This document shows, one piece after another, positions 1 through 64,000 of a stretch of 64,000 bases of DNA (position 1 is its first letter; each line of letters opens with the position of its first letter). The notes beneath the pieces are model-generated. The model had not been told where the DNA came from, did no database searches, and was given only the letters and a program-made list of their open reading frames with translations. A program made the translations under genes and the position numbers. The stretch is from Sulfurospirillum diekertiae (GTDB lineage: Bacteria; Campylobacterota; Campylobacteria; Campylobacterales; Sulfurospirillaceae), in NCBI RefSeq assembly GCF_002162315.1, contig NZ_CP021416.1:1252207-1316206 (forward strand), read 5' to 3'.

Positions 1-299
1 CAGGAGAGCAATTTGCCGTGTACGACGTAGGTGCTGAGGGTTTTTCGCTGGCACATGTTGTTCAAACAGGTGAAGAGCGAACGGAAGGCAGAGTCGAGAT
101 GTTGCAACAAGAGAACATTGACATTATGTATTGCATCGAAATTGGACCTGCCGCGGCTGCAAAAGTCGTCAACGGTAAAATCTTTCCTATCAAATACAAA
201 GAAGTAGTGAGTATTGAAACAGAACTGAATAAACTTCAAACCATGATAGCAACAAATCCTCCACCATTTATCAAAAAAATCTTAGAAGCGAGAGGATAA
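1..299 (+). CDS. nifX: NifX, nitrogenase cofactor carrier (3' part)
   Basis: The gene enters from before the window; the frame is open from base 3 and there is no start inside it. The visible ~98 residues carry the NifX/NifB-tail fold of the FeMo-cofactor carrier family: a V-Y-D-V segment, H-V-V-Q-T-G-E-E-R and the E-I-G-P-A-A-A-A-K-V motif. NifX holds NifB-co or the VK cluster in the cytoplasm during FeMo-co assembly. It is followed after 4 bp by the DUF269 gene with which it is usually paired. Family call is firm; a NifY-type relative cannot be excluded from the tail alone. Confidence 0.85.
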   Translation, partial: GEQFAVYDVGAEGFSLAHVVQTGEERTEGRVEMLQQENIDIMYCIEIGPAAAAKVVNGKIFPIKYKEVVSIETELNKLQTMIATNPPPFIKKILEARG

Positions 300-303
300 G
301 GCT

Positions 304-735
304 ATGAATGAACTTGAAAAGTTATTCATAGAAACCCTGACATCTCAGCTAAGAGCGCTTGACCAATTTGGTACTTGGGCAAAAAAAAGTGATGAAGAAG
401 TTTTGGGTGAAAAGTACATCAAGAGTAAAGATGCGCTTAAAAATATTCCCATTATTGCGGATATTGATGAGATGCAAATCCAAGATATTCGTCTGATTTT
501 TCAGTCAATAGCTTTGGCTTTTGAGCTTAAAACAAATATTATGTGTTCCGTGGTCATGGAAATGAGTCACGAAGGATTCGGACGAGCTGTCGTCATAGCT
601 GAAAAAATTGTTGTCACCAATAAGTTTTTCAAAGATGCCCATCGTTACAGTTTTAGAACATATGAAGATCTCGTCAAAGAAGGTGGCAAAATGTTAAAAG
701 ATGCTATCGAAATTTACGAAACTTATAAAAAATAA
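304..735 (+). CDS. NifX-associated protein (DUF269)
   Basis: A 143-residue protein of the NifX-associated nitrogen fixation family (DUF269). It almost always sits directly after nifX and is thought to help cofactor assembly, but its biochemical role is not known. The sequence is soluble and mostly helical, with the typical N-terminal L-E-K-L-F and the conserved D-A-H-R-Y-S-F-R-T-Y-E-D-L segment near residues 118-130. The start lies 4 bp after the nifX stop and the next gene follows after 12 bp, so it is in one transcript. Length fits the family. Confidence 0.88.
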   Translation: MNELEKLFIETLTSQLRALDQFGTWAKKSDEEVLGEKYIKSKDALKNIPIIADIDEMQIQDIRLIFQSIALAFELKTNIMCSVVMEMSHEGFGRAVVIAEKIVVTNKFFKDAHRYSFRTYEDLVKEGGKMLKDAIEIYETYKK

Positions 736-747
736 TCAGGATAGAAC

Positions 748-1263
748 ATGGCAAAGGTTGGTATATTTTACGCAAGTGCGGGTGGTAATACAACATTGGT
801 AGCAGATGCTTTAAAAGAAGCCTATGAGCTTGAAGATGATGATTGTATTTTAATGGAAGATGATTTTGATAGCGTTGAGCAATTTGACAATTACGATGCA
901 CTTTTCATTGGTTCTTCAACATGGGGACAAGGTGATGTACATTTTAGTTGGGTTGATCCGCTCTTTGAAATCACTTCTGAAAACATTAGTTTTACAGGTA
1001 AAAAAGTTGCATTTTTTGGCGCAGGCGATAGCAAAACACACGGTGAACATTTTTGTTCAGCTCTTGGTAAATTCAACCAAATCTTTACCAAAGCAGGTGC
1101 AAAAGTCATCGGCTTTGTCGATAAAGAAGGTTATAACTATACAGCATCATTGGCCGAAGTTGGCGATAAACTCTGTGGTTTAGCGATTGATAATATCAAT
1201 GAAGAAGACAAAACAAGTGAACGTATCGAAAATTGGATAGAACAGTTAAAAAGCGAATTATAA
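748..1263 (+). CDS. nifF: Flavodoxin (NifF-type)
   Basis: A 171-residue long-chain flavodoxin. The FMN phosphate loop is seen near residues 9-15 (Y-A-S-A-G-G-N-T-T), an isoalloxazine-binding loop at S-S-T-W-G-Q-G-D near 56-63, and F-F-G-A-G-D-S-K-T near 89-97. Flavodoxins of this class pass low-potential electrons to NifH. Its place between the DUF269 gene and nifW supports a nitrogenase role, so NifF is a reasonable name, although a general flavodoxin would look the same. SD-like AGGATAG precedes the ATG. Confidence 0.88.
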   Translation: MAKVGIFYASAGGNTTLVADALKEAYELEDDDCILMEDDFDSVEQFDNYDALFIGSSTWGQGDVHFSWVDPLFEITSENISFTGKKVAFFGAGDSKTHGEHFCSALGKFNQIFTKAGAKVIGFVDKEGYNYTASLAEVGDKLCGLAIDNINEEDKTSERIENWIEQLKSEL

Positions 1264-1277
1264 AATCATGCGTAAGC

Positions 1278-1289
1278 TTTACATGTAAA
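1278..1289. repeat. TTTACATGTAAA palindrome, copy 1
   Basis: Perfect 12 bp copy, 14 bp after the flavodoxin stop and upstream of nifW. Flanked by C and C. Confidence 0.95.
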
Positions 1290-1349
1290 CATGAGTCATG
1301 CTCTTGTTTGGTGTTAAAGTATCTATAAAATAGTTAAAAAGGATAAAAA

Positions 1350-1682
1350 ATGAAAACGTTGGATCAATATTACAAACTAAAAGATGCAGAAGATTTTTTC
1401 GAGTTTTTTGGTGTTGAGTACGATAAGCACATCGTTGAAGTCAAGCGTTTTCATATTATGAAAGAGTATGGGACTCTTATTAAAAAAGGGTTTGAGAATT
1501 TTAATGGTAATGAAAAATACTTGATGGATTTTCTAAAGTTTGCTCTGATTCGTGTTTATATGGATTACAAACATGGGCATGCTCCTAGTGCAGCAGAAGT
1601 CTGGGGAATGTTAGAAGATGGTAAAGCCAAAGGGTGTTTAGCGTGTGCAATATCATCGGAAGGAGGAAACTGTGCCTGTTAA
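1350..1682 (+). CDS. nifW: Nitrogenase-stabilizing protein NifW
   Basis: A 110-residue NifW family member, recognised by the N-terminal D-A-E-D-F-F-E-F-F-G-V-E-Y-D block (residues 13-26) and the following R-F-H-I-M-K segment. NifW binds the MoFe protein and protects or helps mature it, notably under oxygen. The C-terminus is unusual in ending with a cysteine-containing tail (C-L-A-C near residue 96 and C-A-C at the end). It overlaps the nifZ start by 11 bp, consistent with translational coupling. SD-like AAAGGAT precedes the ATG. Confidence 0.88.
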   Translation: MKTLDQYYKLKDAEDFFEFFGVEYDKHIVEVKRFHIMKEYGTLIKKGFENFNGNEKYLMDFLKFALIRVYMDYKHGHAPSAAEVWGMLEDGKAKGCLACAISSEGGNCAC

Positions 1683-2037
1683 TGATGAAATTGTTTTGCA
1701 TGATAGTGTGACGGCAAAACTTTCGGGGAAAGATGAGCCAAAAGCGAAATTTTTTCTAGGGCAAAAAGTACAACTTTTGGAAGATGTTAAGAATGATGGA
1801 ACGTATCCTTATCTCAAAATTGGTGAGGTGATGATTAAAAAAGGCTCAGTTGGCTACATTCGTGGTATGGGTGAGTTTTTACAAGTCATTCGTGTCTATG
1901 AAGTTCATTTTTTAGATGCTGATGCGGTTGTTGAAGTCATTGGGTGTAGGGAACATGAGCTTGAAGCACTAGAGCCTTATCGTGACCTTGAAGCCGAAGA
2001 AGTTGAATGGATGATGAATCACTATAACCATAGTTAA
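1672..2037 (+). CDS. nifZ: NifZ family protein
   Basis: NifZ helps mature the P-cluster of the MoFe protein. The 121-residue product has the family pattern F-F-L-G-Q-K-V-Q-L-L-E-D-V-K-N-D-G-T-Y-P, then G-S-V-G-Y-I-R-G-M-G-E-F-L-Q. I choose the GTG at 1672 because a strong GGAGGA lies 5 bases upstream; an in-frame ATG at 1645 would overlap nifW by 38 bp and has no better ribosome site. The gene follows nifW directly, the common nifW-nifZ pairing. Confidence 0.87.
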   Translation: MPVNDEIVLHDSVTAKLSGKDEPKAKFFLGQKVQLLEDVKNDGTYPYLKIGEVMIKKGSVGYIRGMGEFLQVIRVYEVHFLDADAVVEVIGCREHELEALEPYRDLEAEEVEWMMNHYNHS

Positions 2038-2107
2038 CCATAATAGTCATAATAAAAGAGTTCTGAAAGAAAACGAATACAACAAATCTTAGTAAGGAGG
2101 AAAAGTC

Positions 2108-2446
2108 ATGGCGAAAGTAATCTTTATGCATTTTGATAAAGAAAAAGATGGTATCTACGATGCCAAAATAGGCGAACCAGTGGTGCGTTTAGCAAAAGAG
2201 AAGGGGATTCCTATCACTTTTGATCCTAAAGACCATTCAACATGTTTGATAAATGTTGAGAATATTAGCGAAGAAGAGCCTACAAGTTACATGGAAGACG
2301 AAGAGCTTGATGAGCTTGTCAAACTTGGTGCTATTAGCCAAGAAGATGCTGATATCTGCCAACAGTTCACCGTTAGTCCAAAAGTTCGCATCGCTTCTAT
2401 GATGATGATCAAGGGCGATGTTTTGATTAAACCATTTAAAAAGTAA
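2108..2446 (+). CDS. Ferredoxin-like protein lacking most cluster cysteines
   Basis: A 112-residue protein that aligns along its length with the plant-type 2Fe-2S ferredoxin encoded directly after it, yet keeps only one of four cluster ligands. Where the neighbour has C37, C42, C45 and C83, this protein has F38, H43, C46 and S97. Shared features are the G-I-P core, T-C before the middle strand, I-C near residue 83-84 and the R-I-A-S-M strand. A normal 2Fe-2S cluster looks impossible. A strong AAGGAGG lies upstream. It may be a structural partner or a regulator within the nif operon; function not known to me. Confidence 0.7.
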   Translation: MAKVIFMHFDKEKDGIYDAKIGEPVVRLAKEKGIPITFDPKDHSTCLINVENISEEEPTSYMEDEELDELVKLGAISQEDADICQQFTVSPKVRIASMMMIKGDVLIKPFKK

Positions 2447-2456
2447 AGGATCACGT

Positions 2457-2753
2457 ATGACAACAAGAGTAGAAATTATCAATGATTTTTTAGCCATTAA
2501 TGTAAAGCCAGGTGCAACCATTCAAGATGTTGTTGAAGCAAGTGGTAGTGCACTTCCTTTTGGTTGCCGTGACGGTCAATGTGGCACATGTGCTGTTGAG
2601 ATCGTTCAAGGTATGGAGTTTTTATCTCCAAAAAATGAGAAAGAAGTGAAAGTGCTTAAAGAGATCTGCTTTGGTACCTGTACTCCAAACACTCGTCTTG
2701 CCTGCCAGATGAAAATCGACAAGCCAAACGGTGTGGTCAGAATTAAATACTAA
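2457..2753 (+). CDS. Plant-type 2Fe-2S ferredoxin in the nif operon
   Basis: A 98-residue ferredoxin with the motif C-R-D-G-Q-C-G-T-C at residues 37-45 and the fourth ligand at C83 (R-L-A-C-Q). Two extra cysteines, C71 and C75, lie in a loop where FeSII-type (Shethna) protective ferredoxins also carry an insertion, but that link is only a suggestion. It may donate electrons or protect nitrogenase. It follows the degenerate ferredoxin-like gene by 10 bp, so both are probably translated together. Confidence 0.88.
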   Translation: MTTRVEIINDFLAINVKPGATIQDVVEASGSALPFGCRDGQCGTCAVEIVQGMEFLSPKNEKEVKVLKEICFGTCTPNTRLACQMKIDKPNGVVRIKY

Positions 2754-2763
2754 GATTGTTCTA

Positions 2764-2820
2764 AGAGTTCTTGCAGAACTCTAACGTAGTGTTCACAGTT
2801 GTACTTTGCACACTACGTTA
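2764..2820. other. Two abutting hairpins between ferredoxin and rpoN
   Basis: First hairpin: AGAGTTCT, loop TGC, AGAACTCT (2764-2782), a perfect 8 bp stem. Second: TAACGTAGTGT at 2782-2792 pairs with ACACTACGTTA at 2810-2820, a perfect 11 bp stem. They share base 2782. No long U-run follows, so this may be an RNA-stability or attenuation element rather than a simple terminator. Confidence 0.65.
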
Positions 2821-2950
2821 TCCCTCAATAGCACGTTTCACAAAAACTCACAGTGTATTCGGCATTTTTTCTGAAAAACATGAAAAATATGCGTAAAAAT
2901 TAATCAGCAATTATTCCAAAAAGCACCAAATCTTTGGGCATAATTTACGC

Positions 2951-4177
2951 ATGAGAAGTATCAACCTAGAATTCAAACAAAAGCAGAGTCTAAACCTCTC
3001 TTTGAAACTTTGGCTCCCACTGTTACAGCTTCCTCTTCAAGAGTTAAGTACGCACCTAGAAACATTGTCGTACGAAAACCCTTTTTTAGAGGTCAAGCGC
3101 CCCTTTGAACAAAACCTAGGCTCTAGCCATGGCATCGTCGAAGAGTTGGTCCTTGGCAGTGAGTCTTTGCATGAGAAGATCATTGAGCAGATCGTGCCAC
3201 CTCTTTTTCCAACACCGATCTCTCAAAAAGTAGCTCATGAAATACTATGCGACATTACAGAAGAGGGCTATTTTGATGGTGATCTTGAAGCGATTGCACA
3301 GACGTGTGGGGTTTATACAGAGTATGTCGAGCGTATTCGTCAGCGTTTTTCCAAACTCGAGCCTTATGGCGTTGGTGCGCTAGATAGCAAAGAGTCATTT
3401 GTTTTTCAACTGGATGCTCTCAGTGACGACATTGACGATGAGCTTTATAACCTTGTTAATAAGATGATAGAGCAGATGGCAAAGGTTGACAAATTTTCCA
3501 AACATGGGCGTTTTGAAGAAGCCAAAGCGGTCATTAAAAAATTTGCAAATCCACCCGCTTTAGAGTATCAATCAACACCGAAACAGATTATTCCTGATTT
3601 CTTCGTTGAAGTAGACGATGATATTAAACTGCGCATTAACAATGACTATTATCCTGATATTCTCATAACCGATCCGTTTTCAAGTAAAAGTGAGAACATC
3701 AAAGAGAAGCTCAAAGAGGCACGTGATATCGTCAACCTTTTGGAGCTTCGCAAAACAACGCTTTATAAGATCGTTCTTTTAGTCGTGGAAAGGCAGCTCT
3801 CTTTCTTTGTCGGTGGTGAATTAAAGCCACTCAATATGAGCACACTCGCCGATGAGCTCTCTTTTGCAGAGTCCACCATCTCACGAGCGATCTCAAATAA
3901 GTACATTGAGTCAAAACAGGGAATTTTTCCGCTTAAATCGTTTTTTACCAATGCCGTCTCCTCCAAAGAGCTTTCTTCTTCGGAGGTAAAGAATTTTATC
4001 AACCAACTGATAGAATACGAAGATAAAAGTGAACCGCTCACCGATGATGATCTTTTGGAGCGCATTGAAAAACGATTTAACATTAAGATGGTGAGACGCA
4101 CCATTACCAAATACCGTAAATTGATGAATGTAGCATCATCCAAAGAGCGCAAGAAAATATATAAGGTACAAGCATGA
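2951..4177 (+). CDS. rpoN: RNA polymerase sigma-54 factor
   Basis: A 408-residue RpoN. Region I is seen at the N-terminus (glutamine/leucine-rich K-Q-S-L-N-L-S-L-K-L-W-L-P-L-L-Q-L), the core-binding part in the middle, and the RpoN box as V-R-R-T-I-T-K-Y-R-K at residues 381-390, which reads the -24 element. The usual first residue of the box is alanine; here it is valine. Being inside a nif operon suggests a dedicated or co-regulated sigma factor, and a -24/-12 site lies ahead of nifH in the same window. It overlaps the next gene by 4 bp (ATGA). The start has no strong ribosome site. Confidence 0.92.
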   Translation: MRSINLEFKQKQSLNLSLKLWLPLLQLPLQELSTHLETLSYENPFLEVKRPFEQNLGSSHGIVEELVLGSESLHEKIIEQIVPPLFPTPISQKVAHEILCDITEEGYFDGDLEAIAQTCGVYTEYVERIRQRFSKLEPYGVGALDSKESFVFQLDALSDDIDDELYNLVNKMIEQMAKVDKFSKHGRFEEAKAVIKKFANPPALEYQSTPKQIIPDFFVEVDDDIKLRINNDYYPDILITDPFSSKSENIKEKLKEARDIVNLLELRKTTLYKIVLLVVERQLSFFVGGELKPLNMSTLADELSFAESTISRAISNKYIESKQGIFPLKSFFTNAVSSKELSSSEVKNFINQLIEYEDKSEPLTDDDLLERIEKRFNIKMVRRTITKYRKLMNVASSKERKKIYKVQA

Positions 4178-4536
4178 ACACAACACTAAATGAGAGCTCT
4201 GATAGTAGGTATAGCAAACTTGAAATGCTCAAACTTGAGCGCGAAGTGATGGTTTTTTTGCAAGGGTATGCCAAAAATCGCTATTCGAAGTATGTTATTG
4301 CACCGCATATTGCTGCCATGTCCTTACAGATGAATCACCTCTATGAAGCGATGGGTTTTAAAAATCGTGTGCAGATGGGAAAATACATGAAATGCCATTT
4401 TCCAAAGCTTGCTGAGCTAAAACCAGTGGATAAACTTTGGAAGAAATTTCTCTACGATTCTATCAACAGAGTTGCCCCTTTTTGCTTTACATGTAAAGAT
4501 AATTCAAACTGCTTTGCGTGCCAGTTAGCGGGGTAA
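4174..4536 (+). CDS. Short NifQ-like protein
   Basis: A 120-residue protein whose second half resembles NifQ, the molybdenum donor for FeMo-co: M-G-F-K-N-R (residues 60-65), C-H-F-P-K-L, then L-W-K-K-F-L-Y-D and a cysteine cluster C104-x2-C107-x5-C113-x2-C116. Classical NifQ has C-x4-C-x2-C-x5-C, so the first ligand is missing and one is added at the end. NifQ is usually 160-200 residues; this is shorter. The start overlaps the rpoN stop (ATGA). A dodecamer palindrome at 4486-4497 encodes F105-K108 inside the cysteine motif. Confidence 0.65.
   Translation: MNTTLNESSDSRYSKLEMLKLEREVMVFLQGYAKNRYSKYVIAPHIAAMSLQMNHLYEAMGFKNRVQMGKYMKCHFPKLAELKPVDKLWKKFLYDSINRVAPFCFTCKDNSNCFACQLAG
4486..4497. repeat. 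TTTACATGTAAA palindrome, copy 2 (coding)
   Basis: Perfect copy inside the NifQ-like gene, read as F-T-C-K and supplying C107. Flanked by C and G. Confidence 0.95.
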
Positions 4537-4563
4537 ATTCCCAGTATAAAAAGGTAAATAACA

Positions 4564-5076
4564 ATGATTCGGTTTGCCGACGAAAATGATTTGGAAGCCA
4601 TTTTAGCGATTTATAATGATGCGATTTTAAATACTACTGCTGTCTATACGTATCATGCCAAGACATTAGAAGAGCGCCAACATTGGTTTCATAAAAAAGA
4701 AGAAGAGGGCTATCCTCTGTGGGTGTATGAGCACGATGGAAAGGTCGTTGGTTATGCAACCTATGGCTCTTTTCGGAGCAGTCCCGCTTATAAGTACACC
4801 ATTGAGCATTCGGTGTACGTTCAGAAAGATTTTCGAAAGCAGGGAATTGGAAAAATTCTTCTTGAAACCATCATCGCTGATGCCAACACTAAAGGGTATG
4901 CCACCATCGTTGCAGGCATTGATGCTTCCAATGCCAAGAGTATTCAGCTCCACAAAAAACTAGGCTTTAGCGCCGCGGGAATTGTCCACAAAGCAGGGTA
5001 CAAATTTGGTCAATGGCTTGACTTAGCCTTTTACGAACTTCTCCTTGATGGCCCCAAAAATCCTACGGAAGGGTAA
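4564..5076 (+). CDS. GNAT acetyltransferase, Pat/MddA type
   Basis: A 170-residue GNAT N-acetyltransferase of the phosphinothricin / methionine sulfoximine acetyltransferase subgroup. It has the N-terminal I-R-x-A-x-x-x-D-L-x-x-I-L-x-I-Y-N signature, the acetyl-CoA loop near residues 93-101 (R-K-Q-G-I-G-K), and a C-terminal H-K-A-G-Y-K-F-G-Q-W-L-D block typical of the subgroup. Likely substrate is a glutamate or methionine analogue. The gene stands alone after the nif operon. Confidence 0.85.
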   Translation: MIRFADENDLEAILAIYNDAILNTTAVYTYHAKTLEERQHWFHKKEEEGYPLWVYEHDGKVVGYATYGSFRSSPAYKYTIEHSVYVQKDFRKQGIGKILLETIIADANTKGYATIVAGIDASNAKSIQLHKKLGFSAAGIVHKAGYKFGQWLDLAFYELLLDGPKNPTEG

Positions 5077-5084
5077 GTTTAGGC

Positions 5085-5096
5085 TTTACATGTAAA
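5085..5096. repeat. TTTACATGTAAA palindrome, copy 3
   Basis: Perfect copy 8 bp after the acetyltransferase stop, between two convergent genes. Flanked by C and A. Confidence 0.95.
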
Positions 5097-5123
5097 ACCG
5101 TATTACAGAGCAAATGCATTATT

Positions 5124-5534
5124 TTATGCTTGTGTTCCTATCGTCATAAAAGGGTTATGTGCGATTTCCCACAAATGACCATCGGGGTCTTTAAAGTAGC
5201 CACTATAACCACCCCAGAAAACTTTTTGAGGTTGTTTGGTAGGTGTTGCACCTGCTTTGATGGCTTCTTGAAAGAGTGCATCCACTTCAGTTTCACTACC
5301 AAGGGTATGCGCTAATGTAAATCCTTTAAAGGTGCTTTCATCAAATGCGACATTGGCATCTTCTGCGAGTGTTTTTTTTTCATAAAGCGCAAGCCATGTT
5401 CCATTGAGTGTAAAGAATGCAATGTTCTCCTCATAAGGCTCAAGCCTAGGAAATCCAAGACCTTTGTGATAAAACTCAATAGACTTCGCCATATCACTGA
5501 CACCTAAGGTAATCATACTCATGTAAGGTTTCAT
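5124..5534 (-). CDS. VOC (glyoxalase/bleomycin resistance) family protein
   Basis: A 136-residue vicinal-oxygen-chelate fold protein: two beta-alpha-beta-beta-beta modules, with L-G-V-x-D-M-A-K-S-I-E-F-Y near the start, G-G-Y-S-G-Y-F-K-D-P-D-G-H-L-W-E near the end. The last glutamate is a likely metal ligand. Substrate is not evident. The gene is single and converges with the acetyltransferase. Confidence 0.85.
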   Translation of the reverse strand: MKPYMSMITLGVSDMAKSIEFYHKGLGFPRLEPYEENIAFFTLNGTWLALYEKKTLAEDANVAFDESTFKGFTLAHTLGSETEVDALFQEAIKAGATPTKQPQKVFWGGYSGYFKDPDGHLWEIAHNPFMTIGTQA

Positions 5535-5544
5535 TGTTTTCCTT

Positions 5545-5556
5545 TTTACATGTAAA
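5545..5556. repeat. TTTACATGTAAA palindrome, copy 4
   Basis: Perfect copy 10 bp upstream of the VOC gene start and between it and the end of the Gcr gene. Flanked by T and G. Confidence 0.95.
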
Positions 5557-5586
5557 GATTTATCTCATGAATTATGGCACAATTCA

Positions 5587-7566
5587 TCATGCTTCTTCAA
5601 CCTTTTTCGGTGGAAAAAACAACGCTCGTGGGTTACGTTTTGCTTCTTGAAAAAGGAGTTTTACAAAAGAGAAAAAATTACCAAACTCCGCATCTCTGGA
5701 TTTGAGCGAGACTTTGAGGGCGAGGACGAAGCTGACGCTGAGATTGACCAAGCCTATCATCAAGACAAAGACTAAACCTACGAGAAAATCAAGCCAAGAG
5801 AGTTCGCCTTGTGCGACGATGTACCCAAGGTTGGCGGAAGAGAAGGCGACGTGTCTGATGTCGAGTGGTAGGTTGAGCATATGCCCAACAAATGGGGTGA
5901 CGCCTAAAAGAATACCAAAGTAAAAATTACCCATGATCGCGCCATGGTTGTTGTGTAGGTAGGTTGCGATTTTTTCTCTCATAGCCTGTGAGGTTATCTT
6001 TTTTAGAAAAGGAAGGTGCATGTACCTGCTTTTTAAGTCCAAATAGCTTGCGCGGTTGTCGTAATAGCCTGCGATCAAGCCCGAGGTAAAGAGCCAAACG
6101 CCTGCAATAGCGGCGTAGAAAAGCCCTGGGAAGGGATTGAAATTTTCTGTATAGTACTGAAGTTCTTGAGGTGATAGAATCGGGATATGGTTCTGCGCGT
6201 AGATAAACCCGATCAAGCATGAAACGCCTAAAGCAAGTGTCACATTGCCAACAACCGCGGCAAATTGGGAGCGGCTTACTTGCATGAACAGTGTTGCGAG
6301 TTTATGTTGGTCGGCGCGTTTGGTATCGGCTCTATCCACCGCTTTTGCAAAGGTTGAGGCAGTCATGGCGGGCTGTTTGGTGGCTACGGTAAAGCCCAAA
6401 AGATGGATAAGCACAAAACCAAATCCGTAATTTAAACTGGCCAAAATAGTCTCAATAATAGGTGAAAAACCACTGTGCATGATCGTTATTTTAATAAGTG
6501 CCATCAATGCAATCACAATACCCGCACCACTAGCACTTAAGAACATACCGATGTACTCTTTGGTGGTATCTGCGATGTAGTGTTCGCCATGTTCACTGGC
6601 ATTGTTCGCGATGCTTTTGGCTAAGATTTTGATGTTTTGATTGAGCACATCGCTTAGAGAATTGCGTGAGCAGTTTTTCTCAACCACCTCTTTAAATAGC
6701 GGTAGCAAGGTCGCATAAAAAGAATCTGTCTCAAATTCTTGGATGAGTTGCACGCATTTTTGTGTTCTTTGGATGATCTGTTCTAAGCGCTCAAGGTTGT
6801 AGGTGAGCGAGACTAAAATGCCTTTATTCAGAGACTGTTTGCGTAAGAAGTTGACTTGGTCATAACATTGAGCGATTAAAACATCGATGTGCTGAAAATC
6901 AAGCTTGGTCATCTCCGCCTCAGGGTCTTCATTTTGAATCGTGCATGCAAGACTGCTGATCTCTCGTTGCAACGCGATAAATGCAGAGTCTTTGGTCAAC
7001 AGCGAGCGATCTAGTCGAATATAGTGTTCATCAAACTCTTCCGCGGCAATCCAAATCGCCAAAATCTCCGTCGCGTAGATGATCTGATGATAAAGGTACA
7101 TTTTTGTCTTTACATGTAAGGTTTCGTTGTATAAAAGTATGCCCCAAAGCTTCGCCCAGAGCGCATCATCGATGGCATTGACCCACAGAGGATCTTTTTT
7201 ATGCGGAAAAAGTATGGCAAATAAAGAGGAAAAATCGCCTTTTTGAGGCGCTTGCGGTAAAAACTTATTGTAAAAACGATCGCTTATTTCCTCTTTAAAC
7301 CCCTGTTTGGAAAGAATCCCTAGTGAGGCGATATTATTCGAGATTTTAGAGTCAATAAGCCATAGATTAAATTCAGATGAAAGCGATTCCCTAAACTCTG
7401 GATATGCTTCAAGATATTGTATCATCGCTTCGATATTTTCGATACTTTCTTCTTTATTTCTGATGGATTTCGGGCGAATTTTACTGATAATTTTGCTAAG
7501 TTTTTCGACAGAAGTTTCAGTGCTCTCACTGAGTGATTGTAAAAATTCTTCAATAGTCTGTTTCAT
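5587..7566 (-). CDS. gcr: Gcr family 'site-specific recombinase' membrane protein
   Basis: A 659-residue member of the SpecificRecomb (Gcr) family. The N-terminal ~330 residues are soluble and helical; the C-terminal half has about six membrane segments, with family marks G-Y-Y-D-N-R-A-S-Y and L-P-L-D-I-R-H-V-A-F-S-S-A-N. Despite the family name, nothing resembling a tyrosine or serine recombinase catalytic site is visible, so a recombinase role is doubtful. A near-perfect dodecamer lies inside the gene at 7109-7120. Confidence 0.78.
   Translation of the reverse strand: MKQTIEEFLQSLSESTETSVEKLSKIISKIRPKSIRNKEESIENIEAMIQYLEAYPEFRESLSSEFNLWLIDSKISNNIASLGILSKQGFKEEISDRFYNKFLPQAPQKGDFSSLFAILFPHKKDPLWVNAIDDALWAKLWGILLYNETLHVKTKMYLYHQIIYATEILAIWIAAEEFDEHYIRLDRSLLTKDSAFIALQREISSLACTIQNEDPEAEMTKLDFQHIDVLIAQCYDQVNFLRKQSLNKGILVSLTYNLERLEQIIQRTQKCVQLIQEFETDSFYATLLPLFKEVVEKNCSRNSLSDVLNQNIKILAKSIANNASEHGEHYIADTTKEYIGMFLSASGAGIVIALMALIKITIMHSGFSPIIETILASLNYGFGFVLIHLLGFTVATKQPAMTASTFAKAVDRADTKRADQHKLATLFMQVSRSQFAAVVGNVTLALGVSCLIGFIYAQNHIPILSPQELQYYTENFNPFPGLFYAAIAGVWLFTSGLIAGYYDNRASYLDLKSRYMHLPFLKKITSQAMREKIATYLHNNHGAIMGNFYFGILLGVTPFVGHMLNLPLDIRHVAFSSANLGYIVAQGELSWLDFLVGLVFVLMIGLVNLSVSFVLALKVSLKSRDAEFGNFFSFVKLLFQEAKRNPRALFFPPKKVEEA
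7109..7120. repeat. TTTACATGTAAG, one-mismatch palindrome (coding)
   Basis: Eleven of twelve bases match; inside the Gcr gene and read on the minus strand as L-H-V-K. Confidence 0.85.
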
Positions 7567-7660
7567 GATAACCTCTTTCTTGTAGCACTTTCTACACTTA
7601 ATTATTCGAAGCTATTTTCAGTGTAACACACTATGGTAAACCTTTGACTCCTTTTATTTA

Positions 7661-7672
7661 TTTACATGTAAA
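7661..7672. repeat. TTTACATGTAAA palindrome, copy 5
   Basis: Perfect copy just downstream of the DUF711 stop, before the Gcr gene start. Flanked by A and G. Confidence 0.95.
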
Positions 7673-7675
7673 GAT

Positions 7676-8908
7676 TTATGGAACTCTTAAAACCATGCTA
7701 TTGCACAAATCATCGCTTTCAAAGTGTGTCATATCGCCTGCTTTGAGGTTAGGGACGGGGAAGAGTCTGACGGTGAGCGGTTTATTGAGTCTGTAAGCAA
7801 GTGTGCCAGTATCAGCGCAAATGGCAGCGATTTTTTCCACTGAGGTATCACCTTCAATAGGGACAGTATCGAGTCCTATGCCACAAACGGCAGAGTATTG
7901 AAGCAAGGCTCTGATGTCAAATTCATTGCGTGTGGTAGCATCGGCTAAGCCTTGATCTTCTACAACGGCTAACATCAATCCTGAAAAGCCTATGAGTTCA
8001 CATCCTTTTTGCGCCTTAAAGACTTTGGTTAACAGTGCAGAAGCTTCGAGCGTTCCTGCTGCACCAAAGAAAGGCACGCCCAAAAGTTTATAGACATCCA
8101 CCATCGAAGCGCAGTTTTTTGACGGTGCAGCAGAGGTATCGATGCCCGCAAAGTTAGTTTTGTATGGATGTGCATAGCCATTAGCAATGTCAAGAATTTC
8201 AGTGATATGGTATTGTAATGCATCACGCATAATGGCATAAGACTTTTGCATTTTAAGATTATGGTTTTTTTCTTCTTTGAGACTTTTGAGTGCTTCTACA
8301 AGGAGGTCAGGCGTTTCAAGTCCGAGAGCAAAGCAGTTTTCATCATGGCTGTTATGGTAAGAAGCTGGAAAGTAGGGAATGTGCGGTTTGCAGTTATAGT
8401 TAATCGTAAAATTAAAGTTGCCTTCGCCTCGTGGTGTAATGCGACCGATTTCCTCTACCGCTTTGGCACAACACAGTGTTAAGTCTCGATCAACGACGCC
8501 GAGTTCATCGACACTAACATTCACACAAGCGTTACAAATATCGCCAAAGGCTTTGATCATCTCAGGCAAAAGAGCGATCTCCTCTTCTGTTTTTGCTTCA
8601 CCGATAGCAAAGCGAATACGAATTTTTGGCATAGAGGGGCTTTTAAGCACGGTAGAGAGTGCTTGCATGTCTTTAAGAACAGCATGATATGACGAGGTAT
8701 GAAGATACTCTCCAAAGGGATTTGTCACAATGCGAATGGATTGAACATGATAACCATGTGCTTTAAATTCATTTGCCAAATCGCCACCAAAGCTTGCCGC
8801 TTTAAAAATGGCTTCTTCCCAAGTGCTTTTCTCTTTGCCTAATGTCACAAAGGAGGTAATGGTGCGAATTTTACATAAATCTTTGTTTTTGGGGCTCTCT
8901 TTAACCAT
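7676..8908 (-). CDS. DUF711 (UPF0210-like) family protein
   Basis: A 410-residue protein of the DUF711 family. Marks seen: the early R-T-I-T-S-F-V block, the glycine-rich middle, and the late G-I-G-L-D-T-V-P-I-E-G-D-T segment. It has a glycyl-radical/PFL-like fold in solved relatives, but no reaction is established. No signal peptide or membrane segment. It stands as a single gene with dodecamer copies on both sides. Confidence 0.85.
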   Translation of the reverse strand: MVKESPKNKDLCKIRTITSFVTLGKEKSTWEEAIFKAASFGGDLANEFKAHGYHVQSIRIVTNPFGEYLHTSSYHAVLKDMQALSTVLKSPSMPKIRIRFAIGEAKTEEEIALLPEMIKAFGDICNACVNVSVDELGVVDRDLTLCCAKAVEEIGRITPRGEGNFNFTINYNCKPHIPYFPASYHNSHDENCFALGLETPDLLVEALKSLKEEKNHNLKMQKSYAIMRDALQYHITEILDIANGYAHPYKTNFAGIDTSAAPSKNCASMVDVYKLLGVPFFGAAGTLEASALLTKVFKAQKGCELIGFSGLMLAVVEDQGLADATTRNEFDIRALLQYSAVCGIGLDTVPIEGDTSVEKIAAICADTGTLAYRLNKPLTVRLFPVPNLKAGDMTHFESDDLCNSMVLRVP

Positions 8909-8950
8909 GAAATTTCCTTGAGTGCTTTACCAAATCATAGCTAAATCGTT

Positions 8951-8962
8951 TTTACATGTAAA
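8951..8962. repeat. TTTACATGTAAA palindrome, copy 6
   Basis: Perfect copy in the divergent gap between the DUF711 and beta-lactamase genes. Flanked by T and G. Confidence 0.95.
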
Positions 8963-9042
8963 GGTATAAAGTTGCATTAAATGCTTATTTTAAAGCCAAT
9001 AAAAGTGTATAATTTAAAAGAGTTCATTGAAAAAGGATGTCT

Positions 9043-9813
9043 ATGTTTTTGAAAGTAATACTCATGCTGGGATTATTCTGTTCGTTATATGCGGAAGATG
9101 CAATGATGGCCAAACTTTTTGATGATGAAAACATAACAGGTACAATGCTCATTGAGTCATTAGATGGTACGAAACGGTATGTGTACAACGATGAGCGTGC
9201 CAACATGCCGCTCCTTCCCGCTTCGACTTTTAAAATTCCCAATACGCTCATAGCCCTCCAAGAAGGTGTGGTTACTGCAGACTCGATTATTGTTTGGGAC
9301 AAAGTGGAACGAAGTGTTCGTGCATGGAATCAAGACCAAAGTTTAAAGTCGGCATTTAAGAGTTCGTGTGTCTGGTGTTATCAGTCTTTTGCCCGCAAGA
9401 TTGGGTTGGAAAAGTACAATGAGTATCTCAAAAAACTTCACTATGGCAATGAAACAACAGGGCATAATGTAGAGCGTTTTTGGCTCGATGGAGATCTTCG
9501 CATTAGCGCTTATGAGCAGATAGCTTTTTTGAAAAAGCTTTATAACAATGATTTGCCGTTTCAGCAAGACCATATGGATTTACTCAAAAGTATCATGATC
9601 GACGAGCAAGGTGAAAACTACATAATTCGAGCTAAAACAGGTTGGGCCGTACCAAAAGATGCAGAACATCACGGCTGGTATGTGGGATATGTTGAGAGTT
9701 CCAAAGGCGTTTACTTCTTTGCAACCAATCTTATCATTGAATCAGCCGATGAGCTTCCTCTTCGTAAACTCATGACCATACAAGCCTTGAAAAATAAGGG
9801 AATTATGGAGTAA
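9043..9813 (+). CDS. Class D (OXA-type) beta-lactamase
   Basis: A secreted serine beta-lactamase of about 256 residues. From the ATG at 9043 the active-site S-T-F-K is at residues 61-64, S-C-V at 108-110, Y-G-N at 134-136 and K-T-G-W at 198-201, all in the order expected for class D. An N-terminal hydrophobic signal ends near A-E at residue 18. I prefer the ATG at 9043 over 9037, because AAAAGGA overlaps the earlier ATG and is well spaced for the later one. A likely -10 TATAAT lies at 9008-9013. Chromosomal OXA enzymes are common in this bacterial group. Confidence 0.9.
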   Translation: MFLKVILMLGLFCSLYAEDAMMAKLFDDENITGTMLIESLDGTKRYVYNDERANMPLLPASTFKIPNTLIALQEGVVTADSIIVWDKVERSVRAWNQDQSLKSAFKSSCVWCYQSFARKIGLEKYNEYLKKLHYGNETTGHNVERFWLDGDLRISAYEQIAFLKKLYNNDLPFQQDHMDLLKSIMIDEQGENYIIRAKTGWAVPKDAEHHGWYVGYVESSKGVYFFATNLIIESADELPLRKLMTIQALKNKGIME

Positions 9814-9819
9814 ACTATC

Positions 9820-9831
9820 TTTACATGTAAA
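9820..9831. repeat. TTTACATGTAAA palindrome, copy 7
   Basis: Perfect copy between the convergent beta-lactamase and EAL-fragment stops. Flanked by C and G. Confidence 0.95.
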
Positions 9832-9837
9832 GATAAT

Positions 9838-11246
9838 TTACGAGTTCATTTCTGAATGCTTTTGCTCAAAAAATTCTTTGAGTGCATCATATCTTAAAGG
9901 TTTGGCATATAAATAGCCCTGAAATCTATCACATCCCAAACTTTTTAATACCGCTTCTTGTTCTTTGGTCTCAACCCCTTCGGCTAAAATATATAAGTCA
10001 AAATTTTTTCCGATAGTGATAATGTTTTGAATCATTTTTTCAGCTGTCATATCATTCAAAATCGTATCAACAAAGCTTTTATCAATTTTTAGCTCGTCAA
10101 TAGGCAGCTTACGTAAGATACTCAAAGAGGAATACCCTGTACCAAAATCGTCCATTGAAATATGCAGTCCCATGCCACGTATCTTTTGTAAAAGTGGTAA
10201 GACGTAGTCAATATCTTCAATAAACAAACTCTCTGTAATCTCAAGACATAATGAAATATGCGCCAACTTTGAACGGTTTATCTCTTTAATCAGTTTCTCT
10301 AAAAAATGAACTTCCATAAACTGTTTGATCGAGATATTGACAGAAGTTTGAAAAGACGCACCGAGTTCGACTTGTAACGCTTTCATCTCTTTAAGGGTTG
10401 CACTCATGAGAGTATCCATAGTTCATAACGAGGGTCATATTTGAGGGCGATTTGTATACGTTTTCCATCGATTGAGGACGTTTCAACCGCATAAATTTCA
10501 CCTTTTTGTTTCATCTCTTCAAGCGAAATGGTGTATTTATGACTAATATCGTTAAACATAGTCTGTAAAAAACTATTGGGAAGAGGTGCTTCGTAAAGAT
10601 TCTTTGCTATCTCATGGTTGGAGGATTGAAATTGGACAAAGTGATCACGATCTCGAATGAGGGTAACGGTATTGTAATCGCCCAATGAAAGATTTTCGGT
10701 ATAGATCTTAAAAGCGCCTTCTATTCCAATCCCTGCTGTCATCACGCCAATCGCTTGACCTGAAGAATCAAAAGCTGTTTTGCGAATCGGGATTCCCCAA
10801 CGCCCTCTCCCCGCAATAAAATAGGTTCTACCCAACACCATTTTCTTTTGGGTTAACGTATAATCAAAGGAATCTCGTGTAACGGCTTCAGCCCTAAGAT
10901 TAGGGCGTTTTGATTTATCAAAGTTAGAACTTGCATAAAGATACGTGCCTTCACTATCGGTAAATCCAAAGGAGACAACCGAAGGATTGAGTGCTCGTAA
11001 ATCGTCTAAAATACTTGGGTCTTTTTCTTTAACAATTTGATTTCCTAAAAGATTGAGCATCATCTCTTGGGTTAGGAAAAGAGAGTCGGTTGCATTGGAA
11101 ACAAGTTTAACGAGATTGATTTGGTCGATCTCATATTTTTGATGGATACTGTTCAGTTGAATGTACGAAACAATCCCCAAAAAGAGAAGGGCACTTGCTA
11201 AAAGAATATAAAAAATAGTCCAGATATTTTTTTGAAGAGCAGCCAA
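9838..11246 (-). pseudogene. Sensor-EAL protein with internal deletion
   Basis: Two overlapping reading frames look like the ends of one signalling protein. The upstream part (10404-11246) has one membrane segment and a periplasmic Cache-like sensor and stops right after W-I-L-S. The downstream part (9838-10419) begins inside an EAL domain: it keeps N-I-S-x-K-Q-F, D-D-F-G-T-G-Y-S-S, A-E-G-V-E-T and the Q-G-Y-L-Y-A-K-P-L end, but lacks the E-A-L motif and about the first 75 residues, plus any second membrane segment or GGDEF domain. No homopolymer is at the joint, so this is a deletion. The EAL remnant should not cleave c-di-GMP. Confidence 0.75.
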
Positions 11247-11324
11247 AAGAAACTCCTTTTGTCACAATGACTAATCATAACATAATTTCTGAGCCGTGTA
11301 ATAAAGGATGAAATAAAGTGTTAA

Positions 11325-11355
11325 AAATAAAGAAGGCAAAGTGCCTCCTTTATTT
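11325..11355 (-). terminator. Rho-independent terminator of the motor operon
   Basis: A 14 bp stem (11325-11338 with 11342-11355) with one mismatch and loop of 3, A/U-rich at both sides; on the minus strand it ends in a T-run. It overlaps the stop of the MotB-like gene. Confidence 0.8.
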
Positions 11356-12428
11356 ATTCTTTACGTTTTAAAAAAGTTTCGATCTCTTCGATGGCTTTTT
11401 TGTTCGAGAGGTTAAATTTGATTTCAATGCGCCTTGAAGCCTCTTTGTCTTCAACCCCATTTTTAAAGATACGATCACTGTAAGCTCGTCCATTGGCGCT
11501 GAGGTATTTTTGAAGAAGTGCTGTGCGCTTTTCATCGAGAGAATAGATAAACGCCATAACCGAATAGGCTCTTTTTTGAGAAAGATCAAGGTTGTGCATG
11601 TATGTCCCATCGGAGTCTGTATGCCCTTCGATGACGATATGGTCGATATTTTCACGTATCGTAGCGTCATTTAACAGTACATCAAGGTAGGGTTGGAGCG
11701 TCTCCGTCAGCTGCTTTTTGGCTTCAGGTTTAAGCTCATACGAACCGACATCAAAGAGTACAGAAGCGGGCAGACGAATCGCACCGCTGTTGGGGTCGAT
11801 ATTGATCTTTTTGCCCAGTTTTTCTTTTAGTTCTTGTATGACTTTGATGCGAATACCCGTAAGATTTTTAATACGGGATTTTGTTAAATTGAGATCTTCG
11901 ACTAACTGTTGATGTGCAGCAGTGCTTTCCAGTAATTTGGCACTCAACAAAGCAAGTTCTCCATCTTTGAGTTTAAGAGTTTGGGTCGTTGTCCCAAGCT
12001 CCATTTGGCTTGCAACAAGTTCACCTTTCACTTCATCACGAGCAAGCTCTGTGTCAAGCAGGAGTTTTTTGAGGCTTTCAATTTCTCTGTCGCTCAGTTG
12101 TAGTTTTGCAGTGCTTACATTGAGGTCATTCTCTTTTTGAGCAAGCAATTCTTGCGCAATTTGCAACGAGGCACTTGTGACATTCATGTCAGAACGTAAC
12201 CTTAAAAAATTCTTGTTTTTTTTGCAAGAGCTCTTCTTGACTAAGATGTAAAACTCTTTTTTGCTCTTCAAGATCATTTTTGATCCCTTTAAGGTCTGTC
12301 TGTACATAAATGTATTTGACGACAATCGCGCCAATCAGCAAAATAAAAACAAACAACAGTCCTGCCATGAGGTCAGCGTATGAAACCCAAAAGTTTTGGT
12401 CTGAGCTTTGAGATCGGTTGTAACGCAT
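11354..12428 (-). pseudogene. MotB/OmpA-like motor protein (frameshifted)
   Basis: The N-terminal part (from ATG 12428) has S-Y-A-D-L-M-A-G-L-L-F-V-F, the MotB/ZorB-type membrane helix with its proton-binding aspartate at D19. The frame breaks after about 73 residues. Removing one base from the T6 or A8 run near 12209-12225 joins it to a long coiled coil and a C-terminal OmpA peptidoglycan-binding domain (H-T-D-S-D-G-T and D-L-S-Q-K-R-A motifs). The joined protein would be about 357 residues. It pairs with the MotA/TolQ-like gene upstream, whose last base it follows directly. The break may be a sequence error or slippage site. Confidence 0.8.
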
Positions 12429-13588
12429 TATTTTAACGCATCCATTTTTTGGATAATCTCTTCCGTTTCAGCATCAATGATCTTCAAGCTCTCTTTGAGT
12501 GATTCGACTTCTTCGTTAGAAGGTGCTTCATTGCGTGCAACACTCGTTGCTTTAAGGACTCTGAGCATCTCTTGGTTGGTTGCTATCATCTCTTCATTGC
12601 TCTCTGCCATCTTTACATGTAAAGTAGTTGTGTTCTCATTGAATTGGCTAAGTTTGGTGAGCATGTCATCGTAAACTTGTACTAAGTCGCGCTGTTTCTC
12701 TTGGGATTTTGCAAGCATTTCCATGCCGTCTTTGATGTGCTCAGCACCTCTTTTAACCGCAGCCGCTTCTAGGGTAAGCATTTCATCAAAGAGCTCAAAT
12801 TTTGCTTCAATGTTTTTACCCAAACGCTCAAAAAAGTCGTTGGAACTGAGGTGTTCAAACATTCTTCCGATGCGATCAAAATGTTGAAGATTCTCTTGTA
12901 AATACGCATGTTCTATCTCTTCTTTTGACCAAAACAGTGATGCCGTTGACTCTTGGATAAGTGCGACTTCTCTATCAAAACGGCTGAGTCCTCTTTTTTC
13001 AAAGAATATCCACCAAAGAGAGAGCAAGATACCGTAGATGGAGACGTAAAACGCTGTACCAACGCCACTTAAAAGAAGGGTTATCTCATTTTCCAAAGCG
13101 CCTGCTGTTTGCGAAGAAAAATTAGGTAGCGTTAACGCGATGGAGATAAACGTACCCAAAATTCCCATCGTTGGGAAGATGGAAGCTGCGACAGAGGCGT
13201 AGTTGTCATTGCGAATGCGTTTGGCATAGGTATCGATGAAATTTTCAAAAGACGCATTGGACTTAACCGTACTACCAATAGGCATGAGGTTTTTGGAAAC
13301 ATACTCGTGAAGTTCTGTTTGAAACTCTTTAGCGTAGCGAAGAAAGGTGCAAGCGCCAAGCTCGCCATTGTGTTTGGCAAAAATAAGTGAAACAATGTAG
13401 ATAAATCCGATGAGAATAATACTATGGATACCTACTTTAAAATGAAGAATATCTAAGAAACCCAGTAAAAAGTAGATATATGCTAACGTCGGAAGTAAAA
13501 TGAGCTTCATGTAGACAAAAGCACAGCTACGTTGTGGTGTTTCGAGTGATGCGAGATTTTGGAGTGTTTCGTTCATGTCTTCGTTCAT
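12428..13588 (-). CDS. MotA/TolQ/ExbB-like proton channel protein with coiled coil
   Basis: A 386-residue inner-membrane protein. Two membrane helices lie near residues 28-68, and the channel pair near 135-155 and 170-195 shows the MotA/TolQ signature (F-P-T-M-G-I-L-G-T-F-I-S-I-A and L-L-L-S-G-V-G-T-A-F). A long cytoplasmic coiled coil follows, from about 215 to the end. The layout is like ZorA of the Zorya defence system, but shorter, and no zorC/D/E genes lie nearby. With the OmpA partner it probably makes an ion-driven rotor-type unit of unknown job. A dodecamer at 12612 encodes L-H-V-K. Confidence 0.82.
   Translation of the reverse strand: MNEDMNETLQNLASLETPQRSCAFVYMKLILLPTLAYIYFLLGFLDILHFKVGIHSIILIGFIYIVSLIFAKHNGELGACTFLRYAKEFQTELHEYVSKNLMPIGSTVKSNASFENFIDTYAKRIRNDNYASVAASIFPTMGILGTFISIALTLPNFSSQTAGALENEITLLLSGVGTAFYVSIYGILLSLWWIFFEKRGLSRFDREVALIQESTASLFWSKEEIEHAYLQENLQHFDRIGRMFEHLSSNDFFERLGKNIEAKFELFDEMLTLEAAAVKRGAEHIKDGMEMLAKSQEKQRDLVQVYDDMLTKLSQFNENTTTLHVKMAESNEEMIATNQEMLRVLKATSVARNEAPSNEEVESLKESLKIIDAETEEIIQKMDALK
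12612..12623. repeat. TTTACATGTAAA palindrome, copy 8 (coding)
   Basis: Perfect copy inside the MotA-like gene, read as L-H-V-K in the coiled coil. Flanked by C and G. Confidence 0.95.
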
Positions 13589-13806
13589 AAAAAACCTTTG
13601 TAGAATATCTATAATTTCTTTCGTAGACTATTATAACGCTTCTTTTTATACAGATGCTTAACAAGTGCTTGAAATTGCTTATAATTAACGTGAGATTAAT
13701 ATTAAAAGACTACAATTTATCATACTAATAAACTCTGTGGTGAGAGAGATACCGCATCGTGTATCACTTTTCAAATGCCTTTCCTTAACCTCTTTAAGGT
13801 TCATTC

Positions 13807-14694
13807 ATGTCCTCCAAAAAAGATTTTTTAGAACGTCACAGCATTAAGCAGTTGCTTAAAACCACACTTCATGACAATATTGAAAATATTGCGACGCATT
13901 TAAAGGCTTTTTTACAAACCAAGGATCCTGAAAGTTTGCATCAGTACCGTGTTTACATTCGCACAGCACGCTCTATTTGCTTGGAATTTAGCGAGTTTAT
14001 GGACGAAAAACGTCAATTTGTCCTTGATAAAACGCTCAAAGTTCTCCAACAAGAGACTAATGAAATGCGTGATCTTGATGTTTTTATAGAGTCGCTTGAT
14101 GCCTATAAGCAAAAGATTGCCGCTCAGTATTGGGATGATGTTGAACATCTCCAAACACAGCTTTTGGCAGAAAAAGAGTTGGCGTATCGTAGTTTTGAAA
14201 CAAAATTTACTCCTAAGCTTCAAGCTAAAATCATCGAAGAGCTAGCCCAGTTACAGAACGATGAAAAACTCTGCCTTCCAAAATCTGAAGAAAAACTGTT
14301 CCGTCATATCAAAGCCATCATCGAAAAACGTCTCAAAAAGATTGCGAAACTCTCCAAAAAGCTTGATATAAAATCTTCCAATGAGAAATTTCATAAACTA
14401 AGACTTCACTATAAAAAACTCCGTTATACCTGTGATGCTTTATCTTTCAAACAGTTTGCCAAAAGTTTTAAACCGATTCAAAATGCTTTTGGTAAAGTGC
14501 AAGACAAAAACACTCAGATTGAGCGTATCAAACGTTATAATAGCGCCAACAGTGTGGCACTCCAAAAGGTCATTGCGCTTTTAGAAGAAGAGATCGACAA
14601 TGATAAGCGTGTCTGCATCGAAAAATCGACTAAGGATACCCTTCAAACCATGCACGAAAAATTTGAAAAAATCTTTACATGTAAAGAGTCTTAA
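13807..14694 (+). CDS. CHAD domain protein
   Basis: A 295-residue soluble helical protein with the CHAD signature: L-H-Q-Y-R-V-Y-I-R-T-A-R (residues 40-51) and later K-F-H-K-L-R-L-H-Y-K-K-L-R-Y. CHAD domains bind inorganic polyphosphate through these basic residues. It lacks the CYTH triphosphate tunnel domain. A possible promoter with TATAAT lies near 13679. The last residues F-T-C-K come from a dodecamer, and the YgjP gene starts 3 bp later. Confidence 0.87.
   Translation: MSSKKDFLERHSIKQLLKTTLHDNIENIATHLKAFLQTKDPESLHQYRVYIRTARSICLEFSEFMDEKRQFVLDKTLKVLQQETNEMRDLDVFIESLDAYKQKIAAQYWDDVEHLQTQLLAEKELAYRSFETKFTPKLQAKIIEELAQLQNDEKLCLPKSEEKLFRHIKAIIEKRLKKIAKLSKKLDIKSSNEKFHKLRLHYKKLRYTCDALSFKQFAKSFKPIQNAFGKVQDKNTQIERIKRYNSANSVALQKVIALLEEEIDNDKRVCIEKSTKDTLQTMHEKFEKIFTCKES
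14674..14685. repeat. TTTACATGTAAA palindrome, copy 9 (coding)
   Basis: Perfect copy at the 3' end of the CHAD gene, read as F-T-C-K, two codons before the stop triplet. Flanked by C and G. Confidence 0.95.
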
Positions 14695-14696
14695 TT

Positions 14697-15200
14697 GTGC
14701 CAGATTTAGAATACATCGCTCATTATCCTGAATATCTTAAAGATCAGATTCGCCATCTTGTCCAAGTAGAAAAACTAGGAGCGTACCTACTTTCCAAGTA
14801 CCCAACCACGCACAATCTGACAAGTGACAAGGCGTTGTATGCTTATGTGATGGAGATACGAACAGAATTTCTTCGAAAAAGTGAACCCATCACCAAAGTG
14901 CTTTACGATGGTAGAATAAACGACATCAACGACGCATTAGGCTTGCACCGTGTGACCATTAAAAACCACGGAGGACGCCTTAGAAGTAAAAGCGAAATCC
15001 GTGTGGCAACGCTGTTTAAAAACACCCCTGAATCTTTTTTAAAAATGATCTGCGTGCACGAACTCGCTCACCTCAAAGAGAGAGAACACAACAAAGCCTT
15101 TTACGCCTTATGCGAAAAAATGGAGCCAAGCTACCATCAGTTAGAGTTTGATGTCAGGCTTTATCTGACGCATTTGGATTTATTTGGGAAGTTGTATTAG
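14697..15200 (+). CDS. YgjP-like M48-family metallopeptidase
   Basis: A 167-residue protein with the zinc motif H-E-L-A-H-L-K-E-R-E-H-N-K-A-F-Y near residues 117-132, the WLM/YgjP signature (H-E-x-x-H with a third ligand at the following H). Start is GTG at 14697, 2 bp after the CHAD stop, so the two are probably one transcript. Substrate is unknown. The fold lacks any membrane anchor. Confidence 0.85.
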   Translation: MPDLEYIAHYPEYLKDQIRHLVQVEKLGAYLLSKYPTTHNLTSDKALYAYVMEIRTEFLRKSEPITKVLYDGRINDINDALGLHRVTIKNHGGRLRSKSEIRVATLFKNTPESFLKMICVHELAHLKEREHNKAFYALCEKMEPSYHQLEFDVRLYLTHLDLFGKLY

Positions 15201-15247
15201 ATGTATATTATAATTATGATATAATTATTTTGCTATGAGGAAATGGC

Positions 15248-15520
15248 ATGAAAAAAAAGATAGTTTGGGATGAAGCGAAGAACCAGCTTTTAAAAGAACA
15301 ACGAGGCATATGCTTTGAAGAGATACTCCAAGTGATAGAAGAGGGTGGTATTTTAAATATTTATAAGCACCCAAATACTGAAAAATACCCCAATCAAAAA
15401 ATGGTCGAAGTTCTTTTTAACAAGTATGTATGGGTCATTCCTTTTGTTGAAAACGAAGACGAAATCTTTTTTAAAACAGCATTTCCAAGTCGCAAAGCAA
15501 TGAAAAAAATCAAGGAGTAA
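15248..15520 (+). CDS. BrnT-like toxin
   Basis: A 90-residue protein matching the BrnT RNase-toxin layout: an early V-W-D-E-A-K-N block, E-E-I-L-Q-V-I-E, and a late basic A-F-P-S-R-K-A-M-K-K-I. The usual BrnT pattern of (F/W)-D-x-x-K-x-x-N is kept. TATAAT-like boxes lie at 15209 and 15220, and AGGAAA precedes the ATG. The antitoxin gene follows after 3 bp. Call rests on layout and local motif; sequence identity to named BrnT is not checked. Confidence 0.7.
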   Translation: MKKKIVWDEAKNQLLKEQRGICFEEILQVIEEGGILNIYKHPNTEKYPNQKMVEVLFNKYVWVIPFVENEDEIFFKTAFPSRKAMKKIKE

Positions 15521-15523
15521 TCC

Positions 15524-15826
15524 ATGAAGACAAAACAACTGCCACTTGATGCAGAAGAAAAAGCATTGATGGAAAGCCTAGAAGCGGGTGAATGGCAAGC
15601 TCTGGATAAAACAGAATTCAAAGCAACCAAAGCGTTACTTGAAAATTCGGCGAAAGAGACACGCAAACAACAACGCATGGACAAAAAACAAATCACCATC
15701 AAGCTAGGCACTGCGGACATTGAATTTATCAAAGCCAAAGCCCAAGAAACAGGCATTTCGTATCAAAATATTATCAGCGCTTTGGTGCATAATTATACGG
15801 TGGGGAAAGTTAAGTTGGAGATTTGA
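15524..15826 (+). CDS. BrnA/CopG-type antitoxin
   Basis: A 100-residue protein with a C-terminal ribbon-helix-helix region: I-T-I-K-L-G-T-A-D-I-E-F-I-K-A-K-A followed by G-I-S-Y-Q-N-I-I-S-A-L-V-H. The acidic N-terminal part would wrap the toxin. Toxin first, antitoxin second is the order seen in brnTA. It likely also represses its own promoter. Confidence 0.72.
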   Translation: MKTKQLPLDAEEKALMESLEAGEWQALDKTEFKATKALLENSAKETRKQQRMDKKQITIKLGTADIEFIKAKAQETGISYQNIISALVHNYTVGKVKLEI

Positions 15827-15842
15827 AAAGCTAATCTATATC

Positions 15843-15854
15843 TTTACATGTAAG
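15843..15854. repeat. TTTACATGTAAG, one-mismatch palindrome
   Basis: Eleven of twelve bases match; between the antitoxin and the unknown 383-residue gene. Its AAGGAAA is the nearest ribosome-site-like run. Confidence 0.85.
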
Positions 15855-15874
15855 GAAATACTATTTTAAGTAAT

Positions 15875-17026
15875 ATGAAATCGATATTTGAAAAATTAAT
15901 TCATTCTAATCAAGTTCAAGAAAATAACCACGATATTGACATGGAATATTTTCATAATGAAAAAGATCCAAAAGATAATTTAGAAACCACGCCACCAAGC
16001 GATGAAAAAATAAGAATACCCTGTATTTGGGCTTTTGAAGTTTTTCCACCAGAATATATAGGCAATTTTTATGAAAGTATAGATAGGCTTGGATGGTTAG
16101 ATGAAAAAATCGATTCATTAGATGATTTCCAAGATACATTACTTGAAATGCGCCATCGTGTAGGTAGTAGTGGGTGGTTAAACCTTGGCGTAATTGTTGA
16201 TAAATCTGATAAACGCCATTGGATAAGCCCAAGGAAGGCTAATTTACCCAAAGGTGTGAGTTATATTCGTGCATCTATCTTTCAAGCCATTCCAAGTACA
16301 ACCATGTTGATCTGCCAATTTAATTTCGAAGATGATTTGGCAAATATATTGGACGAACCTCTGCGAAAGTCTTATAAAACATATACCAAAAAGCATAAAC
16401 GTGGATATAGAATCATTGGTGTTGAACATCAAAAGAAAGATGCCGTTGATTTAAATAAAGAGTATCTCAATAGCATTTGTTCTACGTGGCTAAAAGAAAA
16501 TTTTGCAGGGTTGTATGCTTCTGATGCAATTAAAGATGAACATCCCGTTTGTATGTTTCTTACATTAGAGAAAGATACACCTTTTGTTCATAACCAATCA
16601 TTACACAATTATATGGCTATTCTTGACATAAAAAGTCGATGGGAAGTTTGGATTAGTGACAAATTAGAAGGACTTTATTTACAATTTACAAAAGACAAAA
16701 ATGCTATTCGTCGAAGTTTACTTTTAACAGGAAATATTCATCACATATTACAGAATGAAGATATTGAGCATTATGGAGAAACTAAAGAAGCACGTGTTGT
16801 AAACTATTTCCAATATTTAGATGATAATCTTGGAACATGGGTTTTGAGTGAATTATTGGATTCCTATATTTATAAAATAACTGATTTAAGAGATTTATAT
16901 GGAAAAATGGATATGAATAATCTTCATCAGTCCATTAAAACTATGACAAAATTAGACCATCAAGTTCTCAAATCACAAAAGAACATCATTCCTTTTATGA
17001 TTGAATTAAAAAAACTACTGCAATAA
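15875..17026 (+). CDS. Unknown 383-residue soluble protein
   Basis: Not recognised. No signal peptide, no membrane helix and no common nucleotide-binding motif. The first 45 residues are acidic and charged; the centre has aromatic blocks such as W-A-F-E-V-F-P-P-E-Y, S-S-G-W-L-N-L-G and R-W-E-V-W-I-S. Base and codon use are richer in A/T than the flanking CHAD and PhzF genes, suggesting recent acquisition. A small membrane-protein gene follows after 13 bp and a toxin-antitoxin pair precedes it. A role in defence is possible but unproven. Confidence 0.6.
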   Translation: MKSIFEKLIHSNQVQENNHDIDMEYFHNEKDPKDNLETTPPSDEKIRIPCIWAFEVFPPEYIGNFYESIDRLGWLDEKIDSLDDFQDTLLEMRHRVGSSGWLNLGVIVDKSDKRHWISPRKANLPKGVSYIRASIFQAIPSTTMLICQFNFEDDLANILDEPLRKSYKTYTKKHKRGYRIIGVEHQKKDAVDLNKEYLNSICSTWLKENFAGLYASDAIKDEHPVCMFLTLEKDTPFVHNQSLHNYMAILDIKSRWEVWISDKLEGLYLQFTKDKNAIRRSLLLTGNIHHILQNEDIEHYGETKEARVVNYFQYLDDNLGTWVLSELLDSYIYKITDLRDLYGKMDMNNLHQSIKTMTKLDHQVLKSQKNIIPFMIELKKLLQ

Positions 17027-17039
17027 TACAGGTATTTAT

Positions 17040-17392
17040 ATGCATAATATATATGAATTTCAACAATGTGAACAGAGCCGTTTTAATAGAGGAAATTTAT
17101 TTAGCAATATAAGAGAATCAATGATACATCGTATTGATTTGTTAATCGAAAATGAAAAAAATATTAAAAAGAAACAGCCAATGCTACGCGACAAATCAGT
17201 ACAACCATTTCTTCTGATAATGTTGCTGAAACCAATATGCGTTTACAAAAAAGTATGCGTAAAATGACTATTGTAATGCTTTTTTTAACTATTATTTCAA
17301 CATGCGCAACTCTTATCACAATTAGGGAGGTTGAACCCATAAAAAGTATGATAACTCAGATGACGATTTTATATCATAATATACAAAAATAA
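17040..17392 (+). pseudogene. Small single-pass membrane protein (frameshifted)
   Basis: The first ~44 residues are in one frame, then that frame runs into nonsense and stops at 17267. Adding one base at the A5 run near 17163-17167 continues in another frame through a charged helix (T-T-I-S-S-D-N-V-A-E-T), a membrane helix (T-I-V-M-L-F-L-T-I-I-S-T) and a stop at 17390-17392. The repaired product is about 117 residues with one C-terminal membrane span. It is tightly linked to the 383-residue gene, so the two may work together. Family unknown. Confidence 0.55.
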
Positions 17393-17413
17393 TTTATAGA
17401 ATAGGACACAATA

Positions 17414-18220
17414 ATGCTCCAAATCCAACTCCCCATCTACATCATCGATGCCTTTACCAAAGAACTTTTCAAAGGAAATCAAGCCGCTGTTGTGCCTCTG
17501 GATCGTTGGCTACCAGAAAGCGTCATGCAAAGCATTGCCTCTGAAAATAACCTTTCTGAGACAGCCTTTTTTGTGCGAAATGATGCAGGTGTGTATGAGA
17601 TTCGTTGGTTCTCTCCGCTCAAAGAGATCGACTTTTGTGGGCATGCGACGTTGGCGAGTGCGTATGTCGTTTTTAACCATCTTGGTGAAAAAGGTACGAT
17701 TCGTTTTTGGGCAAAAGCGGTTAATACCATCGAAGTCAATGAGCGTGAAGATGGACTTATCGAGATGAGTTTTCCTAATCGTGCGCCTGAGAAACTAAGC
17801 ACTATTCCAGAAGCACTTCAAACGGGGCTTTCCATATCACCGCTTGAATTTCACAAAAACCAACAAGCTTACTTTGCGGTGTATGCAAGCGAGGACGATA
17901 TTAAAAATGTTGTGCCCGATCTTGAAAAGCTCAAAACCCTTGCTCCTTTGGACGTGGTTGTTACCGCTCCAAGCAAAGCGTATGACTTTGCATCACGCTA
18001 CTTTTGGCCTGCCAATGGCGGTGTCGAAGACCCCGTAACAGGCTCTATCCACGCAGGGCTTGCACCATTTTGGGCGAAGCGCTTGGGCAAAAATGACCTT
18101 ATTGCTTTACAAGCCTCTGCGCGTTCAGGCGTACTGTACTGTCGTGTGAGTGAAGAGCGCATTTTTATCTCTGGTGCATGTAAAGCGTATTTGGAAGGCA
18201 GTATTAGCATCCCATGTTAG
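17414..18220 (+). CDS. PhzF-family epimerase/isomerase-like protein
   Basis: A 268-residue PhzF family protein with the diaminopimelate-epimerase-like fold. Marks: D-A-F-T-K-E-L-F-K-G-N-Q-A-A-V near the start, with the N-N-L-S-E-T-A-F-F segment bearing the catalytic-type glutamate at about 47, F-C-G-H-A-T near 76-81, and G-x-x-D-P-V-T-G-S near 205-213. No phenazine pathway lies nearby, so a general isomerase role is likelier than phenazine making. Confidence 0.87.
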   Translation: MLQIQLPIYIIDAFTKELFKGNQAAVVPLDRWLPESVMQSIASENNLSETAFFVRNDAGVYEIRWFSPLKEIDFCGHATLASAYVVFNHLGEKGTIRFWAKAVNTIEVNEREDGLIEMSFPNRAPEKLSTIPEALQTGLSISPLEFHKNQQAYFAVYASEDDIKNVVPDLEKLKTLAPLDVVVTAPSKAYDFASRYFWPANGGVEDPVTGSIHAGLAPFWAKRLGKNDLIALQASARSGVLYCRVSEERIFISGACKAYLEGSISIPC

Positions 18221-18221
18221 C

Positions 18222-18233
18222 TTTATATGTAAA
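18222..18233. repeat. TTTATATGTAAA, one-mismatch palindrome
   Basis: Central C replaced by T; sits between the convergent PhzF and membrane-protein genes. Confidence 0.75.
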
Positions 18234-18235
18234 GA

Positions 18236-18709
18236 TTAGACTTTGATTTTGGACTTTTCTTCTTGCTCAATCGTAGCGCTTAATTTTTGGTAGACACCAA
18301 GTGAAACGATCAAAACAGCGGAGACAAAAAGTAACCAAGCTGGGTAGATTAAAAGCGCCATGTTCTCTGTTCCCGCCTTGAAGATATAGACTAATCCTTC
18401 GATACTCACGGCGATTGTAATAATAACGATGATTTTCGTGAGTGTACGTCTGGCTTCTCTTGGGTCACGAAGTTCTTTGTTCATAAAAACTTCTTCTTCG
18501 ATCATATATTGCGCCACATCAATAATCGCGGCGGAAATAACGATAGCACCAACAGACTGAAGCATTCTGGGGATGAACTCGCCTTTGAGTGGAATACTTG
18601 CGATGACTTCATAAACCGCCCAGCCCATAATGAGCAGAGACATCACAATGAGAATTAAAGCGGCAAATAGGTGGATGGAGTTAAGTAAATAGGTAAATAG
18701 TTTTTGCAC
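18236..18709 (-). CDS. Four-helix membrane protein, unknown
   Basis: A 157-residue integral membrane protein with about four spans (near residues 10-32, 48-66, 88-108 and 115-140) and a charged C-terminal tail. The layout recalls PsiE-type proteins, but I cannot confirm a family. It ends opposite the PhzF stop. A strong AGGAGCTTCC-type ribosome site lies upstream of the ATG. Confidence 0.7.
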   Translation of the reverse strand: MQKLFTYLLNSIHLFAALILIVMSLLIMGWAVYEVIASIPLKGEFIPRMLQSVGAIVISAAIIDVAQYMIEEEVFMNKELRDPREARRTLTKIIVIITIAVSIEGLVYIFKAGTENMALLIYPAWLLFVSAVLIVSLGVYQKLSATIEQEEKSKIKV

Positions 18710-18798
18710 GGAAGCTCCTTAGAAAGCGAGTGTTTTAGTAAGGGGTGGAAGTAGTTTTCATTATAGGCTTATGAGACTTAAACGAAGTCGGCAGAAGT

Positions 18799-18810
18799 TT
18801 TACATGTAAA
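18799..18810. repeat. TTTACATGTAAA palindrome, copy 10
   Basis: Perfect copy in the gap between the sensor-domain stop and the four-helix protein start. Flanked by T and A. Confidence 0.95.
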
Positions 18811-18904
18811 AGAGTGGAGGCACTTCAAATGCCTCTATATACGTGTTTTAACATTTAGACTTTTTACTTCAGATAATTTTTTGACATTGTCATTTGATCT
18901 GAGG

Positions 18905-19744
18905 TTATATGTCTTTTTCAAGTGTGAAAACAAGTGCTTGTGAATTATTCATCATGCGTGGGACAACCTCTTCAAAAGCACTTGAAACTGTTGCATGTTT
19001 GGTTTGAATATTTTTCGTTAAATGCTCAAATCCTTGGTTATAAAGACCAAAGGCTTCTTTAAAGGATTTGATGCGTTTTAAACTCTCTTTATTATCCACA
19101 AGCATCTCAATTTTATTGGCATGTTTTTGAACTTCCTCTTTTAGCTCATTGGATCGGATGAGAAAAAATTGATTGTTATTGAGGCTATAGGAAGCAACTG
19201 CCAATTTGTATTTTAAGGAAGCATCTAAAAGGTGTGCGGCACTGTTTCCGCTCACGGGATCATTGTCTGTAAACGCTTGAAACAAAATATGATTGGGGTG
19301 TTCTTCCAAAAGGGTATTGTATTGGTTAAACACGGTGCTTTCTATTTTTGTATTTTCGGCTTCTAAGCTTACAATCTTTTTGAATAAGGTATCAAAACTT
19401 TGCATATCTGCACGCAATGCTTTGATCTTCTCCGATACGGTTGAATCTTTGGAAACGCTTTCTAAAGAATCAAGAAGTGATAAAAACCGTTTTGTCTCTT
19501 GTTCAAAATCCAAAATATACTTTTTATCTTGAACCATAAGATACTCTTTGACATCAAGGCGCAGCCTCATTAAGGTGGGCTCAACAACATTGGAGGTTTG
19601 TGAGAGGACTTGGGATGAGTTTGTAGATAAGTGCAATACGCCACCAAACTGAACAGCCAACACAATCGTTACCATAAGGCTCAATATTATAATAATATGA
19701 AAAGGTGAAAAGCGTTTCATAAAATGTACCATCCTGTCGATCAT
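18905..19744 (-). CDS. Membrane-anchored helical sensor domain without output domain
   Basis: A 279-residue protein with one N-terminal membrane helix (residues ~15-35) and then a long, nearly all-helical periplasmic domain of the kind found in chemoreceptors and kinases (four-helix or HBM-like). It ends at E-K-D-I with no second membrane span, HAMP or signalling domain, and nothing of the sort lies in the following 130 bp. Its ATG comes directly after the pstS stop (TAAATG), so the two are translationally coupled. Probably it contacts the phosphate-binding protein. Confidence 0.65.
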   Translation of the reverse strand: MIDRMVHFMKRFSPFHIIIILSLMVTIVLAVQFGGVLHLSTNSSQVLSQTSNVVEPTLMRLRLDVKEYLMVQDKKYILDFEQETKRFLSLLDSLESVSKDSTVSEKIKALRADMQSFDTLFKKIVSLEAENTKIESTVFNQYNTLLEEHPNHILFQAFTDNDPVSGNSAAHLLDASLKYKLAVASYSLNNNQFFLIRSNELKEEVQKHANKIEMLVDNKESLKRIKSFKEAFGLYNQGFEHLTKNIQTKHATVSSAFEEVVPRMMNNSQALVFTLEKDI

Positions 19745-20785
19745 TTATGGAAGAATGGTATTTTTCTTAACCATTTCTTCGCTCAATTTGGTTTTCGCCA
19801 ATACCACTTTTTGAACTTCTTTGTATTCATCGCTGTGCATAGGAACTAAACCGATTTTTCGTAAAGCTCCTTGATTGCCAACCATTTTTTCATGCATGTA
19901 AAATTTCAAAAAGGCATCCATCCCACTGACTTGATTTCTGTGTGCATTTTTAATGTAAATATAAAGACCTCTTGAAAGAGGGTATTTACCAGAAGAGATG
20001 GTTTCAAAGTTTGGTGAAACAGCATCAATCAATGTACCATTGATCTTTTTACCATTTTCTTCAAGGTAGCTGTACCCAAAAATACCAAAAGCCTCCACAT
20101 CTCTCGTGAGCGCTCGCACCACTAACTCATCATCTTCTGCTGCTGGAACATAAACATCGTCTTGGCGAATGGCTTTGTACTTACCTTTTTGTGCTCCGTA
20201 TGCTTCAAAATGCTCTGAAGCATGCTCCATAACCATCTCTTCAAAAGAGTCTCGTGTGCCAGAAGTGGTTGGTGGTCCATAAACTGTAATTTTTCTGTTA
20301 GGAAGTTTGGAGTCGATTTCATTCCATGTTTTATAAGGGTTTTTAATGAGAGACGTACCATCTTTGCTTGGAACTTCTTCTGCAAGGGCTAAAAAGATCT
20401 GTTCGCGTGTTAATGAAATTTCAGCATTACCTTTTGATTGCGCAAAGGCAATGCCATCAAATCCCACTTTCATACCAGTGATGTCTGTGACACCATTTTT
20501 AACACAGGTTTCGTATTCATTTAGTTTCATAGGGCGTGAAGCATCGGTAAGATCAGGTGTATCAAGACCCACCCCCGCACAAAAAAGTTTCATGCCGCCG
20601 CCTGTTCCTGTTGACTGAACATCTGGGATGGGATGGTTTGTTTTAATATGAAAATCTTTAGCCACATAACTTGTAAAAGGGTAGACGGTGGAAGATCCCA
20701 CAATTTTGATTTGATCTCTAGCAACTGCAGACACGCTTAAAGAAGCAACACAGAAAAGCACCATGGTATATGATTTGATGGTCAT
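19745..20785 (-). CDS. pstS: Phosphate ABC transporter substrate-binding protein PstS
   Basis: A 346-residue periplasmic binding protein with signal peptide and the PstS marks I-V-G-S-S-T-V-Y-P-F-T (residues ~28-38), S-T-G-T-G-G-G-M-K-L-F and T-T-S-G-T-R-D-S-F. These residues bind phosphate. The transporter genes pstC, pstA and pstB are not adjacent; instead a sensor-domain gene is. This suggests a second PstS serving sensing, or a pst system elsewhere. Confidence 0.88.
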   Translation of the reverse strand: MTIKSYTMVLFCVASLSVSAVARDQIKIVGSSTVYPFTSYVAKDFHIKTNHPIPDVQSTGTGGGMKLFCAGVGLDTPDLTDASRPMKLNEYETCVKNGVTDITGMKVGFDGIAFAQSKGNAEISLTREQIFLALAEEVPSKDGTSLIKNPYKTWNEIDSKLPNRKITVYGPPTTSGTRDSFEEMVMEHASEHFEAYGAQKGKYKAIRQDDVYVPAAEDDELVVRALTRDVEAFGIFGYSYLEENGKKINGTLIDAVSPNFETISSGKYPLSRGLYIYIKNAHRNQVSGMDAFLKFYMHEKMVGNQGALRKIGLVPMHSDEYKEVQKVVLAKTKLSEEMVKKNTILP

Positions 20786-20901
20786 TTTAGAACTCCATTG
20801 CCGAAATTTAAAATGCCATTATAGGTGTGATTTGTTACGCGTAGATTACAATAACCTTTAATTCCATGATGGCTAATAGTGTCCTAAGCCTATGCATGAG
20901 G

Positions 20902-20913
20902 TTTACATGTAAA
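20902..20913. repeat. TTTACATGTAAA palindrome, copy 11
   Basis: Perfect copy between the permease stop and the pstS start. Flanked by G and A. Confidence 0.95.
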
Positions 20914-20931
20914 AGTGTTTTGAGTGTGATA

Positions 20932-22122
20932 TTATCGTAAAACTTTCCATGCCAATACGGCGATAATGCAAAGCACAATCCAATGAGAGGTCAAGAGCAT
21001 ACATCCAAACAGTATCGACAATAAAAGTGCTGTATAGCGGAGAATGTTTGTGGTTGCGAGTTTATAAGCGGCTAGGAGTGCAATGGTTGCATTGGAGATA
21101 AAAAATCCATCGGCTAATGCAACGAGGTCTTCCGTCGTAAAGATTTTCAAATCAACCAAGCCTAAAACGATGGCATTGACTGAACATAAAAAAAGAGTTG
21201 CACCTATTGGGACGTCATTTTTAAGACGACGATTTAAAAGAGCTAATACGCCTTTTGATTGGGCGGTAAGCCCGCTAATGAGTCTTGAAACACCACCAAG
21301 AAAAAGCAAAACCGTACTCAAACAAAGAAGCATCGCTAAAATACCAATGACTAAATCACTCGATGTTCCAAATAAAGGGTAAATAAGCGCTGTGATAGCG
21401 TTGGCATGATCTAAAGAGGCAAATTGGATGGCACATACGACTAATAGGTAGATAGCAGAAATAATAACAGCACTGATCTTCACAGCCTTTGGGATCATGT
21501 GCTCAGGCTCTTTTACTTCTTTAGAGTAATTACCTACAACTTCCCATCCAACAATGGCCCAGAATGCAAGCAATAAGGCTTTTGAAATAATCGAAATATT
21601 CAAAGGTGCATTAAGTGAAAAAGAAGTCTCATGTCCTAATAAAATAGCCAGACTACCAAGGCTTAAAATAATACCAATAATCGTCGTTACAATCAGAGAA
21701 AGTGTTCCTAAAAAATGAACAGGGCGAAGCAAGGCAAAAAATGTAAACACTAACATTGTGAAAGCAAGCGTGTTGGTGTCGAACCCCAAAAGTGGTTGGA
21801 GAAAATGAGCTCCTATGAGATAGACAGCGACAGGACCAAAAAAGACTGCACTGATGAGATAGTAGGAGGTGAGGTATTTGAGTTTTGTGCTAAATGCAGC
21901 TTGTACCGCATTTGTAACCCCTTCATCACCTGGGAATTTTATGCTCAAATTTCCAAGAACCAAAGCAAAAGCGAAGCCTAATGCTAAAATAACGAGCCAA
22001 ACAAGTATGGAAAGATTGCCCGTAAGGTCATAAACAATAGGAGGTAAAAGGATGATACCTGAGCCTAAAATTGGACCTATCATGAGTCCAGAAAGGGTTA
22101 ATGTATTGAGTTGCTTTTTCAT
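20932..22122 (-). CDS. APC-family amino acid transporter (YjeH-like)
   Basis: A 396-residue permease with about 12 membrane helices. The first helix has G-x-x-I-G-P-I-L-G-S-G-I, the typical unwound substrate-binding helix of APC transporters. Length and sequence are nearest to the YjeH group, which exports methionine and branched-chain amino acids. Single gene; substrate inferred only from the group. Confidence 0.82.
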   Translation of the reverse strand: MKKQLNTLTLSGLMIGPILGSGIILLPPIVYDLTGNLSILVWLVILALGFAFALVLGNLSIKFPGDEGVTNAVQAAFSTKLKYLTSYYLISAVFFGPVAVYLIGAHFLQPLLGFDTNTLAFTMLVFTFFALLRPVHFLGTLSLIVTTIIGIILSLGSLAILLGHETSFSLNAPLNISIISKALLLAFWAIVGWEVVGNYSKEVKEPEHMIPKAVKISAVIISAIYLLVVCAIQFASLDHANAITALIYPLFGTSSDLVIGILAMLLCLSTVLLFLGGVSRLISGLTAQSKGVLALLNRRLKNDVPIGATLFLCSVNAIVLGLVDLKIFTTEDLVALADGFFISNATIALLAAYKLATTNILRYTALLLSILFGCMLLTSHWIVLCIIAVLAWKVLR

Positions 22123-22236
22123 AACGTTACTTTGAATAAAATAGGCAAGAAGTCTATCACCATCTGGCTTTAAACTTCTCCTTTCTTAGATGATTCAAAG
22201 ATAAAGAAGCTCTTTGTAGAAGACATTCATCAATGT

Positions 22237-23151
22237 TTACAGGGCTTTTTTCATGTCTAAAAATTTCAATAACGCTTCTAAAACAACCTTTGGCTTCTCC
22301 TCTGGTACAAAATGCCCGCAATCTTGCACTCCAAAACCTTGGACATCCGAGGCATATTTTTGCCAGCCCTCTAAAACATTCCAAATATTTCCAACGACAC
22401 CGTTAGCTCCCCAAAGAACGAGGAGGGGCGTTTTGATGGTAAAAGGTCTGTCGATTTTGTCATGCTCCAAGTCGATCCCCGCTGAAGCTCTATAATCTTC
22501 GCTAATGCCATGCACCGTTGCGGGATTACTGTAATGGCGAATGTACTCTTGTAACACATCTTCAGGAAAGTTTTTTTGTGCCTCAGGGGTGGCTTTTTTA
22601 AGCAGGTTATTGCGGATAAAATACTCAGGATCAGCTCCTAAAAAACGCTCAGGAAAGTCGTACGCTTGGATGTAGAAGAACCAGTGCCAGTATTTGGTTG
22701 CAAACTCGCAGTTGGTCTGTTCGTACATATCTAAGGTAGGGAGGATGTCCATCATGGAACAGGTGAGTACCTTTTGTGGGTGGTCAAGCATGAGACGGTG
22801 ACATACTCGCGCTCCTCGATCATGCCCCACGATGTGGAACTTTGAAAAGCCCAATTTTTCCATAACCGTGACTTGGTCTTGTGCCATCACACGTTTAGAG
22901 TAGTTGGAGTGGTCAGGTAAGCCTTTGGGTTTGGAGCTATCGCCGTATCCTCTAAGGTCAGTTGCGACAACGGTGTATTTTTGGGCAAGCTCAGGAGCAA
23001 TGTCTCGCCAGATAAGGTAACTCTCTGGATGCCCATGCAGCAGTAAAATGACCTCTTCACCCTTGCCACCAATGAGTGTGTTGATCTGGACATCATCACC
23101 CACGTCGATCATTTTTCGCTCAAACCCTTTGAAATAATCCGTTATAGCCAT
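22237..23151 (-). CDS. Alpha/beta hydrolase, haloacetate dehalogenase-like
   Basis: About 304 residues from the ATG at 23151 (residue 14 of the longest frame, chosen for its GAGAGG site and family alignment). Numbered thus, nucleophile D111 with R112 and R115 (H-D-R-G-A-R), D135, H156-W157, Y220 and H280 (C-G-H-F-V-P-E-E) match the fluoroacetate dehalogenase set almost residue for residue. The fourth halide-pocket residue, a tryptophan near 185 in characterised enzymes, is not evident. So haloacid or epoxide substrates remain open. Confidence 0.82.
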   Translation of the reverse strand: MAITDYFKGFERKMIDVGDDVQINTLIGGKGEEVILLLHGHPESYLIWRDIAPELAQKYTVVATDLRGYGDSSKPKGLPDHSNYSKRVMAQDQVTVMEKLGFSKFHIVGHDRGARVCHRLMLDHPQKVLTCSMMDILPTLDMYEQTNCEFATKYWHWFFYIQAYDFPERFLGADPEYFIRNNLLKKATPEAQKNFPEDVLQEYIRHYSNPATVHGISEDYRASAGIDLEHDKIDRPFTIKTPLLVLWGANGVVGNIWNVLEGWQKYASDVQGFGVQDCGHFVPEEKPKVVLEALLKFLDMKKAL

Positions 23152-23216
23152 TGCCTCTCTCCACCATTGTAATATGTGATATTTTATCACATGATGAGAA
23201 ATTATGCTTTAAAATC

Positions 23217-23228
23217 TTTACATGTAAC
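23217..23228. repeat. TTTACATGTAAC, one-mismatch palindrome
   Basis: Eleven of twelve bases match; between the hydrolase start and the EamA transporter stop. Confidence 0.85.
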
Positions 23229-23250
23229 GCTAAAAAGATACTTTTGTGTT

Positions 23251-24126
23251 TCATTTTAACAATAAAAATGTTGCAATAGTAGAAATGACAATGCCGACAC
23301 ACACTTCAGTTGAAAGTGTTGCACCTTCAAAAAAATAAAGGAGTAACGCGATGCTTGCAGGACTAAGATAGATATACGCCATGACTTTTTTGGGACCAAT
23401 AAGAACCGTACCGCGTTGGTACAGATATGCCGTAATAAACGTCGCAATGATGGAAAGGTAGAGCAGATAACTTAGGTCTTTTATACTAAGGTTTTGCCAT
23501 TCTAAAGGGATATTCCAGAGCATTTTGGCACCCAAAAGCCACAATGTTCCGCTTAAAAGCGTCATCAAAACAAGCACGCTCATATCATCCTCTTTTTTAT
23601 GGACGATCTTCATAAATATAGAGTAAAGCGCCATGCTCACAACAGCACCCAAAAAGATAAATTCGCCTTGACCGAGTGAAAAGCGTAACAGGAGTTGTAT
23701 GTCACCTTTGAAAACGACAATAAGCGTACCGATGATACCGCAGATGTAGATAAAAAGTTGTTTTAAAGGGATGCGGTCACGAAAGAAAAAGATGCACAAA
23801 ATAGCGGTAACAAGGGGAACAAGTGTGTAAAGTGTACCGGTACTCAGGGCATCAGTGTACTCCAAAGCCTTGAAAAAAAGAAGAAAATAGAGCACATAAA
23901 AGAAGCTGATGAGCATAGCTCTTGGAAACGTTGAAAAAATGAGAGCGCGTTTTTTCGCATGAAAGAGAACGAAGGGTGCAAGGACAAAGGTTGCAATCGT
24001 AAAACGAAGCAGGGTCAGCGAAATAGGGTGAACAATACCTGCGAGTTTTTTGGAGAGAATAAAGGAACCTGCGACCAAAAATGTCGCAAGAAGTACCATA
24101 ACGTGAGCTTTAAATTCGTTTGACAT
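23251..24126 (-). CDS. EamA/DMT-family transporter
   Basis: A 291-residue inner-membrane protein with ten predicted helices arranged as two EamA repeats of five. The glycine and proline pattern near P-I-S-L-T-L-L-R-F and Y-L-S-P-A-S-I-A fits drug/metabolite exporters. The Crp-like regulator gene lies just upstream on the same strand with 53 bp between, so it may control or share the transcript. Substrate unknown. Confidence 0.85.
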   Translation of the reverse strand: MSNEFKAHVMVLLATFLVAGSFILSKKLAGIVHPISLTLLRFTIATFVLAPFVLFHAKKRALIFSTFPRAMLISFFYVLYFLLFFKALEYTDALSTGTLYTLVPLVTAILCIFFFRDRIPLKQLFIYICGIIGTLIVVFKGDIQLLLRFSLGQGEFIFLGAVVSMALYSIFMKIVHKKEDDMSVLVLMTLLSGTLWLLGAKMLWNIPLEWQNLSIKDLSYLLYLSIIATFITAYLYQRGTVLIGPKKVMAYIYLSPASIALLLYFFEGATLSTEVCVGIVISTIATFLLLK

Positions 24127-24179
24127 TAAAATCCTTTGATAAATCTAGAACGTTATCGTAGCGGATTTATGGGGGATTG

Positions 24180-24782
24180 TCATTTACATAGGTTGAGGCT
24201 TTTACGAATGCGGCTTAGTTGTGTAGGGGTAATGCCAAGATGACTTGCGATGTGATGTTGTGAAACTCTTTGCTCAATGTCAGGGTATTTTTTGAGGAAG
24301 TTTTGATAGCGTATGGTTGCATTGTCGATGATGAGAGAAATTTCATTTTTTTCTTTTTCAATGATCCAGTTTTGTTCGATGTATCGGATGTAAAAATTCT
24401 TAAAAGCATCATGTGTCTCGATAAGGTGACGATAGCCTTCATAATTAATTTCGATGATGGTGCTTGGTTCTAATGCTTGAATACACAAGTACGAATTTTC
24501 ACCACTTAAAAGCGAAACAACAGAGGCAGAAAAGTAGTTTTCCATAAAAAGGTTTTTGGTGTAGATCGTGCTTTGTTCATGAAGATAGTAGGTACGCAAC
24601 AATCCTTTGCAAATAAAATAGATTGCATGTGCAGGCGTGTAGTTGTCTTGAAGTAACTCTCCTTTTGGTATACATCTGAGTTTGAGGTAGGGTTTGAAGA
24701 GTTCAAATTCATCATCACTAATGGCTGTATAACGGTTTAGGACTTCATAAAATTGTTCATAATAGGGCGTCTCATTCTCCAT
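24180..24782 (-). CDS. Crp/Fnr-family transcription regulator
   Basis: About 200 residues from ATG 24782, chosen because AAGGAGAAAG lies just upstream; the longer frame start has no ribosome site. It has a cyclic-nucleotide-binding-type beta roll and a C-terminal helix-turn-helix (H-I-A-S-H-L-G-I-T-P-T-Q-L-S-R-I-R). No Fe-S cysteine set as in FNR is present. The T-P-T-Q-L-S helix is common in the Crp-like group that controls drug or metabolite exporters. Confidence 0.82.
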   Translation of the reverse strand: MENETPYYEQFYEVLNRYTAISDDEFELFKPYLKLRCIPKGELLQDNYTPAHAIYFICKGLLRTYYLHEQSTIYTKNLFMENYFSASVVSLLSGENSYLCIQALEPSTIIEINYEGYRHLIETHDAFKNFYIRYIEQNWIIEKEKNEISLIIDNATIRYQNFLKKYPDIEQRVSQHHIASHLGITPTQLSRIRKSLNLCK

Positions 24783-24824
24783 TCTTTCTCCTTGTAAAAA
24801 CAATTCTATCATAATCAATTTTAG

Positions 24825-24836
24825 GTTACATGTAAA
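24825..24836. repeat. GTTACATGTAAA, one-mismatch palindrome
   Basis: Eleven of twelve bases match; upstream of the Crp-like gene. Confidence 0.85.
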
Positions 24837-24919
24837 GTGCAAAAGCCTATTTTTCAACCACTGCTTTGGCGTAAGTAAGGGTATAATGGTGTATTAGTTA
24901 GAATATGTAGGAAAGATAT

Positions 24920-25872
24920 ATGGCAGCATTGATCGCTCTTGGTTTGGTATCGGGTCTTTTTTTTTAGCTCAACTTTTGTACTCAATCGTCTGATGAGTTT
25001 AGAAGGAGGTCATTGGGTCTGGTCAGCATCCTTGCGTTATGTTTTTATGATACTGTTTTTACTCATTGTTATTCGCCTTTTTCAGGGTCGTAAAACAGTT
25101 GTAGCCCTTTTTATACTGTATGTGGAACATTGGTTTTTTTTGGACGGTGGCAGGCAGTATTGGCTTTGGGTGTTTTTACGCACTTTTGTGTTTTAGTGCC
25201 GATTATGCGCCTGGTTGGGTCATTGCGGCAACTTGGCAGTTAACCATTATTGCTTCGTTGTTTGTTCTTATGTTTTTTGGTAGGGTGTTTCCTAAGAGAA
25301 TTTGGGTGTTTTCAACGATTGTTGTGGTAGGCGTAGGGCTTATTAACACATCGCATATTACGACCTTTCACTTTGCGGAGTTTGCAAAAGGCGCTTTTCC
25401 TGTATTGATTGCGGCGTTTTGTTATCCGTTTGGTAATCAGCTTGTTTGGGAGTCCAAACATGGGCATAAACATTTTCCTAAAATTGATTCACCTTTGTTG
25501 GAGAATGCTTTTAACAAAGTCTTGCTTCTCTCTTTAGGTTCGTTGCCTTTTTGGATTCTCTTGGTTCTTTTTATTGATCCACCAATGCCTTCCATGGGAC
25601 AAGTGCTCAATACTTCTTTAGTGGCACTTCTTTCAGGGTTAGTGGCGACCACGCTTTTTTTACTGGCACGCCATCAGGCGCATACGTCCAGTGAACTTGC
25701 TGCTGTCGATGCAACTCAATCCAGTGAGGTAATCTTCGCCCTTTTAGGTGAGATGCTTTTTTTAGGTACAGCACTACCCAATGCGCAAGCATGGTTAGGG
25801 ATTATTTTAGTTTTTATTGGGCTTGGATTTTTTATCTATTTTCAAAAAAAAGAGTGCGCGGTTCACGATTGA
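24920..25872 (+). pseudogene. DMT-type multidrug efflux transporter (two frameshifts)
   Basis: From ATG 24920 the frame reads M-A-A-L-I-A-L-G-L-V-S-G-L-F-F and stops at a T9 run (24957-24965). Dropping one T joins it to the frame coding S-S-T-F-V-L-N-R, and dropping one T from the T8 run near 25133-25140 joins that to the long last frame. The sum is a ~316-residue protein of the multidrug-resistance efflux DMT group, with about ten helices and C-F-S-A-D-Y-A-P-G-W in the centre. Two breaks both at T-runs suggest sequence error more than decay. Confidence 0.75.
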
Positions 25873-25920
25873 TTCATAATAATGCGTTACAATACTACAA
25901 AATATAGAAGGATTTTTGGA

Positions 25921-26445
25921 ATGAAAACGCTTAAAAAAGCATGTTTGATTTTAGGTTTAGCTTTAGGGGTGTGTGTGTACGCTGAGACTCCTAAGATGGC
26001 ATTGCCATTTAACATTACTCCTGAGATGTATGCAACCTTTATGGCTCAAAATTTAGCACCTAGTTTACCGCATACTTTTACGCAAAAAGATCTGTCCCTT
26101 GTTGTGACTAACGTCCATGCCGAGCAAAATAAGGTCTTTTTTCATTCAAAAACAACTCAGTACAAACAAATTCTTGCTGAGTTAAACAAATACCATACTT
26201 TGCCAGATGATTTGAAAAAGCAATGTAAAGATTTTTCTAAAATTGCAATGGTCGATAAAGGGGTTGAATACTATTTAAGCGTTGAAGAAAATGAGAAAAA
26301 ATTTGTTGTGAAATATGACAAAGAAGCATGTTCTGAAAGCTTCGATCCTGCACAAAAAATCTTTATCGGTGGATACAACCGTTATGGTTATGACATTAAT
26401 GGTGCGAGCAAAAAAGACAATTTTGCTAAACAATCTTTACATTAA
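25921..26445 (+). CDS. Secreted hypothetical protein
   Basis: From ATG 25921 the product has 174 residues with a clear signal peptide (K-K-A-C-L-I-L-G-L-A-L-G-V-C-V-Y-A cut near A-E). The mature part has no domain I recognise; two cysteines (C-K-D and A-C-S-E-S) could form a disulfide. The longer frame from 25882 lacks a ribosome site. It converges with, and overlaps by 4 bp, the GGDEF gene. Confidence 0.65.
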   Translation: MKTLKKACLILGLALGVCVYAETPKMALPFNITPEMYATFMAQNLAPSLPHTFTQKDLSLVVTNVHAEQNKVFFHSKTTQYKQILAELNKYHTLPDDLKKQCKDFSKIAMVDKGVEYYLSVEENEKKFVVKYDKEACSESFDPAQKIFIGGYNRYGYDINGASKKDNFAKQSLH

Positions 26446-27590
26446 CGAACACAATTACGTCCCGCATCTTTTGCTTCATAGAGCTTTGCATCAGCTTTGA
26501 TGTAAAGTTCATCAAGTCTTTTGATTTCAGGTGTACACATTGCTAAACCAATGCTAACCGTGAAATTGAGAATTTTGCCTTCATCATAAGGTATTTCAAG
26601 ACTGCTCAGCTCTTTGCGCAAGGTTTCCATCTTAGCTCTAGCTTGCTCTTCGTTTACATGTAAAAGTAAAAAGGCAAACTCTTCACCGCCAATACGAGCC
26701 ATAATGTCTGTTTCGCGCAAACTTTTCAAACAGTGCTTGGCAAGCGTTTTTAACACAGCATCACCTATAGGGTGTCCTAATGTGTCGTTAATACTCTTAA
26801 ACTGGTCAACATCAAGAACAGCAAAACAGATAGAACCGTTGTAACGTACAGCACGTGTAAACTCTTGTTCGGCTACTTCAAGGAAATACCGACGGTTATG
26901 AAGACCTGTTAAGGTATCGGTTTGGGCGAGGTATTGCAGTTCTTTTTCCAATTCAATACGTTGTTCTATCTCTTCTTTGAGATTCATTTGCTCTAAAAAG
27001 AGTGCTTTGTGGCTTTTCATGGACTCTTTTTGATAACGCGAACGATGATACTCAACCCAACTACTAATAAATGCAACGGTCATATAGGTAACACTAAAAC
27101 GCACTTGAAAAGGAGTGCTATACGTTGTATGAATTTCGGGGACAATGCCAAACAGTAGAATGATCATGCCCAAAAGAAAACAACTGTACAAAAAACCAAG
27201 ACGATTGCCAAATAAAAAGATTGTTCCAATAGGATAAACATATGCCCAAAGAATGCGAGAATTATCTGTATCGGTAGCATTGAAAATCATATATAGAATT
27301 AAAAAGGCATAGAGTAAGTTGGAAATATGATAGATTAAAAATGTCTCTTTCATCTTAGGAATAAATACTAACGATCCAATGAGATGAGTGGAAAAGAGAA
27401 TCACCAAAAAAGACAATGTAAAATTGTGGATATAAGCATTGTAAGCACTTGTTCCCAAGGCTACGGGTGCCATTAAAAGGGTAATCCAAACATAATGATT
27501 GAGTCTTGAAAGTTCTGTTTTATCCTGACACAATGATTTGGAAACGATAATATCAACAAAATACTGAATATTTTTGGCAAGTGTAATCAT
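26442..27590 (-). CDS. Membrane diguanylate cyclase (GGDEF)
   Basis: A 382-residue protein with about six N-terminal membrane helices (residues ~30-185), a short coiled linker, and a C-terminal GGDEF domain with the active G-G-E-E-F motif. Upstream of it, R-E-T-D five residues earlier is an RxxD inhibitory site. So an active, feedback-inhibited c-di-GMP synthase is expected. A dodecamer at 26653 codes L-H-V-N just after the motif. Confidence 0.88.
   Translation of the reverse strand: MITLAKNIQYFVDIIVSKSLCQDKTELSRLNHYVWITLLMAPVALGTSAYNAYIHNFTLSFLVILFSTHLIGSLVFIPKMKETFLIYHISNLLYAFLILYMIFNATDTDNSRILWAYVYPIGTIFLFGNRLGFLYSCFLLGMIILLFGIVPEIHTTYSTPFQVRFSVTYMTVAFISSWVEYHRSRYQKESMKSHKALFLEQMNLKEEIEQRIELEKELQYLAQTDTLTGLHNRRYFLEVAEQEFTRAVRYNGSICFAVLDVDQFKSINDTLGHPIGDAVLKTLAKHCLKSLRETDIMARIGGEEFAFLLLHVNEEQARAKMETLRKELSSLEIPYDEGKILNFTVSIGLAMCTPEIKRLDELYIKADAKLYEAKDAGRNCVR
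26653..26664. repeat. TTTACATGTAAA palindrome, copy 12 (coding)
   Basis: Perfect copy inside the GGDEF domain, read on the minus strand as L-H-V-N. Flanked by G and A. Confidence 0.95.
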
Positions 27591-27645
27591 AATAGTTCTT
27601 GTTCCTTAAAATGTACATTCTAAAATGCAGGAAAGAAGGCCACTT

Positions 27646-27657
27646 TTTACATGTAAA
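27646..27657. repeat. TTTACATGTAAA palindrome, copy 13
   Basis: Perfect copy just past the aminotransferase terminator. Flanked by T and G. Confidence 0.95.
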
Positions 27658-27664
27658 GCAAAAT

Positions 27665-27691
27665 GAGGCACTGCAAAAGTTGCAGTGCCTC
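27665..27691 (-). terminator. Hairpin terminator of the aminotransferase gene
   Basis: Perfect 12 bp stem (27665-27676 with 27680-27691), loop AAG; on the minus strand it is followed by ATTTTGCTTT. Confidence 0.8.
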
Positions 27692-27702
27692 GTGGTACTG
27701 AA

Positions 27703-28557
27703 TTACGCGTTTGCTTCTTTGAGCGCTGCTTCAACGTAAAGTGCGCGAAGTTTTTTAACCATTTCACCAGGTTTTCCACTACCAATAGGCTTACCATCAA
27801 TCTCGATGATCGGAAGAAGGAAAACCGTCGCACTTGCCATAAACGCTTCATCGGCATTGAGTGCTTCTTCAATGCTGAAGAGACGCTCTTCGACTTTAAT
27901 ACCATGTGTATGCGTAAGTTCCATCAACACTTTACGACGAATACTTGGCAAAATAGCATGAGAAAGTGGACGTGTAATAATGACGCCATTTTTAATGATA
28001 AACGCCGCAGAAGATGTTCCTTCTGTTACAAAACCATCTTCAACCATCCAACCTTCAAACGCACCTTTGTGGTGGACTTCTTCTTTCGCTAAAACTTGAC
28101 CTAAAAGTGAGATTGATTTGATATCACGTCTTTTCCACCTAATATCTTCACAACTGACAACTTTGATGCCCTTTTCTGCAAGAGGATGGTGAATGATCTC
28201 TTTTTTAAAGGTAAACGCCATAAACGTTGTTGGGGTATTTTCAGGGAAATAAAATTCACGAGGTGCGACACCGCGTGTGACTTGCATATAGATGCCACCT
28301 TCAACGATCTCGTTTTTCGCAATTAACGTATCCAAGATGGTAATAATCTCTGTTTTGCAGAAAGGTGCTTTAAGACCAATTTTGCTCATGCTGCCTTCAA
28401 AACGCTCAAAGAAAGGCTCTTTATCAATGACTTTACCATTAATAACAGGTACCACTTCGTAGATACCATCGCCAAAAAGATACCCACGATCAAAAATAGA
28501 TACTTTCGCATCTTCCTCTTTACAAAAATCTCCGTTTAGAAAAACAATACTGCTCAT
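27703..28557 (-). CDS. D-amino acid aminotransferase (class IV)
   Basis: About 284 residues from the ATG at 28557 (residue 5 of the longest frame, with GGAG upstream). It is a fold-type IV PLP enzyme: F-D-R-G-Y-L-F-G-D-G-I-Y-E-V near residue 22, the PLP lysine in D-I-K-S-I-S-L-L (about residue 145), and E-G-T-S-S-A-A-F near 178. These fit D-alanine aminotransferase better than branched-chain aminotransferase. It would make D-glutamate/D-alanine for the cell wall. Confidence 0.83.
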   Translation of the reverse strand: MSSIVFLNGDFCKEEDAKVSIFDRGYLFGDGIYEVVPVINGKVIDKEPFFERFEGSMSKIGLKAPFCKTEIITILDTLIAKNEIVEGGIYMQVTRGVAPREFYFPENTPTTFMAFTFKKEIIHHPLAEKGIKVVSCEDIRWKRRDIKSISLLGQVLAKEEVHHKGAFEGWMVEDGFVTEGTSSAAFIIKNGVIITRPLSHAILPSIRRKVLMELTHTHGIKVEERLFSIEEALNADEAFMASATVFLLPIIEIDGKPIGSGKPGEMVKKLRALYVEAALKEANA

Positions 28558-28750
28558 TACAGACTCCAAAAAAAATAATACGACATTGTATCAAAAGGTT
28601 TCTTAGGCGGGTGTGCAATAAGTAGGCAAAAATGCTTTTACATGGAAGAAATTGGAAAAGATAGAGCTTGCTTTTAAAGATGAAAGCGATATTATTTTTG
28701 ATGGGTATTGGCGTTTATGTCAAATCGGGTTAGGGTAGAAAAGTTAAAAG
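28558..28750. repeat. ~190 bp repeat, copy A
   Basis: Starts at the aminotransferase start codon (AGACTCCAAAAAAA, then GTATCAAAAGGTTTCTTA) and ends near AAAAGTTAAAAG. The same order of blocks recurs at 31030 and 31259. This copy is the most diverged; its dodecamer reads TTTACATGGAAG. The rest of the gap to 28841 is AT-rich with no other feature seen. Confidence 0.8.
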
Positions 28751-28841
28751 TTTAGCCCTCTTAAATTTTAAATTTTCGTGTTTTCGTAACCCCTTTATCT
28801 CTGTATATAACATTACGATCAATTTTCCAAAAGGAGTTATA

Positions 28842-29721
28842 TTGCCGAAAAAATTAGAGACAAATAAACTGCATTATGAACAGATCAATTTAGCACTAAC
28901 ATATATTTATGAAAATTTGGCTACAACAATTACTGCAAAAAAATTAGCGATGGTCAGTGGGTATTCAGTTTTTCATTTTCACAGAATTTTCAAAGAATTA
29001 ATGGGCGAAAATATAAATGATTATATAAAAAATACCCGATTAGAAAGAGCAGCAAATTTACTTATTTATAATCAACATAAAACCATTCAAGATGTAGTTA
29101 TAGACTCTGGATTCGCAACAGCAACAGGATTTGGTGTAGCTTTCAAAAAAAAAGTTTGGTATTACGCCAAAACAATGGAGAGACAGCGGTTATGACAAAA
29201 ATAACTTCCAATCTTTAAAAAATATTAAAATGCATGAAGAATTTGACATAGGAGTACCAACTATTGTTAATGAAGAAAAAGTTCCAATGGTATACATGAG
29301 AGTTTATGGTTATGAAAATGATATGAGTGAAGTTTGGAATTATATGAATGAATGGTGTGATACGCGAGGAATATTACAAAAAGAACGTAGGTATATAGGA
29401 CTTTTCCTTAATCATCCTTCTTTTACTATACACAATAAAACAAGATATTTAGCGTGTATTCAAACAGATGCAAATGTATTTAGAAGTGGCAAAGTTGGGA
29501 AATGTGTTATAAGTGAAGGAAAATTTGCGAAATTTAACTTTACATGTAATCATTTGGAACTTTATCAACTTATGCATATTGCTTACATAAAATGGCTATT
29601 TAATTCAAAGTATGAAGTAAGAAACTTTCCCGCTTATGTAGAATATAAAAATCCAAAAAATCTTTTAAAGAATGAAATTTTAGAAGTTGATTTTTATATG
29701 CCTATACAATTGATATCATAA
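28842..29721 (+). pseudogene. AraC-type regulator with GyrI-like domain (frameshifted)
   Basis: Start is TTG at 28842 with AAAAGGAG upstream. Residues ~15-100 hold two AraC helix-turn-helix units (H-F-H-R-I-F-K-E-L and A-T-A-T-G-F-G-V-A-F-K-K). The frame breaks at an A9 run (29145-29153). With eight A's it continues K-F-G-I-T-P-K-Q-W-R and then into a GyrI-like ligand domain to 29721. The joined protein is about 292 residues, a normal size for this class. Codon use is AT-richer than the flanks. A dodecamer-like site at 29539 codes F-T-C-N. Confidence 0.82.
29539..29550. repeat. TTTACATGTAAT, one-mismatch palindrome (coding)
   Basis: Eleven of twelve bases match; in the GyrI-like part of the AraC gene, read as F-T-C-N. 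Confidence 0.85.
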
Positions 29722-29863
29722 GCACATTTAAAATAGCACATATGATTGATTATATTCACACAAATGTACTATATTTAAAAATAATTAATCTATATACTGA
29801 CATCACTTACTTTTATTTTTGTTACATTAATTTAAGTAAGTAATATATTATTGGAGAAAGATT

Positions 29864-30661
29864 ATGAACAATCTAACTAGACATACTGCAACAGTATATG
29901 GTCAAGACATTAGTTTCCTTGAAATGGGAAGCGGTTCTCGCTGTATTTTATTAATGCATGGCTTGGGTACACAAGGCGCTAATTGGGAACCTATTTTAAA
30001 ACTTTTAGCTAACGATGGTTGGCATGTAATTGCTCCCGATCATTTGGGTTTTGGCTTATCCTCTAAACCTAATATCAAAATAAAGCCTTCAACATTGGCA
30101 GATGTTATGGAAGAGTTTATAAAAATTCTTCAGCTGAAAAATCCCATTCTTGTAGGACAATCAATGGGCGGTCATATTGCAGGGTTAATGGCATCTCGTT
30201 CACCAAAAAGTTATAGTGGTTTAATCTTATCTAACGCTGGTTATGGTGTAGCTTTACCTAAAAATTCTGACGGACATACACCAGGTGGCTTAAAAATGCT
30301 CAATCCAAGTAATAAAGAAGAGACTCAAAAATTACTATCCGCTGTCTTTTATAATAAAGAAAAATATGTGACACCTGAAGCTGTTGATGAATTGTTTGCT
30401 TGGCGGTTAAGCGTACAAGATGGTCAGAGTGTTGCTTCTATAATTGACTCATGGTCCAATGGAGATGAACCTCTAGATAATATTTTACATCTATTAGTTC
30501 AGTTGCCTATTTTAATTATTCAATCAACAGAAGATGAAATTACTCCTGTTCATTTAAGTCATAGACTACATGAAGGCATCGCTGAGTCTGAGTTAGCATT
30601 AATTCAAGAGTGTGGGCATGAACCTGCCACTGAAGCAACCGAAAAAGTTTTTACAAAATAG
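29864..30661 (+). CDS. Alpha/beta hydrolase
   Basis: A 265-residue hydrolase with oxyanion motif H-G-L-G (residues ~34-37), nucleophile elbow G-Q-S-M-G-G (serine ~99), acid in S-T-E-D-E near 225 and histidine in E-C-G-H-E near 252. No signal peptide. Closest general type is the esterase/lipase or C-C hydrolase group; substrate unknown. GGAGAAAG precedes the ATG. The gene is AT-rich like its island neighbours. Confidence 0.83.
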   Translation: MNNLTRHTATVYGQDISFLEMGSGSRCILLMHGLGTQGANWEPILKLLANDGWHVIAPDHLGFGLSSKPNIKIKPSTLADVMEEFIKILQLKNPILVGQSMGGHIAGLMASRSPKSYSGLILSNAGYGVALPKNSDGHTPGGLKMLNPSNKEETQKLLSAVFYNKEKYVTPEAVDELFAWRLSVQDGQSVASIIDSWSNGDEPLDNILHLLVQLPILIIQSTEDEITPVHLSHRLHEGIAESELALIQECGHEPATEATEKVFTK

Positions 30662-30884
30662 TAAAAAAATTTTTTTGATTAAAAATAAAATTGTCAAAAT
30701 AATAAAAGTTTAAAACAAAAGAAAAATAGTCAAGTGAAATGCTAAAAATTGCAAAGGTAGAGAGTAAATTTTTAATTCTCTACCAAATTTATTAGATGAA
30801 AAAATAGAAAAATAGAGTTCAAAAGTGAATTTTTGACTTTATACGCATTGCTACATTCCAAACAGTGTCTTGAAGTATCTCTAT

Positions 30885-30965
30885 CCCCTAAGTACAACCC
30901 ATAAAAAGATAGCAACAACTCAACTCCCAAGACGATATTAAGCGGCAATAAAATAAGAAAAAAAG
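30885..30965 (-). pseudogene. Remnant of a CopD-like membrane protein gene
   Basis: The DNA here resembles the 3' end of the CopD-like gene at 36249-36320: AAGATAGCAACAA versus AAGATGGCGACAA, then CAAGACGATATT versus TAAGACAATATT. Translated, L-L-P-L-N-I-V-L-G-V echoes L-L-P-I-N-I-V-L-G-I. Only ~80 bp remains. The 102-codon frame that spans it (30772-31080) runs into repeat copy B and is not a credible gene. Confidence 0.5.
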
Positions 30966-31029
30966 GGTCAGAGATAAACTTTAAACTTTTGTCCATATAT
31001 GGAAAAGTAGCCTGTCCCCATTTATGATG

Positions 31030-31238
31030 ACAGACTCCAAAAAAATAATACGTAATTGTATCAAAAGGTTTCTTAGCCATCTGTGCAATAAGTAGGCAAT
31101 GCCTTTTTCTTTACATGTAAAGCGTTGAATAAGAAGTTTAGTTCATTTTCTATTCTGCTTTTAAAGATTAAAGAGATATTGTTTTTGGATGGGTGTTCGC
31201 GTTTGTGTCAAATCGGCTTAGAATACAAAAGTTAAAAG
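31030..31238. repeat. ~190 bp repeat, copy B
   Basis: Same block order as copies A and C: ACTCCAAAAAAATAATACG, GTATCAAAAGGTTTCTTAG, TGTGCAATAAGTAGGCAA, a perfect dodecamer, CTTTTAAAGATTAAAGAGAT, and AAAAGTTAAAAG. Copies B and C are in tandem and clearly closest to each other. Confidence 0.85.
31110..31121. repeat. TTTACATGTAAA palindrome, copy 14
   Basis: Perfect copy inside repeat B. Flanked by C and G. Confidence 0.95.
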
Positions 31239-31258
31239 TCAAGCCCTGACCCCAAAGT

Positions 31259-31448
31259 TAATACGTAATTGTATCAAAAGGTTTCTTAGCCATCTGTGCA
31301 ATAAGTAAGCAATAGATATTTCTTTACATGTAAAGCGTTGAAAAAGAAGTTTGGGTCATTTTCTATTTTGCTTTTAAAGATTAAAGAGATATGATTTTTG
31401 ACTGGGTGTTAGAGTTTGTGGCAAAGCGGTTAGGGTAGAAAACGTTAA
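31259..31448. repeat. ~190 bp repeat, copy C
   Basis: Tandem neighbour of copy B, beginning at TAATACGTAATTGTATC and ending at GTTAGGGTAGAAAA, where copy A also has GTTAGGGTAGAAAA. It holds a perfect dodecamer. Confidence 0.85.
31323..31334. repeat. TTTACATGTAAA palindrome, copy 15
   Basis: Perfect copy inside repeat C. Flanked by C and G. Confidence 0.95.
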
Positions 31449-31465
31449 GTCGCCTCACCACGCGA

Positions 31466-31506
31466 AGACGATTAATCGTCTAAAGTGCTCAACAAGGCGT
31501 TAGACA
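31466..31506 (+). other. Possible half attC site ahead of a gene pair
   Basis: A perfect 16 bp palindrome (AGACGATTAATCGTCT) is followed by GTGCTCAACAAGGCGTTAGAC, which looks like the 3' end of an integron attC site with core GTTAGAC. The first gene starts a few bases later, as in gene cassettes. No integrase gene and no second attC were found, so this is tentative. Confidence 0.35.
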
Positions 31507-31509
31507 TAA

Positions 31510-32265
31510 ATGTTTGAGGAACAAAAAGTGGCAAAAAATAAGAAAATTTTAGAAGACCACAAAAAAGTTGGAAAGAAGCTTATACCCCCAATGATGTACT
31601 CCGTTCCTCTCCAGGAAACAAACTATATAGAAGAATTATTGCCAGAAATTATCTGGATGGGTCTGATTCATGATGAACTTGGTTACCACAAAGGCATTGA
31701 TATTATCAGGGCATTTATCAAATCTGCGTCTGATTCTTATACGTCAGAAAATTACATTAATTTTTCTCTTGCAAGTAATCTAAGAAAGTTAGCAGACCAT
31801 GAGAAAGAAAAATTTGTACAAAAGTTAATTAAAAATGAACTTTATTTGGACGTTAGTGAACTACTTGCTCCCCTAGTTTATTTTTATGATGATTCACCAT
31901 TTTCATTTCTGAATAAAAAAGTTGATTTGAGTATATCGGAAGAGAAAGAGCTTTTGGAAAAATTGAAAACTTCTATCGACCGTTTATTTGATAGATATGA
32001 TACTCCAAGTGTTGTCGCTCAACTGAATGTATTTTATACCAGGGTTTTAGATGGGAAAATTTCTTTTCCAATGGGAATGGATATACCAGATTTCAACGCT
32101 TTGATAGATGACCCTCATTCAGATGAAGCAAATAAAGCAGCTGGTTTCGTTCGCAATAGTGTCAAATCTGAGTATATGTTTGAATTCACCAAACATGATT
32201 CTAGTTGGGCAACGTCTTTTTGGAACCAAAGCTACAAATTAGATAAATGTGAATTTGAAAGATAA
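31510..32265 (+). CDS. Unknown 251-residue protein
   Basis: Not recognised. Soluble, helical, with a charged start and blocks such as L-L-P-E-I-I-W-M-G-L and an end H-D-S-S-W-A-T-S-F-W-N. No signal, no membrane segment. It begins within a few bases of the attC-like core and its stop is 4 bp before the ATG of the next gene, so the two form a unit. G+C is a bit higher than in the AraC/hydrolase segment beside it, a different origin being likely. Confidence 0.65.
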   Translation: MFEEQKVAKNKKILEDHKKVGKKLIPPMMYSVPLQETNYIEELLPEIIWMGLIHDELGYHKGIDIIRAFIKSASDSYTSENYINFSLASNLRKLADHEKEKFVQKLIKNELYLDVSELLAPLVYFYDDSPFSFLNKKVDLSISEEKELLEKLKTSIDRLFDRYDTPSVVAQLNVFYTRVLDGKISFPMGMDIPDFNALIDDPHSDEANKAAGFVRNSVKSEYMFEFTKHDSSWATSFWNQSYKLDKCEFER

Positions 32266-32269
32266 ATGT

Positions 32270-33061
32270 ATGACTGATCAAGAATATACAAAAAAGATAA
32301 CGCAATTCATGGAATCTTATAGCGAGCTTGTACAAAGAAGTTTGGATGAACGATGGGTGAAAATACCCCTTAATCTTTATGATGCAGAAGTCTACGAGGT
32401 GATAGGTGGTTTACTAGCCCGACAAGCAACACTCAGTATTCAACTAGCTCAGAATCCTATGATCTGGAATCCACATATCGCACCACTAATTCTTCGCAGT
32501 ATGACAGATGCACATATTACACTTGCTTGGATTCTATCTGAAGACTTTGAAAAGCGTGCAAAGCAATATATCTTATATGGACTTGGCCAAGAAAAAAAAT
32601 TAGTTGAACACTTAAAAAATGAGTTAGAAGAAGATGCTGATATACAAAGTCTTATAGATTTCAAAGAAAAGTGGATAGAAGCGCAACGTTACCCTTTTCT
32701 TACAGAAGTTAATTTAGGAAGCTGGTCAGGCTCCAATACTAGAGTAATGGCACAAGAAGCTGATTGCGAGTCGTTATATAAATTTGCATATGAACCTTTT
32801 AGTGCAGTTGCCCACAATATGTGGCAACATATAAGTGTTTTCAACCTAAAACAGTGTACAAATCCATTACATAAGTATCATAAAGTACCTGTCATCCATG
32901 ACGTACCTTTATCAGAAGATTATGTTTTTAGATCATCAAAGTATTTGAGCAAGTCTTTTGAATCATTCGACAAAAAATTTGAACTCTCAATCGATATTCA
33001 ACTGCCGATTGATTGGTATCTTGAAAATATCGAAAAGGTTTATAATGAAGGCAATGTCTAA
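32270..33061 (+). CDS. DUF5677-like protein
   Basis: About 263 residues from ATG 32270; a GTG at 32249 is possible but overlaps the previous gene. The pattern L-I-L-R-S-M-T-D-A-H-I-T-L-A-W-I-L (residues ~71-87) followed by a helical charged part and E-P-F-S-A-V-A-H-N-M-W fits the DUF5677 family, an uncharacterised helical, HEPN-like group. It is paired with the unknown gene upstream. Such genes are common in mobile or defence regions, but no function is shown here. Confidence 0.6.
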   Translation: MTDQEYTKKITQFMESYSELVQRSLDERWVKIPLNLYDAEVYEVIGGLLARQATLSIQLAQNPMIWNPHIAPLILRSMTDAHITLAWILSEDFEKRAKQYILYGLGQEKKLVEHLKNELEEDADIQSLIDFKEKWIEAQRYPFLTEVNLGSWSGSNTRVMAQEADCESLYKFAYEPFSAVAHNMWQHISVFNLKQCTNPLHKYHKVPVIHDVPLSEDYVFRSSKYLSKSFESFDKKFELSIDIQLPIDWYLENIEKVYNEGNV

Positions 33062-33105
33062 AAAAAAAGCGACGAGCTATTTTAATGAAACTAGACAATA
33101 AATCT

Positions 33106-33117
33106 TTTACATGTCAA
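33106..33117. repeat. TTTACATGTCAA, one-mismatch palindrome
   Basis: Eleven of twelve bases match; first unit of the tandem repeat. Confidence 0.85.
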
Positions 33118-33193
33118 GAAAAAGTAGCCTAAAAGAAAAAAGGTGAAGAAAAAAAGGTGACAGGCTACTTTAATGAAATTAAGCAATTAAATC

Positions 33194-33205
33194 TTTACAT
33201 GTAAA
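33194..33205. repeat. TTTACATGTAAA palindrome, copy 16
   Basis: Perfect copy in the second unit of the tandem repeat. Flanked by C and G. Confidence 0.95.
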
Positions 33206-33223
33206 GTGAAAAATTTAAAAAGT

Positions 33224-33262
33224 AGCCAGTGCCGAATGGCACATGGCTTAAACGCTTTTTTT
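33224..33262 (+). terminator. Rho-independent terminator after the gene pair
   Basis: AGCCAGTGCC, loop GAAT, GGCAC-A-TGGCT (10 bp stem, one bulge) followed within a few bases by a T-run. Confidence 0.75.
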
Positions 33263-33302
33263 CAACAAAACTGATGGATTACGTGGCACGAAAATCAAGT
33301 GA

Positions 33303-33327
33303 TTAAAGCCCTAAAATAGGGCTTTAA
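33303..33327 (-). terminator. Terminator hairpin of the chemoreceptor gene
   Basis: Perfect 11 bp stem TTAAAGCCCTA / TAGGGCTTTAA with loop AAA, overlapping the 3' end region of the chemoreceptor gene on the minus strand. Confidence 0.75.
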
Positions 33328-33328
33328 C

Positions 33329-35474
33329 TTATGTTCTAAATTGATTGAGGATAGCGTTGAGTTGGGTGGTGAGTTCATTGAGATGCTCACTCGCCCCTGC
33401 GATTTCTTCCACACTTCTGGTATTTTGCGTTGCTAACGTATTGATCTCTTCGATTTTGGAAACGATGGTATCGATTTTTTCACCTGTTTGGATATAGTCG
33501 TTAACCGTTTTTTCATTGAGTTTGGTTGCAACATTCATCATAGAAACAGTGTTATCCAGTTTGCTTTCCACATCCCCCGCGAGCGTGTTTAATTCTTGGA
33601 TTTGTGTTGAATTAACATTCATTCTCTCTGAGCTATCCGTGATAGCTTGAACAATGACATTAATGGTTACGTTGATTTCAACCAAACTTTTTTGGGTGCG
33701 CTCTGCTAAGTTGCGTACTTCATCGGCAACGACTGCAAAGCCTCTTCCATGCTCTCCTGCACGTGCAGCTTCGATGGCAGCATTGAGTGCTAGAAGGTTT
33801 GTTTGATCAGCAATATCGCTGATGACGGTAAGAACATTTTTAACTTGGTCGGCATCAGAGCTAAGTTGTTGGATTTTTTGTGCAAGTTCTTGCTCTGTTT
33901 GCGCGCTCTCTTGAACACTCTGTCCCAGTTTTTGAAGGAATTTACGAGCACTTTGGAGTTCATTATTTGCCTTAACAATCTCTTCTTTTGAAGCTTTTGC
34001 TTCATTGACGGAAGAGACAATTTCTTGTTTGGTCTCGCTTGACATGTGTGTGGCTTGAGAAATGATGATTGAAGAGTCTTCCACGCGTTTGCCCACTTGC
34101 AGGGTTGTCGCTAAGAGCTCATGCGCAATCGATGCATTTTCAGAACTGGTCTCTTTTGCTAATTTGATGGTTGAGTGAACTTTATCGATAAATTGGTTAA
34201 TCTCATGGGAAGCATCACCAATTTCATCTTGATTTTTAATGGCTAATTTTTTGGTTAAATCACCATCACCCGTTGCCAAATCATGAGCAGTTTCTTTAAG
34301 GCTTAAAAGAGGTTTGGCAATCATACTGGTGGTAAGGAAATAGATAGCAATAATAGCCAGTAATGCAACGATAAAACCAGCGACAACTTGCATTGAAGCG
34401 TTGCTGTAAAGTCGATCGCTCATATTTTTATCAAGCTCCAACGCTTTCGCCAAGATAATGTCCCGTGGTACTTGAATCAAAACTGCCCAAGGTTTGCCCG
34501 TTTGTCCAAGCTGGATTGGGGCAACCGTTTCTATCATTCCACTATCATCGTTGATACGAACTAACGCCTTACCCGCTTGAATCGCTTCGTACATTTTTTC
34601 CCAACCTTTAGGCATCACTTGTTTGAAATGACCTCCGATCATGGAAGGATTCTCGCTTTGGGCTACCAAAAGACCATTGTCTGCAATGATGGAGACTTGT
34701 CCATGCGCTTTAAACAATTCAGCATCAACTTTTTTAGCAAGTTGCTGAACAAAATCTAAGTTATAATCCGCACCGGCAACACCATAAAATTTACCATTGA
34801 CATTAATTGGCACAGACATCGTTGCTAGGAATACTTGCTTACCTTGTACGATGTAAGGCAAAGGTCCAAGGACACTCTCTTTATTCTGCTCACGTGGAGT
34901 TATATACCAGCCGCCTTTAAGAACACCGTTAGGATGCTTGTCGTAGGTGTCGTACTCGACTAACGGTTGAACGGCAATGTTGCCTTTATCATCACGCGTC
35001 CAATAAGGGGTAAAACGCCCTGTAGTTGGATTGTTACCGTCTTTGTTCACACGGAAGTTTTCATCAGTGCCATCGATGGCATTTGGCTCCCAACAGGAGT
35101 AGGTACCATTAAAGCCCTTGTTGTGTTTTAATACATTAAGAAGCACAGCATTGAGCTGATCGCGGCCAATGTTCAGAGCTTCTTTACCATCTTTGGGTTT
35201 AAGTTTACTCACTTCAAAGGTGTTAGCCATCGTACGCGCAGCATCCAAAGCCAATTCCAATTCGGACTGAATGGTACCACTTTGCTCACCAGCTAAATTT
35301 TGCAGTCTCTCCATGTTGAGTTCCGTCAATAAAGAAGAAACCTCCGAGGATACGACATCTTGTGTGCTTTTTAGATGAATACAACCCATACCCCACCAAT
35401 AGAATCGCTGCTGAAACCAAGCAAAGACCAGCTATCAAAACAATTTTAGTTTGAATCGACTTAAATATCATCAC
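33329..35474 (-). pseudogene. Methyl-accepting chemotaxis protein (frameshifted near N-terminus)
   Basis: The first frame (from ATG 35474) codes a membrane helix, [17 protein letters not shown], up to Y-S-S-K. Dropping one A from an A5 run at 35371-35375 joins it to S-T-Q-D-V-V and the long frame: a dCache periplasmic sensor (to ~residue 330), second membrane helix, HAMP, and signalling domain with the [20 protein letters not shown] hairpin tip. Total about 714 residues. As written, the long frame alone would lack its first anchor. Confidence 0.85.
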
Positions 35475-35632
35475 GCACCCCCTTTGTTGTTAATTGTATA
35501 TAAAAATATGCAATTAGTTAATCTATTCTAGATAAAAATTGATTCAAAGTCAATGATTTTATTCGTCCATAATATAGGGCACTGAGGGGTGTTTTCTAAG
35601 ATAAACTATAAAAGGGCAAAAAGGGGAGATAC

Positions 35633-35672
35633 TTTAAATTAAAACCTTTACATGTAAAGGTTTTAATTTAAA
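35633..35672. repeat. 40 bp perfect palindrome centred on a dodecamer
   Basis: The half site TTTAAATTAAAACCTTTACA (35633-35652) is followed directly by its exact reverse complement. The dodecamer is the centre (35647-35658). Long enough to form a cruciform or RNA hairpin; it lies between the chemoreceptor start and the acetyltransferase stop. Confidence 0.95.
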
Positions 35673-35723
35673 AAATAGCCTATTTCTATTGACTCTTTTA
35701 ATGGCTTATTGAAGTAAAAAAAG

Positions 35724-36200
35724 CTACTTAAAATTCAACAGATAAACTAGCCTTTCTCCTCTATCTGTCAAAATAGTTTTTTCGTATTTGAGTCCAAGTT
35801 TTTCTATGCATTTTATAGAGGCAACGTTTTCAGGATAAACGGTTGCGACGGCTCTGTTTTTGAGCAAAGCATTTTTGATTGATTCTATTTGGGCTTTGCC
35901 GATTTCGCTGGCATATCCTTGTCCCCAAAATTTTTTTGCCAAGATAAAACCAAATTCATAGTCATCTTCTTGCAAATAAGAACAAGGCAGAACACCTGCT
36001 AAACCGATTATCTCATGTGTCGTATTGTTTTCTAAAACCTTTAAGCCTATTTGTTTTACATACTCATAGACGTTTTGTTCTGCAATCGTATCTTTCCCGA
36101 AGGTATATTTGATAACATCTTTATCACTAAAAATCAGTTCATATAACGTTTTGCTATCTTCTTGGTTTAATGTTCTTAGTCTTAATCTTTCTGTTTTCAT
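35724..36200 (-). CDS. RimJ/RimL-type GNAT acetyltransferase
   Basis: A 158-residue GNAT protein: T-E-R-L-R-L-R-T-L at the start, F-G-F-I-L-A-K-K-F-W-G-Q-G-Y-A-S-E near the acetyl-CoA site, and N-V-A-S-I-K-C-I-E-K-L-G-L-K at the end. Fits the group that acetylates ribosomal-protein or small-molecule amines. Single gene, substrate unknown. Confidence 0.85.
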   Translation of the reverse strand: MKTERLRLRTLNQEDSKTLYELIFSDKDVIKYTFGKDTIAEQNVYEYVKQIGLKVLENNTTHEIIGLAGVLPCSYLQEDDYEFGFILAKKFWGQGYASEIGKAQIESIKNALLKNRAVATVYPENVASIKCIEKLGLKYEKTILTDRGERLVYLLNFK

Positions 36201-36248
36201 GTGGATTCTTTGTATATTTTTTGAAAAAGTATTTTATAAAAAAACATC

Positions 36249-36713
36249 TTAACCTCTGAGCATAACCCCTAAGAAGATGGCGACAATTCCTAAGACAATA
36301 TTGATAGGCAGTAAAATCGTAGGTAGCAGTCGCATGTGCTCTTTCGCATTTACAAAATTGCCTTGATCAAAACTTTTTTGTGCAAGGGTTCGTTTGATGT
36401 ACATATACGTATAGTTAAGCGTCATCATCGTCCAAATCGCTTCTTTAAGATAGATCAACTCACCTGTATAGCCAGTCCCTTTGATGATGAGAAGCGCGCA
36501 AATAAGGCTTAGGGCAATAAAAGGCATTACAAGATGAAACAGTCTGCCGACAATGCGTAAGCTATTGCCAAGTCGTATTATAGGTTCCTCAATCGTTTGA
36601 ATCACGGGATGTACGGCAAATTTAATCGCAATCATACCACCTACCCACACGACCGCCGAAAGAATGTGTAAAAAGATAATGATTGTTTTGTAGTGTTCGA
36701 AAAATGCCTGCAT
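36249..36713 (-). CDS. CopD-like/DUF2269-type membrane protein
   Basis: A 154-residue protein with four membrane helices. The first holds H-I-L-S-A-V-V-W-V-G-G-M, the heme/copper-type CopD signature with its histidine. It ends L-L-P-I-N-I-V-L-G-I. A short piece of a related gene remains at 30885-30965. No copper genes are beside it; it is divergent to nifH. Confidence 0.75.
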   Translation of the reverse strand: MQAFFEHYKTIIIFLHILSAVVWVGGMIAIKFAVHPVIQTIEEPIIRLGNSLRIVGRLFHLVMPFIALSLICALLIIKGTGYTGELIYLKEAIWTMMTLNYTYMYIKRTLAQKSFDQGNFVNAKEHMRLLPTILLPINIVLGIVAIFLGVMLRG

Positions 36714-36780
36714 CTTTTCTCCTCTTTCATATTATATAGCGATTGATTATATCCAACCACTCAGCTTTGAACATTGACAT

Positions 36781-37805
<1,025 letters not shown>

Positions 37806-37821
37806 TAACCGAAGAAAACTC

Positions 37822-37889
37822 TGCCAACATCGTTGGCAAGCTTTAGTGCCCCAGTGGCAAACGTAGTCAAAAGAGCTTTGCCCTTTTGA
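37822..37889 (+). other. Hairpin cluster downstream of nifH
   Basis: TGCCAAC-ATC-GTTGGCA (37822-37838) and TCAAAAG...CTTTTGA (37867-37889), with a small TGCC/GGCA stem between. Such structures could raise nifH mRNA over the rest of the operon, matching the need for excess Fe protein. Confidence 0.7.
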
Positions 37890-37920
37890 TGTTATAAAAA
37901 AATAAAAAGAGGAGCATATT

Positions 37921-38280
37921 ATGTTTATTTGCGGATACCACTTCCCAGCATCTATGGGAAATAAAATTAGTCATGAGCAAGTCGTAGAGAGAGTTACAGC
38001 AGAAGTTGGCGATCTTTCAGATGTCAGTTACGCAGTCCTTACCAGTGAAAACCGTGATGGTATCAAACAAGAAGACCTAAGAGTTGAAAAAGGTTCATTC
38101 CTTTTCACAGCATTGGCTGATTATTATAAAAAATCAGACATTGAAGGCGAATACAAAATGATTTTTTATACCAACAAGTACCAAATGAGTGAAGTTTCAA
38201 AAGCAGTCGATGGTGGTAAAACAGCAGACGTTTGTAAAAAACTTGACGATATGCTTCTCTACAGGGTCAAAGTCGCGTAA
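37921..38280 (+). CDS. Unknown 119-residue protein between nifH and nifD
   Basis: Not a family I can name. Soluble; no cysteine ligands of note; it lacks the PII (NifI) T-loop or motif seen in archaeal nifH-nifD intergenes. It has D-V-S-Y-A-V-L-T-S and K-M-I-F-Y-T-N-K-Y strands and a helical end. A clear AGAGGAG precedes the ATG, and nifD follows after 30 bp, so it should be made with nitrogenase. A regulatory or protective small partner is possible. Confidence 0.75.
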   Translation: MFICGYHFPASMGNKISHEQVVERVTAEVGDLSDVSYAVLTSENRDGIKQEDLRVEKGSFLFTALADYYKKSDIEGEYKMIFYTNKYQMSEVSKAVDGGKTADVCKKLDDMLLYRVKVA

Positions 38281-38310
38281 GCGTACTTTTTAAATAGAAA
38301 GGAAAATAGC

Positions 38311-39765
38311 ATGACAACAGAAACATTGCTAAGCCAACAAGAAGCCGCAATTGCGGAAGTGCTTGCTGCTTACCCTGAAAAGGCGAAAAAAAGTAGAGAA
38401 AAACATCTTGGCGTTGATATGCCAGAGGGTGTTAAAGGTGCTTGTGATTCAACCAAGAGTAACAAACAAACCGTTCCAGGTGTTATGAGTCAACGTGGTT
38501 GTGCTTATGCTGGAAGTAAGGGTGTTGTTTGGGGTCCAGTGAAAGATATGATTCATATCTCTCATGGACCGGTTGGTTGTGGTCAATATAGCCGCGCAGG
38601 TAGAAGAAACTATTACATCGGAACAACAGGTGTTGATACCTATGTAACAATGAACTTCACAACCGACTATAATGAAAAAGACATCGTTTTTGGTGGCGAT
38701 AAAAAACTCAAAGCTGCTCTTGCAGAGATTGATGCGCTTTTCCCACTCAATAACGGTATTTCCATCCAAAGTGAGTGCCCAATCGGTTTGATTGGTGATG
38801 ATATTCAAGCGGTAGCCAAAGGCTACAAAAAAGAGTCTGGCAAGCCTACGGTTGCAGTTTCATGTGAAGGTTTCCGTGGTGTTTCACAAAGTTTGGGTCA
38901 CCATATTGCGAACGATATGATTCGTGATGAGGTTTTACCAGATAATTCGTATAAAAAAGATTTTGAATCAACTCCGTATGATGTTGCGATCATTGGCGAC
39001 TATAACATCGGTGGGGATGCGTGGAGTTCAAGAATTTTACTTGAAGAGATGGGTCTTCGTGTTATCGCTCAATGGAGTGGTGATGCTACCTATAAAGAGT
39101 TAACTATTGCTCCAAAAGCGAAAATCAACCTTCTACACTGCTACAGAAGTATGAACTACGTTGTTCGTCACATGGAGCAAGAATTTGGTGTGCCTTGGAT
39201 GGAATATAACTTCTTTGGTCCAAGTAAAACAACAGAGAGCTTACGCAAAATTGCAGCATTCTTTGATGAGACAATTCAAGCTAAAACTGAAGCGGTTATC
39301 GCTAAATATACTGAGATGACTGATAAAGTCATTGCAAAGTATCGCCCGAAATTAGAAGGCAAGACCGTCATGTTGTATGTCGGTGGATTACGTCCTCGCC
39401 ACGTTATCGGTGCTTACGAAGATTTGGGAATGAAAATTATCGGTACAGGTTATGAGTTCGGACATGGTGATGACTATAAACGTACCAAAGATGAGCTTAG
39501 TGGCTCAACCTTGATCTATGACGATACGAACGAGTACGAATTAGAGCAATTTGTCAAAAGACTTAAACCTGATCTTGTAGCCAGCGGTGTAAAAGAGAAG
39601 TACGTTTTCCAAAAAATGGGTTTACCATTTAGACAAATGCACTCTTGGGATTATAGTGGTCCGTATCATGGATACGATGCCTTTGCAATTTTTGCAAAAG
39701 ACATGGATTTGGCGTTGAACTCCCCAGTATGGGCTCACACCAAAGCACCATGGGAATCTAACTAA
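38311..39765 (+). CDS. nifD: Nitrogenase MoFe protein alpha chain NifD
   Basis: A 484-residue alpha chain. P-cluster cysteines are C64, C90 and C156; FeMo-co ligands are C277 (N-L-L-H-C-Y-R) and H444 (Q-M-H-S-W-D-Y). The histidine near the cofactor is in S-L-G-H-H-I-A-N (197/198). All key residues of the Mo enzyme are present; nothing suggests a V or Fe-only form. It partners NifK as an a2b2 complex. Confidence 0.97.
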
Positions 39766-39775
39766 GGAGAGCACA

Positions 39776-41326
39776 ATGCAAGACGTAGAAAACATAGTAA
39801 ATGGGCAGAAGCTCTTTTTAAAACCAGAGTATCAAGATGTTTTTAAAAATAAAAAGCAATTTGAAAGCAGTGCGGGTTCAACTAACCCTGAAAAAGTAAT
39901 CGAAGTTGCTAAGTGGACAACGACATGGGAATACCGTGAAAAAAACTTAGCACGTGAGCACATCACGATTAACCCAGCCAAAGCGTGTCAACCTTTGGGC
40001 GCTGTTATGGCTGCCCTTGGGTTTGAAAACACTATGCCGTATGTTCATGGAAGTCACGGTTGTGTGGCTTACTTTAGAAGCTACTTTACACGTCACTTTA
40101 AAGAGCCAACACCCTGTGTTTCAGACTCTATGAGTGAAAGTGCAGCGGTTTTCGGTGGTTTGGCAAATATGAAAGAGGGTTTACGTAACTGTAAAGCACT
40201 TTACAAACCAGATATGATCGCCGTTTCTACGACATGTATGGCAGAAGTTATTGGTGATGACCTCAATGCGTTTGTGATCGGTGCTCGCAAAGATGCTGAG
40301 GGTGAACTTGATGGTACTCCGATTCCAGCGGCACACACTCCATCATTTGCAGGTAGCCACGTTACAGGTTATGACAATATGATGAACGCCATTTTACAAG
40401 AGCTCAATCCTGTTGAAGGTCGTGAGATCGTAAAAGATAGCGAGTGCATCAATATCATTCCTGGTTTTGAACCATACCTTGGAAGCTTGAAAGAAATTAA
40501 GAAAATGGCTGCTATGTTTAGCGACAAAATCGTTATGATCGGTGACCATGAAGATCAATGGAATACACCAGCAGGCGAGTATAAACTCTATGCAGGTGGC
40601 ACACCTTTAGCCGTTGCAAAAACAGCAAGCAGTGCAAAAGCGACTATTTCACTTCAAAAGTACTCTACAATTGCTACTGCGAAGATGATAAAAAATGATT
40701 GGAAACAAACATATGCTACATGTAATCCAATCGGTTTAGGTGGAACAGATGAGTTTGTAATGAAACTCAGTGAACTTACAGGCAAACCCGTTCCTGCTGA
40801 GCTTACAAAACTTCGCGGTCAACTTGTCGATGCGATGCAAGACAGTTATCCGTATATGCACGGCAAAAAATTTGCTATCTGGGGAGATCCTGACTTCTTG
40901 TTAGGTGTTGTCTCTTTCTTGGTTGAGATGGGTGCTATCCCTGTACACGTTCTTTGTCATAATGCGCCTCGTAAAAACTGGGAAAAAGAGATGCAAGCGA
41001 TCCTTGACAAATGTACATTCAAAGAAGAATGCCACATTTGGATGGGAAAAGATCTATGGCATTTAAGAAGCCTTATTTTCACTGAGCCAGTAGATTTCAT
41101 GATCGGTAACGTTTATGGTAAAGAGTTGTATCGTGATACAAAAGTACCTCTTATCCGTATCGGTTTCCCAATCTTCGATAGACACCACTTACATAGATAC
41201 TCTATCAGTGGTTACGAAGGTGCGCTTAATCTTTTAACTTGGATTACCAACTCCGTCCTAGACGCGTTGGATGAAGAGACAAAAGATATCGCAAAAACAG
41301 ATTTCTTCTTCGACTGCGTAAGATAG
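39776..41326 (+). CDS. nifK: Nitrogenase MoFe protein beta chain NifK
   Basis: A 516-residue beta chain with P-cluster cysteines C71 (K-A-C-Q-P-L-G), C96 (S-H-G-C-V-A-Y-F) and C154 (T-T-C-M-A-E). The start follows the nifD stop by 10 bp with AAGGAGAG. No nifE or nifN follows; the transcript ends at a UUCG-loop terminator. Those scaffold genes must be elsewhere, perhaps before base 1 with nifX. Confidence 0.97.
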   Translation: MQDVENIVNGQKLFLKPEYQDVFKNKKQFESSAGSTNPEKVIEVAKWTTTWEYREKNLAREHITINPAKACQPLGAVMAALGFENTMPYVHGSHGCVAYFRSYFTRHFKEPTPCVSDSMSESAAVFGGLANMKEGLRNCKALYKPDMIAVSTTCMAEVIGDDLNAFVIGARKDAEGELDGTPIPAAHTPSFAGSHVTGYDNMMNAILQELNPVEGREIVKDSECINIIPGFEPYLGSLKEIKKMAAMFSDKIVMIGDHEDQWNTPAGEYKLYAGGTPLAVAKTASSAKATISLQKYSTIATAKMIKNDWKQTYATCNPIGLGGTDEFVMKLSELTGKPVPAELTKLRGQLVDAMQDSYPYMHGKKFAIWGDPDFLLGVVSFLVEMGAIPVHVLCHNAPRKNWEKEMQAILDKCTFKEECHIWMGKDLWHLRSLIFTEPVDFMIGNVYGKELYRDTKVPLIRIGFPIFDRHHLHRYSISGYEGALNLLTWITNSVLDALDEETKDIAKTDFFFDCVR

Positions 41327-41337
41327 TCACTTAAGTT

Positions 41338-41364
41338 GAGGGCTTCGGCTCTCTTCTTCTTTTA
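41338..41364 (+). terminator. Terminator after nifK
   Basis: GAGGGC-TTCG-GCTCTC stem with a stable UUCG loop and then a pyrimidine run TTCTTCTTTT. Confidence 0.85.
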
Positions 41365-41742
41365 TTTTCCGCCTTTTCCTCCTCCGCCACCACCTTTACC
41401 ATTTCCGCCTTTTCCACTTCCATTGCATGCGCCAGCAGAAGCGTTCGAACTGTTCCCATTGGCATTTCTTCCCGTAAGAGTATTGATCTGTTGTATTTGA
41501 ATTTCTTCACGTTTTTCAGCACTTAGCTCGGACATCAGTTGCTCTCTCTTAGCCTCATTTTCAACTCTAGTACGTTCTTTAATCGCCTGAATATAGCGGT
41601 GTCGGTACTGTCGTGGTGCAGAGTGCATTTGAGTGGTGAGCTCTTCCATATTTTGTGTTTTTTGTATCTCTTGTGTAATATCATTATCATCAAGGGCATA
41701 AAGCTGCAACGTAACTAGAGCAAGCAGTATGGTATGTTTCAT
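41362..41742 (-). CDS. Secreted glycine-rich small protein
   Basis: A 126-residue protein: signal peptide (to L-Y-A near residue 16), a helical charged middle with many glutamines and arginines, and a tail of about 35 residues almost only G, N, S, K. It overlaps the histidine kinase gene by 4 bp. The middle resembles Spy/CpxP-like or DUF1104-like envelope proteins. Its twin is on the other side of the same two-component system at 43542. Confidence 0.7.
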   Translation of the reverse strand: MKHTILLALVTLQLYALDDNDITQEIQKTQNMEELTTQMHSAPRQYRHRYIQAIKERTRVENEAKREQLMSELSAEKREEIQIQQINTLTGRNANGNSSNASAGACNGSGKGGNGKGGGGGGKGGK

Positions 41743-42788
41743 GCCATTTTCTCTTTAGAAAAAAGAAGTGTAATCGATGTTCCTGTCTCAGCATTACTTT
41801 CAAGGGAAATTTTAATGGCTAATATATCACAGAGTTTTTTTACGATATTGAGCCCTAGTCCTAGCCCTTTTTCGTTCTCTTTATAGTATCGATCGTAAAC
41901 AAGGCGACAGTTTTTAATACCAATCCCTGTATCACTGATGTTGACACTATTCTCTTTATTACTCAGTTTTACGGAACCATTTTTGCGATTGTACTTGCAG
42001 GCATTGGAGATGAGATTGTCAAAAATGCGTGCAATCGAATCAGGGTCACTATGAATGATGCAAGGTTCTGTTTCAAAAATAAAAGTCAGTTTTGGGTAGA
42101 GTTTTTGATAGAGTTTAGCCCTTACATGTAAAAGTTTTTCAAGATCAACATCACCTTTTTTAGGGATAAATCCTTGGTGTAAAATTTCTAAATTTCGGTA
42201 CAAAGAGGCGATGGTTTTTGCTGCGAGTTCTATACGCTCTAAGGCTTCAGAAGGAGCTGTCTTTGCAATGGATTTTGTATTGAGAAGAATGGACGTTATG
42301 GGCGTGTTGAGATCGTGAATCATATCTTTAAAAAAACTCTCTAAAAGATAGAGCGCATGCCTAAGGGGATAGAGTGCATAAAACGAATAAAAAAGTGAGA
42401 AGGCGATGATGGCACATAAGAGGGCACTATAGATTAAGAGAACTTTGTTTATAAGAAGATGCAGTTGTGTCTTATACTCCTTGTCAGATATAATGACTTT
42501 GAACATAGAATTTTTTGTGCTTGGAATTGCAAAATAACCGCACATTCCACGATCGCAAGGCTGTAAATTGAGCTCATCTACGGTGTTATCGTAAGGGATG
42601 ACATCAACCTCGAAGGTATAATTTTGAAAATCATACGTAAATGATTTCATTTTTGAAAAAATCTGCTCTTCCATAATATGTTTTTGTTCGCTGTAATAAA
42701 AAGAGGCAACCAGAGTGGTAAGCAGCATTAATGTGGCAAAGAAAATACCAAATGTTTTAAAAAAAGCCTCTTTCTCATATTTTTTCAA
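41739..42788 (-). CDS. Sensor histidine kinase
   Basis: A 349-residue membrane kinase: helix near 10-30, periplasmic domain of ~85 residues with a C-D-R-G-M-C-G-Y-F loop (possible disulfide), second helix near 112-135, then H-box D-M-I-H-D-L-N-T-P-I, N-box N-L-I-S-N-A-C-K-Y-N, G-boxes D-T-G-I-G-I and G-L-G-L-G-L. Proline follows the H as in HisKA kinases. It forms an operon with the response regulator upstream (14 bp overlap). Confidence 0.9.
   Translation of the reverse strand: MKKYEKEAFFKTFGIFFATLMLLTTLVASFYYSEQKHIMEEQIFSKMKSFTYDFQNYTFEVDVIPYDNTVDELNLQPCDRGMCGYFAIPSTKNSMFKVIISDKEYKTQLHLLINKVLLIYSALLCAIIAFSLFYSFYALYPLRHALYLLESFFKDMIHDLNTPITSILLNTKSIAKTAPSEALERIELAAKTIASLYRNLEILHQGFIPKKGDVDLEKLLHVRAKLYQKLYPKLTFIFETEPCIIHSDPDSIARIFDNLISNACKYNRKNGSVKLSNKENSVNISDTGIGIKNCRLVYDRYYKENEKGLGLGLNIVKKLCDILAIKISLESNAETGTSITLLFSKEKMA
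42121..42132. repeat. CTTACATGTAAA, one-mismatch palindrome (coding)
   Basis: Eleven of twelve bases match; in the kinase gene, read as L-H-V-R. Confidence 0.85.
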
Positions 42789-43410
42789 GACGGTATCCTA
42801 TCCCTTTGATATTGATGATTTGCAGGGAAAAACGCTGTTTGAGTTTAGTGATATGCACACGCAAGGCACTATCGCTAGGTTTTTCCATTACATCAAAAAA
42901 TTGCTCTTTGAGAACGGTTTGGTTAAGATTTCGCAGGAGTAGATCAAAGATTTCTTTCTCAACAGAGCCCAAATCTACCTCTTTATCCTGTTGAAAGATG
43001 CGTTTATTGAGAAGATCGTAGGTGATTGAACCATACGCTAAAAGGGGATTTTTTTTCAGAATATGGGCTTTAATACGCACTAAAAGCTCATCAAACTCAA
43101 ACGGTTTTTTGATGTAGTCATCACATGCACTATCAAACGCTTTGGTGATGGTTTGAATGTCTTTATAAGCACTGATAAAAAAAGCGGGTGTTGTATCGCC
43201 ACTTTCACGTAGAAGTTTAAGCAGATCAAGACCGTTAAGTAGGGGGACATTGATGTCAAAAAGATAAAGATCAAACGAGTTTTCATACGAATAGGTGAGT
43301 GCTTCTTCACCATCACTAGCATGCACCACTTCAAAACCTTCACCCATAAGTAGACTTTTGAGGGTCTCACTTAAAAGGTAGTCATCCTCAAGCAGTAATA
43401 TTTTTGACAT
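42775..43410 (-). CDS. OmpR-family response regulator
   Basis: A 211-residue regulator with receiver domain (D-D at 9-10, phospho-acceptor D in L-F-D-I-N-V-P-L, K in I-K-K-P-F) and a C-terminal winged helix ending K-G-I-G-Y-R-L. It should bind direct repeats; a matching set of GTTAA repeats lies in the gap just upstream. First gene of the operon with the kinase and the glycine-rich protein. Confidence 0.92.
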   Translation of the reverse strand: MSKILLLEDDYLLSETLKSLLMGEGFEVVHASDGEEALTYSYENSFDLYLFDINVPLLNGLDLLKLLRESGDTTPAFFISAYKDIQTITKAFDSACDDYIKKPFEFDELLVRIKAHILKKNPLLAYGSITYDLLNKRIFQQDKEVDLGSVEKEIFDLLLRNLNQTVLKEQFFDVMEKPSDSALRVHITKLKQRFSLQIINIKGIGYRLEKI

Positions 43411-43444
43411 AGCTCTCTCCTTATGCTAAGAATAGCAAATATCT

Positions 43445-43495
43445 GTTAATGAAGTGTTAAAGTAAAAAAAAATTTGTCCTTAACAGTTTATTAAC
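43445..43495. promoter_or_regulatory. Twin OmpR-type operator
   Basis: GTTAA at 43445 and 43456 (11 bp apart, plus strand), and TTAAC at 43480 and 43491 (11 bp apart, i.e. the same repeat on the minus strand). The two pairs face each other across the divergent promoter region. Confidence 0.65.
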
Positions 43496-43541
43496 ACTTT
43501 CTTCGTATAGTTTCAATATACATATCAACAAGGAGTCAAAG

Positions 43542-43892
43542 ATGAAAAAGAGTCTATTCGTGTGGATGGTTTTAGGTGTCGTTGCCTTTGCCACAGACTA
43601 TTCAGCCATGAGCGCAACTGAGCTAAACGCTATGAGAGGAACAGTTCCAGTAGAAGATAGACCCGCTTTTCAAGCGGCAATGCAAGAAAAAATGCAAACG
43701 ATGAGTCAAGAAGAGCGTCAAGCTTTCACGCAAGCTCGTACTTCTAACCCAACAACTGGCACTATGGGGGCAAATACAGGTGGTATGAATGGTGCTGGTG
43801 CTGGCGCCGGTATGGGCAATGGTGGTGGCATGGGAATGGGCGGCAATGGTGGCATGGGTGGTGGAAAAGGCGGTGGTCGAGGAGGACGATAA
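43542..43892 (+). CDS. Secreted glycine/methionine-rich protein (DUF1104-like)
   Basis: A 116-residue protein: signal peptide ending F-A near residue 17, a D-Y-S-A-M-S-A-T-E-L-N-A-M-R-G block like DUF1104 proteins of Campylobacterota, a helical E-K-M-Q-T-M-S-Q-E-E-R segment, and a tail of G, M, N repeats. It is divergent to the response regulator and shares its operator. Likely an envelope protein under that system. Confidence 0.72.
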   Translation: MKKSLFVWMVLGVVAFATDYSAMSATELNAMRGTVPVEDRPAFQAAMQEKMQTMSQEERQAFTQARTSNPTTGTMGANTGGMNGAGAGAGMGNGGGMGMGGNGGMGGGKGGGRGGR

Positions 43893-43906
43893 CACTCTGA
43901 TCTGTT

Positions 43907-43932
43907 AGAGAGCTTCGGCTCTCTTTTCTTTT
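43907..43932 (+). terminator. UUCG-loop terminator
   Basis: AGAGAGC-TTCG-GCTCTCT followed by TTTCTTTTG, downstream of the glycine-rich gene. Same stem-loop design as the one after nifK. Confidence 0.85.
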
Positions 43933-44042
43933 GTTTTTGATTTGTTTCTAATCCTATTCTTCAATCAATCCTAAATCCAAACTGTGATAAGATAACTTCC
44001 ACAATTTTACCTCTACACGTGTAAAAACAAAGGAAATTTTTT

Positions 44043-45608
44043 ATGGGAAATAGTGACGATCTAAAACAGACCAACAAGCTTGTTCTTCGTAATTTGGAAC
44101 TGGAAGATTACGAACAGGTTAAAAGGATTATGGATAGAGTTTATCCGACATTGGGTGGATGGACACCTCTTGAATTTAAAGCACAACTAGCGACATTCCC
44201 TGAAGGGCAAATCTGCATCGAAGATGATGGCAAAGTCATTGCCGCAGCTCAGAGCTTGATCGTTGATTACGATAAATTTGGCGATCGCCATACGTACAAT
44301 CAAATCACAGCTAACGGTCTTATCACAACGCATGATCCTAAAGGCAATACGCTTTATGGCTTAGACATTTATGTCGATCCAGATTATCAAGGGCTTAGGC
44401 TTGGACGTAGGCTTTACGATGCACGTAAAGAGCTCTGCTATAGGCTTAATTTAAAGCGTATTATCGCAGGGGGGCGTATTCCTGGATATGCGGCACATGC
44501 CCATGAGATGACGCCTTCCAAATACATTGATCTTGTTAAAGACAAAGAGCTGAGAGACCACGTTTTAGGCTTTCAACTGGCCAATGACTTTCATGTCAGG
44601 CGTGTGTTAAAAGGCTACCTCAAAGGGGACGCGGCATCTCGTGAGTACGCGACACTGTTAGAATGGAGTAATGTGGATTATGAAGAGCCGCATACCAACC
44701 CAACGGTGAACCGCGGTATCGTGCGTGTGGGCATTGTGCAGTGGCAGATGCGTAGCGTTAAAAGTGTCGAAGAGTTTTTGGATCAAGTCGAGTTTTTTGT
44801 GGATGCGATGGCGGGGTATAATGCCGATTTTGTCCTCTTCCCTGAATTTTTCAATGCGCCCCTGATGGCTTTGCGCTCCGATGAAAATCCTGAAACGGCG
44901 ATTCGTACCGTTGCGGCGCATACGGACACGTTAGTCGAAAAAATAGGGCAATTTGCGGTGCGCTATAACATCAACATCATCGCAGGCAGTATGCCCGAAT
45001 ATGATGGCAATACGCTCTACAATGCAAGTTATTTGTGCCGTCGTGATGGTACGAAAGACTCGCAGAAAAAATTGCACATCACGCCCGATGAAGAGGCGTA
45101 CTGGGGTATGCATGGCGGCGATAAACTCTGTGTGTTTGAAACCGATGTGGGACGCGTGGGCATTTTGGTTTGTTATGACGTCGAATACCCCGAACTTCCA
45201 CGTCTTTTAGCCGATCAAGGCATTGATATTCTCTTTGTTCCCTACTGGACAGACACCAAAAACAGTTACTTACGCGTACGTCGTTGCGCGCAAGCTAGAG
45301 CCATCGAAAACGAGTGTTATGTTGCCATCTCTGGCAGTGTAGGAACCCTTCCTCGGGTTGAAAATATGGACATTCAGTACTCCCAATCCGCGGTCTTTAG
45401 CCCGTCCGATTTTGCGTTTCCACACGATGCCACCATCGCTGAAGCAACGCCAAATACGGAGATGACCTTGGTTGCCGATCTTGATTTGAGTCTTTTAAAA
45501 GAGATTCGTGAACGAGGTAGTGTCCGTAATTTACATGCACGTCGCACGGATTTGTACAGTTTGCGTTGGAAAGGCGACAAAGATGATTTTGTTGTCGTTA
45601 GTGGCTAG
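44043..45608 (+). CDS. GNAT acetyltransferase fused to a nitrilase-family hydrolase
   Basis: A 521-residue fusion. Residues ~10-200 are a GNAT domain (D-P-D-Y-Q-G-L-R-L-G-R-R-L). Residues ~230-500 are a carbon-nitrogen hydrolase with the triad E in F-P-E-F-F-N, K in K-K-L-H-I-T, and C in L-V-C-Y-D-V-E-Y-P. The fusion is a known family of unknown substrate. It is followed directly by an RNase H-like gene whose GTG begins next to its stop. Confidence 0.88.
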   Translation: MGNSDDLKQTNKLVLRNLELEDYEQVKRIMDRVYPTLGGWTPLEFKAQLATFPEGQICIEDDGKVIAAAQSLIVDYDKFGDRHTYNQITANGLITTHDPKGNTLYGLDIYVDPDYQGLRLGRRLYDARKELCYRLNLKRIIAGGRIPGYAAHAHEMTPSKYIDLVKDKELRDHVLGFQLANDFHVRRVLKGYLKGDAASREYATLLEWSNVDYEEPHTNPTVNRGIVRVGIVQWQMRSVKSVEEFLDQVEFFVDAMAGYNADFVLFPEFFNAPLMALRSDENPETAIRTVAAHTDTLVEKIGQFAVRYNINIIAGSMPEYDGNTLYNASYLCRRDGTKDSQKKLHITPDEEAYWGMHGGDKLCVFETDVGRVGILVCYDVEYPELPRLLADQGIDILFVPYWTDTKNSYLRVRRCAQARAIENECYVAISGSVGTLPRVENMDIQYSQSAVFSPSDFAFPHDATIAEATPNTEMTLVADLDLSLLKEIRERGSVRNLHARRTDLYSLRWKGDKDDFVVVSG

Positions 45609-46082
45609 GTGATACGCCTTTTGAGTGATGGCAGCGTCAATACCCAAACCCACGTTGGGTTTGGCGCGTATCTCATTGTCCCTGAAAATACACCTTTAGA
45701 AGCGTTTGAGACTTTACATGTAAAGGTTAAAAAATTTACGCAAACTTCATCAACGAAGCTTGAACTTCAAACATTGCTCTGGGCATTGAACGAGGTGAAA
45801 GATTTTGAAGAGGAGATTATGATTTACACCGATTCGCAAAATATTATCACGCTCCCTAGCAGAAGAGAGCGGTTTGAGCGCAATGGGTATGCGACAAAAC
45901 AAAAGAAGATTCATGAGCATGCAGCATTGTACCAAGTGTTTTATAGGGTGATGGATGAGATGAAGTGTTCTTTGATGAAAGTGAAAGGGCATAAACAAGC
46001 ATTTGATAAAGATGTGATAGATCGTTACTTTACGTTGGTTGATCGCGCCTCACGCGAGGCACTTCGCAAAAGCAGTTTATAA
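45609..46082 (+). CDS. RNase H-like protein
   Basis: A 157-residue RNase HI-fold protein starting at GTG 45609. Acidic set: D in S-D-G-S-V-N, E in K-L-E-L-Q-T, D in Y-T-D-S-Q-N and D in L-V-D-R-A-S-R-E. The K-V-K-G-H-K strand is also kept. So cleavage of RNA in RNA/DNA hybrids is possible. It adjoins the nitrilase fusion gene with no gap. A dodecamer codes L-H-V-K at 45713. Confidence 0.8.
   Translation: MIRLLSDGSVNTQTHVGFGAYLIVPENTPLEAFETLHVKVKKFTQTSSTKLELQTLLWALNEVKDFEEEIMIYTDSQNIITLPSRRERFERNGYATKQKKIHEHAALYQVFYRVMDEMKCSLMKVKGHKQAFDKDVIDRYFTLVDRASREALRKSSL
45713..45724. repeat. TTTACATGTAAA palindrome, copy 19 (coding)
   Basis: Perfect copy in the RNase H-like gene, read as L-H-V-K. Flanked by C and G. 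Confidence 0.95.
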
Positions 46083-46085
46083 TCG

Positions 46086-46097
46086 TTTACATGTAAA
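46086..46097. repeat. TTTACATGTAAA palindrome, copy 20
   Basis: Perfect copy 3 bp after the RNase H-like stop. Flanked by G and A. Confidence 0.95.
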
Positions 46098-46201
46098 AGG
46101 AAAAGCGCCTTAAGCATGCGGGCTTTCTGCCAAGAAAACCCAATAGTAATATAGCTTTTTTTAAGCTTTACTTTGAAAGTGTACTTAGGATTCTTGCTGA
46201 A

Positions 46202-46243
46202 CTCATTAATGAGAAAGTTGGGGATAACTTTCTCATTAATGAG
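46202..46243. repeat. 18 bp inverted repeat made of two palindromes
   Basis: CTCATTAATGAGAAAGTT (46202-46219) and its exact reverse complement (46226-46243), spacer GGGGAT. Each arm contains the perfect palindrome CTCATTAATGAG. It lies 9 bp past the stop of the minus-strand coiled-coil gene and may end its transcript. Confidence 0.9.
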
Positions 46244-46252
46244 TGGCAAAGA

Positions 46253-46543
46253 TTATTTGCCAAAATGCTTTGAAGCGTGGTGTAGGGTAGATTTGGTAGA
46301 TTGCCAAATGGACTCAACCCCTTTTTTCATAGACTCAAATTTATCTTCACTTGCGTCTGCAAGCTCTTTAAGTTTAGCTTTTCCCTCATGCATTTTTTCT
46401 TCAAGTTCTTTGATTTGTTTATGCATTTCTATTTGAACATCAGCACTCGCACCTGAAGCTTCGGCTTTAAATTTATCCACTTGGGCTTTGCAGGTATCAA
46501 ATTCTGCTTCTATTTTTTGTTCATAAAGTTTTTTATCACTCAT
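46253..46543 (-). CDS. Small coiled-coil protein, copy 1
   Basis: A 96-residue soluble helical protein with heptad-like charged repeats and no membrane segment. It starts M-S-D-K-K-L-Y-E-Q-K and is a paralogue of the 98-residue protein at 52435 (M-S-S-K-E-L-Y-E-Q-T), sharing the K-x-L-E-x-K-x-x-E-G-x-x-K-L-x-E-L core and the F-E-S-x-K-K-x-x-E-x-x-W-x-S end. Last gene of a four-gene stress-like operon. Function unknown. Confidence 0.72.
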   Translation of the reverse strand: MSDKKLYEQKIEAEFDTCKAQVDKFKAEASGASADVQIEMHKQIKELEEKMHEGKAKLKELADASEDKFESMKKGVESIWQSTKSTLHHASKHFGK

Positions 46544-46564
46544 GATAGATCCTTTATAGTTTAT

Positions 46565-46714
46565 TTAGAGAACACGTCTTCCTTGAATAATTCGTACGAG
46601 CACTACGATCAGAGCGACGACCAAGAGAACGTGTATAAACCCTCCCATGGTGTAGCTTGTTATAAGACCGAGTGCCCACATGATAATCAGTAAAAGTGCA
46701 ACTGTATAGAGCAT
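46565..46714 (-). CDS. Lmo0937-family small membrane protein
   Basis: A 49-residue protein: M-L-Y-T-V-A-L-L-L-I-I-M-W, then L-I-T-S-Y-T-M-G-G-F-I-H-V-L-L and the closing R-I-I-Q-G-R-R-V-L. This is the Lmo0937 (DUF5670) pattern of two short membrane helices. CAAGGAGA precedes the ATG. Small proteins of this group often go with stress genes; here with a BON-domain protein. Confidence 0.8.
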   Translation of the reverse strand: MLYTVALLLIIMWALGLITSYTMGGFIHVLLVVALIVVLVRIIQGRRVL

Positions 46715-46728
46715 GTGAGTCTCCTTGT

Positions 46729-47484
46729 TTAATTTTTTGAATTTCCATCAATACTCATGGTATTGATAATTCTTAATACACCATCCACATCTTCGACAAG
46801 TTTGGTGACTAAGTCTACTTCAGCAGCATTTTGTGCTTTTCCGCTTACCGTGACAACACCATCTTTGGTGGTAACACTGGTGCGAATGGCACTTGTTGAA
46901 GCATGAAGCACTAACGTCATTTTAACTTGAGCTGTAATGGAGGCATCATCCATTTTATCACCTATGGTTTCAGATTTTGAAAGTTTCATATTGTTGATGA
47001 CACTTTTAACACCTTCCACATTTTTAGCATATTCGGTTGTCAGTTCTTTTTTAGCAGAACTACTCGCATCGCCTTTTAGGGTAACAACACCGTTTTTAAC
47101 AGTGACATCTGTTGTACTTGCGCTGACATTGGAATGAAATACAAGTTCAGTTTGCACTTTCATCTTAATCCATGTATCGGAATTTGCAGATGAATGATCT
47201 TTTTGTATAACGATCTGGTTGTCAACGCTTTTAACGCCAACGATTGCTTCTGCTGTATTGCCTGCCATTGGTTTATGCGCATCATCCAAAACTTCGCCAG
47301 AGAGTGTAACAACACCCTCTTTTGAAGCAATTTTGATGTGCTCGTCTTTTAAATAGGTTCTGTAAACAAAACTCTTTTTAAACGATGATTCAATTTGGCT
47401 ATCCAGATCAGACGCATACGCTGAGATGCTCATAGAAAGGATAACTGCAACAATGGCTGCTGCTATAAATGCGTATTTCATCAT
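46729..47484 (-). CDS. Periplasmic BON-domain protein (OsmY-like)
   Basis: About 251 residues from the ATG at 47484 (M-M-K-Y-A-F; residue 11 of the longest frame). Signal peptide ends near A-Y-A-S-D. Three BON domains follow, each with the T-L-S-G or T-L-K-G or T-V-S-G turn after G-V-V. OsmY-like proteins help the envelope under osmotic or other stress. It lies in the operon with the D-P-K-K-D peptide, the Lmo0937 protein and the coiled-coil protein. Confidence 0.85.
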   Translation of the reverse strand: MMKYAFIAAAIVAVILSMSISAYASDLDSQIESSFKKSFVYRTYLKDEHIKIASKEGVVTLSGEVLDDAHKPMAGNTAEAIVGVKSVDNQIVIQKDHSSANSDTWIKMKVQTELVFHSNVSASTTDVTVKNGVVTLKGDASSSAKKELTTEYAKNVEGVKSVINNMKLSKSETIGDKMDDASITAQVKMTLVLHASTSAIRTSVTTKDGVVTVSGKAQNAAEVDLVTKLVEDVDGVLRIINTMSIDGNSKN

Positions 47485-47510
47485 AACAGCATAGTGATTG
47501 ACTGAGGTTC

Positions 47511-47688
47511 TCAATGTTTGATCGTTTCGTCTTTTTTAGGATCAACTTTAACATTTTCTTTACCTGGCTCAATTACTTTGTTAGCATCTTTTTTAGGATC
47601 GCCAAATGCACCGTCTTTTTTTGCAGGATCGATTGGTGTCGTTGAGTTGCTGTTTTTTGTTTTTGTCGTTGTTTTTGTCGTTGAACAT
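47511..47688 (-). pseudogene. DPKKD-repeat small protein, copy 1 (frameshifted)
   Basis: From the ATG at 47688 (AAGGATAT upstream) the frame breaks after about 12 residues at an A6 run (T6 at 47653-47658, plus strand). With five A's it continues N-S-N-S-T-T-P-I-D-P-A-K-K-D-G and on to K-V-I-E-P-G-K-E and V-D-P-K-K-D-E-T-I-K-H. The ~58-residue product is hydrophilic and probably unstructured. The copy at 52744 has the same K-V-I-E-P and D-P-K-K-D blocks and is intact. Confidence 0.6.
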
Positions 47689-47737
47689 GATATATCCTTA
47701 TGTTTTGGTCGATAGATATTGGGTCTTGGGTGGAGAT

Positions 47738-47801
47738 TGAAAGGCACAGGGCTTACAATCTATTTTTGAACGCTATCTTAGAAAACGCTCGTAAATGCCT
47801 A
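47738..47801 (-). promoter_or_regulatory. Conserved upstream block, copy 1
   Basis: On the minus strand GGCATTTACGAGCG, then TTGTAAGCCCTGTGCC about 25 bp later, 50-110 bp before the DPKKD start. The same blocks precede the other DPKKD gene (52941-53009). Likely a shared control element. Confidence 0.6.
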
Positions 47802-47951
47802 AACGTTATAAGGTCACCTCTTAAAGCTCGTAGAAGCTACTGGATACCTAAGTTATCTTGACCAATTTTATCCAGCCGGTGGTATAAAGTATGTAAGATT
47901 AAGATTTCAAAAGAGTTATCATCCATTGTAACTCTCTCTTGGAATCTCTCT

Positions 47952-47963
47952 TACATGTAAATA
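47952..47963. repeat. CTTACATGTAAA, one-mismatch palindrome
   Basis: Eleven of twelve bases match; in the gap between the stress-like operon promoter and the PA2778-type gene. Confidence 0.85.
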
Positions 47964-48014
47964 TCATACGATGTTGTGGTTACTTTTCAGTTATTTTAAA
48001 AGAAAAATTTAACA

Positions 48015-48054
48015 AATATCTTTACATGTAAAATAGATTACATGTAAAGATATT
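48015..48054. repeat. 17 bp inverted repeat of two dodecamer-type palindromes
   Basis: AATATCTTTACATGTAA (48015-48031) and its exact reverse complement at 48038-48054 with a 6 bp spacer. It holds one perfect dodecamer (48021-48032) and one 11/12 copy (48037-48048). Next to the 3' end of the PA2778-type gene. Confidence 0.92.
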
Positions 48055-48061
48055 ATAGATA

Positions 48062-48985
48062 TTACTCTTGCAGTCTTCGTTTGATCTCTTCGAGTGTTTT
48101 TTGGTATTCCACTAAAAAGATACCACCGATATCAACGGCTTCAAGCGCATACTGTTTTGCTTCACGCAATTTATTTTCTCGCATGAGTGATTGCGCTAGA
48201 TTGTTTAAAAGCACAGGATCATGAGGTTTTAAGGCAAGGGCACGTTTGTACTCTATTGTTGCATTGAGATAATCTTGCATCTCCATATACATATTTGCCA
48301 ACATCACCGAGCCTAAAGTAGATGCTGGATAGGTTGACACATAGTTAATGGCTGAGAGTTTGGCCTGCTCTTTATAGCCCACATCATACATGTCGGTAAT
48401 GGCACGTACCATTTCCGCTTCATTAGAAGCAATAGGCAACAATGGAGGTTTGAGTGCTACGATTGACCAGCTTCCTCTTCGTTTTGAGAACATATCGAAG
48501 TCATCAAAACTCATCCATGTTTGATCTCCCTTAGGTGCTGAGAGAAACACTTTTTTCTCTGCCTTATCAAAACCTGTGACCACCGCATAGTGCCATGCAG
48601 GAAGTGGTGTAAGACCAAGATTGAACAGAACCAAAACAGGTGTGTTGTTGGATACTTCACTTAAAACGGGAGCAAGTCCCTCATTGAGTACATAAGGAAT
48701 GAGCCCGTAACGTCTTGCTGTTGCTTTCATCTCTATTTGTAAGGAGCCTAAAAGCTCTGGTGTAAAGGTTGTTCCTACGACATCGCCATAAACAAACTCA
48801 ACATTTTGTTGGGTAAGCAGGGTTGCTAAAGAAGCGGGACCACAAAAATATGCCTCTTGTGGGTAAATAGTTAATTGAAGTTTCTTTGATTCTACAATGG
48901 ATTTATCCGCAGATAAATAGTCGTAGTTTTTGGAAACACAGCCTGTAAACAGTAAGAGTGCTATGCACAGAAGTATGCCTTTCAT
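48062..48985 (-). CDS. PA2778-family C39-like peptidase lipoprotein with TPR
   Basis: A 307-residue lipoprotein (lipobox L-F-T-G-C near residue 16). The C39-like papain fold shows the catalytic cysteine in Y-F-C-G-P-A-S-L-A-T (about residue 48) and the histidine in P-A-W-H-Y-A-V-V (about 138). TPR-like helices fill the last 100 residues. It forms the known two-gene unit with the PA2779-type gene upstream (4 bp overlap). Role unknown. Confidence 0.83.
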   Translation of the reverse strand: MKGILLCIALLLFTGCVSKNYDYLSADKSIVESKKLQLTIYPQEAYFCGPASLATLLTQQNVEFVYGDVVGTTFTPELLGSLQIEMKATARRYGLIPYVLNEGLAPVLSEVSNNTPVLVLFNLGLTPLPAWHYAVVTGFDKAEKKVFLSAPKGDQTWMSFDDFDMFSKRRGSWSIVALKPPLLPIASNEAEMVRAITDMYDVGYKEQAKLSAINYVSTYPASTLGSVMLANMYMEMQDYLNATIEYKRALALKPHDPVLLNNLAQSLMRENKLREAKQYALEAVDIGGIFLVEYQKTLEEIKRRLQE

Positions 48986-49362
48986 CGGGCACTTTTCGTA
49001 AAATTAAACACTTTGGTAAATCCTAAAATATCGGTAATTAAAAGAACGATAAAAATAAAAACTAAAACACCCAAGATAGCTCCACCTGCATTACCACCCG
49101 CTGGCATTGAATCAATTTTTTGATTGATTTGTGCTATCTCTTCATCGGTTAAAGAGGCGATTCTTTCTTGAATCGTTTCACTGCTAACGCCCAACTCTGC
49201 CAATTTGGCTTGCACTTCTTGTTTGGCTAAAAACCCATTAATAGAAACGTTTGAACTGGATTCATGCAACACATCTTTGGTGCTGATAACGCCGGCAAAC
49301 ATTGTGGTACTAAAGAGAGAAAGCGAAATAAAAAAGGCAATAATCAGTTTTGCAACATTCAT
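48982..49362 (-). CDS. PA2779-family membrane protein
   Basis: A 126-residue protein with signal peptide, a helical L-A-E-L-G-V-S-S-E-T-I-Q-E-R-I-A-S-L-T segment, a glycine stretch and a C-terminal membrane helix (I-L-G-V-L-V-F-I-F-I-V-L-L-I-T-D-I-L-G). This is the PA2779 layout, always next to PA2778-type peptidases. It may be the anchor or substrate of that peptidase. Confidence 0.8.
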   Translation of the reverse strand: MNVAKLIIAFFISLSLFSTTMFAGVISTKDVLHESSSNVSINGFLAKQEVQAKLAELGVSSETIQERIASLTDEEIAQINQKIDSMPAGGNAGGAILGVLVFIFIVLLITDILGFTKVFNFTKSAR

Positions 49363-49420
49363 AATGAACTCCTTACATATAAAGGGATCGATAAGCTTAT
49401 CGTAAGCACAGAGGTTACTT

Positions 49421-49470
49421 TCGTGTGATTTAAGGTCTTCAGCCTTAAATCTTTAGTTCTTCACACACGA
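49421..49470. other. Nested stem-loop between divergent genes
   Basis: Inner stem GATTTAAGG (49427-49435) with CCTTAAATC (49443-49451), loop of 7. Outer stem TCGTGTG (49421-49427) with CACACGA (49464-49470). The two share base 49427, so only one arrangement at a time uses it. In the gap between the PA2779 and regulator genes. Confidence 0.6.
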
Positions 49471-49620
49471 TTCATCGTAATCTACTTGGGTTATTTTTTA
49501 GTCACTTTTATTAAGAGACGTCTGAGTAGGGAATTAGAATGGCATGCAATGAAAGTGTAAATATTGGGATATAGTGGAATAGGCTAAATGTATTTACACA
49601 CACATTGTAAAGGAGGCATT

Positions 49621-50334
49621 ATGTTAGATTTAGGTGTTATGTCTTGTTGCAATCGCTACACGGTTTTATGTGTTGATGATGAAGAAGAATTTTTAGAGTA
49701 TCTCTCTTCGATTCTTAAAAAATATTTTTTAAAGGTTTTCTCCGTTGCTTCTGCTAAAGAAGCTTATACCATTATCGAAGAGAATCCGATTGATATTGTG
49801 ATTACCGATTTATACATGCCAAAGATCAACGGAATTGATTTTATTAAAAAGATACGCGCTGAACGCTCTTCCATTTCTGTTATCTTTTTAACAGCCTGTT
49901 TTGAAAAAGATTTTTTGCATGCGGCTGTTCCTTTGGGACTGGATGCTTATCTGATTAAACCAGTCTCTTTAGAAAAGCTTTTTAAAACATTACAACGAAC
50001 GGTCGAAATTATTGAAAAACGTTCGGTGAAGACCTATACAATCAAAGGCGGAGTTTCGTTTGATTTGTGCGATCAACTCGTGTATGAAACTGCCAGTCGC
50101 AAGATTATAGATCTGACTCAAAAAGAGCTTACATTGCTGTGCTTGCTCATTAAAAATCAGCATACGATTTTAAGTAAGAGTGTCATTGAAAACTATTTGT
50201 GGGAATTTGAATCCATTGCTGAGAGTTCTGTGAAGACACTCATGAATAAACTCAGAAAGAAAATTGGAAGTGATGCTATCGTCACGCACAGTACGATTGG
50301 ATATTCTATTGCCCTTGAGGAGCTTTCACCATGA
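49621..50334 (+). CDS. OmpR-family response regulator
   Basis: A 237-residue regulator starting at ATG 49621 with AAAGGAGG just upstream. Receiver domain: D-D-E-E near residue 20, acceptor D in I-V-I-T-D-L-Y-M-P, K in L-I-K-P-V-S. C-terminal winged helix: K-T-L-M-N-K-L-R-K-K-I-G and S-T-I-G-Y-S-I. It overlaps the FIST kinase by 4 bp and is its evident partner. Confidence 0.9.
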   Translation: MLDLGVMSCCNRYTVLCVDDEEEFLEYLSSILKKYFLKVFSVASAKEAYTIIEENPIDIVITDLYMPKINGIDFIKKIRAERSSISVIFLTACFEKDFLHAAVPLGLDAYLIKPVSLEKLFKTLQRTVEIIEKRSVKTYTIKGGVSFDLCDQLVYETASRKIIDLTQKELTLLCLLIKNQHTILSKSVIENYLWEFESIAESSVKTLMNKLRKKIGSDAIVTHSTIGYSIALEELSP

Positions 50335-52368
50335 AAATATACACTTACCGTTTTGTCTCACATGAAGACTTCGCTCTGTTTATCGCGTTAAAAGAGCTCA
50401 ACTTAGCTTCCAATATTTTTGTGATGTGTTACTCAGGCATTGACGATCAAGCGATCAATCAAGAGATTCTCAATAGCATCAAAACGCTTCTACCCCAAGC
50501 TTCCATTATGGGCTCCACCACCGATGGCGAAATCTTTGAAACCGAAGTAATGGTACACTCTTTTGTCCTTTCTCTAACAACGTTTGAGAGTACCACTTTA
50601 CAAATCGAACTTTTTTCAGCAGAACAGGACTCTTTTATTGCAGGGCAAATGATCGCCCATGAAGGGGTAAAACTTGGGGCAAAAGTGGCCATCATCGTTG
50701 CCGATGGCATTGTCACCAATGGTGATTTTTTGATGGATGGTGTCAACTCCATCGCTCCTGCTTTAGTCGTAGCAGGTGGGCTTGCAGGCGATAATGGACG
50801 GTATGAAGAGAGTTTCGTCTTTTGTGATACGAAGATTCAGTCCAAATCCATTGTCGTAGGCTATCTCATTGGCGACAGATTAGAGGTATATCACACGAAA
50901 AGCTTTAATTGGGCACCTATGGGACCCAAATTTAAAGTGACTCGTGCCGAGAAAAACTGCATCTACACCGTCGATAATATCTCAGTGATTGAGTTGTACC
51001 GAAAGTATTTAGGTTCGGCTCTTGCACAAAAACTTCCTCTTGGAGGTATTGAATTTCCATTCGTATTTTACAAAGAGGGACATTTGATCGGTCGAGCACC
51101 CCTTCGCCTCAATGGTGATGGCTCTGTCGTTTTTGCAGGCAATATTTCTGAGGGTGAGATCATCCAGTTTGGTTTTGGTGACATCGATGCTATCTTATCA
51201 GACGCACGGGAAATTATCTCTGATCTCGCCGAGTTTGGTCCCGAAAAAGTGATGATCTTCTCCTGTATGACACGCAAAAATTTCTTGGGTGAAGATGCGC
51301 ACAATGACTTTGAAGGGCTTGCTTCCATAGCCCCTACGACAGGGTTTTTTACCTATGGCGAGTTTTTTCACGATTCAGATCATCAATGCAATTTTTTACT
51401 CAATGAAACCATGACTGTTTTAGGGCTTAAAGAGGCAACTGAAACATCCAAAATTACCAAAAAACAACTGAAAAATATTTCTCAAAAAAATCTTTCGCGT
51501 CATCATCGCTACTCCGAAACGTTCGATGCCCTTTTACATATTGGCAAGCAAACCGCTTTAGAGTTGGGAGTGCTGAATTCAACACTCAATGCTAAAGTGG
51601 ATGAAGCCGTCAAACGGTATCAAGCTTCAGAAGAGTTGATCATCATTCAAGCGCGTTCTGCCATCATTGGTGAGATGTTGAGCATGATCGCCCATCAGTG
51701 GCGCCAACCGCTTTCCATCATCGGAATGGTCATCAATAAAATTAGACTCTCCGCACTCACTGCTGTCGAAAAAGATGAAGAGCTTTTAACTGATATTAGT
51801 GTTGTCGATCGCAATGTGAGCTATCTCTCTAACACCATCGAAGATTTTAAAAACTTTTTTAAACCTGAGGTCAAAAAAAGAGTGGCACACCGCTTCAAAG
51901 ATTTGTGAGCAACTGCGATCCTTAGCCGATCCGATTCTTAAAATGTACAAAATTGATCTGGACATTAAGCTCAAAGATGAGAAAAAATTCTTTATTTATG
52001 GAAGTGAACTGGTGCAAGTGCTACTCTCTATTGTTTCTAACTCTAAAGATGCCATTGCTGAGCAACAAAATGAGGAAGGAAAAATCACCATTGTGTGTGA
52101 ATATAAACCGCTGAAAGACATCTACCGTTTTACCGTTTCTGACAATGGTGGAAGCATCGCCGCCGATATGATCAAAGTAATGTTTGAGCCTTATATCTCG
52201 AGTAAAGGCATTACGGGAACGGGGCTTGGACTTTATATGGCTAAGACGATTATTGAGAAGCATTTTAAAGGAACGATTAGTAGTAAAAATATTGAGGGTG
52301 GGGCATGCATAACCGTTGATTTTCCCATAGCAACCAAAGAAATTACTATCAGTGAAATACTTCCCTAA
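50331..52368 (+). pseudogene. FIST-domain histidine kinase (frameshifted)
   Basis: The N-terminal ~390 residues are FIST_N and FIST_C sensor domains (G-S-T-T-D-G-E-I-F near 60; M-I-F-S-C-M-T-R near 307), which are thought to bind small ligands such as amino acids. A kinase part follows with M-I-A-H-Q-W-R-Q-P-L. The frame stops at 51908. Dropping one A from the A7 run at 51872-51878 restores K-K-E-W-H-T-A-S-K-I-C-E-Q-L and the ATPase domain (N-S-K-D-A-I, G-T-G-L-G-L) to 52368, total ~678 residues. No membrane helix. Partner is the upstream regulator. Confidence 0.85.
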
Positions 52369-52381
52369 CGTCAAAAATAGC

Positions 52382-52393
52382 TTTACATGTAAA
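52382..52393. repeat. TTTACATGTAAA palindrome, copy 22
   Basis: Perfect copy 13 bp after the FIST kinase stop and before a terminator. Flanked by C and G. Confidence 0.95.
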
Positions 52394-52403
52394 GAGATTA
52401 AGA

Positions 52404-52429
52404 TCAGAAGAGAGGTCTCTCTCTTCTGA
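52404..52429. terminator. Hairpin between convergent genes
   Basis: TCAGAAGAGAG (52404-52414), loop GTCT, CTCTCTTCTGA (52419-52429), a perfect 11 bp stem. May serve both the kinase and the coiled-coil gene. Confidence 0.75.
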
Positions 52430-52434
52430 ATCGT

Positions 52435-52731
52435 TTATGCGGTTGCTTTAAATTTCACAGAAGCGTCTTCAAAAGCAGTGACAATAGATTCCCATGTTTC
52501 TTCAAAGCTTTTTTTAGTTGATTCAAAGTTGCTTCCTGTCGTTTTATTGAGTTCTGCAAGCTTACATCTTCCCTCTTCAAGCTTACTCTCAAGCATTTTG
52601 ACATGCTGATTGAGCTCTACTTGAACATTGGTTCTGGCTGCAAAAGATCGGGTTCTAAACAAGATCATTCCTGTTTTCCACTCGTTAAGTTGTGTCTGTT
52701 TGGTTTGTTCATAAAGTTCTTTGCTGCTCAT
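52435..52731 (-). CDS. Small coiled-coil protein, copy 2
   Basis: A 98-residue helical protein, paralogue of the one at 46253. Both share the start K-x-L-Y-E-Q, the long charged helix with L-x-E-G-x-x-K-L, and N/K-F-E-S-x-K-K near the end. Here the middle is more basic (R-T-R-S-F-A-A-R). It follows the DPKKD gene by 12 bp, so the two are one operon. Role unknown. Confidence 0.72.
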   Translation of the reverse strand: MSSKELYEQTKQTQLNEWKTGMILFRTRSFAARTNVQVELNQHVKMLESKLEEGRCKLAELNKTTGSNFESTKKSFEETWESIVTAFEDASVKFKATA

Positions 52732-52743
52732 TGAAATCCTTTT

Positions 52744-52887
52744 TTAATGTTTAGTTTTTGCATCTTTTTTGGGGTCAAGTTTCGTCTCATCTTTGTGAGG
52801 TTCGATGACTTTAGCAGTCTCTTTTTTAGGATCTGTAGTGCTCATGCCCTTTTTAGGGTCGATTTTATTTGTGCAATTGTTATACAT
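52744..52887 (-). CDS. DPKKD-repeat small protein, copy 2
   Basis: A 47-residue protein: M-Y-N-N-C-T-N-K-I-D-P-K-K, then T-D-P-K-K-E-T-A-K-V-I-E-P and L-D-P-K-K-D-A-K-T-K-H. Three D-P-K-K units spaced about 11-18 residues, no hydrophobic core. A weak AGGA lies upstream. Its existence is backed by the paralogue at 47511 keeping the same blocks and by the same upstream DNA blocks. Confidence 0.62.
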   Translation of the reverse strand: MYNNCTNKIDPKKGMSTTDPKKETAKVIEPHKDETKLDPKKDAKTKH

Positions 52888-52940
52888 TTTATGTGTCCTT
52901 GGATTGGTTCATAGGTAGATAGTAAAAAAGTGTTGAAACA

Positions 52941-53009
52941 TGAAATGCGCAGGGCTTACAAATGTTATTGAGCGATTCTTCCTCTCAGGACACGCTCGAA
53001 TACGCCTCA
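52941..53009 (-). promoter_or_regulatory. Conserved upstream block, copy 2
   Basis: On the minus strand GAGGCGTATTCGAGCG and TTGTAAGCCCTGCGCATTTCA. Matches the block at 47738-47801. GAGCG and CGCTC can pair as a small hairpin here. The rest of the gap 52888-53195 holds no gene that I can see. Confidence 0.6.
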
Positions 53010-53195
53010 GTATAAAAAATGACATTTAGAATACGGACGATAAGGGTTGTGACGGATGTTACAAAGTCAGTGTTCCTATCAACCTCTTTCACTATACTCT
53101 TATTTGAACGATTGTGGTGCTTTTTTAAAATAGAATTGAAATAGAGGGGTGTTTCTTCTTAAAGTACCCATTTTAATGACGTCTTTGGTTTGAGG

Positions 53196-53221
53196 ATGAA
53201 GAGAGCATGAACTCTCTTCAT
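53196..53221 (-). terminator. Terminator of the TupA-like gene
   Basis: ATGAAGAGAG, loop CATGAA, CTCTCTTCAT: perfect 10 bp stem directly after the minus-strand stop. Confidence 0.7.
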
Positions 53222-53228
53222 TGCGATA

Positions 53229-54068
53229 TTAGCGGTCGTATTTTTTAGCGTACTCAGCATCGTTATAAATAGCTTCACCGTAAAGCTCTTTACCAAAGCT
53301 ACGGATCACTTTTTGGCCATCCCCTTTGGTTACAAATTCAATAAACTTAGCACTCATATTTTTTTGAGGTGTCTCTAAGCCATTTTGTTTGAGCGCATTA
53401 TAGGTATTGACTAAAAAAATATCACCTCTAAAAAGAATCTTCATGTTTTTGAGCTCTTTTTGAGCGGCGACCCATGTGCTGCTATCGGTCATAAAGTAAG
53501 CCCCTGTGGTATCGGCTTTTTTAAGCGTTGCGAGCATAAAATCTTTATTGATGGTATACCAACTTCCTTCAGGTGAAATATTGGCTTTTTTCCAGATCTC
53601 AAGCTCTTTTTTATGTGTTCCTGAATTATCGGCACGGGTATAAAAAAGGGCTTTTTTGGCAGCAATGCGTGAGTATGCTTCGACAACACTGGAAGAGTCT
53701 TTAATCAATGCGGGGTCTTTTTTAGGACCTGTAATGTAAAATTCATTCGACCCAATGAGCGAACGATCACTCGCCCAACCCTCTTTAAGCGCCTCTTTCT
53801 CACCTTTAGGTGCATGCACCATAATCAAATCAACCTCTTTGTTTTTAAGCAATGAGAGTGATTCACCAGAACCTGCTTTGATCCAACACAGTGTTATATC
53901 GTTTGATTTTGCAAACTCTTCTGCTAGGACTTTAACAAGACCCAACTCTCCGGGGCTTCCGGTTGCAAGTTTGATTTCTAATGCACCTTTGCCATAACGC
54001 TCTGTACAGTTTGCCGCAAACATGACACTACATAGCGCGAGTGTGGTAATGAGAACTTTTGAAAGCAT
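53229..54068 (-). CDS. TupA-like tungstate/molybdate-type binding protein
   Basis: A 279-residue periplasmic binding protein with signal peptide. It matches the TupA layout: L-A-T-G-S-P-G-E-L-G-L near residue 35, A-G-S-G-E-S-L near 65, D-L-I-M-V-H-A near 80, and R-A-D-N-S-G-T-H near 146. TupA proteins bind tungstate. Here the usual A-T-T-T-S is A-T-G-S-P, so ligand choice is uncertain. No permease or ATPase gene is next to it. It stands downstream of the hydrogenase operon on the same strand. Confidence 0.7.
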   Translation of the reverse strand: MLSKVLITTLALCSVMFAANCTERYGKGALEIKLATGSPGELGLVKVLAEEFAKSNDITLCWIKAGSGESLSLLKNKEVDLIMVHAPKGEKEALKEGWASDRSLIGSNEFYITGPKKDPALIKDSSSVVEAYSRIAAKKALFYTRADNSGTHKKELEIWKKANISPEGSWYTINKDFMLATLKKADTTGAYFMTDSSTWVAAQKELKNMKILFRGDIFLVNTYNALKQNGLETPQKNMSAKFIEFVTKGDGQKVIRSFGKELYGEAIYNDAEYAKKYDR

Positions 54069-54214
54069 AGAAACTCCTTTGGTATGTGTTTAGAATAACG
54101 TATCGCAAAGTGACTAATCTCTAATTTAAAAAGATGCGTTTGAAACTAAAAAAATGACAAATATTATAAATTAGCATATTTCTGTTTCTCAAAGAAGCAA
54201 TCAACCCAGAAGCT

Positions 54215-54226
54215 TTTACATGTAAA
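54215..54226. repeat. TTTACATGTAAA palindrome, copy 23
   Basis: Perfect copy overlapping the stop of the GltD-like gene (read L-Y-M-stop); it is the core of AGAAGCTTTTACATGTAAAG plus CTTCT, a larger hairpin with one bulge. Flanked by T and G. Confidence 0.95.
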
Positions 54227-55643
54227 GCTTCTGATCTTCAACAAGTCCTAGTTTTCGAGCAATCGCTATAGCCGCTTCTCTTCCATCAAGAGCAGCATTG
54301 ACAACCAAGTTTGCACCTCTGACCACATCGCCACCGGCAAAGATAAACGGATGACTTGTCTCTTTATGTTCATCCACAATCAGCGTATTGGATTTACCGA
54401 TGGCAAGGTTTAATTCATCGTAAAAATCAAAATGTTTGGCTTGAAAGCCAAGGGCTAAGATGATACTGTCGGCGGGTAGTGTTTGAAAGCTTTGTGGTTT
54501 GGTTTGAAGACGGTTATTTTCATCGGTATAAGTTTCAAGAATTTCAAGCCCAACAACACGATGCTCAGCATCTACAATCGCTTTTTTGGGTAGAGCATTG
54601 AAAATAAACTGAACCCCTTCTTCTTTGGCGTTAATCACTTCTGCGCGGCTTCCTGGCATACTTGCTTCATCTCTACGGTATACACAGGTCACACTTTTAG
54701 CTTTATGGCGAATGGCGGTGCGAAGAGCGTCCATTGCGGAGTCTCCACCACCGATGACAACAACATGTTTATTGCGTAAAATGGATTTTTGAAGCGCATG
54801 GTCGAAAAGATTTTTCTGTGTTTGGGTGAGGAGTGTCATGACTTGATACACGCCATTGGCATCTTCATTTTCCATGTCGGCACTGCGTCCTTTGGGCACA
54901 CCCAAACCTAAAAAGACGGCATCAAACTTTTCTTGAAGTTCATGGAGACTGACATCTTTACCCACTTCGGTATTTAAATGGACTTTCATACCTGCTTCTT
55001 TCATCCACTCAAATCGTCTTAAGATGACACTTTTGGGTAGTTTGAAGTTAGGAATACCGTACATTAAAAGTCCACCTACACGGTTTTCTCGTTCAAACAT
55101 TTCCACTTCAATGTTGGCACGAAGTAAGAATGTCGCACAGCTCAAGCTGGCAGGACCACTGCCTACAACCGCAACTTTGAACTTTCGTCCCTCTTTTTGA
55201 CCATAATCAGGAATGGCGCCTTGTTCATACGCTGTTTCATTTAAAAAGACTTCCACATTGCCGATGGATACGGCATGGTACTCTGTTTTTTCCAGCGTAC
55301 ATGAACTTTCACACAGTCCTTTTTTGGGACATACGCGACCCAAAATTTCAGGGAAAGGAGATCTGGCATTGGAAAGTTCAAACGCACCCAAATAGTCTTT
55401 TTCATAGGTCTTTTTAAGCCATCTTGGAATGTTGTTGTTCAGTGGACAACCCGTACGACAAAACTTGAACTCACTCTCAAGTCCACGTAAAAGATCAATA
55501 GGACATTGCAAACAACGACTGGCTTGCGCTTTGGCTTCACTCTCTTCAAAGTTATGATATATAGGGTAATAATCCTCAATGCGCTCAACGGCTGGGCGTT
55601 TTTTTTTTGGATAGGCTTTTGCGATTGTTTTATATTCTCTCAT
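54216..55643 (-). CDS. GltD-like FAD/NAD(P) oxidoreductase
   Basis: A 475-residue protein like the small subunit of glutamate synthase. N-terminal Fe-S region: C-L-Q-C-P, C-R-T-G-C-P-L-N-N and C-P-x-x-x-L-C-E-S-S-C. Then FAD motif V-V-G-S-G-P-A-S-L-S-C near residue 160 and NAD(P) motif V-V-I-G-G-G-D-S-A-M-D near 296. No large GltB subunit is near. Its place as last gene of the hydrogenase operon suggests transfer between ferredoxin and NAD(P)H, as in NfnB or AegA-type proteins. The stop codon is supplied by a dodecamer. Confidence 0.85.
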   Translation of the reverse strand: MREYKTIAKAYPKKKRPAVERIEDYYPIYHNFEESEAKAQASRCLQCPIDLLRGLESEFKFCRTGCPLNNNIPRWLKKTYEKDYLGAFELSNARSPFPEILGRVCPKKGLCESSCTLEKTEYHAVSIGNVEVFLNETAYEQGAIPDYGQKEGRKFKVAVVGSGPASLSCATFLLRANIEVEMFERENRVGGLLMYGIPNFKLPKSVILRRFEWMKEAGMKVHLNTEVGKDVSLHELQEKFDAVFLGLGVPKGRSADMENEDANGVYQVMTLLTQTQKNLFDHALQKSILRNKHVVVIGGGDSAMDALRTAIRHKAKSVTCVYRRDEASMPGSRAEVINAKEEGVQFIFNALPKKAIVDAEHRVVGLEILETYTDENNRLQTKPQSFQTLPADSIILALGFQAKHFDFYDELNLAIGKSNTLIVDEHKETSHPFIFAGGDVVRGANLVVNAALDGREAAIAIARKLGLVEDQKLYM

Positions 55644-55644
55644 G

Positions 55645-55992
55645 CTATTCCTCTATGATCTCTATACTTTTTACATGTAACTCTTGTCCACCTATCATGG
55701 CGACATCTTCACTATAACATTTCGGGCAGATAAAATGGTTCTTTTCTACAATACTTTTTTCATGACACGAAGCGCATAAAAGCACCACTTCGCACAGCTC
55801 TATACTGAGAGTTGCATCATGGCAGATGGTCTCTTCTTTAAAGGTATCAAAACACTGTTCCAAAAAATGAATCTCAATGCCACTGAGTCTCCCCACACTT
55901 ATTGTAAGGCTTTTGATGGCTTTGGCATGATGCTTCTTCGCCTCTTTCTCGCACAGGTCAATGAGTGAAGCGACGATGGAGTATTCATGCAT
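55645..55992 (-). CDS. hypA: Hydrogenase nickel insertion protein HypA
   Basis: A 115-residue HypA: M-H-E-Y-S at the start with nickel-binding H2, and two C-x2-C zinc pairs (L-C-A-S-C-H and I-C-P-K-C-Y near residues 72-93). It helps insert nickel into the large subunit encoded upstream. It starts 6 bp after the ferredoxin gene. The rest of the hyp set is not in this window, so this may be an operon-specific copy. Confidence 0.88.
   Translation of the reverse strand: MHEYSIVASLIDLCEKEAKKHHAKAIKSLTISVGRLSGIEIHFLEQCFDTFKEETICHDATLSIELCEVVLLCASCHEKSIVEKNHFICPKCYSEDVAMIGGQELHVKSIEIIEE
55670..55681. repeat. TTTACATGTAAC, one-mismatch palindrome (coding)
   Basis: Eleven of twelve bases match; at the end of hypA, read as L-H-V-K. 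Confidence 0.85.
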
Positions 55993-55998
55993 AAAAAC

Positions 55999-56472
55999 TT
56001 AGCCTTTTTGCGCCATCAATTGTGTGTATTCGTCATAGTCCACTACTGAAATGGCACTGGTTGTACAGACACGAATGCACGAAGGTCCCTCTGGGCGTTT
56101 GAAACAAAGGTTGCATTTGAGCGCAATACGACGATCATCTTTTTGGATCATCGTGATAGCGCCATACGGGCAAACCAGTGAGCAACACCCACACCCGACA
56201 CACGCCTCTTCATGAATCTTGATAAAATCATCCATTTTTTCAATGACACCATGAGGGCATACCGCCAAACATGAAGGCGATTCGCAGTGCATACATTGAA
56301 GTGGTGATGTTTTACCGTCCACTTTGATAACACGGTTACGCGAAATAAGCGGCAATTTTGTCTCATAAGCTTCTTCAAACGTAATGCCTTGGAAACTGGC
56401 CGCACAGGCTAACTCACAACTTAAACATCCGACACATTTGGTACTGTCTGCAAATATAAAATGGTTTCGCAT
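55999..56472 (-). CDS. CooF/HycB-type 4Fe-4S ferredoxin
   Basis: About 157 residues from ATG 56472 (M-R-N-H-F-I-F), 1 bp after the large-subunit stop. Four cluster motifs: C-V-G-C-L-S-C-E-L-A-C, C-M-H-C-x-x-x-x-C, C-V-G-C-G-C-C-S-L-V-C-P and C-N-L-C-F-K-R-P-x-G-P-S-C. The last is the HycB/CooF/HydN mark. It should carry electrons between a soluble donor (CO or formate dehydrogenase, or the GltD-like protein) and the hydrogenase. Confidence 0.87.
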   Translation of the reverse strand: MRNHFIFADSTKCVGCLSCELACAASFQGITFEEAYETKLPLISRNRVIKVDGKTSPLQCMHCESPSCLAVCPHGVIEKMDDFIKIHEEACVGCGCCSLVCPYGAITMIQKDDRRIALKCNLCFKRPEGPSCIRVCTTSAISVVDYDEYTQLMAQKG

Positions 56473-56473
56473 C

Positions 56474-57562
56474 TTAACGCTCTGTACAGGAGATACAAGG
56501 ATCGATGCTATTGAAAATGAGTGCAACATCATCAATGTTATTGTTTGGCATCATCACTTTAAGCGCCTCCCAGTTCATGTAGGTCGGCACACGCCACTTC
56601 ATACGCTCAGGCTTTTGTGTGCCATTGGTTTTAAGATAATAGACCAGCTCTCCTCGTGGTGCTTCGGTGCGAGAGACGGCTTCCCCTTCTGGAATGAGTG
56701 TGCGTGTTGGAAGCACAATATCTCCCGTTGGCATAGAATCAAGTGCCTGATGGAGCAGTTTCATGGATTCTAAAATTTCATAGAGCCTTACTTTGGCACG
56801 AGAGAGCACATCGCCATCTTGTTGAAGTACAACATCAAAATGAAGGTTGGCATACGCGGCATAAGGAGCACGTTTGCGTACATCGTTGTTGACACCACTT
56901 GCTCGTGCTACAGGGCCTACAACACCCAGTCTGAGTGCGTCTTCATAACTGAGCACGCCAACGCCTCCGATACGTGCGATCAGCGTTGGGTCGGTTTCAA
57001 ACAGGGCGATAAACGCTTCAATTTTACTTCTGTTCTTATCTAATGTCGCTTTGATAGAGGCGATGAGTTTTTCATCAAGATCAAATTTCACACCACCGAT
57101 GGTATTTGCACTTAAATCCATACGGTTACCCCAAATGGCTTCTTTCAGGTCTTGAAAATCTTCACGTGTCTCTAAAAACTGTGTCATCAACGTTTTGTTA
57201 TGAATGAGATGGCTAAGCATACCAAGGTTAAAGAGATGACTGGCAATACGCTTGATCTCATCGGCTACGACACGTAGGTAAAGGGCGCGTTCTGGTAAGC
57301 TCAGTCCAGCGATTTTTTCCACCGCCATACAGTAGGTGAAGGGATGGTTGTTGGAGCAGAGTGCACAGACTTTTTCGGTAATAATCAGGTTTTGTAAGAA
57401 GTTTCGTTGAAGTACGATAGATTCAATGCCACGATGAACAAACCCATTAATCATATCAACACTGTGAATCGTTTTTCCATCACTGTTAGGTTCGATTTTA
57501 AAGTAAACGGGCTCTTCAAGTGCCACATCAAAAGGTCCTAAAATAACGTTTGTTTTATCCAC
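56474..57562 (-). CDS. Group 4 NiFe hydrogenase large subunit (CooH/EchE type)
   Basis: A 362-residue large subunit with both nickel motifs: E-K-V-C-A-L-C-S at residues 64-70 (C66, C69) and D-P-C-I-S-C-T-E-R at the very end (C356, C359). The protein stops right at that arginine, so there is no C-terminal peptide to be cleaved, as reported for CooH and EchE. It overlaps the 30 kDa-type subunit by 8 bp. Catalyses H+/H2 exchange, usually proton reduction with ferredoxin. Confidence 0.92.
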   Translation of the reverse strand: MDKTNVILGPFDVALEEPVYFKIEPNSDGKTIHSVDMINGFVHRGIESIVLQRNFLQNLIITEKVCALCSNNHPFTYCMAVEKIAGLSLPERALYLRVVADEIKRIASHLFNLGMLSHLIHNKTLMTQFLETREDFQDLKEAIWGNRMDLSANTIGGVKFDLDEKLIASIKATLDKNRSKIEAFIALFETDPTLIARIGGVGVLSYEDALRLGVVGPVARASGVNNDVRKRAPYAAYANLHFDVVLQQDGDVLSRAKVRLYEILESMKLLHQALDSMPTGDIVLPTRTLIPEGEAVSRTEAPRGELVYYLKTNGTQKPERMKWRVPTYMNWEALKVMMPNNNIDDVALIFNSIDPCISCTER

Positions 57563-58049
57563 GGTTGACCCCTTCTTCTGCTTTAACTTTACTCCAAAGT
57601 TCTTGGCTTACTTTGCCACTCATGGCTGAAGAGAGCGAGTAATACTCTTCAAGTACACTCTCTTTAATGGATTCATCCAAAAAGAGACGTTTGGGATTGG
57701 GGTGATTGAGAATGGCAATGCCATAGATTTCACTCAGTTCTCGCTCCGTCCAGTCAGCGCTTTTAAACAGAGGAGTGATGGATGGAACACTTTTATCGGT
57801 GATATGGAGTTTCAGATTGAGCATGACGCCATCAAGATCAAAATGATAGACCAATTCATGTTCATCGCCTTTTTCATAAGCAGTGATCATGCAGACCCGC
57901 GCATTCATCGTTTTGAGGATTTCAGCAAGCTGTAAAAGTAGATTTTTATCGGCAATATCACACCAGAGGCTATCACCGTTAGGTTCAAAATGACAACGAA
58001 GTGCCAATGATTTGGTGACCTCATTTAGCTTTACATGTAAAGATTTCAT
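57555..58049 (-). CDS. NuoC/CooU-type hydrogenase subunit
   Basis: A 164-residue protein of the 30 kDa NADH dehydrogenase/EchD/CooU family. The key block is S-A-D-W-T-E-R-E-L-S-E-I-Y-G-I near residues 92-106, then H-P-N-P-K-R-L-F-L. It begins M-K-S-L-H-V-K, where L-H-V-K comes from a dodecamer at 58030. It follows the ferredoxin-type subunit with no gap. Structural subunit of the hydrogenase peripheral arm. Confidence 0.87.
   Translation of the reverse strand: MKSLHVKLNEVTKSLALRCHFEPNGDSLWCDIADKNLLLQLAEILKTMNARVCMITAYEKGDEHELVYHFDLDGVMLNLKLHITDKSVPSITPLFKSADWTERELSEIYGIAILNHPNPKRLFLDESIKESVLEEYYSLSSAMSGKVSQELWSKVKAEEGVNRG
58030..58041. repeat. TTTACATGTAAA palindrome, copy 24 (coding)
   Basis: Perfect copy at codons 4-7 of the NuoC/CooU-type gene, read as L-H-V-K. 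Flanked by C and G. Confidence 0.95.
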
Positions 58050-58475
58050 TTAAAGGGCTCGCTTTGCAAAAGTATGGTCACGTCTGCATTTAGGGCAGAG
58101 GTTAAAGAGCGATACAAGCTCTTCACTCACGTTTTTAAACCCTTTTTGCAGCATGGTTTGTGGTACGTTTATCATGGGTTCATGACATTTTTGGCATTCA
58201 CCATATTCAACCATATTGGCAGTAATTGCGGTGTATTTTTCACTTTGCGGTGTTGCTTCCGCTAAGGTGTTACTTAACGCAATAGCGCCTGTGGGACAAA
58301 AATAGGTACAGTTACCGCATACGGTACAGGTGTTGTGCCAGATAATGAAGTCATAGCTTTTGTGCGGTTCAACACACGAGATATTAATCGCTCCTGCGGG
58401 GCAGACAAAAGCACAGGTTTGGCAGAGCACACATTGCTCTTTGTTAAAGGTGATTTTTCCTTTGTAGACATTCAT
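58050..58475 (-). CDS. CooX/EchF-type ferredoxin subunit
   Basis: About 141 residues from the ATG at 58475, which overlaps the stop of the small subunit (ATGA). Two 4Fe-4S motifs: C-V-L-C-Q-T-C-A-F-V-C-P and C-T-V-C-G-N-C-T-Y-F-C-P. A second part has two C-x2-C pairs (C-Q-K-C and C-P-K-C), perhaps a zinc or rubredoxin-like site, which is unusual for EchF. It links the soluble ferredoxin to the small subunit. Confidence 0.87.
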   Translation of the reverse strand: MNVYKGKITFNKEQCVLCQTCAFVCPAGAINISCVEPHKSYDFIIWHNTCTVCGNCTYFCPTGAIALSNTLAEATPQSEKYTAITANMVEYGECQKCHEPMINVPQTMLQKGFKNVSEELVSLFNLCPKCRRDHTFAKRAL

Positions 58476-58885
58476 GCGTTCACCTTCTCTTTCCATAGTG
58501 CACAAGCTTGAATGAGTCCATCCACAATGCTTTGTGGAGATGGAGGACAGCCTGCGATGTTGACATCAACATTTACAAAACGATCTAATGGTCCTTCAAT
58601 AGAGTAACTATCGCGAAATACACCACCGGTAATGGGACAAATTCCCATGGCAACCACAACTTTTTCATCAGGTAAACGTTTAAGTGTAGCTTCTAAAAAA
58701 GGTTTGGAGCGTGTGGTGATAGAACCCGTGACGATGACAATATTTGCCTCTTCAGGGTTGTTTGTGTAAGTACAATGAAGGGTATCAAAACCAAATTTTG
58801 GGACAAGAATGCTCGCCAAAAGCTCGACATCACAGCCATTACAGGAACCTGCGTTGATACGATAAACGTTGATATTATCTACCAT
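58472..58885 (-). CDS. Group 4 hydrogenase small subunit (CooL/EchC type)
   Basis: A 137-residue NuoB-like small subunit with the proximal cluster cysteines C15, C18 (G-S-C-N-G-C-D), C83 (G-I-C-P-I-T-G-G) and C113 (A-G-C-P-P-S-P). First gene of the operon: the 200 bp upstream is AT-rich and holds no CooM/CooK or EchA/EchB membrane subunit. So the order L-X-U-H of the R. rubrum coo operon is kept, but M and K are absent here. Confidence 0.9.
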   Translation of the reverse strand: MVDNINVYRINAGSCNGCDVELLASILVPKFGFDTLHCTYTNNPEEANIVIVTGSITTRSKPFLEATLKRLPDEKVVVAMGICPITGGVFRDSYSIEGPLDRFVNVDVNIAGCPPSPQSIVDGLIQACALWKEKVNA

Positions 58886-59067
58886 AAAGGGTCTCTTTAA
58901 ATTGCAATTTTTTTAAAAATAAATTAATTAAATCTGTAAAGATTGAATTAAAGTTTGTATTGTAACACAATAATGAATGATTTTAGAAGATTTAATCATG
59001 TATTACATCATAAAAAAAAGAGTTCTATTGCAAAGAATTTTGGGATGAAAAAGGTAAAATACTCTAT

Positions 59068-59079
59068 TTTACATGTAAA
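59068..59079. repeat. TTTACATGTAAA palindrome, copy 25
   Basis: Perfect copy 8 bp before the HD gene ATG; its tail AAAGGA doubles as ribosome site. Flanked by T and G. Confidence 0.95.
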
Positions 59080-59087
59080 GGATCAAA

Positions 59088-59651
59088 ATGCCAAAAAGAG
59101 AAGAGGCGTTTGCTTTGCTTAAAGCCTATAACGGCGATGCGCTTGTGACCCATGGGCTTGCCGTTGAGGGAACGATGCGTTACTTTGCAGCCAAAGCGGG
59201 TGAAGATGAAGAAACGTGGGGTATTGTCGGGCTTTTGCACGATGTGGATTATGAAAAATTCCCTGAGCTTCACTGTCATAAAGGTGCGGAGATACTCAAA
59301 GAAAAAGGGTATTCAGAAATCATTATTCGCGCGATGATGTCTCATGGATGGGGTATTTGCACCGACGTTGAACCACACAGTAAAATGGAAAAAACACTTT
59401 ATGCGGTGGATGAACTGACCGGTCTTATTACCGCATGTGCACTGGTTCGACCTAGTAAATCAGTTATGGACTTGGAGCTTTCCTCGGTGAAGAAAAAGTT
59501 TAAGACAGCTTCATTTGCGGCAGGGGCGAGTAGGGAAGTTATTCAAAAAGGTGCGGATATGCTTGGTGTGAGTCTAGATGAACTCATCGTTGATGTGATC
59601 GCTGCTATGAGAGCAATCGCACCAACACTTGGATTAGAGCTCAAAAACTAA
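59088..59651 (+). CDS. HD-domain phosphohydrolase-like protein
   Basis: A 187-residue HD protein. Metal motif: H in T-H-G-L-A-V-E near residue 22, H-D in L-L-H-D-V-D-Y near 50-51, H in S-H-G-W-G near 84, and D in A-V-D-E-L-T near 107. Fits the HDIG group of predicted phosphohydrolases acting on nucleotides or cyclic nucleotides. Single gene; converges with the NYN gene. Substrate unknown. Confidence 0.85.
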   Translation: MPKREEAFALLKAYNGDALVTHGLAVEGTMRYFAAKAGEDEETWGIVGLLHDVDYEKFPELHCHKGAEILKEKGYSEIIIRAMMSHGWGICTDVEPHSKMEKTLYAVDELTGLITACALVRPSKSVMDLELSSVKKKFKTASFAAGASREVIQKGADMLGVSLDELIVDVIAAMRAIAPTLGLELKN

Positions 59652-59652
59652 T

Positions 59653-60444
59653 TTAACGACGACGCCTTTTAGCAGGCGTTGGAGCTTTTTTCACAATAGG
59701 GCGGTAATCAACAATGGTTGCTGTTCCTTTTCCAGGGTAACGATTCATCTCAAAATGCTCACCCAATTTGGCAAGAAGCGATGTAATCTTACTTGACCCA
59801 TAAGTGCGCGGGTCAAAGTCGGGCGATTGGCGTTTGATGTATGCACCTGCGGCGGATACACTTGCCCAACCCTCATCATCTTGTGTTTTTTCCCATCCTA
59901 TCAATAGTAGTTTGATAAGCTCTTTGAGACCATCATCATTGGATGCTTTATTGGAGGTTTTAATTTCTTCAGGCACATCTTCAAGGGTTTCGGCGGCATT
60001 AACGCTGAGATTTTCGGTGAAGATAAAATCATCACACGCATTACGAAACGAAATAGGTGTTTTGTGTTCGCCAAATCCGAAGACATAAATCTCTGATTCT
60101 TTAAGGCGAGAGGCAAGCTTGGTAAAGTCACTGTCACTGGAAACCAGTGCGAAGGCATCAAACTTTTGGGTGTACAGTAAATCCATCGCATCAATAATCA
60201 TAGAAGCATCTGTCGAATTTTTCCCTGTCGTATAAGCAAACTGCTGAATAGGTTGCACCGCAAGCTCGTTGAGAATCTCTTTCCAGTTCTTAAGGTAACT
60301 GCTCGACCAGTCGCCATACGCTCGCTTAACGATGATATGGCCATGTGTGGAGAGTTCTGCAAGAATAAGTTCGATCTTGCTTTGTTGGGCATTATCTGCA
60401 TCTATGAGGACAACGATTCGTTTTTCTTCACTAATATTTTTCAT
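59653..60444 (-). CDS. NYN-domain nuclease-like protein with OST-HTH
   Basis: A 263-residue LabA/MARF1-type protein. NYN (PIN-like) domain: L-I-D-A-D-N-A-Q near 13-20, N-S-T-D-A-S-M-I-I-D-A near 76-86, and S-S-D-S-D-F near 101-106, giving the acidic metal site. The C-terminal ~90 residues form an OST-HTH/LOTUS RNA-binding module with Y-G-S-S-K-I-T-S-L-L, ending in a basic R-R-R-R tail. Probably an RNA-cleaving or RNA-binding enzyme. Confidence 0.85.
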   Translation of the reverse strand: MKNISEEKRIVVLIDADNAQQSKIELILAELSTHGHIIVKRAYGDWSSSYLKNWKEILNELAVQPIQQFAYTTGKNSTDASMIIDAMDLLYTQKFDAFALVSSDSDFTKLASRLKESEIYVFGFGEHKTPISFRNACDDFIFTENLSVNAAETLEDVPEEIKTSNKASNDDGLKELIKLLLIGWEKTQDDEGWASVSAAGAYIKRQSPDFDPRTYGSSKITSLLAKLGEHFEMNRYPGKGTATIVDYRPIVKKAPTPAKRRRR

Positions 60445-60483
60445 CGAAATGCCTTTAAATCTAATGGAAGCATTATAGCCTAG

Positions 60484-61695
60484 TTATGGTCTCTTAGCGT
60501 TCCATAAGTAGGGCAAAAAGAGTGCGATGATAAGAAGGGCAGAACATCCTTCTAAAAGGAGGGTTTCCGCCGCTCCGATATAATGTGAGATGGTTCCTAT
60601 TAAAAGCGCCCCAAGAGGTTGCATACCAAAGAAAGCCATCGCAAAGTAGCTAATGACACGTCCGCGCATCTCACTTGAAGAGGTGGTCTGTAGCAGGGTA
60701 TTGATGATCGTGACATGTAACATCATACCAAAGCCTGCAAGGATGCAAAATAAAAAAGAAAAAATGAGTGTATGGGAGAGTGCAAAAAAGAGTATCCCTA
60801 AGCCAAAAAGCGTGCTAGCAATGATCAGTAATTTTCTGAGATTGCTATTGGTTCTTAAAGAAGCCAACAGTATTGCACCACTCAAAGCTCCAACCCCCAC
60901 AAAACTGTTCAAATAGCCATAAATTGTCGCATCTCCTCCCAATGTTTCCTTAGCAATAATAGGGAACAAGGTTGTATAGGGAAGTACGAGCAGACTCATC
61001 AATGAGAGCAGTAAGATTAAGATACCAAGAGAGGGCGTTGATTTTAAATAATGCAGCCCATCTTTGAGATCAGTAAGCATTTTTTGAGTATGTGCTTGGG
61101 GAATATAGGTGGGTAATTTCATTGCAAGCAGTGAAACAATAACTGCGATAAAACTCAAGGCATTGAGCATAAAACAGATACCTGCCCCAAAGGTTTCGAG
61201 GATAAACCCAGCAACGGCAGGACCGATGAGGCGTGCGAGATTGACCATGGTGGAATTCAGTGCTATGGCATTGCCAACATCTTCTTTACGTTCAACCATG
61301 TAATGCACTAAAGACTGACGTGCAGGGACATCAAAGGCATTGACAATGCCAAGTAAAACACTAAGACAAATCAGTTCCACCACCGAATAATCCGTAAAGA
61401 CAACCACCAATGTCATCACAATGGCTTGTACCATTGAAGCAATCTGAGTGAAAAGAAGCACTTTAAAACGATCATACCTATCGGCGATCGTACCGCCAAG
61501 CAGTGAAAATAGAAACGAAGGAAATTGGCTTGCAAACACACTAAGACCCAGTATAAAAGCAGAGTTCGTTTGCATGTAGATAACCCAGTAAACAGCAGTA
61601 CGTTGCATCCATGTGCCCATAAGAGAGATGGATTGTCCTGCAAAAAAAAGCCGATAATTGCGGCTTTGAAAAGCTCTGAATGTGTTGATGTTCAT
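60484..61695 (-). CDS. MFS transporter (MFS_3/DHA3 type)
   Basis: A 403-residue, 12-helix major facilitator protein. Typical marks: F-R-x-F-Q-S-R-N-Y-R-L-F-F at the start, then G-G-T-I-A-D-R-Y-D-R near residue 70 and R-Q-S-L-V near 128. This group includes enterobactin and macrolide exporters. It ends the MarR-isochorismatase-MFS operon and starts 9 bp after the isochorismatase stop. Likely exports a toxic or aromatic compound under MarR control. Confidence 0.87.
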   Translation of the reverse strand: MNINTFRAFQSRNYRLFFAGQSISLMGTWMQRTAVYWVIYMQTNSAFILGLSVFASQFPSFLFSLLGGTIADRYDRFKVLLFTQIASMVQAIVMTLVVVFTDYSVVELICLSVLLGIVNAFDVPARQSLVHYMVERKEDVGNAIALNSTMVNLARLIGPAVAGFILETFGAGICFMLNALSFIAVIVSLLAMKLPTYIPQAHTQKMLTDLKDGLHYLKSTPSLGILILLLSLMSLLVLPYTTLFPIIAKETLGGDATIYGYLNSFVGVGALSGAILLASLRTNSNLRKLLIIASTLFGLGILFFALSHTLIFSFLFCILAGFGMMLHVTIINTLLQTTSSSEMRGRVISYFAMAFFGMQPLGALLIGTISHYIGAAETLLLEGCSALLIIALFLPYLWNAKRP

Positions 61696-61704
61696 TTTTT
61701 GCTC

Positions 61705-62280
61705 TTATTTTCTATTGTGTAATGCTGTAATAATATGATCGGTGTCTCCTATCTCACCAATACGGGGGAAAATAGTGTTAATACTGTGCTGATGCGCCTC
61801 TAAAATTGAGTCACTCATCGCATCAATTGCAAAGCTAATGTTGTAGCCAAGTTCACTGGCTGCACGCGCTGTTCCTTCCACTCCAATACTTGTGGCAATT
61901 CCCGCTAAAACAATGCCTGTGATATTTCGCTTTTGTAGAGCATCTTGCAAAGGTGTATTGTAAAAAGCATTCCATGTCTGTTTGGTAATCAAAATATCTT
62001 CAGGCTTTGTGTGAATCTCTTCTACAATTTTTGTAAAATCAGCACTCAGTGTTAGTGAAGCATGTTGAGTCGTATTTTCTTTGCGTGACTTTGTCCATGG
62101 TGCATTGGTTGGATCAACATTAACGATGACAATGGGGAGTGATGCAATACGAAAAGCATGGATGAGGTCTTTTACTTTGGCAAGAAGTTCTTCTCTTGGG
62201 TGAATTCGAGGAACATGCACGATACCTTCTTGTAAATCAATTAAAATAAGGGCAGTATGCTTATCAAGAGCTGTTATCAT
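61705..62280 (-). CDS. Isochorismatase-family hydrolase without catalytic cysteine
   Basis: A 191-residue protein of the isochorismatase/nicotinamidase fold. Acid D in L-I-L-I-D-L-Q-E-G (residue ~15) and lysine in I-T-K-Q-T-W-N (residue ~99) are kept, but the usual cysteine turn is A-G-I-A-T-S-I-G-V-E, with glycine in its place. PhzD-type isochorismatases also lack the cysteine, so a vinyl ether hydrolase is more likely than an amidase. It sits between MarR and MFS genes. Confidence 0.82.
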   Translation of the reverse strand: MITALDKHTALILIDLQEGIVHVPRIHPREELLAKVKDLIHAFRIASLPIVIVNVDPTNAPWTKSRKENTTQHASLTLSADFTKIVEEIHTKPEDILITKQTWNAFYNTPLQDALQKRNITGIVLAGIATSIGVEGTARAASELGYNISFAIDAMSDSILEAHQHSINTIFPRIGEIGDTDHIITALHNRK

Positions 62281-62290
62281 GGTAATATCC

Positions 62291-62722
62291 TTAGTCTTGT
62301 TGATCTATGAGTTTATGCAAAATAGGGAGTGCTTGTTCCAAGAGTAAAACTTCTTGCTTATTCAATAGAGCTTCAATTGTATTTTTTAGCCATTCATTTT
62401 TATCTTTTTTCATCTTCTCTAACATTTGTGTGCCATACGCCGTAAGAGAAATATAGATTTTACGTTTATCTTTAGAACAGGGTTTTCGTTGAATCAACGC
62501 ATCATTTTCGAGTTTATGCAGTATTTGTGACATGGATTGTGTTTTGACACGTGTTAATGTCGCAAGTTGTGAAGGTAGCAAAGCAGGGTTCTTTGATAAA
62601 TGTGCAATGGTTTCTAACTCTGTCATGGAATAGATACTGACCAAGGAGATATGCTTGCGTAACTCTTTATGAAGTGTTGTGATCGTTCTTTGCAGAGAAG
62701 AAGAGAGCTCAAAAATATCCAT
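62291..62722 (-). CDS. MarR-family repressor
   Basis: A 143-residue MarR protein: helix-turn-helix L-A-T-L-T-R-V-K-T-Q-S-M-S-Q-I-L and wing with D-K-R-K-I-Y-I-S-L-T. First gene of the operon with the hydrolase and exporter. A near-perfect 36 bp palindrome starts 9 bp upstream of its start codon and should be its operator, so it probably represses its own operon until a ligand binds. Confidence 0.9.
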   Translation of the reverse strand: MDIFELSSSLQRTITTLHKELRKHISLVSIYSMTELETIAHLSKNPALLPSQLATLTRVKTQSMSQILHKLENDALIQRKPCSKDKRKIYISLTAYGTQMLEKMKKDKNEWLKNTIEALLNKQEVLLLEQALPILHKLIDQQD

Positions 62723-62731
62723 AATGCGTCC

Positions 62732-62767
62732 TTTTGTTCGTTAGACTTGTAAGTTTAACGAACAAAA
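62732..62767. promoter_or_regulatory. MarR operator palindrome
   Basis: TTTTGTTCGTTA (62732-62743) and its exact reverse complement TAACGAACAAAA (62756-62767). The 12 bp between also pair for four bases each side (ACTT/AAGT). It overlaps where the promoter of the MarR operon must be. Confidence 0.8.
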
Positions 62768-62892
62768 TTATAACGTTATTTATGCTGATAGTCAATAAAA
62801 TGAATTAAAATAAGTATAATTTTATGTAATATTATATGTAAATAATACAAATAGACTTCACAAAATATCTAAGGGCTATGGTATAAAAAGGC

Positions 62893-62904
62893 TTTACATG
62901 TAAA
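62893..62904. repeat. TTTACATGTAAA palindrome, copy 26
   Basis: Perfect copy in the 384 bp gap between the MarR and SlyD genes. Flanked by C and C. The rest of the gap has a small CCCAT/ATGGG hairpin near 62970 and no gene that I can see. Confidence 0.95.
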
Positions 62905-63056
62905 CATCAAACAGGCATGCAAACACCAATGCTACGTTTTTGTGGGTTAGAAAAAACCTTGCTAAAAGGCCCATCCTATGGGTGCACTATTTTGAGAAGC
63001 TATACGTATCGTACAAATATCTTTGCTTTTTACCAGCCACTTTTTAATTTGAGGGG

Positions 63057-63097
63057 AAAAGACCGCTAATTGAAGGTTTTATCTGTAGCGGTCTTTT
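63057..63097 (-). terminator. Terminator of the SlyD-like gene
   Basis: AAAAGACCGCTA (63057-63068) and TAGCGGTCTTTT (63086-63097), perfect 12 bp stem with A and T runs at its ends, just past the minus-strand stop. Confidence 0.85.
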
Positions 63098-63106
63098 ACG
63101 TGTTAT

Positions 63107-63580
63107 TTATCTTGCGTGTTCTTCTTTGATCTCTTTTGCAGTGGCTTTACGCACGTCTAATACTTTTGCTGTAAAGATAACATCAATGCCTGCAAGAGGA
63201 TGGTTGCCATCTAAGGTGACATTGTCTTTGGTGATCTCTTTGATGGTGTAAGAGATTTTTTGATCTTCCACGGCATCGTCTTCATCTTCAATGATTTCAA
63301 CAAATTGCTCTCCCACAAAGATTTGGTCATCAAATTCACCACGTTCTTCAATGGTGACTAAGGAGTCATCGTATTCGCCAAAAGACTCTTTAGGAGTGAG
63401 TTGTACCGTGATGCTATCGCCTACTTTTTTGCCATCCAATTCTTTTTCAATTTTAGCAAAAATATCATTGTATCCACCGTGAAGATAGATAAGTGGATCT
63501 GCACCTGAATCAAGTAGATTTTTAGCGGTATCGGTAATGGTATATTCGAGTGTTACCACCGAATTTTTAGAGATGGTCAT
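63107..63580 (-). CDS. SlyD-like FKBP peptidyl-prolyl isomerase
   Basis: A 157-residue FKBP protein with the insert-in-flap chaperone domain: V-V-T-L-E-Y-T-I-T-D near the start, P-L-I-Y-L-H-G near 29-35, and N-H-P-L-A-G near 125-130. The histidine-rich metal tail of E. coli SlyD is absent. It folds proline-containing proteins in the cytoplasm. The DUF4442 gene lies 19 bp upstream on the same strand. Confidence 0.88.
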   Translation of the reverse strand: MTISKNSVVTLEYTITDTAKNLLDSGADPLIYLHGGYNDIFAKIEKELDGKKVGDSITVQLTPKESFGEYDDSLVTIEERGEFDDQIFVGEQFVEIIEDEDDAVEDQKISYTIKEITKDNVTLDGNHPLAGIDVIFTAKVLDVRKATAKEIKEEHAR

Positions 63581-63599
63581 TCGTTTTCCTTTTTTGGTA

Positions 63600-64000
63600 T
63601 TAATTTATTTTTTGGATAAACCACTCAAATCGTCCTGAGCAGGTTAAAATCTCATTGGTATCTTTTATCTCCACGTCAACGCTGATAGATGCGCGACCTT
63701 TTTTTGCCAATTGCTCTTCAAATTTTTCTTTCGTGACATGATCAATGTGTGCCAAACCATAAATCTCACTCGTCGCTGGTTTCTTGAATTTTATCTCTGA
63801 TTCTCTTAAAATAGGCACTACATGACCTACAAGATGAGGAAATGTCTTCTGTAATGCTTCACCACTAAGGGTTTCAGCAAGTGTAAATTGTGCGCTTGCA
63901 TGAATGGTTTTGATGTGGTTTTCATTACTTTTATCCATAGGTAATATTAACTTGCCTTTTTCATTATGTGTTAAACCTACTTTTTGAACAAATGGTATTT
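63600..64000 (-). CDS. DUF4442 hotdog-fold thioesterase-like protein (5' part outside window)
   Basis: The frame is open from the stop at 63600 to the window end: before the ATG at 63938 it still reads I-P-F-V-Q-K-V-G-L and L-I-L-P-M-D, a normal DUF4442 N-terminal region. So that ATG is internal and the true start lies past base 64000. The visible ~133 residues include H-A-S-A-Q-F-T-L-A-E and a hotdog-like helix and sheet. Likely acyl-CoA thioesterase-like; substrate unknown. Confidence 0.75.
   Translation of the reverse strand, partial: IPFVQKVGLTHNEKGKLILPMDKSNENHIKTIHASAQFTLAETLSGEALQKTFPHLVGHVVPILRESEIKFKKPATSEIYGLAHIDHVTKEKFEEQLAKKGRASISVDVEIKDTNEILTCSGRFEWFIQKIN

Follow-up and report, generated by a model that had tools for sequence, protein, structure and literature searches.

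A Coo-type group 4 [NiFe] hydrogenase operon without membrane subunits in Sulfurospirillum diekertiae, probably encoding a cytoplasmic H2:NADP(H) oxidoreductase

Seven genes on the minus strand (positions 54216-58885) of the window, a stretch of 64,000 nucleotides of the Sulfurospirillum diekertiae genome, probably encode a cytoplasmic, ion-uncoupled Coo-type (group 4) [NiFe] H2:NADP(H) oxidoreductase that has lost its membrane arm and uses a GltD-type flavoprotein as its port to NADP(H). The group 4 [NiFe] hydrogenases, which are closely related to complex I, are regarded as membrane-bound enzymes that mostly pump ions. The absence of the arm in Sulfurospirillum had already been reported (2017, PMC5357620) and an NADPH role of the Nautilia homologue already proposed (2022, PMC10092268), and the novelty is smaller than first thought; the comparison presented here adds the co-loss of a helix in CooX, at least three losses of the arm, the apparent replacement by GltD of CO dehydrogenase (CODH) and not of the pump, and evidence of purifying selection.

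Gene content and class of the operon

The genes, identified from Pfam/NCBIfam profiles, follow each other in the order CooL, CooX, CooU, CooH, HydN/CooF-type polyferredoxin, HypA and GltD-type flavoprotein, and neighbours overlap or are separated by at most 6 bp (Table 1). The profiles and the positions of the open reading frames confirmed the gene set, order, coordinates and tight packing given in a preliminary description of this DNA, and the roughly 200 bp upstream are gene-free, as it had stated; beyond them lies a divergent gene for an HD-domain protein (59088-59651). In the upstream region, a stretch conserved among eight aligned Sulfurospirillum sequences (TGTGTTACAAT, about 58959-58969) is a possible candidate for an extended -10 element. 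TupA (53229-54068) was rejected as an operon member, because several close relatives lack it at this place. In the window, neither the Rfam scan nor the tRNA scan gave a match.

Table 1. Features of the hydrogenase operon and its upstream region (positions in the window)
Feature	Position	Strand	Evidence
CooL-type small subunit (NuoB/HycG-like)	58472..58885	-	PF01058 (E 3e-25); alignment
CooX-type 2x[4Fe-4S] ferredoxin subunit	58050..58475	-	Fer4 matches, HycF-like match; ATG start at 58475
CooU-type subunit (NuoC-like)	57555..58049	-	PF00329 (E 2e-19)
CooH-type [NiFe] large subunit	56474..57562	-	PF00346, PF00374
HydN/CooF-type polyferredoxin, putative electron adaptor, four [4Fe-4S] motifs	55999..56472	-	AegA N-terminal/HydN matches
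HypA nickel chaperone	55645..55992	-	PF01155 (E 2e-30)
GltD-type FAD/[4Fe-4S] flavoprotein	54216..55643	-	PF14691, PF07992; TIGR01318 (445 bits); alignments
Upstream intergenic region	58886..59087		Alignment of eight Sulfurospirillum upstream regions

CooL retains the four Cys ligands of one [4Fe-4S] cluster in the alignment, and the nickel ligand motifs of CooH (C-A-L-C and D-P-C-I-S-C) are intact; its C-terminus is CTER, with no cleavable extension. By identity and tree, CooH is nearest to the Carboxydothermus-type CooH (50-57% identity to CooH of Bacillota vs 34-37% to Hyf/Ech-type large subunits), and its best matches, both full-length, are the group 4 enzymes MBH (6cfw_L, E 2e-66) and HycE (7z0s_E, E 1e-61), not a group 3 large subunit. 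The polyferredoxin shares mostly 38-40% identity with CooF of Bacillota, with the cluster cysteines conserved, and its gene most likely starts at the internal ATG (56472) rather than at the TTG upstream. HypA is an ordinary member of coo clusters, adjoining cooH in those of the Carboxydothermus type as well. An extra pair of C-x2-C motifs had been put forward as a special trait of CooX; since the CooX match spans nearly the whole length of the HycF/HyfH family models and the C-terminal C-x2-C ... C-x2-C occurs in every CooX aligned (membrane-bound Carboxydothermus-type included), the pair is a normal family feature.

The closest characterised family of CooH, CooL, CooX and CooU is the CO-induced Coo hydrogenase of the Carboxydothermus type (HydDB [NiFe] group 4c), which also has the CooF adaptor and HypA. 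There, however, a CODH partner and a membrane arm are present; the S. diekertiae operon has the CooL-, CooX-, CooU- and CooF-type subunits but neither CooM/CooK nor CODH, and has GltD instead.

Loss of the membrane arm

No gene for CooM, CooK, EchA or EchB was found within the cluster, in agreement with the preliminary description, and to judge from the gene content no arm is encoded that could couple H2 evolution to ion translocation. The complete single-contig genome (2,876,536 bp) was searched with PF00146 and PF00361 (NuoH/HycD-type and antiporter-type subunits). The matches were confined to four clusters (at about 157-168 kb, 438-451 kb, 1,030-1,037 kb and 2,116-2,123 kb; two hyf and two complex-I-type), each with its own large subunit, and neither a spare or orphan membrane subunit nor an unassigned set was found across the whole genome. 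Nor did orphan membrane subunits occur in other complete genomes that encode a soluble form.

An N-terminal, membrane-lying helix of CooX was present in 16 of 16 clusters with CooM/CooK and in none of the 28 without them (agreement 44/44); the S. diekertiae CooX lacks it. An apparent lack of CooX in one clade (L088/L090-L095) was ruled out, CooX being fused to CooL there. A tree with the soluble forms of Campylobacterota in one clade was rejected (p-AU 0.004), and the arm was lost at least three times independently among the relatives (at least twice in Campylobacterota, the third time in a CODH-linked cluster of Bacillota). Residues invariant in the membrane forms and altered in at least three of the four soluble groups were concentrated in CooL (14 of 79) and CooH (10 of 160), compared to 0 of 33 in HydN and 2 of 41 in CooU (CooL vs HydN plus CooU, Fisher p 0.002).

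The two hyf and two complex-I-type clusters provide homologous arms, and the catalytic module might borrow the membrane arm of Hyf or Nuo and hence be membrane-bound; we regard this as highly improbable, because the N-terminal helix of CooX is gone, CooL and CooH positions changed in parallel across independent soluble lineages, and in G257, a genome with the soluble form, the sole NuoH-type gene lies about 8 kb away from that genome's own nuoD. Taken as a cytoplasmic enzyme, the hydrogenase forms a natural series with its relatives, in which the GltD-linked enzyme occurs with the pump (Nautiliaceae) and, following two or more losses within Campylobacterota, without it; comparison of such pairs would reveal the contribution of the membrane arm and the residues of the catalytic module required for coupling.

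The GltD-type flavoprotein and the proposed reaction

GltD lies within the operon in all 33 non-CODH clusters of Campylobacterota vs none of the 12 others. Six of the 33 (Nautiliaceae) retain CooM and CooK, and downstream of CooLXUH they carry the HydN-HypA-GltD tail as well. GltD therefore predates the loss of the pump and is ruled out as its substitute, a role that the preliminary description had suggested for it; a soluble complex, with no spare arm in the genome and GltD as the likely NADP(H) port, was supported. From these gene neighbourhoods, GltD evidently takes the place of CODH as the partner of the CooF/HydN adaptor, and one hydrogenase core would thus serve several electron partners (CODH, aldehyde oxidoreductase, GltD) through adaptors of this type.

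The flavoprotein contains the Fer4_20 domain and the FAD and NADP(H) Rossmann motifs, the second of which is conserved and of the NADPH type (GGGDSA...YRR), suggesting NADP specificity. It is not a stray glutamate synthase subunit: a true gltB-gltD pair (GltB 1449 aa) is located elsewhere in the genome, at about 611-617 kb. An insertion of about 10 residues beside the N-terminal cluster was seen only in hydrogenase-linked GltD and is missing, in the alignment, from the genome's own glutamate synthase GltD and from AegA. In an AlphaFold model (mean pLDDT 70.8), most of the N-terminal iron-sulphur domain scored below 50 and the insertion could not be placed. Because GltD is constant in such clusters and carries the insertion near its N-terminal cluster, a dedicated protein partner is suggested.

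In the proposed H2:NADP(H) oxidoreductase, HydN and GltD would be physically assembled with CooLXUH, and electrons from H2 at the Ni-Fe site of CooH would pass through CooL, CooX and the HydN/CooF-type polyferredoxin to the Fe-S clusters of GltD, its FAD and finally NADP(H), the flavoprotein reducing NADP+ or oxidising NADPH. As there is no pump, the reaction would be uncoupled, and its direction would be set by the H2 pressure and the NADPH/NADP+ ratio. From textbook potentials we estimate that H2 would be oxidised above roughly the kPa range, yielding biosynthetic NADPH (a source for autotrophs without the usual ones), and released below it, the enzyme acting as a valve.

GltD-type enzymes can serve acceptors other than NADP, and group 4 enzymes usually use ferredoxin; CooX/HydN might also reduce ferredoxin or flavodoxin directly. 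A soluble ferredoxin:H+ oxidoreductase (an H2 valve or ferredoxin reducer), with GltD a separate ferredoxin/NADPH port sharing the operon, would agree with the exposed [4Fe-4S] clusters that CooX and HydN offer and with the ferredoxin-dependent PFOR/rTCA chemistry of these organisms (PMC6242987, PMC2628731), but appears unlikely, as every such cluster has GltD with its insertion, unlike the organism's own GltD and AegA. Quite improbable is a bifurcating or confurcating hydrogenase, in which GltD, like the homologous bifurcating flavin subunit NfnL, would couple H2, NADP(H) and ferredoxin. A GltD-like domain operates in the Stn transhydrogenase (PMC7483475), and another route to low-potential electrons would be useful after loss of the pump: the GltD flavin would send one share of the electrons from H2 to NADP+ and the other to low-potential ferredoxin, which would supply the rTCA cycle in place of ferredoxin reduced at the expense of the membrane potential. 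However, the operon has no gene for an NfnS-type partner, and all 19 aligned Coo-linked GltDs have Lys at the position of Arg201 in bifurcating Nfn, a residue thought to tune its bifurcating flavin (PMC7483475); glutamate synthase GltD and AegA have Lys there too.

Selection, expression and known systems

All seven genes are evidently under purifying selection, judging by dN/dS values of 0.02-0.15 where measurable. Transcripts of echE were barely detectable in S. multivorans whatever the condition tested (PMC5357620), and in its proteome only one subunit was quantified; for S. cavolei the number was five out of six (PMC6242987). The genome of S. diekertiae has no TIGR01702 (CODH) match over the cut-off. 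The very low expression and the missing CODH would suit a CO-induced hydrogenase that has been decaying since it lost CODH, as Kruse et al. 2017 (PMC5357620) considered possible, but we consider this the least probable of the explanations, given the low dN/dS and the retention of all cluster and nickel ligands. Nor is a recent loss of CODH from the Sulfurospirillum locus supported, because CODH is missing from this locus throughout the GltD-linked clade, soluble or not (same-tail Nautiliaceae clusters included), and Sulfurospirillum SCADC and one relative have their CODH genes elsewhere (beside hyf genes in the relative).

The same kind of cluster is known within the genus as the Ech-like (CooH-like) hydrogenase of S. 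multivorans (SMUL_1307-1310), whose EchEDFC (CooH, CooU, CooX and CooL types) were reported without membrane subunits by Kruse et al. 2017 (PMC5357620); HydN and GltD were not mentioned there, and loss of CODH and non-function were considered. The Nautiliaceae systems (CooMKLXUHF plus GltD; N. profundicola, PMC2628731; Hyd-3 of Nautilia PV-1, PMC10092268) share the CooLXUH-HydN-HypA-GltD tail but retain CooM, CooK and the CooX membrane helix, all three absent from S. diekertiae. For the membrane-bound Nautilia homologue NADPH formation was proposed in 2022, and the NADPH-binding subunit was reported to be co-expressed with the hydrogenase in the proteome (PMC10092268). Outside the [NiFe] group 4 module, GltD-type partners occur in E. 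coli AegA/YgfT (AegA is a natural HydN-GltD fusion) and beside the [FeFe] group A2 hydrogenases, which are recognised by a GltD-type neighbour (PMC5037454). The soluble, NADP-coupled [NiFe] group 3b enzymes resemble the proposed oxidoreductase in overall reaction (H2 with NADP(H)) but have a large subunit of a different group and a different flavin subunit, and the S. diekertiae enzyme is not a member of that group.

The operon and the search for a membrane arm

All seven genes of the tightly packed order CooL-CooX-CooU-CooH-CooF-HypA-GltD given in the preliminary description were identified, the CooF position being occupied by a HydN/CooF-type polyferredoxin. CooH contains both nickel-ligand motifs, matches the Pyrococcus MBH large subunit (6cfw) and that of E. 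coli formate hydrogenlyase (7z0s) along its entire length, and is 96% identical to S. diekertiae CooH; the cluster cysteines of CooL, CooX and HydN are retained in the alignment. In most [NiFe] hydrogenases a C-terminal tail of the large subunit is cut off by a protease; CooH ends in DPCISCTER, without such a tail. The possibility that the operon is a dead remnant has been raised (PMC5357620), and expression stayed low in the conditions examined (PMC5357620, PMC6242987), although a proteome study of Nautilia reports co-expression of the NADPH-binding subunit with the homologous hydrogenase there (PMC10092268); dN/dS values of 0.02-0.15 between Sulfurospirillum species, for every gene with unsaturated synonymous change, argue against a remnant. 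A set of nifHDK-like genes lies ~13 kb from the operon.

The claimed absence of membrane subunits held for the whole genome, a single 2.88-Mb contig that is 100% complete: matches to PF00146 (NuoH/HycD/CooK-type) and PF00361 (antiporter-type) were confined to four clusters, two of the complex-I type and two of the Hyf type. Every one of these clusters encodes a large subunit of its own, and the searches found no spare membrane arm for CooH. The second complex-I-type set is split in two, with the membrane-arm genes on the plus strand, the peripheral genes on the minus strand and two other genes between. We also examined genomes, complete or nearly so, that carry soluble forms (clusters without CooM/CooK): in these, every PF00146 gene lies at most ~13 kb from a non-CooH large subunit; in two Nautiliaceae controls, one PF00146 gene adjoins CooH.

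Features discussed in the text (L-numbers, loci compared; L098 is from the S. diekertiae genome)
Feature	Location	Strand	Remark
CooL, CooX, CooU, CooH, HydN/CooF-type polyferredoxin, HypA, GltD	window 58885 to 54216	minus	7 genes end to end; Pfam and NCBIfam for each
nifHDK-like genes	window 36807-41326
Split complex-I-type set	own genome 436-453 kb (L098:2453-18649)
Genuine glutamate synthase pair	own genome 611-617 kb
cooL and cooX, Sulfurospirillum sp. SCADC	L053:7626-8513
Fused CooU-CooH-like gene	L063:12636-14060	plus	then HypA
CooLXUH cluster, Bacillota MAG (UBA5324)	L074:6385-11869		CODH-linked
Flavoprotein/iron-sulphur/CCG-domain trio, Nautiliaceae	L083:12260-15811
Small Cys-containing protein	L092:7613-7897, L088:7365-7664, L090:139-426, L091:7517-7798		directly before CooL-CooX
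Aldehyde:ferredoxin oxidoreductase gene	L068:215-2514, L069:444-2246, L072:239-2520		before Bacillota coo cluster

Repeated loss of the arm and of the CooX helix

In group 4 hydrogenases and complex I, the N-terminal helix of CooX/HycF/NuoI lies along the membrane arm. This segment, taken as the ~42 residues that lead up to the first cluster motif (for example MSGFLKIAIRNLLKGPVTDPYPF), was present in 16 of 16 clusters with CooM-CooK and absent from 28 of 28 without (these include many close relatives and represent about three independent events). Helix and arm are lost together, which argues that the complexes are truly soluble, as had been proposed, with no borrowed arm.

We compared 45 large CooH loci, drawn from named genomes and from family- and phylum-level genome sets. 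The order CooL-X-U-H-HydN-HypA-GltD is constant throughout Sulfurospirillum. In six Nautiliaceae, CooM-CooK precede the same tail; in another genome of that family (G047) the locus is flanked as in theirs, by a proS-like gene on the upstream side and by a trio resembling succinate dehydrogenase/fumarate reductase on the downstream side, but CooM-CooK are absent, the gap falling exactly between the proS-like gene and cooL. A further group, from several families of the order, lacks CooM-CooK and carries a CooL-CooX fusion. Outside Campylobacterota, a cluster linked to CO dehydrogenase (CODH) on a Bacillota contig (L074) has neither CooM-CooK nor the CooX helix and is possibly a soluble CO:H+ enzyme.

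The tree of concatenated CooLXUH-HydN proteins, whose long branches call for caution, needs at least three changes of the arm, with losses in Sulfurospirillum, in G047 together with the CooL-CooX fusion group, and in L074; a single clade of the Campylobacterota soluble forms was rejected (p-AU 0.004). One loss and one regain, instead of repeated losses, is formally possible. Positions invariant in membrane forms (clusters with CooM/CooK) and altered in at least three of the four soluble groups numbered 14 of 79 in CooL, 10 of 160 in CooH, 2 of 41 in CooU and 0 of 33 in HydN (CooL versus CooU plus HydN, Fisher p 0.002). Several lie in the CooL stretch matching NuoB SPRQAD and in a CooH loop near residue 122, whose complex I counterparts we take to be loops near the quinone/membrane-arm junction.

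In Sulfurospirillum sp. SCADC, cooL and cooX are continuous in frame, a parallel to the CooL-CooX fusion that has become fixed in the second soluble clade. Directly 5' of the fused gene, several genomes encode a small Cys-containing protein (93-99 aa; no Pfam match in the two copies scanned). An uncultured Campylobacterales genome encodes, behind a complete CODH-linked coo cluster, a CooU-CooH-like fusion of 474 aa. Of the nickel ligands, this protein has kept only the terminal C-E-S-C, the N-terminal C-x2-C being lost, and it is a degenerate large subunit, probably without catalytic function.

GltD and the exchange of electron partners

Each of the 33 Campylobacterota clusters that lack CODH includes GltD in its operon, and the 12 other clusters all lack GltD. 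Among these 12, CODH is encoded at the locus in seven; in three others, a gene of the aldehyde:ferredoxin oxidoreductase type (600 aa) lies upstream (L068 and L069 confirmed by Pfam, L072 by resemblance), with a HydN-like gene fully visible beside it in two of the three; the remaining two contigs end early. Aldehyde:ferredoxin oxidoreductase is an apparent third partner type of the Coo hydrogenase. The counts across the 45 loci indicate that CooF/HydN-type adaptors connect the hydrogenase core to varying electron partners, and that the GltD of Campylobacterota takes the place of CODH, which a genome search did not find in S. diekertiae, and not that of the pump. The earlier suggestion that GltD acts instead of ion pumping has to be given up, since six of the 33 GltD-bearing clusters keep the membrane arm; GltD joined the operon before the arm was lost.

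Missing membrane subunits were reported for S. multivorans in 2017 (PMC5357620), CooLH without the full operon for Caminibacter mediatlanticus in 2009 (PMC2628731), and CooLUHF for a Sulfurimonas strain in 2021 (PMC7952632); a role of NADPH was proposed for Nautilia in 2022 (PMC10092268). In the open-access papers searched, we did not find a description of GltD linkage as conserved in both soluble and membrane forms, nor of the repeated loss of the arm, the co-loss of the CooX helix or the partner exchange.

A role of this GltD as a glutamate synthase subunit was ruled out by the genuine pair elsewhere in the genome. In Coo-linked GltD, the two Fe-S motifs and the FAD motif are present, together with a second Rossmann motif, GGGxSA...YRR, as in NADPH-using relatives. 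The position of Nfn Arg201, which is thought to adjust the bifurcating flavin (PMC7483475), is Lys in 19 of 19 aligned Coo-linked GltDs, as in Azospirillum GltD and AegA. All aligned Coo-linked GltDs have an insertion of ~10 residues beside the first Fe-S cysteines that is absent from the genome's own GltD, AegA and Azospirillum GltD; it may be the docking site. The structure model of GltD is of low confidence in that region. E. coli AegA combines HydN-like and GltD-like proteins in one chain, and two-hybrid data showed that it interacts with HydN and HycB (PMC6004506). Both the fusion and these contacts support a contact between HydN and GltD.

The potential of H2/H+ is -414 mV at 1 bar and that of NADPH/NADP+ is near -370 mV in cells. 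From these textbook potentials, an uncoupled enzyme would reduce NADP+ unaided above a few kPa of H2 and would release H2 below; in the pump-bearing version of Nautiliaceae, the membrane potential could shift the H2/NADP(H) balance. The Nautiliaceae trio of succinate dehydrogenase/fumarate reductase type lies directly 3' of gltD, which suggests that their hydrogenase is linked to fumarate reduction.
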